NCBI GenBank assembly: GCA_021163925.1
Contig: JAGGTD010000022.1
Coordinates: 1 to 36,997 of the forward strand
Length of the DNA stretch: 36,997 nt
From: Nitrososphaerota archaeon
GTDB taxonomy: Archaea > Thermoproteota > Nitrososphaeria_A > Caldarchaeales > Wolframiiraptoraceae
Reading direction: 5' to 3'
Both the position numbers and the translations under genes were made by a program. This document shows, piece by piece, positions 1-36,997 of the stretch. Below the pieces are notes generated by a model. That model saw only the letters and a list, made by a program, of their open reading frames with translations, made no database searches and was not told where the DNA came from. Position 1 is the stretch's first letter; each line of letters begins with the position of its first letter.

Positions 1-109
1 GAGTCTGGGCGAGGTGGTGTCGAGTTGGCACCATCGAACCCAGGCCCGGCAAGGGGGGAGAAGTCGTAACAAGGTGGCCGTACGGGAACGTGCGGCCGGA
101 TCACCTCCT
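1..109 (+). rRNA. rrs: 16S ribosomal RNA, 3' end (partial)
   Basis: The left edge enters the gene near the end of helix 44. The conserved segment GTCGTAACAAGG lies at about 63-74. Helix 45 follows with its GGAA loop and ends in GGATCACCTCCT at about 98-109, the universal 3' tail carrying the anti-Shine-Dalgarno sequence. The helix 45 pair next to the loop is C-G rather than the common G-C, and both sides are changed, so the stem is kept. No 23S rRNA gene follows downstream. The exact mature end (109 or 110) is inferred from other archaea. Confidence 0.97.
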
Positions 110-430
110 ACCGCCAATTCCTGGTCGAGTAGGCTTCGAGGCGCGTTTGGGGCCCGCGTATCGACATCATCATTTTATGAGAGGTTTTGGATGGGTGTTA
201 GGGTGTTTTCAATGGATGACCTTTGAACTCTTTGAGAAGTTGGAGCCCGGTGAAGTGGGCCATGCAGCCGCGAGATTTTTCGGACCTACTAGGATTCGAG
301 ATAAAGGTGGTAGACGTATCTTCTGAGGCCGCGAATAGGGAGCGGTTCTCGATGGCCGAGGAGATAGCGGTCGATCGAGATCTCTCCAAGGCTTTGAATA
401 AGATTGGCTAAGCTCGAGAGATCGCATATT
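110..430. other. 16S 3' flank without a recognisable gene
   Basis: This stretch between the 16S end and the decayed gene on the minus strand holds no tRNA, 5S or 23S rRNA that I can see. A 62-codon plus-strand reading frame (223-411) and overlapping minus-strand frames are open, but none matches a family I know. The first 100 bases may include the 3' half of a pre-16S processing stem, which cannot be checked because the 5' half is outside the window. Parts may be further remnants of the decayed gene at 431-618. Confidence 0.5.
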
Positions 431-618
431 GATCTTGAGTGGAGACTTACCGAGGAATATCGCTGAGGTGTAGGACACCATCCTCCTCTCGACGGTCAGC
501 CTACCTTCTCCAAAATACAGCTCTCTTGAACCCAGATCTAAACAGTCTATGAGCTTACGCCGCTTCCCAGCTCTCCGCCGCCCTTAACCACGACCAAGAT
601 CTCGCTGAGCTTGATCAC
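431..618 (-). pseudogene. frameshifted remnant of a YqeB/EF2563-type selenium-dependent molybdenum hydroxylase maturation gene
   Basis: A GTG start at 616-618 overlaps the stop of the DUF364 gene (ACGTGA), as in a coupled operon. The 23-codon frame contains VVVKGGGELGSGV, the N-terminal nucleotide-binding motif of the YqeB/EF2563 (XdhC-related) family, then stops at 547-549. One base earlier in frame the next family segment continues as HRLFRSGFK (551-525), which a single inserted A near 556-557 explains. After another shift ILEK is readable (about 516-505). In a further frame RLTVERRMVSYTSAIF runs to about 430, matching the family's conserved RR-V-F/Y-A-x-F/Y segment. The rest of the expected ~260 residues is not recognisable. 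At least two lesions argue for real decay rather than one sequencing error. The match is from recalled family consensus, not from a search. Confidence 0.72.
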
Positions 619-1403
619 GTCCGCCGCCTCCTGAAGTTCACGAATTTTACGTAAGGCTTGAACCTCCTCGTTCCACCGCCCTCCTTAATCACCCTCATAA
701 CCCCTCTTGGATCGATCACCTCCATGCCGCCCACCACCGTGGCCCCTCTCTCAAATAGTGGGTCTGGGATGAAGCTCGCGCTCGGCCCAACCACCCCGAC
801 CTCTCTAGCATTCCTCGCGAGCTCCAATAGATGTTCTAGAGATTTATTCACTATCGCTGAGCCTGTTAGGATCGCTACATCGACCTCTGGGAGTATGTGT
901 TCGGCGGCCGTATCCGGGAGCGTTTCAGGTCTCCTCATCCCCCTCTCGAAGACATATAGCTTCTTACAGATCTCCTTCAATCTCGGTATGAATGGCTCGA
1001 AGTATCCAACCATCCCGACCACATCATCCCTCCTAACATCGAGTTCATCGATGAAGTCTTTAGAGGAGATGGCATACTCGCCTCTACGCTTTTCGAGGAT
1101 CATCTGGGATAGAGCGTTTAGGGTTGCGACTCCGACAGCGCTCTCGCCCAGATCCCAAGACCTCGCCAGCATCATAAGCTCCTCAGCCGAGCTTCCAGCT
1201 AGCTCCCCAGCCCTCTCCAAGACCTCGCAGCAATCTATACTCATCTCCCCTAGGAGAGTTGCGGCGATCCCTAGATGACCTGTCTCCAACAGGACTCCTG
1301 TATATCCTAAGCCTATACAGACTTCCTCGACCCGTATCTTGTTTAGCTCGGGTATCCCATCCCTAACGATCTTGATTAGCTCGTCTATCAAGGTTGCATA
1401 CAT
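615..1403 (-). CDS. DUF4213/DUF364 family protein (Rossmann-like, putative metal-chelating)
   Basis: The 262-residue protein has the two-part layout of this family: an N-terminal DUF4213-like half (about 1-100) and a C-terminal DUF364 half. The latter shows VGMVGYFEPF near residues 128-137 and VGPSASFIPDPLFERGA near 206-222, both typical. Members have a Rossmann-like fold and are proposed to bind heavy metals or act near molybdenum and tungsten enzymes; the biochemical role is unproven. The ATG at 1403 sits about 25 nt from a TATA box at 1425-1433, so the mRNA is probably leaderless. Its TGA overlaps the GTG of the decayed YqeB-type gene, so the two were one operon. The gene itself looks intact. 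Confidence 0.85.
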   Translation of the reverse strand: MYATLIDELIKIVRDGIPELNKIRVEEVCIGLGYTGVLLETGHLGIAATLLGEMSIDCCEVLERAGELAGSSAEELMMLARSWDLGESAVGVATLNALSQMILEKRRGEYAISSKDFIDELDVRRDDVVGMVGYFEPFIPRLKEICKKLYVFERGMRRPETLPDTAAEHILPEVDVAILTGSAIVNKSLEHLLELARNAREVGVVGPSASFIPDPLFERGATVVGGMEVIDPRGVMRVIKEGGGTRRFKPYVKFVNFRRRRT

Positions 1404-1424
1404 CGATCATAATACGACCTAGAC

Positions 1425-1433
1425 TCATAAAAG
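1425..1433 (-). promoter_or_regulatory. TATA box of the DUF364 operon
   Basis: CCTTTTATG on the minus strand is centred about 26 nt before the ATG at 1403. This is the spacing expected for a leaderless archaeal transcript. Confidence 0.55.
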
Positions 1434-1498
1434 GTTCTCTTGGGAAAATCTTAATACAGTTCTTCGATGATCGATGTGGATTGCAGATTTACTCAAGG

Positions 1499-1612
1499 AT
1501 GGCCTTGGCCGCTGGGGAGTCGAGGAGGATGCCTATCCATAAACAGCAATTAAAGATTCACGGTAAAACGATGATCGAGGACAGGGTTGAGGTTCGTGAG
1601 GGAACATTCTAA
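1499..1612 (+). pseudogene. N-terminal remnant of a MocA/MobA-like molybdenum cofactor nucleotidyltransferase
   Basis: A 37-residue frame reads MALAAGESRRM, then KQQLKIHGKTMIEDRVEV, then a stop. This is the nucleotide-binding signature LAAGxSxRM...K followed by GKTMIE of NTP_transf_3 proteins such as MocA (molybdopterin cytidylyltransferase) and MobA. Intact members are about 190-200 residues, so over four fifths is missing. Between 1613 and about 1745 one frame stays open (including AGGDVLDAALRATIF) but I cannot align it to the family. The open frame upstream of 1499 does not resemble the family either. It lies between the DUF364 gene and carbamate kinase, close to the decayed YqeB-type gene, so it is probably part of the same lost pathway. 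Confidence 0.6.
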
Positions 1613-1754
1613 TCCTACACACGGGCTGGTGGAGATGTGCTTGATGCGGCCCTGAGGGCGACCATCTTCTGCCTACCTATATTCATTAAGGGGGTGGAAT
1701 ACGCCTCGAGCAGAGTAGCGGCGCTCCTAGAAATACCACCTAAACATTTTTTAT

Positions 1755-1763
1755 TTTTTATAT
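1755..1763 (+). promoter_or_regulatory. TATA box of carbamate kinase; decides the start
   Basis: TTTTTATAT is centred about 25 nt before the ATG at 1783. Initiation there would put the transcript start on that codon and leave the upstream in-frame ATG at 1762 outside the mRNA. Confidence 0.6.
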
Positions 1764-1782
1764 GGAGGGATCGCGTGATATT

Positions 1783-2736
1783 ATGAAGAGAGAACTCATT
1801 GTCGTGGCCTTGGGTGGGAACGCTCTCCTTAGGAGAGGTCAAAAGGGGACATTTGAAGAGCAGTATCAGAATGTTAAGGTGACCGCCAAATTTTTGGCGG
1901 ATCTAACTCAAAGGGGCTACAGATTGACGATAACCCATGGGAATGGCCCGCAAGTTGGAGCAACCCTACTTAGACATGACGCCGGTGAGAGACTCTATCA
2001 GGTCCCAGCGTTTCCAATGGATGTCTGCGGGGCTGAGACCCAGGGATTCATCGGGTACATGATCCAGCAGGCGCTAAGGGATGAGCTTCGCCGAAGGGGG
2101 ATAGATCGGGATGTCGTGACCATCGTGACGAGAGTCGTTGTTGATAAGAATGATCCAGCCTTCCAGAATCCGACGAAGCCTGTAGGCCCATTCTATACCC
2201 GTGAGCAGATGGAGGAGCTGAAGAAGATTCATCCAGAATATGTTTTTAGGGAGGATAAGGCGAGGGGAGGTTGGAGGAGGGTCGTCCCATCGCCAGATCC
2301 AAGATACATCGCTGAATGTAATGCGATCAAGATCCTCGCAGAAAACGGCGTGATAGTCATAGCGAGTGGGGGTGGAGGAATACCTGTTGTGGAAGAGGAT
2401 GGTGAGATGAGGGGAGTTGAAGCCGTCATAGACAAGGATCTAGCGGGCGAGAGGCTCGCCACATTCCTCAGAGCCGACAAATTCGTGATCCTAACCGACA
2501 TAGATGGCGTCTACATAAACTTTGGAAAGCCTAATCAGAGGAAGTTAACCAGGGTAAAGGTTGATGAGTTGAAGAGGTATTTGAGGGAGGGGCACTTCCC
2601 GGCTGGAAGCATGAAGCCTAAGGTTGAGGCGGTCATAAGATTCATCGAGAGTGGGGGGAAGGAGGCGATAATAGCGGAGCTTAGCCAGCTATTGGATGCT
2701 GTTGAGGGCGACGCCGGAACCCATGTATATCCATAG
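1783..2736 (+). CDS. arcC: carbamate kinase
   Basis: This amino acid kinase fold enzyme interconverts ATP plus carbamate and ADP plus carbamoyl phosphate. All family motifs are present in order: ALGGNALL at the N-terminus, [33 protein letters not shown] and LTDIDGVY. The C-terminal GSMKPKVEA is also typical. The 317-residue length from ATG 1783 is normal. An upstream in-frame ATG at 1762 would add seven atypical residues and lies within the TATA region, so I prefer 1783. It follows the remnants of molybdenum hydroxylase maturation genes. In Escherichia coli a carbamate kinase homologue (yqeA) sits with yqeB and mocA in a purine-breakdown locus, so this gene may be the surviving part of such a locus. 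It could equally make or use carbamoyl phosphate for arginine and pyrimidine metabolism. Confidence 0.95.
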
Positions 2737-2766
2737 CCTAGAATAGAAACTCGATCATGAATGGAG

Positions 2767-3159
2767 CTAATCCTTGCTGGGGGTAGATGGAGGTTTAGAA
2801 CTTTCTCCCGAGGCTTCAGAGTCCTTCTCCACTCTATGTCCTCTCCTGAGCCACTCATTCATCAAAGTATCATGCCATTCATCACTCTCCTCGATCACCT
2901 CATATTTTCCACTCTCCCTCGCAAGCCTCACGGCGATTAGATGATAGCAGGTGGGTTTCTCGCCGCTCATAACCCTGAAGAAGAAATCGCTACATGAACA
3001 GTATCCCGCTTCGGGTAGGATGAGGTAGTCTTGATGTCTTCCAACGACTATCCACCTCTTCCTACCGCTCGGCTTGAAGATGTAGAGCTTAACTCGTCCC
3101 TCTGAGACCGCTTCCTCAGCCTCTTCCATCAGCTTCTCATAATCCTTGCTCAAGCCCAT
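2767..3159 (-). CDS. SWIM zinc-finger protein
   Basis: The 130-residue protein carries a SWIM finger with C54, C56, C71 and H73 (CxC...CxH), preceded by a short beta-rich segment and followed by a charged, low-complexity tail. SWIM fingers bind zinc and mediate nucleic-acid or protein contacts; archaeal SWIM proteins have been linked to RecA-family paralogues in recombination, but nothing here proves that. It starts 24 nt after the stop of the phosphoesterase gene on the same strand, so the two are probably co-transcribed. The finger assignment is firm; the cellular role is not known. Confidence 0.85.
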   Translation of the reverse strand: MGLSKDYEKLMEEAEEAVSEGRVKLYIFKPSGRKRWIVVGRHQDYLILPEAGYCSCSDFFFRVMSGEKPTCYHLIAVRLARESGKYEVIEESDEWHDTLMNEWLRRGHRVEKDSEASGESSKPPSTPSKD

Positions 3160-3183
3160 ACTTGACTCCGTGGATGGATATTT

Positions 3184-3975
3184 CTAGGTTTCCATATCCC
3201 ATAATTGATGTTCAAGCTCCCCAACCCTACCAAGCCTCTCACCATTCAAGGTGATGAGCTCAGCCTGTCTAAGCTCGAATCCACCGCCCCTCATTAGAGG
3301 CCAAAGCCTGTCTCTCGGCGTGATCGAGTTCACGGAGATCCCAGTTAGGATTGGGTTGAAGGCGGGCATGACTATGAGCTTGAGCTTCTTCCTCTTTCCA
3401 GACCTCGTCCCAAGCTTCTCGGCCAAGACCCTCCTATCTCCCTCAAGGATGAGCCAAACCCTCTTCTTGAGAACCCCGCCCACATCCGTTCTAAGGCTGA
3501 CCATCGGATGGAGGTGGCCCATCACCACCAGATCCGCCTTCAAGACATCTTTACTCGGCCAAGTATGTCCATGAAGTAGGAAGATCTTCTGCTCGGCCTC
3601 GATCAATATGCCCCTCGATGATGCATAGGTTACAAGGTCTCCGAGCATCGAGGCTATCCCCCCATCATGATTCCCCGGAACTAGGATTAGGTCAACGAAT
3701 CTCCTCAAGTCTTCGAGCACCTTCGGCATCTCCCTCCACTCAATCCAAGATGATAGTGGGATTCTATGCTTAAGGTCTCCGAGAAAGATCAGCCTCTCCG
3801 CGTCAACCTCCCTAACCAACTCGATCAAGAGATCTCTAAGCCTCCAAGCTTGGCTTGGAACCCTAACACCTCTATCCGCCAGCTCAGCCTCAAAGCCGAA
3901 ATGTAGATCTGATATTAGGATAGTCTTAACGGGCTTCTCGACTAGGATCGCTGGCCAGCCCTCTATGAGCCTCAC
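3184..3975 (-). CDS. ICC-like calcineurin-type metallophosphoesterase (COG1407 type)
   Basis: The 263-residue protein contains the five metal-binding blocks of the calcineurin superfamily: DLH at 23-25, GD at 66-67, GNHD at 101-104, HGH at 135-137 and GHLH at 153-156. The archaeal ICC-like group has this size and order. Bacterial relatives sit beside DNA ligase or helicase genes and may act on nucleic-acid ends; the substrate here is unknown. The start is GTG at 3975, about 30 nt from an AT-rich TATA-like stretch (4001-4010). The SWIM-finger gene follows after 24 nt. Confidence 0.9.
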   Translation of the reverse strand: MRLIEGWPAILVEKPVKTILISDLHFGFEAELADRGVRVPSQAWRLRDLLIELVREVDAERLIFLGDLKHRIPLSSWIEWREMPKVLEDLRRFVDLILVPGNHDGGIASMLGDLVTYASSRGILIEAEQKIFLLHGHTWPSKDVLKADLVVMGHLHPMVSLRTDVGGVLKKRVWLILEGDRRVLAEKLGTRSGKRKKLKLIVMPAFNPILTGISVNSITPRDRLWPLMRGGGFELRQAELITLNGERLGRVGELEHQLWDMET

Positions 3976-4030
3976 TTCGAGGAGATTTAGGTCCGCCGAC
4001 TTTAAATTATTTCGGAAACCTCTTCCAAAA

Positions 4031-5122
4031 CTATCTGGTTACCTCCTGCCCCTTGACAAACTCGTAGAGCTTCCTAGCCCTCGGATCTCTCTCAAAGTGC
4101 TCTCTGATGGGCTTTATCAGCTCATCGATCTTCTCGGCGACCGCGTTCTTTAGATCGGCTGGATGAAGCCTTCCCTCAACGTAGTCCCTTTCAAGCTCCT
4201 CATATGAATAATACTCGACATCTCCTCCATATCTCTCAGGCCTCTCGACATATAGGCTCTTAAACTTCCTGAAGATTAGATGCTTGGCATAATCTAGGAT
4301 TGGGTTCCCTTCAACGGTTCTAGGAGGGCAATAAGCCCTCCTAATCTTCTCCTTAATGGTCTCTGGATCGTCGTGGACGAAGATGCTCGTCTCGGGGAGG
4401 CTCTTACTCATCTTAGAGGCTATCTCCATATCGAGCGCCTTATCCTCCTCGAACCCGCCTAGCTTCGCAGGCCCCTGCAATCCCATGAGCATGTGGTGAT
4501 GAACGGCGACGGGCTTCTTGAATCCGAGCTTTGGGGCGATCTCCCTCGCCAAGATATTCGCTCTACGTTGATCTAAGCCTAGCTGACAGATGTCTACACC
4601 CATGTAGAATATGTCAGCGACCTGCATCGCTGGATAGAATATCTGAGCGGCCTCTTGAAGCTCTCCAACCCTCCTACCCATTATCGGTAAGGCCCTCAAA
4701 ATCCTCCTCAAGGTTACGTTCTTCGCGACCGACACAACGATCCTCCAATACTCGCTGTCTGATGCCAGGTCGCTGGCCCAAATTATCTCAACCTTACTCA
4801 AATCTATTCCAGCCGCCTTCCAAACCTCCACAAAATACTCTCCAACCCTCCTAATCTTCTCTAGGTCTCCGCCCATCTTCTTATTGATCATCGCATGCCA
4901 ATCCGCCAAGAGTAGCTTAAACCTACATCCAGCCTCAAGCATATCTTCAAGCTTTATCGCCCTCAAGACCCCGAAGGGGAGGTGTGCGAGGCCGCTCGGC
5001 TCAAATCCATCATAAGCTACTGGATGCTCTTCGACCTCAAGTAAGCTTTTGAGCTCCTCGACGGTTATGACCTCCTCGGTCGGCGGTCTTAGGATAAGCT
5101 CCAACCTCCTCTCTAAGTCCAT
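4031..5122 (-). CDS. tyrS: tyrosyl-tRNA synthetase
   Basis: This class I synthetase charges tRNA-Tyr. It is the short archaeal/eukaryal form (363 residues from ATG 5122). The active-site segment YDGFEPSGLAHLPFG (37-51) corresponds to the HIGH region, with the second histidine position replaced. The KMSKS loop is present as ASKMSKSLPE, and QLGLDQRRANILAREIAPKLG is the usual tyrosine-binding and dimer helix. Longer in-frame starts at TTG 5179 and ATG 5173 exist. The TATA box at 5151-5160 lies about 30 nt before ATG 5122, and family members begin with MDLEERLEL-like sequence, so I chose 5122. It is divergent from the CBS-domain gene at 5231. Confidence 0.95.
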   Translation of the reverse strand: MDLERRLELILRPPTEEVITVEELKSLLEVEEHPVAYDGFEPSGLAHLPFGVLRAIKLEDMLEAGCRFKLLLADWHAMINKKMGGDLEKIRRVGEYFVEVWKAAGIDLSKVEIIWASDLASDSEYWRIVVSVAKNVTLRRILRALPIMGRRVGELQEAAQIFYPAMQVADIFYMGVDICQLGLDQRRANILAREIAPKLGFKKPVAVHHHMLMGLQGPAKLGGFEEDKALDMEIASKMSKSLPETSIFVHDDPETIKEKIRRAYCPPRTVEGNPILDYAKHLIFRKFKSLYVERPERYGGDVEYYSYEELERDYVEGRLHPADLKNAVAEKIDELIKPIREHFERDPRARKLYEFVKGQEVTR

Positions 5123-5150
5123 CTCCAGCATCCAGATTGCTGAAAACCTA

Positions 5151-5160
5151 GAATTAAAGA
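5151..5160 (-). promoter_or_regulatory. TATA-like box before tyrS
   Basis: TCTTTAATTC on the minus strand lies about 30 nt before ATG 5122. It supports that codon as the start rather than the upstream in-frame codons. Confidence 0.4.
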
Positions 5161-5201
5161 TGTCCCTATCCATGATCAACTCGATCTCTCAGGGTGATTG
5201 G

Positions 5202-5209
5202 CTTAAATA
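5202..5209 (+). promoter_or_regulatory. TATA box of the CBS/HPF-like gene
   Basis: CTTAAATA is centred 25 nt before ATG 5231, implying a leaderless transcript. Confidence 0.6.
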
Positions 5210-5230
5210 CGGTGGGCGATACCTTTACTC

Positions 5231-6349
5231 ATGAAGGAGATAGCGTTTCAACAAGTCTCGAAGATCATGAGAAAATCACCCCTAGTATACTCATCCATGG
5301 ACACGGTCTCAAAGCTCATAGGAGGACTTTATGAGACCGGCTCACGAGAAGCTTTAGTAGCCTATGAAGGGAGAATAGGTTTAGTGGCCTTAAGAGATCT
5401 GCTCGGAGTCTCACATCCAGAGCGCACGCTCATTAGAGATGTGGCGAGGAGCGTTCCATCACTATCCACCGAGGCAACGGTCTTAGACGCCGTCGAGTTG
5501 ATGATCTCGAATAAGATAAGAGCAGTTCCAGTGCTCTCGGGAGAAGATGTTTTGGGCATCGTCTCTGAGGTTGAGGTCATGAACGCTTTACCCGAATCCG
5601 AGGTCTTTGGTAAGATCCTATGTGAAGATGTGATGAGGGAGGTGGATGTCTCCATCGACATCAACGATAAGATCTCTACGGCCCGCAACCTCATGAGAAG
5701 ATACAGGGTCGATCATCTCATCGTTCTGGATAAGAGGGGATCGTTGAAGGGGGTGATCGCCGCGGAGAGCATAGTATTCAACTTCGTCCAGCCCAGGGAG
5801 AGGGTTACGAGAGGTGGGAGAGTTGGAGAGAGGAGAAGGCTCCTCGACATACCGGTCAAGGGCTTAATGGATAGAAGACCCCTAATCGCTGAGAGGCGAG
5901 ACCCACTTCTCGAAGTTGTGAAGGGATTTAAAGACTATGGAAGAGATCTATGCGTCGTTGAGGAGAACGCGAGACCTCTAGGAATAATTACATCGAGGGA
6001 GATAATACCGTTGATTCTCGGATTTAGAATGGAGGAGGAACTCCCCATCTACATCCTAGGCTTACCGGAGCTTGGAGACTTTCAAGAGATCAAAACCTCT
6101 CAAAATAAGGTTTTGAGAGTCTTTGAGAAATGGTCAGGGGAAGTTCTGGAAGTAATAATAGATGTGAAGAGGAGAAGGAGGAGAGGCGGAAGGACGCTAT
6201 ATCAAGTCACGGCGAGGATCTATTCACCGACCAAACGCCTCTCCGTGGCAGCTAAAGGCTGGTATCTCTCAGAAGCCTTCGATAATCTCTGTAGAAGGTT
6301 GGATAGGATTCTAGAGCGTATAAAGATCGACAAGAGAACCCGACTTTAA
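5231..6349 (+). CDS. four-CBS-domain protein with C-terminal HPF/S30AE-like domain, possible ribosome hibernation factor
   Basis: The 372-residue protein contains consecutive CBS motifs (about 8-60, 65-120, 130-190 and 205-260), each with the typical xAVPVL or GIVxxxE/D pattern; such modules bind adenine nucleotides. From about residue 272 to the end the sequence fits the beta-alpha-beta-beta-beta-alpha pattern of HPF/S30AE ribosome-binding proteins. This stretch includes a basic run (KRRRRRGG) and the ending AAKGWYLSEAFDNLCRRLDR, comparable to the AEGxDLYEAIDxALDxLE segment of that family. The combined design suggests binding to the small ribosomal subunit under control of ATP, ADP or AMP levels. 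The CBS assignment is firm; the HPF likeness is my reading of the pattern. Confidence 0.82.
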   Translation: MKEIAFQQVSKIMRKSPLVYSSMDTVSKLIGGLYETGSREALVAYEGRIGLVALRDLLGVSHPERTLIRDVARSVPSLSTEATVLDAVELMISNKIRAVPVLSGEDVLGIVSEVEVMNALPESEVFGKILCEDVMREVDVSIDINDKISTARNLMRRYRVDHLIVLDKRGSLKGVIAAESIVFNFVQPRERVTRGGRVGERRRLLDIPVKGLMDRRPLIAERRDPLLEVVKGFKDYGRDLCVVEENARPLGIITSREIIPLILGFRMEEELPIYILGLPELGDFQEIKTSQNKVLRVFEKWSGEVLEVIIDVKRRRRRGGRTLYQVTARIYSPTKRLSVAAKGWYLSEAFDNLCRRLDRILERIKIDKRTRL

Positions 6350-6633
6350 GATGGAATCGTGGCCAAACTAAAAATCTAGTGTCCTCATATAAGATAGATG
6401 GATCTTGGATGCGGTTCTTTGGCCATATCGGGATTGCCGACGACTATGAGGGGCTGAGAGCGATGCTTGTGAAATCTCGATCATCAACTTCAATTTTCTC
6501 GAATCTCATTAGCCGATCATTAGGGACTCATCCCCCCGATTCTATCACCATTAATCGCTAAGCGATTTTCAGCCAGGTCTGGAAACCTTATAATCTGGGG
6601 TGAATAAACTTCTAGTTTGGGGAGTTTAGCGGA
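6350..6633. promoter_or_regulatory. intergenic region with a 15-bp palindrome and TATA-like box before nrdJ
   Basis: AATCGCTAAGCGATT at 6553-6567 is a perfect palindrome with a single central base. It lies about 25 nt before a TATA-like sequence CTTATAATC (about 6590-6598). The position just upstream of the core promoter is where an archaeal regulator or activator would bind. Alternatively it marks the 3' end of the CBS gene transcript. A 60-codon frame across this gap has no protein-like features. Confidence 0.4.
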
Positions 6634-9327
6634 TTGGAGGAAAAGTCTAATAAATTCGAGGAGCTCCCGGTCAAGAAGGTCATCAAGCGAGATGGGAGAG
6701 TAGTAGACTTCGACCCTAGGAGGATAAGAGAGGCCATAAGGAAGGCGATGGTCCACGTCAACCAATATGATGAGAAAACCTTGCAGAAGGTCGTGAAACA
6801 TGTCCTGAAGCTGATAGCCGAGAAGTATGGTAGGGAGAGGATACCGCATGTCGAGGAGATCCAAGACATAGTCGAGCTGAGCCTCGTCAAATTCGACCTC
6901 TACGAGGTCGCGAAGGCATACATAATCTATAGGAAGGAGAGGGAGAGGATAAGGGAGGAGAAAAAGAAGATCCTGGAGAAGGATTATGTCGATGAAGTCG
7001 ATAAGGCATTCAGCCTAAACGCCCTCCGCTTAATGGCCGCAAGATATCTGATGAAGGATGAGAAGGGGAGGCTCAGGGAAGGGCCTAAGCAGATGTTCCA
7101 GAGGGTTGCGGCCCTAATAGTCATCCCAGACATACTCCACGATCCAGAGATCTTCGATAAGGAGTTCGGTCAACCAAAGCATCCTGACGAGGACTTCGAT
7201 CCAGTCGCCTATGAGGGGAAGATGGGGCTTGGGAGGAAGCCTAACGGTGGATTCGAGGTAACTTGGAATAGGTGGCATCTTGAAAGGATGAAGAGCCTAT
7301 ACGATGAACTGAACCACCAACACGCCATGAAGCTTCCTTGGAGCATCTTCCTGAAGATGTTGATGGAGGGAAGGTTCGAGAGATATTATGAGAATTATCG
7401 GAGATACTATGAGCTCATGGTCGAGAAGAAGTTCATGCCGAACAGCCCAACCCTCTTCAACGCCGGTGCGAGGCTTGGACAGCTATCGGCCTGCTTCGTA
7501 TTGGACATAGACGACAATATAGAGTCCATTATGGAGGCCGCGAGGGATGCCGCGTTAATCTTCAAGTCTGGTGGAGGGGTTGGGATAAACTACTCAAAGC
7601 TCAGACCTGAGGGAGACTTGGTATTCTCGACCTTTGGGGTTGCCTCAGGCCCCGTCTCATTCATGAGGATCATAGACACGGTCACCGATGTGGTTAAGCA
7701 GGGTGGGAAGAGGCGTGGAGCGAACATGGGCATACTCGAGATATGGCATCCAGACATAGAGACCTTCATCCACTCGAAGGAGAAGGAGGGCTTCCTAGAG
7801 AACTTCAACATATCCGTCCTAATCTCACCAGACTTCTGGAAACACTATCAGGAGAAGAAGCCATATCCATTGATAAATCCAAGGGATGGAAAGGTCTGGA
7901 AAACCGTGGACCCGGTCAGGCTGTTTAGAAGCATAGCCGAGGCGGCTTGGAGATCCGCCGAGCCCGGAGTCCTATTCCTCGACAACATAAACAAGCATAA
8001 CGTCTTTGAGAGGAAGTATGGGAAGATTAGGTCGACGAACCCATGCGGCGAACAACCCCTATATCCATTCGAGTCCTGCAATCTCGGAAGCCTAAACGTC
8101 TATGCGTTCATAAAGTTTGACGACGATGGAAGGGCTTTCTTCGACTGGGATGAGTTCGCCGAGGCCATCAAGGTCGCTGTCAGTTTCCTTGACAACGTCA
8201 TAGACGTTAACAAGTATCCATTGGAGATGATTGAGTATAAGACTAAGAGGACTAGGAGGATCGGGCTCGGAGTGATGGGGGTTGCGGACGCATTATTCGC
8301 CCTCGGGATACCATATAACAGTGAAGAGGGGTTTGAGTTCATGAGCAGGCTCGCCGAATTCCTAGCATATCACGCATACTTGAGGAGCGTCGAGCTCGCC
8401 GAGGAGAGAGGGCCGTTCCCAGCCTACTGGGAGTCAGATTACCCGGCTGGGAGGATGCCGATCGAGGGATTTTATCATCCGGAGTGGTGGACTCTAGACT
8501 GGAGGGGCTTGGTGGAGAAGATTAAGAAGCATGGGATTAGGAATAGCCACGTGACCACGGTTGCGCCGACGGGAAGTATTTCGATGCTCGTCGACGTCTC
8601 CTCTGGGCTTGAGCCCCAGTTCGCCCTAGTCTATGAGAAGAGGGTGACGGTTGGGACATTCTACTATGTTGATAGGGAGTTTGAGAGGCAGATGAAGGAG
8701 AGGGGATTGTTGAATGATGCGATACTGAAGAAGATAGCCGAGAACGGCGGATCGATTCAGGGATTGGAGGAGATTCCAGAGGATCTTAGAAGAGTGTTCC
8801 TAGTAGCGTATGATATTCCATGGTGGGATCACATCAGAGCCCAACACGAGTTCCAGAAGTGGATCGATGCATCGGTGAGCAAGACGATAAACATGCCCGC
8901 ATGGGTTACGGTTGAGGATGTCTTGAAGGCATATCTATTCGCCTACAAGCTTGGGTTGAAGGGGCTGACGATCTATAGAGATACCTCTAGATCGGTTCAG
9001 GTCTTGGTAACCCCATCGCAGAGACTCAATAGATACATAACCTTAACCCCGAACAACACCCTGAAGATCATGGAGAGCTTGGGGATAGAGCCTCCCGCAA
9101 CGAGCGTCGGAGAGGTTAAGGAGGAGGGTAGGAAGAGGGTCATGGAGGTGATGTATTCGGGGGAGGAGTTAGAGACCGCGTCGACGGCGACTGAGAAGGA
9201 GTCCAAGCCTAAGCATCCAACGCTCAAGATCGAGAAATGCCCAGTGTGTAATAGCATGAATCTAGTCTATCAAGAGGGATGCGTCCGCTGCCTCGACTGT
9301 GGATGGGCGAGCTGCGCCATCGCGTAG
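6634..9327 (+). CDS. nrdJ: adenosylcobalamin-dependent (class II) ribonucleotide reductase
   Basis: This enzyme reduces ribonucleotides to deoxyribonucleotides for DNA synthesis, using coenzyme B12 to form a thiyl radical. An ATP-cone regulatory domain occupies about 12-105 (KKVIKRDGRVVDFDP). The catalytic barrel has the redox pair C287 (SACFVLD) and C482 (ESCNLGS), and the thiyl cysteine C471 with N469 and E473 in NPCGE. The 11-residue spacing C471-C482 equals that of class II enzymes. TVAPTGSIS is also present. The C-terminus has the zinc-ribbon/reductant cysteines CPVC and CVRCLDCGWASC. The length, 897 residues, is normal and no intein is present. The start is TTG 6634, because no ATG lies before the ATP cone. 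No oxygen-dependent small subunit gene is nearby. Confidence 0.96.
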   Translation: MEEKSNKFEELPVKKVIKRDGRVVDFDPRRIREAIRKAMVHVNQYDEKTLQKVVKHVLKLIAEKYGRERIPHVEEIQDIVELSLVKFDLYEVAKAYIIYRKERERIREEKKKILEKDYVDEVDKAFSLNALRLMAARYLMKDEKGRLREGPKQMFQRVAALIVIPDILHDPEIFDKEFGQPKHPDEDFDPVAYEGKMGLGRKPNGGFEVTWNRWHLERMKSLYDELNHQHAMKLPWSIFLKMLMEGRFERYYENYRRYYELMVEKKFMPNSPTLFNAGARLGQLSACFVLDIDDNIESIMEAARDAALIFKSGGGVGINYSKLRPEGDLVFSTFGVASGPVSFMRIIDTVTDVVKQGGKRRGANMGILEIWHPDIETFIHSKEKEGFLENFNISVLISPDFWKHYQEKKPYPLINPRDGKVWKTVDPVRLFRSIAEAAWRSAEPGVLFLDNINKHNVFERKYGKIRSTNPCGEQPLYPFESCNLGSLNVYAFIKFDDDGRAFFDWDEFAEAIKVAVSFLDNVIDVNKYPLEMIEYKTKRTRRIGLGVMGVADALFALGIPYNSEEGFEFMSRLAEFLAYHAYLRSVELAEERGPFPAYWESDYPAGRMPIEGFYHPEWWTLDWRGLVEKIKKHGIRNSHVTTVAPTGSISMLVDVSSGLEPQFALVYEKRVTVGTFYYVDREFERQMKERGLLNDAILKKIAENGGSIQGLEEIPEDLRRVFLVAYDIPWWDHIRAQHEFQKWIDASVSKTINMPAWVTVEDVLKAYLFAYKLGLKGLTIYRDTSRSVQVLVTPSQRLNRYITLTPNNTLKIMESLGIEPPATSVGEVKEEGRKRVMEVMYSGEELETASTATEKESKPKHPTLKIEKCPVCNSMNLVYQEGCVRCLDCGWASCAIA

Positions 9328-9344
9328 AAAGATATGTTAACTTA

Positions 9345-9354
9345 GGTTTAATAG
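9345..9354 (+). promoter_or_regulatory. TATA box of top6A
   Basis: GGTTTAATAG is centred about 24 nt before ATG 9373, so the gene has its own promoter despite following nrdJ by only 45 nt. Confidence 0.5.
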
Positions 9355-9372
9355 GTTGGGTCTTCGAGTTGG

Positions 9373-10470
9373 ATGGGGATGAGTAGGCAGATCTACAAGG
9401 CTGATAGGGTTAAGCGGGGCGTGCTCATAAAGCTTAAGAGGCTTGGAGAGAGAGTTGTATCCGATATAGAGGAGGGTAGATTTCCTGAGCTGAGAATTCC
9501 CGCGAGAACCACCAGAAACATAATCTATGATGAGGATCTTAGACAATATGTCTTGGGGAGTAGAAAGATTGAGAGGACGGCCAAAAATATCAGACATCTC
9601 AGGCCATTCGCCCAACTACTCTGGATAGCGACCTTCGCGAAGCAGCTCCTGAAGACTGGGAAGACCTCAACCCTCAGAGACACCTATTATGTGGCCATAG
9701 GTGAGGGAATAGACTTCGAAGACCAGAACGAGAGCGATGAGATGATAATGCAGCTTGAATGCCTCCTAGATCATCCGAGAGAGGACTTCCACATCTTCCC
9801 AGAGGAGAGGGCGTCGATCTACGGAGACCTAACGATAGAGTATACGGTTCCGGGGTTCAGGGGTAAGCGAGTCGACCTCTCAGCCCATCCAGATGGATTC
9901 GCCATAGGCCCAGCGCTGACGACGGCTGAATTCGTCAGATGCAATGCGGAGCTCGTCTTCGTGATAGAGAAGGGCGCGGTCTTCAGCAGGTTCGTCGAGG
10001 AGGGCGCGGATAAGAAGTATAAGGCGATATTGATCCACACCGCTGGCCAGTCTCCGAGGAATTGTAGGAAGCTTATTAGGAGGCTTCACGACGAGCTCGG
10101 TCTCCCGATCTACGTCTTCACTGACGCCGACCCATATGGAGTTCATATCGCGAGCGTCCTAATACATGGATCGGCCTTAAGCGCACATATCAAGGGGATA
10201 AATGTCCCAGATGCGGTTTGGGCTGGGGTTTGGCCGAGCGATATCAGAAGGTATAGGCTTCCCTCGATGAAGCTAACCGACCGAGACCTAAAGAGGATTA
10301 AGGAGCTTGAAGTCGATCCAAGATATCAGAGAGATCCTTGGAGGAGGGAGATCAAAGAATTTTGGAAGATTAAGAGGAAGGCGGAGCTCGAGGCATTCAG
10401 CAGATATGGGCTGGACTTCATAGTCAAGGAATTCTTGCCTGAGAGGCTCGCAGAGCTACAGAGGAGATGA
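9373..10470 (+). CDS. top6A: DNA topoisomerase VI subunit A (Spo11-like)
   Basis: This catalytic subunit of the type IIB topoisomerase relaxes and decatenates DNA by a double-strand break. The winged-helix region carries the cleavage tyrosine in LRDTYY (101-106; Y106 by analogy with Spo11). The Toprim metal site is E199 (VIEKGA) with D251 and D253 in FTDADPYG. The 365-residue length is normal for the family. ATG 9373 fits a leaderless start; ATG 9379 is an alternative. The partner gene top6B, which is adjacent to top6A in many archaea, is neither upstream (nrdJ) nor downstream (convergent pheT). Confidence 0.96.
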   Translation: MGMSRQIYKADRVKRGVLIKLKRLGERVVSDIEEGRFPELRIPARTTRNIIYDEDLRQYVLGSRKIERTAKNIRHLRPFAQLLWIATFAKQLLKTGKTSTLRDTYYVAIGEGIDFEDQNESDEMIMQLECLLDHPREDFHIFPEERASIYGDLTIEYTVPGFRGKRVDLSAHPDGFAIGPALTTAEFVRCNAELVFVIEKGAVFSRFVEEGADKKYKAILIHTAGQSPRNCRKLIRRLHDELGLPIYVFTDADPYGVHIASVLIHGSALSAHIKGINVPDAVWAGVWPSDIRRYRLPSMKLTDRDLKRIKELEVDPRYQRDPWRREIKEFWKIKRKAELEAFSRYGLDFIVKEFLPERLAELQRR

Positions 10471-10490
10471 TCTTCTCATCGTAAACATTA

Positions 10491-10565
10491 TGCCCCACCA
10501 CCGACGACCCCTCATCAAAGTGAGGCCACGCCTCCCTCCGAGGAGCTTAAGGAAGTGGTGGGGCA
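10491..10565. repeat. 75-nt structured element with an 11-bp perfect terminal stem
   Basis: TGCCCCACCAC at 10491-10501 is the exact reverse complement of GTGGTGGGGCA at 10555-10565. Within the 53-nt interior, CCTCA/TGAGG (about 10510-10525) and CTCC/GGAG (about 10532-10545) can form smaller hairpins. It fills the gap between the convergent top6A and pheT genes. It may be a two-way transcript end or processing structure, or a small RNA gene. It lacks the TTCGA loop of a tRNA and no clear box C/D pair is seen. Confidence 0.55.
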
Positions 10566-10591
10566 ATCCAATAATCATTCTCCGCATATTT

Positions 10592-12268
10592 TTAGTTTTC
10601 CTGCTTAAATCTAACCTCCTGAATCGTTGTCAGATCTATTTCCAGGGCTGCCGTTGGCATGGTGAGGCCCCATTTGGTGAGGATCTCTGGATGAAGCTCT
10701 CCCATAAACCCTAGGCTCCTCCCCCTCCAGAAGATCTCCGCGGCCCTACCCTCTATGAAGGGCATCAGATCATATGGTTCGAGCTCGTAGCCTTCTATCA
10801 TCAGATTTCTTAAGAGCTCCTCTAAGACGGATTTGATCTCAGTGTAGGAGGAGTCTTTATGGGATGAGACGGCTCCGAGTCTAAGCCTCCTCACAGCCTT
10901 CTCCGGAACATCTTCAGCTGGATAGATTACATCTCCCACCTCGAATATCCTCTGAGGGTAGAGGCTTCCGCGATTATATGAGAGGTTCTTCATGAGACTT
11001 GGGAGAATCCAAGTCCTAAGAATCGTGTATTCCGCCGAGACGGGGTTTAAGATCTTTACATGCGGGTGAGGCTCAACCCCCATCCTCCCATATTCCTCCT
11101 CCTCATTCGTTAGAGTGAAGTTCATGACCTCCGTGTATCCCATACCTATCATCACCTCCCTAACGACCTCTTCGAGAACCGTGTCCACGTGAAGTCTTCC
11201 ATAGGTTAGGGTTTCGGGCTGCTTCGGCTTAAGCGAGCTATATCTCAACCCCATCGCCACATCCTCGACCAAGTCTATCGGATGCATTATGTCGGCCCTA
11301 TATGGCGGCGGGTGGACTACCAAGACTTCATCCATGACTTCAACGTCATGCCTCATGGCCTTCAAGGCTTTCACGATCTCGTTGGGTTTGAGATTTAATC
11401 CCAAGACCTCGTTCACATAGTCTGGTCGAATCCTCCAAGCCCTGACATCATAGTTTGGGGTCTCCACCCTCTCACCATCATATCTCACCTCGACGCGCTC
11501 AACCCTCCCACCCATATCGGAGAAGGCGGTCGTCAATATGTTGAGAGTCTTATTCATCGAGTCTAAGTCGGTTCCGGTGATCTCGATGAAGAGGTTTTTC
11601 GTCTCCTCGCTGAGCTCGGTGAGGGTTGAGTTTATTATCGGGGGGAATGAGAGCACCTCATATCTCGAATCGACTATCAATGGATAATATGGCTTACCCT
11701 TGATTATGTGTGCGTATTGGATCCCCTTCTCATGCCTCTCAAGTATCTCCTCCAATGTCATCTCCCTCCAGTATCCAAGCGGGGTGAACTTCACCTCATC
11801 CCCCCTCGCCGCGATATAGTGGAATGGAGGCTTGACGGCGTCAAGATTGTGGAGACCTATCGCAACCTTCCTCCTATCCCTGCCAAGAATCCAATGGAGG
11901 TCTTCTTGCATGGCGATTACCTCCTCAAGCTGATCTGCGTCGAGCTCGATGCCTCGGACTATCGCCGAGACCACATACGGCCTGACATCCTTAAGCCTTG
12001 GATCGACATCTATGTAGGTCTTCGACGGCTGGAGCTCGTAGCGCGGCGCCCCAACTTCTAATCCGAGTAATCCCTTCGCGGCTCTAGCCAATCCTATTGG
12101 GCTTGAGTAGTCCGGTCTATTGGGGTTGTATTCCACCCTAAAGTATTCCTCTGAAACTTCCTCGACATCTAGGGCTAAGTCGTGTAGGAGGCTTACAAGC
12201 TCCTCGTCATTAAGCCTCTTTCCCAGAAGCCTCCAAAATCTCTCCTTCTTAACCGTTAGGATCGGCAA
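10592..12268 (-). CDS. pheT: phenylalanyl-tRNA synthetase beta subunit
   Basis: The 558-residue protein is the archaeal/eukaryal-length beta chain of the heterotetrameric enzyme that charges tRNA-Phe. The N-terminal domain begins MPILTVKKERFWRLLG. The B3/B4 editing region includes VEYNPNRPDYSSPIGLARA and the IIKGKPYYPLIVDSR area. The B5 domain has PPYRADIMHPIDLVEDVAMG. The catalytic-like C-terminal fold includes RIFEVGDVIYP and GFMGELHPEIL. The alpha subunit gene pheS is not next to it: a thioredoxin gene lies upstream on the other strand. ATG 12268 is the natural N-terminus for the family. Confidence 0.96.
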   Translation of the reverse strand: MPILTVKKERFWRLLGKRLNDEELVSLLHDLALDVEEVSEEYFRVEYNPNRPDYSSPIGLARAAKGLLGLEVGAPRYELQPSKTYIDVDPRLKDVRPYVVSAIVRGIELDADQLEEVIAMQEDLHWILGRDRRKVAIGLHNLDAVKPPFHYIAARGDEVKFTPLGYWREMTLEEILERHEKGIQYAHIIKGKPYYPLIVDSRYEVLSFPPIINSTLTELSEETKNLFIEITGTDLDSMNKTLNILTTAFSDMGGRVERVEVRYDGERVETPNYDVRAWRIRPDYVNEVLGLNLKPNEIVKALKAMRHDVEVMDEVLVVHPPPYRADIMHPIDLVEDVAMGLRYSSLKPKQPETLTYGRLHVDTVLEEVVREVMIGMGYTEVMNFTLTNEEEEYGRMGVEPHPHVKILNPVSAEYTILRTWILPSLMKNLSYNRGSLYPQRIFEVGDVIYPAEDVPEKAVRRLRLGAVSSHKDSSYTEIKSVLEELLRNLMIEGYELEPYDLMPFIEGRAAEIFWRGRSLGFMGELHPEILTKWGLTMPTAALEIDLTTIQEVRFKQEN

Positions 12269-12368
12269 CCCTCCTCAAGGATTTAATGGAGACCACTCTA
12301 CCTAAAAGCATTTATCTCGAAGAATCGAGGGTTGGTTTATTAGAGGGAATTCGCCAACTCTATCAAGA

Positions 12369-12782
12369 ATGAGCGAGGATGATGAGCTTGACAGGATAAA
12401 GTTGAGGAAGCTCAAGGAGCTTATGAGGAGGTCTGGGGAGAAAGAGGCTCGGGGTTTTCCGGACAAGCCGATAGAGGTCGATGAGGAAAACTTTGACGAA
12501 CTCATACGAAGATATGGTTTGGTGGTAGTCGATTTTTGGGCTGAGTGGTGTGGGCCTTGCTGGATGATAGCCCCGATAATAGAGGAGCTCGCGAAAGAGT
12601 ATTCTGGGAAGGTCGTCTTCCTAAAGCTCAACGTTGATCGGAATAGGAGGCTGGCCGCGAGGTTCGGGATAATGAGCATCCCAACCCTCATCATATTCAA
12701 GGATGGGAAGCCCGTGGACATGATTGTCGGAGCATATCCGAAGCCGTTGCTTGAGGCTAGGATAAAGAAGCATTTATCATAG
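12369..12782 (+). CDS. thioredoxin with N-terminal extension
   Basis: The thioredoxin fold covers about residues 35-137, with the redox motif WCGPC (C61, C64) and the cis-proline segment SIPT (P105). It reduces protein disulfides in the cytoplasm. A charged 30-residue N-terminal extension precedes the fold. No signal peptide is present. It is divergent from pheT; the shared 100-bp gap contains a TATA-like CATTTATC near 12309. A thioredoxin that could reduce the C-terminal cysteines of the class II ribonucleotide reductase in this window is plausible, but this is inference. Confidence 0.93.
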   Translation: MSEDDELDRIKLRKLKELMRRSGEKEARGFPDKPIEVDEENFDELIRRYGLVVVDFWAEWCGPCWMIAPIIEELAKEYSGKVVFLKLNVDRNRRLAARFGIMSIPTLIIFKDGKPVDMIVGAYPKPLLEARIKKHLS

Positions 12783-12816
12783 ATCTGTCTCGAAAGGCTA
12801 AAACCCTAATAGCGAT

Positions 12817-14412
12817 GTGAGCTATCTCATCTCAATGATCTCGCCGGTCACGCTGATCCAGATAATCCTAGCCCTCTCAATCTCATGGATTAGGATGACC
12901 ATAGCCCTCGGACTCTCGATACTCTTCTCGATAATCGTGGGAGTATTGGCGGCCATCAATGACCATGCTGAGAAGATAATAATCCCCACCCTAGACATCC
13001 TCCAATCCATCCCCATCCTGAGCTTCTTCCCACTCGCCCTCTACGCGTTCATGGGATTACATCCATTGATAGGGCCTGAGATCGCCGCGATCTTCCTAAT
13101 CTTCACCAGCCAAGTGTGGAACATCGCCTTCGGAGTCTATGAGGGTGTCAAGCTCCTGCCGAGGGATCTCCTAGATACGTCGAAGTCTCTTGGATTCGGG
13201 TCAATTCAGAGATTTATAGGACTCTATCTACCGGCATCCTTTCCGAAGATCGCGGCGAATCTCCCCGCTTCATGGTCTAATGGCCTATACTTTCTCGTGG
13301 CATGTGAGATAATCTCGATTGGTGAGAAGGAGGTAAAGTTATTTGGTATAGGCTCCCTCTCCGCAGACTATATCCTCGCGGGAAGATACCTTGAGTTCTG
13401 GATAAGCATGATCTTCGTGATAGTCGCGGTGATCCTCACGAGCATCTTAATCTTCATCCCCTTGATGAGGCTTAGCGAGAGGTATCGGTTTGAAGCGTAT
13501 ATGGGCGAGGTTCCAAGGGTTTGGATTGAGAGGGTTACGAGGCCGTTTGGAGAGGCCATTAGATCGGCTTTCATGGAGGCATCCATTCCAGGATATGGCA
13601 GGCTCTCCTCGATCATGGAATCCTTGGTGGAAAGGGTTCGCGCATATAAGATCCACGCGATCACGATCATTCTGATAATATCCTCGGCGGCCCTCCTATA
13701 CTATATCCCAACGGTCGATTACGTCTCATCTTCAAAGCTCCTCCTAAGCGGCTTTCAAAGACTTGGAGTGATCAAGCCTCTCACGATGATAGGATTCTCC
13801 CTCCTAAGGGTTTTGGCAGCGATATCGATCGCGATGGCCTGGGCCATGCCCCTATCCATTCTGATCTATGAGGTGAGGGGGTTGGAGAAGGTCGCGATCC
13901 CCCTCCTACAGGTATTCGCATCTCTCCCATCATCGCTTCTAGTCCCATTCATAATGAGGTTCGTCTCGGATCTCAACCTGCCGATGGAGATCGGCGGAAT
14001 CCTAATAATAGTTCTTGGTGTTCAATGGTATCTCTTCTACTTCATCTACAGCGCTATGAGGAGCGTTCCAAGCGAGGAGGTTGATGTGTGTAGGCTTCTG
14101 AGGATAAGGGGGCTGGGGCTTGTCAAACACCTCTATCTCCCAAGATCTCTTCCATCGATCATAATGGGCTTGATGGTGGCCATGGGAGGAGGGTGGAACA
14201 CGCTGATAATAGCGGAGAGACTGAGCCTCGACGGCCATGTATGGGAGGTGGAGAACCCGGGTATAGGTAAGGAGATAAGCTTGGCCGTGAGCATGAATGA
14301 TCAAGCATTACTGGCCGCGGCGACTATCTGGATGGCTGGATTCGTGGTCCTCATGAACAGGCTCTTCTGGAGGAGACTCCATGAGAGGGTTGTGGAGAAG
14401 GTTAGGATGTAG
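12817..14412 (+). CDS. ABC transporter permease, duplicated (anion type, COG4986-like)
   Basis: The 531-residue membrane protein consists of two BPD_transp_1 permease halves fused in one chain, each with several hydrophobic spans. The ATPase-contacting EAA-type loops are RDLLDTSKSLGFGSIQRF (about 127-144) in the first half and EEVDVCRLLRIRGLGLV in the second. This duplicated layout is typical of archaeal permeases of the nitrate/sulfonate/bicarbonate class. The start is GTG 12817. The ATP-binding protein follows after 32 nt. No solute-binding protein gene is present in the window. The substrate is unknown; an anion is only a family-level guess. Confidence 0.92.
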   Translation: MSYLISMISPVTLIQIILALSISWIRMTIALGLSILFSIIVGVLAAINDHAEKIIIPTLDILQSIPILSFFPLALYAFMGLHPLIGPEIAAIFLIFTSQVWNIAFGVYEGVKLLPRDLLDTSKSLGFGSIQRFIGLYLPASFPKIAANLPASWSNGLYFLVACEIISIGEKEVKLFGIGSLSADYILAGRYLEFWISMIFVIVAVILTSILIFIPLMRLSERYRFEAYMGEVPRVWIERVTRPFGEAIRSAFMEASIPGYGRLSSIMESLVERVRAYKIHAITIILIISSAALLYYIPTVDYVSSSKLLLSGFQRLGVIKPLTMIGFSLLRVLAAISIAMAWAMPLSILIYEVRGLEKVAIPLLQVFASLPSSLLVPFIMRFVSDLNLPMEIGGILIIVLGVQWYLFYFIYSAMRSVPSEEVDVCRLLRIRGLGLVKHLYLPRSLPSIIMGLMVAMGGGWNTLIIAERLSLDGHVWEVENPGIGKEISLAVSMNDQALLAAATIWMAGFVVLMNRLFWRRLHERVVEKVRM

Positions 14413-14444
14413 GGTTAAATGTAAGAACCTTAAGGTAGAATCAG

Positions 14445-15296
14445 ATGGAGATCGGCGAGAAGATTCTAAGAGGTGACTCGACAGAGTCCACGGCTAGTCT
14501 GGAGACTCGCGTTGAGTATGAGGAGGTTCGTAGAGTTCCAGAGGCCATTCTAGAGCTACGTAATGTATCATATAGCTATGAGATGAGGAGAGGTGGGGAG
14601 CTCAAGGTCTTAGAGGGCTTAAACCTCTCGATCTCCTACGCCGAGTTCGTCGGGATAATTGGGCCGAGTGGATGCGGTAAGAGCACCTTGATGAGAATTA
14701 TGGCCGGATTGCTCAAGCCTAAGAGCGGTGAGGTGATCTTTAGAGGTAAGCCCTTGAAGGGGCCTACGCCGAGAATCTCCCTAATGTTTCAAGTCCCAGC
14801 CCTCTTCCCATGGTATACGGTCTTGGAGAACGTGATGCTCGCCTTGATCCATGAGAAGGGGCTCACGAAGAGGGATAAGGAGGAGAAGGCCAAGGCCTTC
14901 CTCGACATGGTTGGATTATCGGGGTTCGAGACGGCCTATCCAGCTGAGCTAAGTGGCGGGATGAGGCAGAGAGTCGCTCTCGCGAGAGCCCTAGTCTCCC
15001 AACCCGACCTACTCTTAATGGACGAGCCCTTCAGCAACCTAGATCCCCTGACCGCGATCTCCCTGAGGAGGGAGATAGAGACCCTCTGGCTGAACCAGAG
15101 CCTGCCTCCGAGCTCGATAGTCATGGTGAGCCACGATGTCGAGGAACTCGTGGAGATGGCTGAGCGGATAATAGTCCTAACAGATAGACCGGCGAGGATC
15201 GCTGGAGTGGTTGAGGTCAAGCTTGAGAGACCTAGGCAGAGGAGGAGCAGCGAATTCTATGATTATGTCGATAAGATCTACACGCTTCTAAGCTAG
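14445..15296 (+). CDS. ABC transporter ATP-binding protein (NitT/TauT class)
   Basis: This is the nucleotide-binding subunit partnering the duplicated permease just upstream. Walker A is GPSGCGKST (73-81), the Q-loop is LMFQVPALFPW, the signature is LSGGMRQR (about 168), Walker B is LLLMDEPF with the D-loop SNLDP, and the switch histidine is in MVSHD. At 283 residues it ends shortly after the core domain. Related archaeal ATPases carry an extra C-terminal AAA-associated domain; here that domain is a separate gene on the opposite strand. The two stop codons overlap in CTAG (15293-15296). The first 35 residues are a non-conserved acidic extension, so a later start is possible. Confidence 0.93.
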   Translation: MEIGEKILRGDSTESTASLETRVEYEEVRRVPEAILELRNVSYSYEMRRGGELKVLEGLNLSISYAEFVGIIGPSGCGKSTLMRIMAGLLKPKSGEVIFRGKPLKGPTPRISLMFQVPALFPWYTVLENVMLALIHEKGLTKRDKEEKAKAFLDMVGLSGFETAYPAELSGGMRQRVALARALVSQPDLLLMDEPFSNLDPLTAISLRREIETLWLNQSLPPSSIVMVSHDVEELVEMAERIIVLTDRPARIAGVVEVKLERPRQRRSSEFYDYVDKIYTLLS

Positions 15297-15781
15297 CGCT
15301 TCTTGATGAACGTCTTATCCTCGCCATTATATCTTATCGACTCCGTGTATAGCAGCCACTCCAATAACATGCTATGAATCTGCTCCGGATCGCTATACTC
15401 CTCCCTAAACTCCTTAACCTTGCTTAGCTCCTCGAAGAGCTCCTCGGCGGAGAACTCCCCTCTAGACTTCGCGAGCTTAAACGCCGTCGCGAACGGTTCA
15501 ATCTTTCTCAAGGCCTCCCTGAGCATGAGCTTCTTCCTACTGGGATCGCATTTAACGAACTTCTTCCCAAGCTCGGTTAAGATCGCGTCGCCGTTCTCAA
15601 CCCTTAGAAATCCCAGAGCCTCAGCGACATCGACTACCGGCAATAGATCGTCTACATCCTCTTGGAGTTCGATGGCGATCCTAGCTAGATCTATCTTTCC
15701 TCCATAGCCGGCGACCATATTCAGGAGCCCTATCACCATTCCAGGGGTTACAGAGGGATGTAAGGTAGGACTACTACCCAT
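15293..15781 (-). CDS. AAA-associated (AAA_assoc_C) domain protein, free-standing
   Basis: The 162-residue soluble protein resembles the winged-helix-like AAA_assoc_C domain usually fused to the C-terminus of archaeal nitrate/sulfonate-class ABC ATPases. Features are an N-terminal TPGMVIGLLNMVAGYGGKIDLARIA, then EDVDDLLPVVDVAEALGFLRVENGDAILTELGKKF, then a helical C-terminal half. It probably modulates the transporter, but no mechanism is shown. It is convergent with the ATPase gene, with overlapping stops. The start is ATG 15781; being on the other strand it must have its own promoter. Confidence 0.8.
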   Translation of the reverse strand: MGSSPTLHPSVTPGMVIGLLNMVAGYGGKIDLARIAIELQEDVDDLLPVVDVAEALGFLRVENGDAILTELGKKFVKCDPSRKKLMLREALRKIEPFATAFKLAKSRGEFSAEELFEELSKVKEFREEYSDPEQIHSMLLEWLLYTESIRYNGEDKTFIKKR

Positions 15782-15829
15782 CTGCCTGCCTATAGAAATC
15801 TGGCTTAGAGTCGGAAATAAACTTTTCCA

Positions 15830-16990
15830 TCAGCGAGCTCCGCCTAAAAGTTCCTCGACCGCCTCGACCACCCTACTTAAGGGATTTAAGTTCGATGAGA
15901 ACTCGGCATATTTCCCTGCGTTGATCTTATATGACTTGTTTAAGAGCAGATCCTCTATCGCCCGCTCTAAGAGCCGGGGCGTCAGCTCCTCCTGTCTAAT
16001 AATTAGCCCAGCGCCCACCTCGGCCACCGATGAAGCGTTTCCAAGCTGCTCCCCATGTGCTGAGATGGGAATCATTAAAACGGGCTTGCCGTAGGAGAGG
16101 GCTTTCGCTAAGGTTGTTTGACCAGCTCTACAGATCACTAGGTCTGAGATCTTGAAGAGTTCTAGAGGCTCATCAACCCACTCAAAGACCTTAATCCCCT
16201 CCGGTATACTCGTCCCCGGATTCGTCCCGCCGAAGGATACTATGATCTCATATCTATCGGCTAACCCTCCAAGCATTGGCAGAATTTCCTCGATGAGCTT
16301 TCTCCGCTCGTAGGATGGTCCTGTGGCGTGGAAGAAGATCCTCGGCCTCCCTCCACTCAATCGATACTTCGCCTCGATCTCTTCTCGGCTTGGGAGGTCT
16401 TCAGGTCTCTTGTCGATTATGGGGCCTATGAACTCCACTTTATCCTTGATCCCATCCGGGATGACCAAATTTTGCTTGGAGATTGTTAGTGGTGGGGGAT
16501 AGTCCGCTATGAGGATCTTATCGCTTCTAGCCCAGATCCAGCCAACGACTTGAGCGATGCCCTCCAATAGCTCGATGAGCCTCCTATACCTCGGATACAC
16601 GACCCTGATGTTGAACTGATTTAGGATCGTGAGAACGGGTTTACCTAAAAGCTTTCCAGCAATTATGGTCGACCCCCTACTATCGGATATGGCTATATCT
16701 GCGCTCTCAAGATAGTTCATCTCATATGCTATCTGCTCGGCGAACCTTATCGGAAAGAGTAAATTCCTGAAGATCGTGAGCTTTATGCTAACCTTGGCCT
16801 CGGGTAAAACTCCATATCTAACTGTTGGGACGGGTTTAACGTCGAGGTTCATCTTCCTGAGATACTCCAATCCATCGCCATAGGATGATGATGAGATCTC
16901 CCAGCCCAACTCCTTAAGCTTCCTCGCGATCGACGCACTTCTCGAGGCATGGCCGAAACCTATCCCACAGACCCCGATATGTGCCTTCAA
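15830..16990 (-). CDS. MurG-like glycosyltransferase (GT28 type)
   Basis: This GT-B fold enzyme is related to UDP-GlcNAc-dependent transferases. The N-terminal loop HIGVCGIGFGHASRS is the glycine-rich acceptor-side motif. The C-terminal half has VSFGGTNPGT and the sugar-nucleotide site ISDLVICRAGQTTLAKALSYGKPVLMIP. It may act in lipid or protein glycosylation; donor and acceptor are unknown. I prefer TTG 16990 (giving MKAHIGVCG) because a GGTG precedes it and relatives begin there; TTG 17011 is an in-frame alternative that adds seven residues. It follows the AMMECR1 gene closely on the same strand and is probably co-transcribed. Confidence 0.88.
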   Translation of the reverse strand: MKAHIGVCGIGFGHASRSASIARKLKELGWEISSSSYGDGLEYLRKMNLDVKPVPTVRYGVLPEAKVSIKLTIFRNLLFPIRFAEQIAYEMNYLESADIAISDSRGSTIIAGKLLGKPVLTILNQFNIRVVYPRYRRLIELLEGIAQVVGWIWARSDKILIADYPPPLTISKQNLVIPDGIKDKVEFIGPIIDKRPEDLPSREEIEAKYRLSGGRPRIFFHATGPSYERRKLIEEILPMLGGLADRYEIIVSFGGTNPGTSIPEGIKVFEWVDEPLELFKISDLVICRAGQTTLAKALSYGKPVLMIPISAHGEQLGNASSVAEVGAGLIIRQEELTPRLLERAIEDLLLNKSYKINAGKYAEFSSNLNPLSRVVEAVEELLGGAR

Positions 16991-17019
16991 GCCACGGCAC
17001 CGAGGTCTCAAGCCGAGGT

Positions 17020-17637
17020 TTATCTCTTTGGCGTAAGCTTTTCTTCAACTATCTCTCCTCTAGGCGTCTTCTCCGCGAATATCTGCGCCGTAAACCTATA
17101 GATCCTCGCCCTACCCGTGAGCCAGTAGGTCGATGGGAGACCGGCTTTAAGCGATAGATGCATTAGGTATTCCTCCGGAGTCCAATTATACTCCACGGGG
17201 ACTTGTGGTAGGAGTAGGCCGCTGAACCCACCTGCCTCGATTATCAAACCATCCCTACCTATAACGATCTTCTCGGGAAGCTTTTTCGGATCATCATACT
17301 TTATCTCCTCAGGTTTCGTCAAGACGCTCACCTCTATCACGATCTCATCCATCTCTTTCAACCTAACTGGAGGAAATCGTGGATCGGCTGTGGCCGAGGA
17401 GATGGCGGCGTGGATCACCGCATCGACTAAGCGGTGGGTCGGATATGGTAATCCTATGCATCCCCTAAGCTCTTTAGATGGATACCTATAGAGGGTTACG
17501 AAGACTCCCCTCCTCTCGGCCAGTCTCTCAGAGGGCGGGGTCGGGGACTCAACCCTTCTCCCGGAGAGATGTTCCTCGATGCTCTTTCGCGCGAGCCTCA
17601 CCAAGAACTCTCCCTCATCTATCGTGAGCGTGGACAT
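17020..17637 (-). CDS. AMMECR1 family protein
   Basis: The 205-residue protein has the AMMECR1 signature LRGCIGLPYPTHRLVDAV near residues 57-74, ATADPRFPPV, and a C-terminal VPVEYNWTPEEYL segment. The family is found across archaea and eukaryotes; its activity is undefined, and relatives are fused or linked to radical SAM and MEMO-type proteins. A TATA box (CTTAAATA on the minus strand, 17667-17674) lies about 33 nt before ATG 17637. The glycosyltransferase follows. Confidence 0.93.
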   Translation of the reverse strand: MSTLTIDEGEFLVRLARKSIEEHLSGRRVESPTPPSERLAERRGVFVTLYRYPSKELRGCIGLPYPTHRLVDAVIHAAISSATADPRFPPVRLKEMDEIVIEVSVLTKPEEIKYDDPKKLPEKIVIGRDGLIIEAGGFSGLLLPQVPVEYNWTPEEYLMHLSLKAGLPSTYWLTGRARIYRFTAQIFAEKTPRGEIVEEKLTPKR

Positions 17638-17666
17638 CTATATTCAAGTAAAACTCGCAAGAATTC

Positions 17667-17674
17667 TATTTAAG
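17667..17674 (-). promoter_or_regulatory. TATA box of the AMMECR1-glycosyltransferase pair
   Basis: CTTAAATA on the minus strand would start transcription near 17645, a leader of under ten bases. Confidence 0.5.
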
Positions 17675-17758
17675 GGCTAAGACCTGCCTCACACACCGCC
17701 TCTAAGAGTCTCCATCACAACGTCTCCCGCTATTTACATGGCTTGTTCATGACCGCCT

Positions 17759-18514
17759 TTAATCGAGCGACTCATCTATGCTTCCATCGGGCAACATATT
17801 ATCTGGATGCCATATCCCTCTTTCCTCAAGCTGATATCTCTTACAGCTCTCCCAATCCCCCTTACAGAAGAGTTCAATCCACCTCCTATCAAGCTTCCCC
17901 TCCTCATAATATCTCATCATCGGGCATACTCGACGCCACTTACACTCGCGCTTAAACACCGAAAGCTTCCTATAGTGTCTCGCAACCTCCTCCTCTAGTT
18001 GCGGGTTGTAGAGTAGGGAGGCTGGATGAGGTAGGGGATAGATCTTCACCTTGCCAGTCCATATGAGCTTACCATAAACTAGGTGGAAGTCTCTCTTCTC
18101 GGGTATTTTGAGGCCATTCTTCTCAAATAGGTATTTGGTCGCGAAATAGCCTAGGGGGACGAGGATCTCCGGCCGTATCAAGGCGATCTCCTCCTCCAGC
18201 CAATCGCTGCAAGCCTCTATCTCCCTCTGCTTCGGCCTCCTATTATGGGGTAGATGACATTTGACTAGATTCGTCATGTATATCTCCCCCCTATCGACAC
18301 CCGCCTTCTCCAAAAGTCTATCCAAGACCTTACCAGAGGGGCCGACGAACATGCGCTGCTGTAGATTCTCCAACCTACCGGGGGATTGAGCGATCAGCAT
18401 GAGCCGCGCATCCAGGTTTCCTTCGCCGCAGAGGGCTGTGACACCTAGCTTACAGCGGTTACATGCCTTGATGGCGTTGCAGAGCTCCATGAACTTCTCA
18501 AATTTCGATCCCAT
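17759..18514 (-). CDS. family 4-type uracil-DNA glycosylase with C-terminal cysteine domain
   Basis: The protein has the four iron-sulfur cysteines of family 4 enzymes: C18, C21, C86 and C102 with the expected spacing. It also has MFVGPSGKVLD, the NLVKCHLP segment and HPAS (163-166). Such enzymes remove uracil from DNA. Motif A, usually GEAPG, reads AQSPG (42-46): the glutamate that is important in family 4 is glutamine. From about residue 188 an extra ~60-residue region carries C191, C197, C217 and C224 in CPMMRYYEEGKLD and CKGDWESCKRY patterns, ending in PDNMLPDG; it looks like a small metal or iron-sulfur-binding module. I chose ATG 18514; TTG 18520 in frame is an alternative and lies at the predicted transcript start. 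Confidence 0.85.
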   Translation of the reverse strand: MGSKFEKFMELCNAIKACNRCKLGVTALCGEGNLDARLMLIAQSPGRLENLQQRMFVGPSGKVLDRLLEKAGVDRGEIYMTNLVKCHLPHNRRPKQREIEACSDWLEEEIALIRPEILVPLGYFATKYLFEKNGLKIPEKRDFHLVYGKLIWTGKVKIYPLPHPASLLYNPQLEEEVARHYRKLSVFKRECKWRRVCPMMRYYEEGKLDRRWIELFCKGDWESCKRYQLEERGIWHPDNMLPDGSIDESLD

Positions 18515-18540
18515 TGACAACGATAATCTTTGGGAGATGG

Positions 18541-18550
18541 GATAAATAGC
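18541..18550 (-). promoter_or_regulatory. TATA box of the uracil-DNA glycosylase gene
   Basis: GCTATTTATC on the minus strand is centred about 25 nt before 18520, placing the transcript start at or just before the first codon. Confidence 0.5.
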
Positions 18551-18562
18551 TATCGGCTTAAG

Positions 18563-19018
18563 CTACGCCTCTGAGCTTGCGAGCCTCTCTTCGGCATCCT
18601 TAATCGTCTTCATGATATTCCTCCAATGGGAGCCCCTCCAATACCTCTTCCCACAGTTTGGGCATATCCACTCCTCTCTAGGCTTATCGTTCACGAGCTT
18701 CAGGGGGGAGTTGCAGACTGGGCACCTAGTCCTATTTCGATCAAATCTCAGCTTTATCCCATATCTCTTGGCCAGCTCTGCGAGAACCTCGGGCGAATCG
18801 TTCTTCGAGATGTAGAAAGTCTCTAGACCGTTTCTGATGGCGTTTAATGCAAGCTCCCTATCCATCGTTAAGATTATCCTATCCTCCTCTAGAGCCCTCT
18901 TGATTAATTCCCCGTCATCACCACTCCAATAAATTGTGTCGTATCCAAGTATTCTGAGCCAGGTCACGATGTTTCCGAGCATGGCATCGACTATGAACTT
19001 CTCCTCCAGCTCCCTCAT
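18563..19018 (-). CDS. Mut7-C RNase-like domain protein (PIN-like fold plus zinc ribbon)
   Basis: The 151-residue protein matches the Mut7-C family: FIVDAMLGNIVTWLRILGYD at the N-terminus with D11, TMDRELA with D53, then a zinc ribbon made by C99, C102, C119 and C122, and the closing RGSHWRNI. The family has a PIN-like nuclease fold and is presumed to act on RNA. Its ATG overlaps the TGA of the CBS/zinc-ribbon gene (ATGA, 19015-19018), so the two are translationally coupled. Confidence 0.92.
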   Translation of the reverse strand: MRELEEKFIVDAMLGNIVTWLRILGYDTIYWSGDDGELIKRALEEDRIILTMDRELALNAIRNGLETFYISKNDSPEVLAELAKRYGIKLRFDRNRTRCPVCNSPLKLVNDKPREEWICPNCGKRYWRGSHWRNIMKTIKDAEERLASSEA

Positions 19019-19599
19019 CCCCTTTCCTTCCTCTTCTCCCTCAATAGTTCAAGCCTGCAGTCCTCGCAGAGATATCTTCCCTCAACGTTTAGAAGCATGT
19101 CAGACCATTCTCCACAATTATCGCAGTATCCCTCAATATATCCCTCCTTGCTCCTCGGGAAGCTCACCCCCATTATCTTCATATTTTCTCTAACTATCTC
19201 TAGAATCTCTGGGGTTACTCGGAGTATGTCCTTTATGCTCACGAGCCCCGCCAATCTATTCTTGTAGATCACAGCGAGCCTATTCACCTTAAGCTTATTC
19301 ATCTTCCTCAAGGCGTCCTCGATCCTCGCATCGGGATCTATTGTCTGGAGAGGTGTGCTCATGATGTCCTTTAGCTTGACCTCATTTGGCTTGAGGTTCT
19401 TCGCGATAACCTTATTCACTAGATCCGTCTTGGTGACTATCCCAACAGGCTCACCTCTCTGGCCCGTGACTATTATCGCTCCAACCCCATACTTCATCAT
19501 CTTCTTCGCCGCATCCTCAGCGGTCTCATGCTCCTCCGCCTCGATCACGGGACTCGACATAACCTCCCTAACCAAGACCTCATCGGTGAGCTCCCTCAA
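19015..19599 (-). CDS. two-CBS-domain protein with C-terminal zinc ribbon
   Basis: Two CBS domains (about 8-65 and 72-130) are recognisable by VREVMSSPVIEAEEHETAEDA, GAIIVTGQRGEPVGIVTKTDL and LKDIMSTPLQTIDPDARIEDA. They are followed by a CDNC...CEDC zinc ribbon near 157-185. CBS pairs sense adenine nucleotides or S-adenosylmethionine; the ribbon suggests contact with nucleic acid or protein. It starts with TTG 19599, whose TTGA overlaps the stop of the small ORF upstream, and it ends overlapping the Mut7-C start. The whole run is probably one operon. Confidence 0.9.
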   Translation of the reverse strand: MRELTDEVLVREVMSSPVIEAEEHETAEDAAKKMMKYGVGAIIVTGQRGEPVGIVTKTDLVNKVIAKNLKPNEVKLKDIMSTPLQTIDPDARIEDALRKMNKLKVNRLAVIYKNRLAGLVSIKDILRVTPEILEIVRENMKIMGVSFPRSKEGYIEGYCDNCGEWSDMLLNVEGRYLCEDCRLELLREKRKERG

Positions 19600-19709
19600 C
19601 TCGCCTCACTACCGTGAATTACTTTACCTAGACACCTTTTAAGCTTATTCATCTCCTTTAAAGCCTCTTCTGTCAGCTCCCTGCCCGTCCTCTTCCACTT
19701 AATATTCAT
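19596..19709 (-). CDS. 37-residue hypothetical protein in the CBS-Mut7C operon
   Basis: The ATG at 19709 follows the stop of the preceding small ORF by one base. The TGA (19596-19598) overlaps the TTG of the CBS gene. The product is basic and helical (starting MNIKWKRTGRELTEEALKEM) with no motif I recognise. The packed arrangement, with 1-nt gap and TTGA overlap, is the main support that it is translated. It could also be the second half of a frameshifted gene joined to the small ORF upstream. Confidence 0.5.
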   Translation of the reverse strand: MNIKWKRTGRELTEEALKEMNKLKRCLGKVIHGSEAS

Positions 19710-19710
19710 C

Positions 19711-19851
19711 TTATTCGAATCCGTCTAAATCATCAGCCCTAAATGCTCCTCCCGCCACGTGTTCCTCGAGCTCGCTATAACTTGGGTCATCCACCCTCTT
19801 GAAGAGCCTTGAACTCTCCAACTCTAATCGCCTTCTCAAGCCCCTGCTCAT
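19711..19851 (-). CDS. 46-residue hypothetical protein heading the CBS-Mut7C operon
   Basis: The ATG at 19851 opens a 46-codon frame ending in TAA at 19711-19713, one base before the next small gene. The product has a basic N-terminus (SRGLRRRLELE) and an acidic end (GGAFRADDLDGFE); no family is recognised. An AT-rich TATA-like stretch (about 19890-19899, minus strand) lies about 45 nt upstream. Tight linkage to the following three genes supports it being real. Confidence 0.48.
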   Translation of the reverse strand: MSRGLRRRLELESSRLFKRVDDPSYSELEEHVAGGAFRADDLDGFE

Positions 19852-19999
19852 CGAGAGATCGTGACCGAATTTCTTCAAAGTCTCAGGAAAATATTATCAC
19901 CTTGAATGAGCCTGAATCCCACGACATTCGCTTCTATGTCAAGGCGTTTAAGGTTCTGAGCGATGAGATGTTGCATGGGGCCGACAAGGGAGAGGATAT
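19852..19999. other. intergenic gap between VapC and the small-ORF operon
   Basis: This 148-base gap contains the likely promoter of the micro-ORF operon on the minus strand. I see no RNA gene or further protein. A plus-strand open frame crossing it (19809-20072) runs antisense into vapC and is probably a shadow. Confidence 0.4.
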
Positions 20000-20443
20000 T
20001 CATAGGATCTCTTTTAGCCTGCGTACTTTAAATCCAGGTTTTATTGAGGATATCTCTTCTGAGAGTTTGTGAAGCTCTTCGTCTTCTGTTACCAGTACTT
20101 CCGCGTGGTTTATCGCCGAAGAGAGTATTATGCAGTCTATGAAGTCGTCTATTAGCTTTCTCAATCTGAAAGCAGTCAGTAGTATTGACGATTCATGCAT
20201 TCGCGTTATCTTTATCCTCTCATCGTATACTATCGCGTTTATGCCTCTACATACTCTCTCGGGCGATAATCTTCCCTCAACAACATATTTGGCACCCTTC
20301 GCTGAGAGCTCAAATAAGCTGACCTCACTTATGAATAGCTCATGACCTTTATCGGCTAGGTTGAGGACGGCTTTCTCGTTGAGATCCTTGACAGATATGC
20401 CTATGGCTGGAAGGAGATACGTTGTGTCCAGTAGCAGTTTCAT
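20000..20443 (-). CDS. vapC: PIN-domain toxin VapC
   Basis: The 147-residue PIN-fold protein carries the acidic residues expected for an RNase of the VapC type: D6 (LLLDTTYLL), E45 (SLFELSAKG), D100/D103 (IDDFIDC) and D121 (VTEDEEL). VapC toxins cut tRNA or rRNA when freed from their antitoxin. The ATG overlaps the stop of the antitoxin gene by four bases, the usual vapB-vapC layout. Confidence 0.9.
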   Translation of the reverse strand: MKLLLDTTYLLPAIGISVKDLNEKAVLNLADKGHELFISEVSLFELSAKGAKYVVEGRLSPERVCRGINAIVYDERIKITRMHESSILLTAFRLRKLIDDFIDCIILSSAINHAEVLVTEDEELHKLSEEISSIKPGFKVRRLKEIL

Positions 20444-20673
20444 GTTTGAGCCCTCTTCGAAAGCTCTTTCCTGAAGCTATGAAATTCTTCTAGGGTTATC
20501 TCTACGGCTGGGGGCTCGGAGAGAACTTCCTCTAGGCTTGGAACGGGCTCTACTATGAGACGGCCATCCTCGATCTTGTAGATCACCTTGCTATGCGGCT
20601 TTAAGCCTAGTTTCTCCCGAATCTCCTTGGGAGGGAACAGCTCCCCTTTCGAGCCCACTCGACTTTCAGCCAT
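20440..20673 (-). CDS. vapB: AbrB/SpoVT-type antitoxin VapB
   Basis: The 77-residue protein has an N-terminal swapped-hairpin DNA-binding domain (SRVGSKGELFPPKEIREKLGL, then KVIYKIEDGRLIVEPVP). A C-terminal tail probably wraps and inhibits the toxin. It would bind its own promoter. A GGTGAT ribosome binding site at 20682-20687 and a TATA box at 20709-20716 support ATG 20673. Confidence 0.9.
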   Translation of the reverse strand: MAESRVGSKGELFPPKEIREKLGLKPHSKVIYKIEDGRLIVEPVPSLEEVLSEPPAVEITLEEFHSFRKELSKRAQT

Positions 20674-20681
20674 ATTTCTGA

Positions 20682-20716
20682 ATCACCGAGTAAAAATCTC
20701 TTTTTCAGATATATAA
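20682..20716 (-). promoter_or_regulatory. vapBC promoter and ribosome binding site
   Basis: TTATATAT on the minus strand (20709-20716) would start transcription near 20688. A GGTGAT ribosome binding site (20682-20687) stands 8 nt before the ATG. The gap behind it, up to the rqcH end, holds nothing else recognisable. Confidence 0.5.
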
Positions 20717-20846
20717 CCTTTATCCACTTCGCCTAAGACCCTCCTCTCTAAAAGAATTAGCCAGGCTTTCTGGGAAGATGGAAGAATATTGGAGTTTGGG
20801 CGAAATTCGGTCGACGTAAAGCCTCATCGTCGGAAACTGCTAGCCC

Positions 20847-20852
20847 AAAAAA
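20847..20852 (-). terminator. T-run terminator after rqcH
   Basis: A run of six T on the minus strand lies ten bases after the rqcH stop. Archaeal RNA polymerase stops at such U-rich tracts without needing a hairpin. Confidence 0.4.
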
Positions 20853-20861
20853 TCCTTTTCC

Positions 20862-22775
20862 CTAATCTTTGACTAACTCGCCCGAACCATATGGTATTAG
20901 CTCCATTATCCTTTCCTTCAAGAGGTTTAAGCTCCTCCTATCAAAACGCATATTCTCGGTTAATATCTTCACCGCTTCCTCAGCAAGCTCCGCGGACTTT
21001 CTCCTACCCGGCACAATCTTGACCAATCTCACAGCTCTTCCGGCTAATGCTTGGCTTGGGCCATAGATTAATTCGAGATCTTTGGTTAAGCCTATGGCGA
21101 GTTCGAGCCTTACGGTCATGTAATTTCTCTCACCCTTCACTATGAACCCTCCCCTCGGCAGATAATGGCCTGGCGGGGGTTTAAACGATATTTGATCTGC
21201 TTTGACATAGTATACAGTTATCTGGGACATCCTCTCACGCCAAGCTCTACTGTAGGTTGCCGCGAATTGAGCCGCTTCAACCCTAGATCTCTCTCCAGCT
21301 CTCAATCCATCCTTCAGGATAACGGCCGCCGCCCCCCTAACCTCTGCGTGGAAGATGAGGTCGCTTGGCTCGAGGTGTTTTTTCAATAATGATATATTGC
21401 TTGAGGCATCTTTACCAGCCACGGCCAAGAATCCCTCCGATGTGATAAACCATCTATATCGCTCATACCATCTCCTCGGAGACGGCCTTAACTTCGCAGA
21501 AACCTTTAGGAGAACTTCCTCGATCTCCTCAGTCTCCCGCCTCCTCAATTTATCGATCTTGGACTCTATCTCCTCGGCCTCCCTCAATAATCTCTCAGCA
21601 GCCTCCATAGACTTCTTCGCATCATTGAATAGGTTTGAGATCTGCTTCATCAAGGACTCATCGGTCTTTAGGGTTAGGGTCTCTTCATCGACGCTGATCT
21701 TCATCTCCCTTCTACGGCTACTTACCTCAACCTTTAACTCATCGACCTCGTGAATTCCATCGATCTCCTTAACTTCTTCCAGTCTTGAGTGTAATTTGAA
21801 GAGTTTTTGAGCCAGTTCTCTCAGCCTCTTCGACCTCGTGATGAGTTTATTCGCGATAAACCTCTTTTCATCCAACTTCTCCTTAAGCTCCTGGATCTTA
21901 TCCTCCATCTCTCTCCTCCTCTCCTCTTCAACCCTCAAAGCGAGTTCATGTTCATAGGATTCTCGAAAGGCTTGATTCAAGTTATCGACATCTTTAAAGC
22001 TATAGCCCCTCGACTTGAAGATCTCCATCCGATATGGGAGAGGTTGGGGAGCCTCGCCTGGGAGCTGGGCCAACGTAGGCCTTCCAGCCTCGATTAGATG
22101 TAAAACTTTTTTGAACGCCTCTATGATTCTCGCCTTCTGCTCCTCGTCGAGATCCTTCACCTTAACCCCCTTATCGACCCCAGCCAGATAGAGTATCTCC
22201 TCAGCATACCTCCCTCCTAAGCCAGCCTTAGACGCCAGCTCGGAGACGATCTTCCTATTCGGATCTAATGTTCTGAATATCTCCTCTAAACTCGTCTCCG
22301 CTATGGATGGCCTTGGAGGTGGAAGCCTATACATCTCCCCCGGAGCTATCACCCTATCCCTCATCCTTAGGTGGTGGAGCGACTCGATTATCCTACCATC
22401 CTGGTCAACTATTATTAATGTGCCCTTTGGCAAGAACTCGGAGATAAGCTTGAAAGTCTTCCCACCCTTCTCAAGCTCCATAACCATTACCCTCTCACCC
22501 TCCACGAGCCTTAGATCGCGTATCCTCGAACCCGAGACCAATCTTCTAAGAATCCTACCCCTCTCACTAAGCTTGGTGGGCTTCTCATAGCTTCCCTCAA
22601 CTAGGTAAAAGAATCTTCCCGGAACTATCCTGAGCTCTCCTGAGAAGTTCTCGGATCTAAGCTTCAATATTATTGAGCCATCGTCCATATGGTAGAGATT
22701 TATTATCCTCGATCCTCGGATAGTGCTTGAGACCTCTTTGAGCAGCCTCTTAAGCTCAAGGTATGAGGCCGACAT
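20862..22775 (-). CDS. rqcH: ribosome quality control protein RqcH/NEMF (NFACT family)
   Basis: The 637-residue protein has the full NFACT layout. The NFACT-N domain (about 1-190) includes NLYHMDDGSIILKLR and PGRFFYL. A helix-hairpin-helix-like segment follows (KAGLGGRYAEEILYLAGVDKG). A long coiled coil spans about 285-430 with many E/K/R heptads. The NFACT-R domain (about 440-560) includes WYERYRWFITSEGFLAVAGKDASSN and HAEVRGAAAVILK. Homologues bind obstructed large ribosomal subunits with peptidyl-tRNA and extend or flag the nascent chain for degradation. Length is normal. Confidence 0.94.
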   Translation of the reverse strand: MSASYLELKRLLKEVSSTIRGSRIINLYHMDDGSIILKLRSENFSGELRIVPGRFFYLVEGSYEKPTKLSERGRILRRLVSGSRIRDLRLVEGERVMVMELEKGGKTFKLISEFLPKGTLIIVDQDGRIIESLHHLRMRDRVIAPGEMYRLPPPRPSIAETSLEEIFRTLDPNRKIVSELASKAGLGGRYAEEILYLAGVDKGVKVKDLDEEQKARIIEAFKKVLHLIEAGRPTLAQLPGEAPQPLPYRMEIFKSRGYSFKDVDNLNQAFRESYEHELALRVEEERRREMEDKIQELKEKLDEKRFIANKLITRSKRLRELAQKLFKLHSRLEEVKEIDGIHEVDELKVEVSSRRREMKISVDEETLTLKTDESLMKQISNLFNDAKKSMEAAERLLREAEEIESKIDKLRRRETEEIEEVLLKVSAKLRPSPRRWYERYRWFITSEGFLAVAGKDASSNISLLKKHLEPSDLIFHAEVRGAAAVILKDGLRAGERSRVEAAQFAATYSRAWRERMSQITVYYVKADQISFKPPPGHYLPRGGFIVKGERNYMTVRLELAIGLTKDLELIYGPSQALAGRAVRLVKIVPGRRKSAELAEEAVKILTENMRFDRRSLNLLKERIMELIPYGSGELVKD

Positions 22776-22862
22776 CCGCTAAGATCCCCTCGCATCACCC
22801 TTAAAGCTATGAGCATCACCACCTATACCTTCTCGCTAAGGGCTTGGAGGCTGGAATAGAAA

Positions 22863-22872
22863 GCTTTATATG
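22863..22872 (+). promoter_or_regulatory. TATA box of tfb
   Basis: GCTTTATATG lies about 65 nt before the tfb ATG. The transcript would have a leader of about 40 nt; a G-rich GGGGGTT stands shortly before the start codon. Confidence 0.45.
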
Positions 22873-22931
22873 ATGGTTCTTCGGAGAGATGTATGGTGGA
22901 ATAAAAAAATTGCGTGTTTGGGGGTTGAAAT

Positions 22932-23855
22932 ATGGCTAAGAAGCCTAGACCTTGGAGAGAGGGGATGATCTGCCCCGAGTGCGGGAATGATGTCCTAGTC
23001 TATGACCCCAGGACGGGTGAGGTTAGCTGCCCAAGTTGCGGCTACGTAGTTCGAGAGAGGGGTGTCGATAGAGGGCCTGAGTGGAGGAATCTGGATGAGG
23101 AGGAGGATAGGAGTAGGGTTGGAGCACCCCTCTCGATCATGTATAGGGATCATGGCCTATCCACGGTCATAGATAAGATTAATGAGGATGCCTCGGGTAG
23201 GAGGCTCCCGAAGGAGACTAGGGAGAAGCTCCTCAGGCTTAAGAAGCTTGACGCAACCTCTCAGGTGAGCGCCTCTGAGGCCAGAAACCTGCAGCAGGCG
23301 GTGAACATCCTCCAAATCTACGTGGATAAATTGCATCTAAGCCAATCTATCGCCGAGCGAGCTATGCTGATCTATAGGAGGGCCTTGAAGGCCGGGCTCG
23401 TTAGGGGTAGATCTATTAGATCTATCATGGCGGCCGCCGTCTATGCTGCGTGTAGGTCGATGCGCGCTCCAAGGGATCTCCGCGAGCTTGAGAAGGCCTA
23501 TCCAATAGTTAAGCGTAAGACGATCGCTCAGGGGTATAGGCTCTTGCTCAAGCATCTGAAGCTTAAGGTTCCGGTCGCAGACCCAGCGAGCTACTTGAAT
23601 AAGATCGCGTCGAAGGTTGGCTTAGATCAAGCAACGGTCCAAGAGGCTTTGAAGATCCTCCAAGAGGCGCATAAGAGGGGGGCAACCGTTGGGAAGGATC
23701 CAGTCGGTATAGCTGCCGCGGCGCTCTATATGGCCTGCCAAGAAACAGATCAGACGATAACTCAGAAGGATATCGCTAGGGCTGCTGGGGTGACCGAGGT
23801 CACGGTAAGGAACAGGTTTAAGGGGTTGAAGGAAGTCCTCGAGGGAGCGGCTTAA
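22932..23855 (+). CDS. tfb: transcription initiation factor TFB (TFIIB homologue)
   Basis: The 307-residue factor recruits RNA polymerase to TBP-bound promoters. The N-terminal zinc ribbon is C14, C17, C33 and C36. The B-reader/linker contains RGPEWRNLDEEEDRSRVGAP. Two cyclin folds follow, with the second repeat ending in the helix-turn-helix TQKDIARAAGVTEVTVRNRFKGL that reads the BRE. Length and motifs are complete. Its stop overlaps the end of the convergent aIF1 gene by four bases. Only one TFB is in the window. Confidence 0.97.
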   Translation: MAKKPRPWREGMICPECGNDVLVYDPRTGEVSCPSCGYVVRERGVDRGPEWRNLDEEEDRSRVGAPLSIMYRDHGLSTVIDKINEDASGRRLPKETREKLLRLKKLDATSQVSASEARNLQQAVNILQIYVDKLHLSQSIAERAMLIYRRALKAGLVRGRSIRSIMAAAVYAACRSMRAPRDLRELEKAYPIVKRKTIAQGYRLLLKHLKLKVPVADPASYLNKIASKVGLDQATVQEALKILQEAHKRGATVGKDPVGIAAAALYMACQETDQTITQKDIARAAGVTEVTVRNRFKGLKEVLEGAA

Positions 23856-24163
23856 AGTATCTCTATGTTCTCCTCTCTATGCCCCATCGAGACCAATATC
23901 TCCTTAACTTTTTTCCTATGATCTCCTTGAAGAATTATCAGCCCATTCTTGACGGTTCCACCCGAAGCGCATAGAGACTTAAACTTCTTCGCGAGCTTAT
24001 GTAGGTCTTCCACCCCGTTATCCAATCCCTCGATTATGGTGACGGGCTTCCCCCACTTCCTAGTCTCAAGTTTCACCTTGATCCTCTGTTGTTCACGGCT
24101 TATCGTCCCGCATACGCATAAGGACTTTGGAAGACCGCAGATTGGGCAGATCTCCTCCCCCAT
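23852..24163 (-). CDS. translation initiation factor aIF1 (SUI1/eIF1 family)
   Basis: The 103-residue protein has the SUI1 core: IKVKLETRKWGKPVTIIEGLD, LHKLAKKFKSLCASGGTVKNG and LQGDHRKKVKEIL. aIF1 helps select the start codon on the small subunit. An N-terminal zinc knuckle CPICGLPKSLCVC (6-18) is present, as in many archaeal members. A strong GGAGGT ribosome binding site stands 5 nt before the ATG. It converges with tfb. Confidence 0.95.
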   Translation of the reverse strand: MGEEICPICGLPKSLCVCGTISREQQRIKVKLETRKWGKPVTIIEGLDNGVEDLHKLAKKFKSLCASGGTVKNGLIILQGDHRKKVKEILVSMGHREENIEIL

Positions 24164-24168
24164 TACCT

Positions 24169-24210
24169 ACCTCCTTTTTCAAGAAGTATTGTTGATCGGG
24201 TTATATAAGC
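24169..24210 (-). promoter_or_regulatory. aIF1 promoter and Shine-Dalgarno site
   Basis: GCTTATATAA on the minus strand (24201-24210) is a consensus TATA box. GGAGGT at 24169-24174 exactly complements the CCTCC of the 16S tail at the left edge of this window, with a 5-nt spacer to the ATG. Confidence 0.65.
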
Positions 24211-24211
24211 C

Positions 24212-24922
24212 TTAACCCGGAACATCATCTCCACGAGCTTCATAGAGCTTCTTCCTCTCCTCATACTCCATCCTACTGAGCCTGACCCTCGCTGGGGCTC
24301 CCATCACCATCGAGTTCGCTGGAACATCCTTAGTCACTATCGATCCAGCGGCTATGACCGAGTTCTCCCCGACCTCTATCCCTGCAATCAACACAGCCCC
24401 AGCCCCGATCACGGCGCCTCTCCCTATCCTAACCCCCCTCAACCTCCTGCTCACCGGATACCGGTCATTCGTCACGATCACGTTAGGCCCTATGAACACG
24501 TTATCGTCGATCCATGTTAGGTGGGGTAGGTAGACCATGGACTGGATGTTGACGTTCTCGCCCACATGAACCTCTCCATCGAGCTGGCTGAAGCTCCCAA
24601 TCCTAGAGTTTGATCCGATCCTCGATCTCTCCCTAATCAATACTCCATGCCCGGTCTCGACGCGGTCTCCAAGCTCGGCTCCCTCATAGATTATGGTGAA
24701 GCTTCTGATGAGGCAGCTTCTCCCTATCTTGGCTCCGTCGCTGATCGAGTCGAGCTCCTCGATCTTCTTTGGAATTCGTTTAAGCTTTCGTCTAGTTGGG
24801 TAGCCGACATATGCCCAGCTATCGATAAGCGTCTCCTCACCTATGACGCTCTCACCAAGTATTATGGCGTTCTCCATCACGGATCCACGGATCTGCGCCC
24901 TCGTAGAGATGTAGCCTGCCAT
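24212..24922 (-). CDS. left-handed beta-helix acyltransferase-type protein (hexapeptide repeats)
   Basis: The 236-residue protein is built from hexapeptide repeats of the [LIV]-G-x4 kind from about residue 5 to 205 (ILGESVIGEETLID, AVIGAGAVLIAGIEVGENSVIAAGSIV). It ends in VMGAPAR, the usual close of hexapeptide acetyltransferases. Relatives acylate sugars, often on nucleotide-sugars for surface glycans. The substrate cannot be told. It is divergent from the glycerate kinase gene at 25006; the 83-bp gap must contain both promoters. Confidence 0.88.
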   Translation of the reverse strand: MAGYISTRAQIRGSVMENAIILGESVIGEETLIDSWAYVGYPTRRKLKRIPKKIEELDSISDGAKIGRSCLIRSFTIIYEGAELGDRVETGHGVLIRERSRIGSNSRIGSFSQLDGEVHVGENVNIQSMVYLPHLTWIDDNVFIGPNVIVTNDRYPVSRRLRGVRIGRGAVIGAGAVLIAGIEVGENSVIAAGSIVTKDVPANSMVMGAPARVRLSRMEYEERKKLYEARGDDVPG

Positions 24923-25005
24923 CTATCCTCAGATCACCTCCTTCCCTAAAAACTATATGTGCGGGGAAAACCATTAATCCAGCCAGCTTCATTAGATGAT
25001 GGCCT

Positions 25006-26388
25006 ATGGGTAAACGTGTTCTCATCTCAAATTTCGATGAGCTCGTCGGGATGAGGAAGGGGGTTGCTGCGAGGCTTAGACGCCACGCCCTTAGAGCTGT
25101 TGAGGCGGCGATAAGAGACGTGACCCCTAGAAACTCCCTTAAGAGAAATATTAGGAGAAGGGGGAGCAAGCTAGTCGTCGCGAATAGAAGGGTAGACTTG
25201 AAGAGGTTTGAGAGGATACTCGTCCTCGGCGCCGGTAAGGCTTCGATAGGGATGGCCGAGTATATCGAGGAGGTCTTGGGAGACTTCATCAGCGAGGGGG
25301 CGATCGTAGCGCCGAGAGAGCTTGCCGAGAAAGCGAGGCTGGAGAAACTGGAGGTTCTGCCCTCAACCCACCCCATACCAAGCGAGCTTGGAGTCAAGGC
25401 CGCGTCAAGGATCCTGGAATATGCTGAGGGAGTCGGGGAGAAGACCCTCACACTATTCCTCTTATCCGGCGGTGCGTCAGCCCTACTCCCCATGCCAGCC
25501 GACCCCGTGACCCTCCAAGATAAGGTCGAGGTCACGAAACTGCTCCTAGCGAGTGGGGCGAATATAGATGAGGTGAATGCCGTGAGGAAGCATATCTCGG
25601 GGATTAAGGGCGGGTTGCTGGGGAGGAGGCTCTCAAAGGGTCTCGTGATCTCCTTGATAATCTCAGACGTCGTGGGAGACAAGCTTGAGACCATAGGATC
25701 TGGGCCAACGGCCCCCGACCCAACCACCTTCAAGGACGCATATGAGGTCTTAAACAAGTATGGCTTATGGGATAAGATTCCCGAATCAGTGAGACATAGG
25801 ATAAGGCTTGGCCTCGATGGGAGGGTTGAGGAGACCCCTAAGCCCGGAGACCCCATCTTTAAGAGGATTACAAACCTCATCGTGGCCAGCGTCGGGGATG
25901 CGTGTAAGGCGGCCGAGAAATACCTTAGATCCAAGGGATATAGGTCTATGACCTTGACGAGGTTCATGGAGGGTGAGGCGAGGGAGATAGGGATCTTCGC
26001 CGCCGGGCTCCTCAGACAATTATCTGAACGGAGGGGGAAGCACGCCATAGTCATGGGCGGGGAGACGACCGTCACCGTTAAGGGGAAGGGAACTGGTGGG
26101 AGAAATCAGGAGCTCGCCCTCTCAGCCTCGATCAAGCTAAGAGGTTTGAAGAACTGTTGCTTGGTGAGCGTTGGAACCGATGGGGTCGATGGGCCGACTG
26201 ATGCGGCTGGAGCGATAGTGGATGGGGAGACCTATCAAGATGCTTTAAGGCTCGGCTTAAATCCAGCAGAGTTCTTGGCCGAAAACGACTCAAACACCTT
26301 CTTCAAGCGCGTTGGAGGGCTGATAACAACGGGTTATACTGGGACGAACGTGGGCGACGTGGTAGTGTTGTTGAAGGCCGACCGATAA
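25006..26388 (+). CDS. glycerate 2-kinase (MOFRL/DUF4147 family)
   Basis: The 460-residue protein matches the archaeal glycerate 2-kinase family, which phosphorylates D-glycerate to 2-phosphoglycerate, for instance at the end of non-phosphorylative sugar breakdown. Motifs include ILVLGAGKASIGMA, STHPIPSELGVKAASRIL, FLLSGGASALLPMPA, VRKHISGIKGGLL, IISDVVGD and IGSGPTAPDPTT. The MOFRL domain has MGGETTVTVKGKGTGGRNQELAL and GTDGVDGPTDAAGA. Length is normal. The ROK kinase elsewhere in the window could act earlier in sugar metabolism, but they are not linked. Confidence 0.95.
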   Translation: MGKRVLISNFDELVGMRKGVAARLRRHALRAVEAAIRDVTPRNSLKRNIRRRGSKLVVANRRVDLKRFERILVLGAGKASIGMAEYIEEVLGDFISEGAIVAPRELAEKARLEKLEVLPSTHPIPSELGVKAASRILEYAEGVGEKTLTLFLLSGGASALLPMPADPVTLQDKVEVTKLLLASGANIDEVNAVRKHISGIKGGLLGRRLSKGLVISLIISDVVGDKLETIGSGPTAPDPTTFKDAYEVLNKYGLWDKIPESVRHRIRLGLDGRVEETPKPGDPIFKRITNLIVASVGDACKAAEKYLRSKGYRSMTLTRFMEGEAREIGIFAAGLLRQLSERRGKHAIVMGGETTVTVKGKGTGGRNQELALSASIKLRGLKNCCLVSVGTDGVDGPTDAAGAIVDGETYQDALRLGLNPAEFLAENDSNTFFKRVGGLITTGYTGTNVGDVVVLLKADR

Positions 26389-26434
26389 GGAGAAGTTAAT
26401 TAACTGGCTTCACATGGTTTTGAATCGAGTTTAG

Positions 26435-26548
26435 ATGACGGTCGAGGCGTTCATAGACCTCCTGTATAGGAGTATCTTCTGGCTCGCCCTCATCGTCCTC
26501 ATAATCTTGATAATATACACGATCTATAAGTCTCTTGAGAAGGGCTAG
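26435..26548 (+). CDS. 37-residue single-span membrane peptide upstream of priS
   Basis: The ATG at 26435 opens a 37-codon frame ending in TAG six bases before the priS start. It has a short amphipathic N-terminus (MTVEAFIDLLYRS), one strongly hydrophobic stretch of about 19 residues rich in I and L, and a basic/polar end (YKSLEKG). That is a coherent membrane-peptide design and not a random frame. A TATA-like palindrome GTTAATTAAC (26395-26404) stands about 35 nt upstream. It is probably the first gene of the priS-gins operon. No family is recognised. Confidence 0.6.
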   Translation: MTVEAFIDLLYRSIFWLALIVLIILIIYTIYKSLEKG

Positions 26549-26554
26549 GTTGGG

Positions 26555-27772
26555 ATGAGCTTCATCTCCGAGGCGGATGCGTTAACCGTCAAGAGATTCT
26601 TCAAGGACTTCTATCGGAGAAACTTCTCAAGGCTTTACATACCGAGTAGGCTTCCCGAGAGAGAGTTCGGATACTTCACGTTTGAGAAGAAGATTATGAT
26701 CAGGCATCTAAGCTTCAACTCTCCTCAAGAGCTTTGGGGGAAGATAGCCGAGGATACGCCGCTACACATCTACCACTCAGCCGCATTCTATAAGTATCCG
26801 AGAGCGCCCATGGATGCGAAGGGTTGGCTTGGAGCTGAGCTTATCTTCGATATAGACGCCGACCATCTCAAGACTCCATGTGGGAAAGAGCATGATTTCA
26901 AGGTCTGCAGACACTGTAGGAGGGCGTATCCAGTAAGCTTGGATCTATGCCCTGACTGCGGCCAGCCCTTGATGAAGGTTGAGTGGGTTTGCGACCTATG
27001 CTTAGAGGCGGCGAGGGAGGAAGCTAGAAAGCTCTTAAGCTTCTTAGAAGACGACTTCGGATTCAATAGATTTAGAACCGCCTTCTCTGGGAATAGGGGA
27101 TATCATCTAGTCGTCGAGGATGAATCCATCCTAGAGCTTGATCAAGCCGAGCGTAAGGAATTGATAGATTACATAACTGGAACTGGGTTGAGCATGAGGC
27201 TTATGGGCTTGGAGGAGAGGGTGATAGACTTGGAGACCGCTCCCAAGCTAGAGGATCGAGGCTGGAGGGGTAGGATAGCTAAAGCCGCGTTCGAGATCCT
27301 CGCATCCAAAAACTATGATGCTTTAAGGGAGGTTGTGGGAGACTCGATGGCTCAGACATTAATCGATGAGGTTGAGGAGGTCTCGAAGGCATTGGGAGAG
27401 GATGTTCCATGGAATCTCATGAGGCCAAAACTTAGAAAAGCTCTCTTCGAGGCTGCGAGAGAACTAGCCTCAGCCCATATAGACGTGGTCGTGACCCAAG
27501 ACATTCACAGACTTCTAAGGCTTGGAAACTCTCTAAACGGAAAGACGGGGTTCATGGCGAAGCTATTCGATCCGAATGAGCTCGACGAATTCGAGCCTAT
27601 GTCGGAGTCCGTGGCCCTGCCGATGGACGAAGAACTCGCGGTATACGTGATAAGGGCTCCGAGATTCAAGCTCGGTGGAATGGAGTTTGAAGAATGTGAA
27701 AACGAGCTGAAGAAGCTTCCAGCCGCAGCCGCGATCCTACTCCTATGTAAGGGCGCTGCAACGCTCCCATAG
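26555..27772 (+). CDS. priS: DNA primase small (catalytic) subunit PriS
   Basis: The archaeo-eukaryotic primase catalytic subunit makes RNA or DNA primers at the replication fork. The metal-binding acidic cluster is D99, D101 and D103 in IFDIDADH. Further active-site blocks are FSGNRGYH and VIDLETAPKLEDRG. A cysteine-rich zinc insertion (C118, C121, C132, C135, C146, C149) lies between them. Length (405) is in the upper normal range. The Gins51 gene follows after 17 nt, a common archaeal arrangement linking primase with the CMG-type helicase. Confidence 0.96.
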   Translation: MSFISEADALTVKRFFKDFYRRNFSRLYIPSRLPEREFGYFTFEKKIMIRHLSFNSPQELWGKIAEDTPLHIYHSAAFYKYPRAPMDAKGWLGAELIFDIDADHLKTPCGKEHDFKVCRHCRRAYPVSLDLCPDCGQPLMKVEWVCDLCLEAAREEARKLLSFLEDDFGFNRFRTAFSGNRGYHLVVEDESILELDQAERKELIDYITGTGLSMRLMGLEERVIDLETAPKLEDRGWRGRIAKAAFEILASKNYDALREVVGDSMAQTLIDEVEEVSKALGEDVPWNLMRPKLRKALFEAARELASAHIDVVVTQDIHRLLRLGNSLNGKTGFMAKLFDPNELDEFEPMSESVALPMDEELAVYVIRAPRFKLGGMEFEECENELKKLPAAAAILLLCKGAATLP

Positions 27773-27789
27773 AGGGAGATTCATTTATA

Positions 27790-28407
27790 ATGCTTGATAA
27801 TCGTCTATGGTTGATGGACGAAGGTTCGGGGCAATCGATCTATGAACTCTTAACCACTCTTTGGAGGAAGGAAAGGGAGAGCGAGGGACTGGCGAAGCTT
27901 CCGGAGGATTTTGGGCGAAGAGTCCAAGAATATATTGGGAGCGTCAAACACTATCTCAAGGTATCCGATAGGCAGAGCCTCTCATACGAGCTTAAGAGGG
28001 CTGAACTCGAGGCGGTGACATCCCTGTTGAATGAGCTTTTTAGGCTTAGGCTTAGAAAGATCCTAAACCTAGCCCTTCAAGAAAATCTCCCAGAAAACCT
28101 ATTCGACTTTGAATCCAGAATATATCTAAACCTCCTAGAATCCGTTAAGGAGTATAGGAGGAGAGTTAAGGAGCTTATGGTCTCGGTGGCGTATAGGGAT
28201 TGGAGGGAGATAAAATCCACCTTAATCCCCGTCTACTTCCTCAAGGAGCATGACAAGATCGTTGGCTCGGATCATAGAACCTATGGCCCATTCAAGCCTG
28301 GTGATATAGCGGCTCTACCACCCGAAAATGCTAAGGTCTTGGAGATGAGGGATGTGGCGAGGGTTCTAAGAGCTCTTGAGCCGAAGCGTGGAAAGAGGAA
28401 TGATTAA
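27790..28407 (+). CDS. gins51: GINS complex subunit Gins51 (Sld5/Psf1-like)
   Basis: The 205-residue protein has the N-terminal helical A domain (YELLTTLWRKERESEGLAKLPEDF) and the C-terminal beta-rich B domain (VYFLKEHDKIVGSDHRTYGPFKPGDIAALPPENAKVL), in the order of the archaeal Gins51 paralogue. GINS ties MCM helicase to primase and polymerase. It sits directly after priS. Its stop overlaps the convergent Clp1 gene (28404-28407). ATG 27790 gives eight extra residues over the alternative ATG at 27814. Confidence 0.92.
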   Translation: MLDNRLWLMDEGSGQSIYELLTTLWRKERESEGLAKLPEDFGRRVQEYIGSVKHYLKVSDRQSLSYELKRAELEAVTSLLNELFRLRLRKILNLALQENLPENLFDFESRIYLNLLESVKEYRRRVKELMVSVAYRDWREIKSTLIPVYFLKEHDKIVGSDHRTYGPFKPGDIAALPPENAKVLEMRDVARVLRALEPKRGKRND

Positions 28408-29612
28408 AGCATATTGGGCGGAATCGTATAGAGTTCTTCGCCATCACTTGATAGGAGAATAGACCCGATCACGATCCTCTTCACCTGATACTTGAACGGC
28501 GTGTAGATCTTCAGGTAATTCTTGTCTGGATTGAAGGCCATTAAGAGACCTATCCCCGAAAAGCTATCCTCTAGATCGTATAGGTAGGATAGGACTCCGA
28601 TTCCCTTCTTCGAGATCTCCTCCAAGGCCTTTAAGCCCTTCGAGTCCACTATCAGGTCATTCTCCTCGATATAGGCTGAGACGAGCTTCATGATCCTCGA
28701 GGAGATCTCCTGAATATCTTTAATCCCCATCAGATCCTCAACCATGGCCCAGCTTATCGGAATCCTCCTCAAAGCGGAGTTTCTCAAGAACCTGCTATAC
28801 GCCATGGATCTAAGCCTCCTCCTCGCCGAGATCTCCCTCCTCCTAATCCTTGGAGGTGGTGGAAGCTCTCTAACATCCGATCCAATATTCTCGCATAGAT
28901 CTCTCAACTCGCTCGGCAAACCACCTATCGAGAGTATAAGCCTTGGCCTCAGAACCTTGAAGAGCATGAGCTTATGTTTAATGGCTTGGCCTCCGGAAAC
29001 CCATCCATCGAGGTCTGCAACACACGCCTCAACCCCCTCATCCCTAAGCTTGCTCATTATCTTCTCCGCCCTCCTGACATGCTCCTCAACTAATGGTGTT
29101 GGGGAAGTGTATCCAACGACCTCTCCACAATCCATCCTAAGAGCTGAGACATCTGGAACGGTTCTCTTGAGCTTGACGTATCCGATGGTGGTCGGCGGAC
29201 AGATATTAGACTGACCTAGATCGAGATCTATATAGGCTGAGACCCCATACAACTTAACTAGATTATTTGCGATCAAGGTTGCTAGGCTCGTCTTGCCGGA
29301 GTCAACTCCCCCATAAACGGCTATCAAACCCCTCCAAGAATCCAATTCCTTAACGACCTGCCTCCACTCGGCCGGGATCGTGTCCATGTCTAGGACCTCG
29401 AAGCCGCCTCCCTCGCCATGGACGCATTCGATCACCGAATCCTCTTCAATGTAGATCGGTCTAGACCTCCAGCTCTTAACGATGACCCTCTTCCTAGGCT
29501 TGAGCTGATGGTCTAGGATCGACGCCCTCCCGCTGATCAGGGTCGCTGACGCCGGGCCATAGAGGATCACCGTGCTTCCAGCCTTGACCTCTAGCTGAGG
29601 CATATAGCTCAC
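28404..29612 (-). CDS. Clp1/Grc3-type polynucleotide 5'-hydroxyl kinase
   Basis: The 402-residue protein has the Clp1/Grc3 layout. An N-terminal beta domain (about 1-85) is followed by a P-loop kinase domain with Walker A GGVDSGKTS near 101, the DLDLGQSN motif that follows in this family, and a C-terminal domain. Homologues phosphorylate 5'-OH ends of RNA or DNA, acting in tRNA splicing and rRNA processing in eukaryotes. Its start overlaps the stop of the RNase H-fold gene (29609-29612), so both are coupled. Confidence 0.93.
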   Translation of the reverse strand: MSYMPQLEVKAGSTVILYGPASATLISGRASILDHQLKPRKRVIVKSWRSRPIYIEEDSVIECVHGEGGGFEVLDMDTIPAEWRQVVKELDSWRGLIAVYGGVDSGKTSLATLIANNLVKLYGVSAYIDLDLGQSNICPPTTIGYVKLKRTVPDVSALRMDCGEVVGYTSPTPLVEEHVRRAEKIMSKLRDEGVEACVADLDGWVSGGQAIKHKLMLFKVLRPRLILSIGGLPSELRDLCENIGSDVRELPPPPRIRRREISARRRLRSMAYSRFLRNSALRRIPISWAMVEDLMGIKDIQEISSRIMKLVSAYIEENDLIVDSKGLKALEEISKKGIGVLSYLYDLEDSFSGIGLLMAFNPDKNYLKIYTPFKYQVKRIVIGSILLSSDGEELYTIPPNML

Positions 29613-30241
29613 CTCAGCTTCAAGATGTTTCTTAGGGAGAGTATTAGGGCGGAATACTCATCCTTACTCATGCCCCTCATCCTCGGGATCAATCCCCTCC
29701 TAGTATTCGATTCATCCACGAGCTTTACGATCACCCCTTCTCCATAGAGCGCCTTCCCGATCTTCTGGGCTATGGCCCTCGCGTTCTCGGGATTGGATGT
29801 AGCTCCTATCAAGACATATTTCTTCTCAGCCCTCGAATGAGTCCTCATAAATCTGCTTAGATCGTCTAGGAGGCTCTCGATGATCCCATACCTCTTAGTC
29901 CTAATCATCCTATGATCCAAGATGTATGCAACTCCCACGCTCTTCCCTGGATCTATGGCCGCCGCGGCCAACCTATATCTAAGCTCTCCGACAGCGATCT
30001 CCGACGCCCGCTCGACGAGTTCCTCGATTGAATCATAATCTTCCTTGTAGAGTATGATCCTCCCCCGCTCATCTAATCTTCTCCTCTCATCCGTTATCAC
30101 AACCTTTATCGAGAGTGGGAGCTCATCCAAGCTCAAGACATGCTTCACCCTAACGCCTAGAGCAGACGCCATCTCCTTAACCATGTTTCCAAATCTCATG
30201 TCCGATGTGAGTAAACCTATGATCGGCTCCCCTCTCCTCAA
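29609..30241 (-). CDS. RNase H-fold (RuvC-like) protein coupled to Clp1 kinase
   Basis: The 210-residue protein has an N-terminal alpha/beta segment (IIGLLTSDMRFGNMVKEMA). The second half starts with AAAIDPGKSVGVAY, the D-x-G-x3-G/A strand-turn of RNase H-like and RuvC-like folds. Further acidic residues (LVDESNT, MSKDEYSALILS) could complete a metal site, with the last D/E in the final helix as in RuvC. It may be a nuclease or a degenerate relative. It is translationally coupled to the RNA kinase gene, which hints at nucleic-acid end processing. Confidence 0.72.
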   Translation of the reverse strand: MRRGEPIIGLLTSDMRFGNMVKEMASALGVRVKHVLSLDELPLSIKVVITDERRRLDERGRIILYKEDYDSIEELVERASEIAVGELRYRLAAAAIDPGKSVGVAYILDHRMIRTKRYGIIESLLDDLSRFMRTHSRAEKKYVLIGATSNPENARAIAQKIGKALYGEGVIVKLVDESNTRRGLIPRMRGMSKDEYSALILSLRNILKLR

Positions 30242-30330
30242 CCCCGAGATACTTTGTCTAAGAGTTTAATAGGTCTTCATGGAATAAGATTTTAAGTCGG
30301 CCTCATAATCTATTTGATGAGGATGGGAGA

Positions 30331-30621
30331 TTGGGTAGGAGACGTAGAAGAAAGATTCGGAAGAAGGTGATTAAACCCCCGCCCAAGGTCTTCACATGCC
30401 CACTCTGTAACGAGGAGGCTGTTGCGGTATACCATGAGGATGGATCAGACTATGCAGAGGTGATATGCTCAAATTGTAAAGCGCACGCCAGAGTTAGATG
30501 GCTACCATCATACATGGCCGTCGACGCATACGCCGAATTCTATGACATAGTCACGGGATCGAAGAAGCCCGCGGAAACCTCGCTAACGGAGTCAGCTAAG
30601 CTTTCAGCAACCGGTGAATAA
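30331..30621 (+). CDS. elf1: transcription elongation factor Elf1-like zinc-ribbon protein
   Basis: The 96-residue protein has a basic N-terminus (GRRRRRKIRKKV) and a zinc ribbon C23, C26, C46 and C49 in CPLC...CSNC, followed by the helix LPSYMAVDAYAEFYD, as in Elf1/Elof1. It associates with elongating RNA polymerase. Among archaea it is known mainly from TACK and Asgard lineages. The start is TTG 30331. The C-terminal 20 residues are low-complexity. It is divergent from the RNase H-fold/Clp1 pair. Confidence 0.9.
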   Translation: MGRRRRRKIRKKVIKPPPKVFTCPLCNEEAVAVYHEDGSDYAEVICSNCKAHARVRWLPSYMAVDAYAEFYDIVTGSKKPAETSLTESAKLSATGE

Positions 30622-30675
30622 GGTCTTTGGCCAAGGAACTTTAATATATTGAAGGTTTCAAGGAGTATCTGATCG

Positions 30676-31455
30676 ATGACGCCGAGAACTCTTAAGATTG
30701 GAAGGGTTGAGCGATATATTCTGGATGAATTGGAGAAAGGGCCTATACATATGACCCTCCTAGATCCCGAGAACTTCACCATAGCATCGGCTCTAAGGGT
30801 CGCTAAAGCCTCGGAGGAAGCTGGGAGTTCGGCGATAATGGTCGGTGGATCAACGGTCTCATCTCAATCGGAGATGGATCAGATCGTGCAAGCGTTGAAG
30901 GAGGAGATCGATGTCCCGATTATAATCTTCCCAAATAACGTTCAAGCCTTGAGCAGATATGCGGACGCCGTATGGTATATGATCCTACTAAACTCAGTTG
31001 AATGGTATTATGTGATCGGAGCCCAGATGCAGGGAGCCCTATTCATAAGGAGATATGGCTTGGAGGCAATTCCCATGGGATACCTAGTTTTCGGGGCTGA
31101 GAGCGCTGTCTCGGCGATGGGAAGAGCTCTTCCCCTACCCATGGATAAGCCTAAGGTTGTGGTTGCCTACGCTCTCGCCGCACAATATATGGGGCTGAGG
31201 TTCGTCTATCTTGAGGCGGGTTCTGGGGCTCCATCCCCAGTTCCGGCGAGCGTCGTCCAAGCGGTCAAGTCATCGATAGACATTCCGTTGATCGTTGGAG
31301 GCGGGATCAGAACTATCGACCAGATGAAGAGAACCTTGGATGCTGGGGCGGATATAGTCGTGACAGGGACCATGGCGGAGAAGGGTGAAGACGCGTTGAA
31401 GGCTTTGATAGGGGTTGTTAAGAACTATACGAGAAGCGGTAAAAGATTGGATTGA
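30676..31455 (+). CDS. geranylgeranylglyceryl phosphate synthase
   Basis: This TIM-barrel prenyltransferase makes the first ether bond of archaeal membrane lipids from sn-glycerol 1-phosphate and geranylgeranyl diphosphate. Motifs are IHMTLLDPEN, AIMVGGSTV, IIIFPNN, LNSVEWYYVIGAQMQGA, FVYLEAGSGAP, IPLIVGGGIRT and GADIVVTGTMAE. The 259-residue length and the WYYVIGAQMQ insertion fit the group II enzymes. A TATA-like CTTTAATATA lies before ATG 30676. It follows elf1 by 54 nt. Confidence 0.96.
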   Translation: MTPRTLKIGRVERYILDELEKGPIHMTLLDPENFTIASALRVAKASEEAGSSAIMVGGSTVSSQSEMDQIVQALKEEIDVPIIIFPNNVQALSRYADAVWYMILLNSVEWYYVIGAQMQGALFIRRYGLEAIPMGYLVFGAESAVSAMGRALPLPMDKPKVVVAYALAAQYMGLRFVYLEAGSGAPSPVPASVVQAVKSSIDIPLIVGGGIRTIDQMKRTLDAGADIVVTGTMAEKGEDALKALIGVVKNYTRSGKRLD

Positions 31456-31511
31456 TCCGATCGAATACTAACAATTATTAAGTCGTGATAGACCATATCA
31501 CATGATCCCTT

Positions 31512-32618
31512 ATGGCAGATCCTAGGGTTAGCAGGTTGGCGGAACTCTTAACGAGTTACAGCGTTGAGGTCAGGGATGGAGATGAAGTTTTGATAAGGGC
31601 GGGAGTCGAAGCCCTACCGCTTATCAGAGAACTCTATAAGCATGTTCTGATTAGGGGAGGGAACCCATTTGTGGTGATCGTCGATGACGCCTTAGATGAG
31701 ATCTTCTATAGGTATGCTGGTGAGAAGCAGCTAAAACATCTCTCGCCGATCGAGAAATTCATCCAAGAGAGGGTTGACGTGACGATCTCAATACTCTCAA
31801 GAAGCCATACCAAGCCCCTCGTGAACGTCGACCCGGAGAAGCTCAGGCTTAGGCAGGCGTCGAGGAGGGAGTTAACCGAGATATTCATGAGGAGACATGC
31901 GTCGGGCGAGCTGAGATGGGTCGTCTCAATATATCCCACAAACGCTCTCGCGCAGGAGGCCGGCATGGGACCTCTCGAGTATGAAGACTTCGCCTATAAG
32001 GCTTGTATGGTCGATGTCGAAGATCCTGTTAAAGAGTGGAGGAGGCAGGCTGAAGAGCAGAAGAAGGTGGTTGAGATCCTAAACAAGATAGATGAATTGA
32101 AGATAGTCTCGAATGATACCAACCTGTTCATGAAGGTTGGTGGGAGGAAGTGGATAAGCGACGATGGCCACAACAATATGCCCGCTGGAGAAGTATTCTC
32201 AGCCCCAATAGAAGACTCGGTTGAGGGAACCGTGAGGTTCACCTATCCGGCGATCTGGAGGGGTATAGAGGTTGAAGGCGTCAAGCTCAAGTTCAGTAGG
32301 GGTGAGGTGGTTGAAGCCCACGCCGAGAAGGGAGAGGAGAAGCTTAAGCACATATTGAGAACCGATGAGGGAGCGAGGAGACTTGGGGAGATAGCATTCG
32401 GATTAAACTATAGGATAGATAGGCATACGAGGCAGATACTATTCGATGAGAAAATAGGCGGAACCATGCACATGGCTCTTGGAGCAGCCTATCCCGACAC
32501 CGGCGGATTGAATAAGTCCGCGATCCACTGGGATATGATCCTAGACATGCGTGAGGGAAGGGTTTATGGAGATGGAGACCTAATCTACGAGAACGGCCGC
32601 TTCAAAATAAAATCTTAA
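31512..32618 (+). CDS. M29-family metalloaminopeptidase
   Basis: The 368-residue protein matches the thermophilic aminopeptidase T/S group, which uses two cobalt or zinc ions to remove N-terminal residues. Metal-site and catalytic blocks are NMPAGEVFSAP (glutamate), LGEIAFGLN (glutamate), MHMALGAAYPDTGG (histidine) and AIHWDMILD (histidine and aspartate). Length is normal. ATG 31512 has an ATTATTAAG TATA-like stretch about 30 nt upstream. Confidence 0.93.
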   Translation: MADPRVSRLAELLTSYSVEVRDGDEVLIRAGVEALPLIRELYKHVLIRGGNPFVVIVDDALDEIFYRYAGEKQLKHLSPIEKFIQERVDVTISILSRSHTKPLVNVDPEKLRLRQASRRELTEIFMRRHASGELRWVVSIYPTNALAQEAGMGPLEYEDFAYKACMVDVEDPVKEWRRQAEEQKKVVEILNKIDELKIVSNDTNLFMKVGGRKWISDDGHNNMPAGEVFSAPIEDSVEGTVRFTYPAIWRGIEVEGVKLKFSRGEVVEAHAEKGEEKLKHILRTDEGARRLGEIAFGLNYRIDRHTRQILFDEKIGGTMHMALGAAYPDTGGLNKSAIHWDMILDMREGRVYGDGDLIYENGRFKIKS

Positions 32619-32658
32619 TTAGCTATTCAAACCAGTCTCATCAGAGGTTGATGGGCTG

Positions 32659-33402
32659 ATGGAGCTATCTGAGAGAGTATCGACCGGGATACCGAAACTC
32701 GATAAGATGCTCGGCGGAGGACTTCTAAGGGGTAGAACCTATCTAGTCACGGGGGAGACCGGGGTTGGGAAGACCATACTCAGCCTCCGATTCCTCCTCG
32801 AAGGCTTGAGAAACGGTGAACAATGCATCTACGTCTCCCTCGATGAGAGGATCGATGGGGTTTTGAGGGGCGCGCTTTCCCTCGGATGGAATTTCTGGGA
32901 CTATATCGATCAAAGATTATTCTTTCCATTCGAGTTCAGATTATTTACATCGGATCTGAAGAGATTTGGGAAAGAGAGTAAGGCGTTCGTGGACGCCATC
33001 GAGAAGATAGCTCATGGCCGGCAGATAAGCAGGATAGTTCTCGACCCCATCTCCGCCTTGGCCATCGGGGCTAGGGAGGAGTTCATAGTTAGGGAGTATC
33101 TCAGGGAGATAATCAACATGATGGAGGAGAGACTTGGAGCGACCACCATGCTCACATGCGACATACCCACAGGGTCGAATAGATTGAGTAGGTTCGGGTT
33201 CGAGGAATTCCTCTCATCAGGGGTTATAGTCCTGGGGATAGTGAGGTTTCGTGGAAAGCTCTTGAAGACGATCTACGTGAGGAAGATGAGGTGGAGCAAG
33301 GCGGACCCCGCGATCTACACCTTCGAGATAAGGCCGATCGAGGGAATAGTTATCAAAGAACCTCTATCCGAACAACTGGATAAATCCTTCATAGAGTTGT
33401 AG
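32659..33402 (+). CDS. single-domain KaiC-like RecA-superfamily ATPase
   Basis: The 247-residue protein starts with STGIPKLDKMLGGGLLRGRTYLVTGETGVGKT, the KaiC N-terminal motif with Walker A GETGVGKT (about 32-39). It continues with YVSLDERIDGVLR, carrying acidic residues in the catalytic-glutamate region, and RIVLDPISALAI as Walker B. It has one domain, unlike the two of cyanobacterial KaiC. Archaeal members are regulators or RecA paralogues of varied use; no partner is adjacent, since the aminopeptidase upstream is unrelated. Confidence 0.9.
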   Translation: MELSERVSTGIPKLDKMLGGGLLRGRTYLVTGETGVGKTILSLRFLLEGLRNGEQCIYVSLDERIDGVLRGALSLGWNFWDYIDQRLFFPFEFRLFTSDLKRFGKESKAFVDAIEKIAHGRQISRIVLDPISALAIGAREEFIVREYLREIINMMEERLGATTMLTCDIPTGSNRLSRFGFEEFLSSGVIVLGIVRFRGKLLKTIYVRKMRWSKADPAIYTFEIRPIEGIVIKEPLSEQLDKSFIEL

Positions 33403-33429
33403 AGGATCGCGGAGATAGGCGAGCGTCCA

Positions 33430-34392
33430 TTATATTCTGATCTTCTTTAATGCCAATGCGATCGCGCCATATAATACGATGTCCTCTCCTAGGGGCGTTA
33501 ACCTGATCTCTGGAAGTCTATTGATCACATATCTCCCAACATGTCTCTTGATCGGGTCCAGGATTAGATCCGGGTTCTTTAAGGCTATCGATCCGCCGAC
33601 CGTTATCAGCTCTGGATCAAATAGGTTGATGAGGTTTGCGAAGCATATCGCGTTTATCCTCCCGATCTCTTCCACGATCTTTAACGCCAGCTCGTCGCCC
33701 GCCTTAGCATAGTCGAATAGATGCTTTGAGGTCATCTCGCCCCTCATGGCCATGTCTATCAACGGATTCTTCAAATCCTCCAGCCTCCTAGAGATTATCC
33801 AGCTCTTCACGAAGGAAGGTATCCCCGACCCAGAGCAATATGCCTCCCAATGGCCTCTACCACCGCATCCACATGGAAGCCCATCCCCGAGATCTATCGT
33901 CATATGCCCTATCTCAGCCGCGTTCCCATCCTTTCCAAGCAATAGCCTCCCATCCACGAACACTCCGCCTCCTATCCCAGTCCCAATCCCAACATATACG
34001 AAGTTTGAGAGTTTCTTCGCAGCCCCGAATACCTTTTCGCCCAAGGCCGCAGCCGTGCAGTCATTCAGCATGTATACCGGTATCTTAAATTCTCTTGAGA
34101 GCCTCTCAACTATTGGAACGTTTCTGAATCTGGCGTTCGCGGATCTCACGAGCACCCCTCTCTTGACATCGAGTGGGCCGATCGAACCTATCCCTATCGC
34201 CTCTATCTCATCTAGCTTCTCGGAGACCACCATCTTGACGATCTCTATCAATTGATTGATGAGGTCTTCTGATGACCCTGATGAGGTTGTTCTCTCCTTA
34301 ATCACCCTAACTATTCCATGCTCTAAGTCTCCTAAGGCGGCCCTAAGATTCGTCGCCCCCAAGTCTATTCCAACGACTAAGCCCTCGCTCAT
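33430..34392 (-). CDS. ROK-family sugar kinase (glucokinase-like)
   Basis: The 320-residue protein has the ASKHA phosphate motif VGIDLGATNLRAAL, the second phosphate loop VYVGIGTGIGGGVFVDGRL, the sugar-contacting EIGHM and the zinc motif CGCGGRGHWEAY. In that motif the usual third cysteine (CxCGxxGC) is histidine. The likely reaction is ATP-dependent phosphorylation of glucose or another hexose. No helix-turn-helix is present, so it is a kinase rather than a ROK repressor. It is divergent from sufT. Confidence 0.92.
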   Translation of the reverse strand: MSEGLVVGIDLGATNLRAALGDLEHGIVRVIKERTTSSGSSEDLINQLIEIVKMVVSEKLDEIEAIGIGSIGPLDVKRGVLVRSANARFRNVPIVERLSREFKIPVYMLNDCTAAALGEKVFGAAKKLSNFVYVGIGTGIGGGVFVDGRLLLGKDGNAAEIGHMTIDLGDGLPCGCGGRGHWEAYCSGSGIPSFVKSWIISRRLEDLKNPLIDMAMRGEMTSKHLFDYAKAGDELALKIVEEIGRINAICFANLINLFDPELITVGGSIALKNPDLILDPIKRHVGRYVINRLPEIRLTPLGEDIVLYGAIALALKKIRI

Positions 34393-34449
34393 CCAACATC
34401 ATTCCCGAAAATTGGTAATTAATCTTCTCGAATCCAGCCTCCTTCAATG

Positions 34450-34457
34450 CTTAAATA
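34450..34457 (+). promoter_or_regulatory. TATA box of sufT
   Basis: CTTAAATA is centred about 32 nt before the ATG at 34486, giving a leader of only a few bases. Confidence 0.5.
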
Positions 34458-34485
34458 ACCATTTATGGACGATCGCTGATGGGAG

Positions 34486-34851
34486 ATGACATCCTTAGAG
34501 GAGGTTAAGGAGGAGGTTATCAAGGTCTTGAAGCAGATATATGATCCAGAGATCCCCGTGAACATCTACGACCTAGGACTGATCTATGGAGTCGAGGTAG
34601 ATGAGAATCATAATGTGAAGATCAAGATGACCCTGACCACGAGCGCATGTCCCCTCATGGGAATCTTACTCTATCGAGTCGAGGAAATGGTTAAGCAAAA
34701 TATACCGAATGTAGGAAAAGTAGATGTCGAGCTCGTTTGGGATCCCCCGTGGACTCCTGAGAGGATAAGCCCCGAGGGCAGGAAACTATTGAAGAAGTTC
34801 TTGGGCTACGATCCCGTAGAGGAGTGGAGGTCGAGGGTTGGCCAAAGTTGA
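34486..34851 (+). CDS. sufT: SufT/MIP18-family iron-sulfur assembly protein (DUF59)
   Basis: The 121-residue protein has the DUF59 core: IYDPEIPVNIYDLGLIYGVEV, then the reactive-cysteine segment TLTTSACPLMG (C55) and VELVWDPPWTPERIS. Homologues deliver iron-sulfur clusters to target proteins. This could serve the uracil-DNA glycosylase in the window, which needs a 4Fe-4S cluster, though no genetic link is seen. It is a single free-standing domain. Confidence 0.93.
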   Translation: MTSLEEVKEEVIKVLKQIYDPEIPVNIYDLGLIYGVEVDENHNVKIKMTLTTSACPLMGILLYRVEEMVKQNIPNVGKVDVELVWDPPWTPERISPEGRKLLKKFLGYDPVEEWRSRVGQS

Positions 34852-34967
34852 GGTAAGAGACGCCCAACCACCTATTTTAACCGTGATTAAAGGCCGTCGA
34901 TAAAGCCCTTTAAACATCCCTTTTATTAGAGCGCGCGTGATCTTATACTATTGTTGAGGAGAGGTCT

Positions 34968-35024
34968 ATGACAGACCCCTCAAGTATTGGAAGGATCTTG
35001 GGAGGTGGCGTCCTTGGAAGCTAA
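34968..35024 (+). CDS. 18-codon ORF overlapping the start of the winged-helix gene
   Basis: ATG 34968 follows a GAGGAGAGGT ribosome binding site and opens MTDPSSIGRILGGGVLGS, stopping at 35024. Its last codons contain the GGAGGTG site and the TTG start of the winged-helix gene in another frame. It could be a leader peptide that couples translation, or a non-functional frame. Two TATA-like stretches (34919-34928 and 34942-34949) lie upstream. Evidence is limited to the ribosome site and overlap. Confidence 0.35.
   Translation: MTDPSSIGRILGGGVLGS
35001..35007 (+). promoter_or_regulatory. Shine-Dalgarno site deciding the winged-helix start
   Basis: GGAGGTG matches the 16S tail and stands six bases before TTG 35014, favouring that start over the in-frame TTG at 34987. 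Confidence 0.6.
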
Positions 35025-35319
35025 CACCCATCCTAGGGATGCTCCCAGCCCGCCCATCTATCCAAGAGCTTATCTGAGGATGATAAGGAATGTTAAGCGC
35101 GGAGTCTCGACTAGGTCGAGGATCATAGATGCGTTGAAGCAGAGACCGTTAACGATCAAGGAGTTAGCCGAGCTCATGCAGTTAAGCCCATCCACCATAA
35201 GGAGACATCTGAGAAATATGTCGAGGGAGGGGATCGTCTTGAAGTTCAAATCTGATGGGAAGAGACTTTGGAAGCTAACGGGGGTGGGGCAGGCGGCCTT
35301 AGAGGAGGTTATGGCCTAG
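35014..35319 (+). CDS. small winged-helix DNA-binding protein (ArsR-like)
   Basis: From TTG 35014 the protein is 101 residues. After a proline-rich N-terminal arm comes a winged helix: RSRIIDALKQRPLTIKELAELMQLSPSTIRRHLRNMSREGIVLKF, with the recognition helix SPSTIRRHLRNM, then a wing (KSDGKRLWKLTGVGQAAL). It is probably a transcription regulator; no ligand domain or metal site is seen. It is convergent with the Sec61-beta gene, whose stop begins two bases after its own. Confidence 0.82.
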   Translation: MEANTHPRDAPSPPIYPRAYLRMIRNVKRGVSTRSRIIDALKQRPLTIKELAELMQLSPSTIRRHLRNMSREGIVLKFKSDGKRLWKLTGVGQAALEEVMA

Positions 35320-35321
35320 GA

Positions 35322-35492
35322 TTAGATGAAGAACTTATTCGCGATCACCGTCAAGGCGATCAAGATTCCCGCTAGAATCAAGATTATCTCAGGCCTGATC
35401 TTAAATCCCTTAGACTCCTCCTCAAAGAACCTGAGTAGACCGGCGGCCGAGGCTGGCATGGGAGCCTCCCTACGCCTCCTCCTCTTACTCAT
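35322..35492 (-). CDS. secG: preprotein translocase Sec61-beta subunit
   Basis: This 56-residue gene lies on the minus strand, opposite a meaningless plus-strand frame. The product starts with a basic stretch (SKRRRRREAPMP), then SAAGLLRFFEEESKGFKIRPE, the hallmark of archaeal Sec61-beta, and a single C-terminal membrane span of about 18 residues. It is the small tail-anchored subunit of the SecYE-beta channel. GGTGAT precedes ATG 35492 as ribosome binding site. All features of the family are present and the length is normal. Confidence 0.93.
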   Translation of the reverse strand: MSKRRRRREAPMPASAAGLLRFFEEESKGFKIRPEIILILAGILIALTVIANKFFI

Positions 35493-35662
35493 CCCAAGAT
35501 CACCCTAAAAGACCTATCATTTATGTCTTTACCCTCTCCAATCACCTCTTCAGCCTCCATCTAAAGCTAATCCTCGTCAAACCGGTGATAATAGGTGCCT
35601 TAGGATGTTTATGGATGGTGGAGTAAGAACTCATGCTTGCGAAGAAAATGATCATTGTTTTA

Positions 35663-36079
35663 TTACTTCCTTTCTTCGATAAGTTCTCTGGCTAGTTGGT
35701 AGACTTGCTTTGCGTTTCTTAGGGCTTCTTCCGCCTCCCTTTCTCCGAACAATTCTCCCGGCGTTTTTCCCGCCGCCTCTATTCCATACATGCTTGGCGA
35801 CCTTTTCTCCGCTAGATCTCTTGAGATCCCTGCAAGCCTTCCTATATGCTCTCTGAACCATTCCGGGAATCTAGCGCTCTCTGCTTCTAGGACACCTCCC
35901 ACATCGTGAACTTTCGGGTATTCTATTCCCACCATTCTTAGGCATGCTTTTAGGGAGAGCTCGACGCATTCCTGCGAGTATCTGACCGCCTCGGGGTAAT
36001 ATCCTCGTTTGAAGGCTTCTTCCGCTATCACAAGCCTCGCCTCAGCTCTCTTCAAGTAGTCTCTTGCTAAGGCTTCCAT
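35663..36079 (-). CDS. HEPN-domain protein paired with MNT nucleotidyltransferase
   Basis: The 138-residue helical protein has the HEPN pattern: YLKRAEARLVIAEEAFKRGYYPEAVRYSQECVELSLKACL, then PKVHDVGGVL and a helical end. The R-x4-6-H RNase motif of HepT toxins is not found: the expected region reads ISRDLAEKRSPSMYG. The family usually works with an MNT nucleotidyltransferase, and here it starts two bases after that gene's stop on the same strand. It may be a non-catalytic partner or substrate of the nucleotidyltransferase. Confidence 0.88.
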   Translation of the reverse strand: MEALARDYLKRAEARLVIAEEAFKRGYYPEAVRYSQECVELSLKACLRMVGIEYPKVHDVGGVLEAESARFPEWFREHIGRLAGISRDLAEKRSPSMYGIEAAGKTPGELFGEREAEEALRNAKQVYQLARELIEERK

Positions 36080-36081
36080 TC

Positions 36082-36801
36082 TCAGACCTCTATCACCTCT
36101 CCGGCTTTAGCGTCTGGTTTGACTATCCAATACCATGATCCATTGGGGAGGAGCACCTTTCTCGATCTAAGCTTCCTTAACCTATCCTTAAGTCCCTCCA
36201 GAACCTTCTCCATGAACCCATCCTTGTCGTAGATTATTATCGAGTTTTCTAGGAGGTCTAGGTAGAATGGCTGGATCTTTGATGCCTCTTCTGGTGTTAG
36301 TATTATTGGGTCTATGAGTGGGTAGATCTTCTTCTCCCTCCATAGCTTGATGGCCTCCTCCTCTACCCCCGCCGTCATCTTCCTAAGTAGCTTTAATCTC
36401 TCCGAGTAGTTTTCTGGTAGATTTTCCGCTACTATCAGTAGGTCTATGTCGCTCTCCGGCCTCATCCTGCCCGATGCTATCGATCCAAATAGGATTAACG
36501 ACCTGAGTTTTTCTCCGAATCCCTCTATGAGCTTAACCACAAGCCTCTCGAGTAGTGGCAGGTATTCTGTCCTGCTTATCCTGCTCCTCCACCTATATCC
36601 AGCCCACTCCATGGCCATGATCACCGGGTGAATCGCCCTGAAGACTCCCCTGGAGACCCTGACTATATAGCCGGCCTTCCATAGCCTGTGTAGGACGAGG
36701 TAGGGGTTCTCACTCTTTAGGAGCTTGCATGCCTCGCGCGCCTCAAACTCCCTTAACCCGAAGCTGAGTAAGAGTTTTCCGTAGAGGGCCTTCAGGGACA
36801 T
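36082..36801 (-). CDS. winged-helix/MNT-type nucleotidyltransferase fusion protein
   Basis: The 239-residue protein has an N-terminal winged-helix-like part (about 10-65, EAREACKLLKSENPYLVLHRLWKAGYIVRVSRGVFR). A minimal nucleotidyltransferase domain follows, with GSIASGRMRPESDIDLLIV (106-124; G106, S107, D118, D120) and a third acidic residue in PLIDPIIL (D164). MNT antitoxins of the MNT/HEPN type add AMP to their HEPN partner; the catalytic residues here are complete. The DNA-binding-like N-terminus suggests control of its own promoter. A TATA-like AATATATT lies upstream near 36830-36838. Confidence 0.87.
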   Translation of the reverse strand: MSLKALYGKLLLSFGLREFEAREACKLLKSENPYLVLHRLWKAGYIVRVSRGVFRAIHPVIMAMEWAGYRWRSRISRTEYLPLLERLVVKLIEGFGEKLRSLILFGSIASGRMRPESDIDLLIVAENLPENYSERLKLLRKMTAGVEEEAIKLWREKKIYPLIDPIILTPEEASKIQPFYLDLLENSIIIYDKDGFMEKVLEGLKDRLRKLRSRKVLLPNGSWYWIVKPDAKAGEVIEV

Positions 36802-36871
36802 ATCATTTATCGAACATATTTCAGAATTTGTAATATATTAGCTTACCGAGGCCACAAACCGAGGAAAGCCT

Positions 36872-36991
36872 ATGGATTCGCTAAGGGGGTCGTTCGCTGG
36901 AAGCCATCTATTCTTCCCTGAGATTCTCTCAATTCCAATGCGTTGAAACCCTTCCTCCTAAGCTGCTTGACGAAGCTCTTAACGAATCCAT
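36872..36991. repeat. imperfect 14-bp inverted repeat near the right edge
   Basis: ATGGATTCGCTAAG at 36872-36885 and CTTAACGAATCCAT at 36978-36991 are inverted copies with one mismatch, separated by 92 bases. The interior holds no recognised gene; a minus-strand frame enters from the right edge and ends at TAG 36870-36872 (it includes VKSFVKQLRRKGFNALEL). This could be a small transposon-like remnant, a foldback element or part of a gene cut by the window edge. Confidence 0.4.
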
Positions 36992-36997
36992 GAACCA

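Follow-up and report, generated by a model that had tools for sequence, protein, structure and literature searches.

A probable HibA-type ribosome-hibernation factor of a divergent clade, with four CBS domains and an HPF-like domain, in a Caldarchaeales (archaeal) genome

The hibernation factor HibA, described in April 2026 by structures, by its inhibition of translation and by a knockout, consists of four CBS domains and an HPF/RaiA domain (Madru et al. 2026, PMC13324472). Binding to the 30S mRNA channel and to the 50S subunit, inhibition of translation and preservation of 70S ribosomes were reported using Pyrococcus abyssi and Thermococcus barophilus: the C-terminal domain lies in the mRNA/tRNA channel of the 30S subunit, the CBS module is seen at three positions on the 50S subunit, translation is inhibited in vitro, and T. 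barophilus deleted for the gene resumes growth late and has fewer 70S ribosomes (PMC13324472). Loop 190-207 of P. abyssi HibA, a long loop of the third CBS domain, enters the peptidyl-transferase centre, and its CBS module binds AMP (Kd 12 uM), ADP and ATP at a site mapped between CBS3 and CBS4; AMP and ATP did not change ribosome binding appreciably, ATP merely adding a weakly populated state (PMC13324472). Dri of Pyrobaculum calidifontis (PDB 9e6q/9e7f) is also a CBS-module ribosome hibernation factor of Thermoproteota, which has two CBS modules but lacks an HPF domain, whereas the protein described here has a single four-CBS module. SriA-D of Methanosarcina acetivorans (PDB 9znf, 9zng, 9zni) are ribosome-bound CBS-module proteins; their likeness to our protein is limited to the CBS module, and their chains of 270-339 residues are too short for an HPF domain of the HibA kind.

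The window, meaning the whole stretch of 36,997 nucleotides analysed, is one of the 78 contigs of a 1.1 Mb assembly that is 81% complete. The initial annotation placed four CBS domains with an HPF/S30AE-like tail at 5231-6349, and the open reading frame there is exact: on the forward strand, with an ATG start, it encodes 372 amino acids. The features of the gene are as follows.

5202..5209, +, possible TATA box CTTAAATA, from sequence reading only, 22-29 bases 5' of the ATG
5231..6349, +, probable HibA-family gene with four CBS domains and an HPF/S30AE-like C-terminal domain (ORF, Pfam, PDB match 9sr9_H, dN/dS 0.145)
5246..5410, +, CBS1, approximately residues 6-60, borders approximate (fourth Pfam CBS stretch, secondary structure, alignment)
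5432..5593, +, CBS2, motif position Glu115 (PF00571 match, alignment)
5624..5776, +, CBS3, with Ser180 at the motif position where canonical HibA has Asp (PF00571 match, alignment)
5795..5848, +, equivalent of the HibA peptidyl-transferase-centre (PTC) loop, residues 189-206, RERVTRGGRVGERRRLLD (alignment; low model confidence at 188-201)
5855..6016, +, CBS4, with Glu257 at the motif position where canonical HibA has Asp (PF00571 match, alignment)
6044..6346, +, C-terminal HPF/S30AE-like domain (AlphaFold2, profile matches to bacterial HPF, Pfam/NCBIfam, reversed control)

Pfam detected the four CBS stretches (PF00571, E 4.9e-27) and, at E<=10, no family besides CBS in the whole protein. In the alignment, the TxxD motif of CBS1 reads AxxD in the window protein, with Asp56 kept. 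The position of the possible TATA box is consistent with a leaderless transcript. Measured against the same-genus orthologue, the gene is under purifying selection, with dN/dS of 0.145 overall and 0.17 in the C-terminal domain. In the 81% complete assembly neither a second four-CBS protein nor a second S30AE protein was detected, and a gene with an SBDS_N domain (aSBDS type) is present. The TyrRS gene lying upstream is conserved within the genus but is found beside the gene neither in Wolframiiraptor nor in the other relative examined, so that synteny is uninformative on function.

The C-terminal residues had been said to follow the HPF secondary-structure pattern, and the AlphaFold2 model (14 sequences used, pLDDT 82.5, pTM 0.63) agrees with this, predicting the order strand, helix, three strands, helix within residues 273-371 (E273-276, H284-299, E307-318, E321-331, E336-343, H346-371). 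The identical order is predicted for the C-terminal domain of the Nitrosotalea homologue. As judged from the sequence searches, the HPF signal is weak in the single window sequence and clear at the family level. With the single sequence, TIGR00741 (yfiA) gave E 0.019 for the whole protein and E 0.0021 for the domain alone, and Pfam S30AE (PF02482) gave E 0.083 for the domain, all below the curated cut-offs (18.5 vs 40.9 bits for TIGR00741; 14.1 vs 23.7 bits for PF02482). PF02482 found nothing in the window's own genome because the window domain lies below the reach of that model. At the family level, 13 of 19 homologous C-terminal domains matched PF02482, the best at 1.5e-7. A profile of eight such domains, from which the CBS part was excluded, returned bacterial HPF/YfiA as its first ten PDB matches (best E 0.004); the same eight sequences reversed retrieved no HPF/YfiA from the PDB and one unrelated match (E 0.63). 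With 19 domains in the profile, HPF/YfiA-type chains made up 17 of the best 19 PDB matches and 19 of the 25 matches at E<=10 (best E 7e-4). An HPF fold is predicted for the C-terminal domain, and its sequence signal at the family level is well above chance. The domain resembles bacterial HPF/RaiA (YfiA; S30AE, PF02482, TIGR00741) in predicted fold and sequence signal, in register, and it is basic (23 K+R vs 14 D+E); unlike the window protein, the bacterial HPF/YfiA chains matched have no CBS module. Where HibA has its two archaeal-specific HPF insertions (beta13-alpha11 and beta14-beta15), the window protein is close to P. abyssi in length, but the hairpin also aligns gaplessly to S. aureus HPF. 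When Foldseek was run with the full-length model, the listed matches were exclusively CBS modules, with the SriA/SriB entry at the top, and the CBS module of the model resembles AMPK-gamma-type and archaeal four-CBS structures.

We took PDB 9sr9 chain H as P. abyssi HibA, based on its 392 amino acids, its architecture and residues matching the publication (PMC13324472). This chain was the first PDB match of the single window sequence (phmmer, E 4.5e-19), and the window-family profile aligned to it in a single stretch (E 4.9e-39, profile 11-382, chain 5-386), with the next CBS protein 34 bits lower. Homology to HibA over the full length is established, and by these searches P. abyssi HibA appears to be the closest solved protein. 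The two share the order of four CBS domains followed by the C-terminal HPF/RaiA domain, with an 18-residue loop in the same place. The initial proposal of a candidate ribosome hibernation factor is thus consistent with the phmmer and family-profile matches to the HibA family (PMC13324472), and the window gene is very probably a divergent member of that family.

The window's order contains two types, a canonical one and the window type. A full-length profile of the canonical type gave E 4.7e-91 against the P. abyssi chain. The window-type C-terminal domain profile did not retrieve the canonical HibA chains from the PDB, the canonical profile did not retrieve bacterial HPF, and the profile-to-profile comparison of the two types of C-terminal domain was weak (E 0.024, probability 2%). 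In the window's order, canonical C-terminal domains have HFKEHKEKHG...LIHCRA plus a C-terminal tail, and window-type domains have neither; the canonical tail (YPYxxExL...) is missing from the window protein itself. The motif TxGxxxGE is common to canonical HibA and the window's own subclade in the alignment. Compared with P. abyssi HibA, the window protein lies in a separate clade, has an HPF domain nearer in sequence to bacterial HPF, lacks the tail and has the CBS3 and CBS4 motif aspartates replaced.

CBS-module trees were used to place the two types. The P. abyssi and Haloferax rows came from HMMER alignments and were slightly short of full length, 9l96 being a halophilic HibA-like chain that we take to be the Haloferax protein; the other CBS modules were sampled from Thermoproteota only. 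In a 54-row tree, the window type (100/98) and the canonical type including P. abyssi and Haloferax (98/92) grouped together with 93/94 against 16 other CBS-module proteins. In a 64-row tree to which a Dri-like protein was added, both clades hold (window type 98/97, canonical 94/94), and membership of the window protein in its clade is established; the Dri-like protein (627 aa) falls outside it. The joint clade was not recovered with 64 rows; both types branch from an unresolved fork, along with two divergent proteins and two stand-alone modules. Under an independent fusion, the window-type CBS-HPF proteins would be convergent hibernation factors and not HibA orthologues, with a bacterial-like HPF that was perhaps acquired separately. 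This would account for the loss of the joint clade with more rows, the two stand-alone modules beside both types and the closeness of window-type C-terminal domains to bacterial HPF in profile searches. We consider it unlikely, since a single clade of all HibA-like rows was not rejected (p-AU 0.37) and was recovered with fewer rows, the loop length is common to both types, TxGxxxGE is also present in the window's own subclade, and the full-length profile alignment to P. abyssi HibA is uninterrupted. One CBS-HPF fusion for both types is favoured but not proven.

The PTC loop equivalent has 18 residues, seven of them arginines, with a net charge of +4, and its length is shared by every window-type sequence in the alignment and, Haloferax excepted, by every canonical one. 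The low confidence of the model at 188-201 is consistent with a flexible loop. In the CBS motif G-h-h-T/S-x-x-D, the last residue contacts ribose. At CBS3 and CBS4 this residue is Asp in P. abyssi and nearly all canonical sequences aligned, whereas the window protein has Ser180 and Glu257 and the same-genus relative Asn and Glu. At CBS4, Glu is invariant among the seven sequences of the window's own subclade, and the ammonia-oxidiser sequences keep Asp there. From the alignment, the nucleotide site of the window protein looks altered. The initial annotation also had the gene coupling adenylate charge to ribosome silencing. Such a factor, with ribosome binding switched through AMP/ATP sensing by the CBS module, would be in keeping with four CBS domains of AMPK-gamma-like fold and with the AMP binding of the P. 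abyssi module, but the ribosome binding of HibA is largely unaffected by AMP/ATP (PMC13324472) and the replaced aspartates also argue against it, making this reading very improbable. Energy sensing by the window protein is not supported. Because AMP and ATP barely affect P. abyssi HibA, the better working model would be that protein level, or competition with mRNA/tRNA, governs the occupation of idle ribosomes. Having a nucleotide site that looks altered, the window protein would offer a naturally occurring variant in which to ask if adenylate binding matters to HibA.

At E<=1e-6, the C-terminal domain profiles of the two types picked different genes. In the window's order, the canonical type was found in 23/44 genomes and the window type in 4/44. 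Across the 349 Thermoproteota genomes sampled, 81 had the window type, 49 the canonical type and one (G020) both; as G020 is a 76%-complete MAG, its double occurrence is possibly a mixing of two organisms. That the two types almost never co-occur is expected if they are alternative versions of one function. AmoA-bearing genomes carry the window type, as a query from one of them matched 72 of the 151 genomes of family f7, and relatives named Nitrosotalea and Nitrosopumilaceae carry window-type proteins. Genus g39 of the same family has mostly stand-alone window-type HPF versions of 112-134 aa. The recently described hibernation family would extend to a divergent clade, more frequent than the canonical type among the sampled Thermoproteota genomes, which takes in Caldarchaeales MAGs and AmoA-bearing (ammonia-oxidising) archaea. 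We found no experimental work on any member of the window-type clade. The HibA paper reports a gap for Nitrosopumilaceae and also stand-alone HPF/RaiA-like proteins in Nitrososphaerales (PMC13324472), and we do not claim that the window-type clade fills this gap. A broader proposal is that the window type is a second, independently fused Thermoproteota CBS-HPF class with a bacterial-like HPF, lacking adenylate sensing in the window's own lineage, acting as the main HPF-type hibernation factor of the phylum and giving rise to the stand-alone HPFs of ammonia-oxidising archaea; we regard this as unlikely, to about the same degree as the independent fusion itself.

In four single-contig genomes of g39 (L090-L093), a CBS-domain ORF adjoins the stand-alone window-type HPF gene on the opposite strand. 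A full-length fused gene (L080, in G046) is likewise adjoined by a four-CBS gene on the opposite strand. These arrangements suggest either that the CBS part was lost in place or that the CBS gene is a conserved functional neighbour. In family f45, the genome G346 (2.8 Mb in a single contig) has two window-type HibA-like paralogues (L094 and L095).

The existence of stand-alone HPF-like relatives of 112-134 aa also bears on the possibility that the window protein is a regulatory CBS protein acting off ribosomes, for example an HhpR-like transcription regulator or a regulator of an enzyme, whose HPF-like tail has degenerated. CBS modules have many different functions, and the window protein has a weak similarity to HhpR (NCBIfam). 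This reading is nevertheless highly improbable, given those relatives and a C-terminal domain that is basic, constrained at dN/dS 0.17 and has kept the HPF fold. The window gene product most likely serves to park idle ribosomes during stress. By homology to HibA, we infer ribosome binding, translation block and ribosome preservation: the C-terminal HPF domain would bind within the mRNA/tRNA channel of the 30S subunit, the tethered N-terminal four-CBS module would fill vacant sites on the 50S subunit, and its 18-residue loop may be able to reach the peptidyl-transferase centre. Both parts together would hold an inactive 70S ribosome, shielded from nucleases until growth resumes. Of the initial interpretation, the CBS-HPF hibernation candidate stands and the adenylate coupling is unsupported; the idea of a CBS and HPF hibernation factor is largely published already as HibA (PMC13324472), and the novelty of the window protein is modest.

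Other genes in the window were also noted. A 130-aa protein at 2767-3159 (-) has a SWIM-like CxC...CxH motif, is kept in the same-genus relative and has no Pfam match at E<=1e-5. At 35663-36801 (-), genes for a HEPN-like protein (138 aa) and a nucleotidyltransferase-like protein (239 aa) are adjacent, by eye an arrangement typical of toxin-antitoxin pairs. The gene at 19015-19599 (-) encodes two CBS domains (Pfam) followed by a zinc-ribbon-like CxxC...CxxC tail and adjoins a Mut7-C RNase gene (18563-19018). A 637-aa protein encoded at 20862-22775 (-), roughly 15 kb away from the probable HibA-family gene, resembles by eye the NEMF/Rqc2 (NFACT) ribosome quality-control family.
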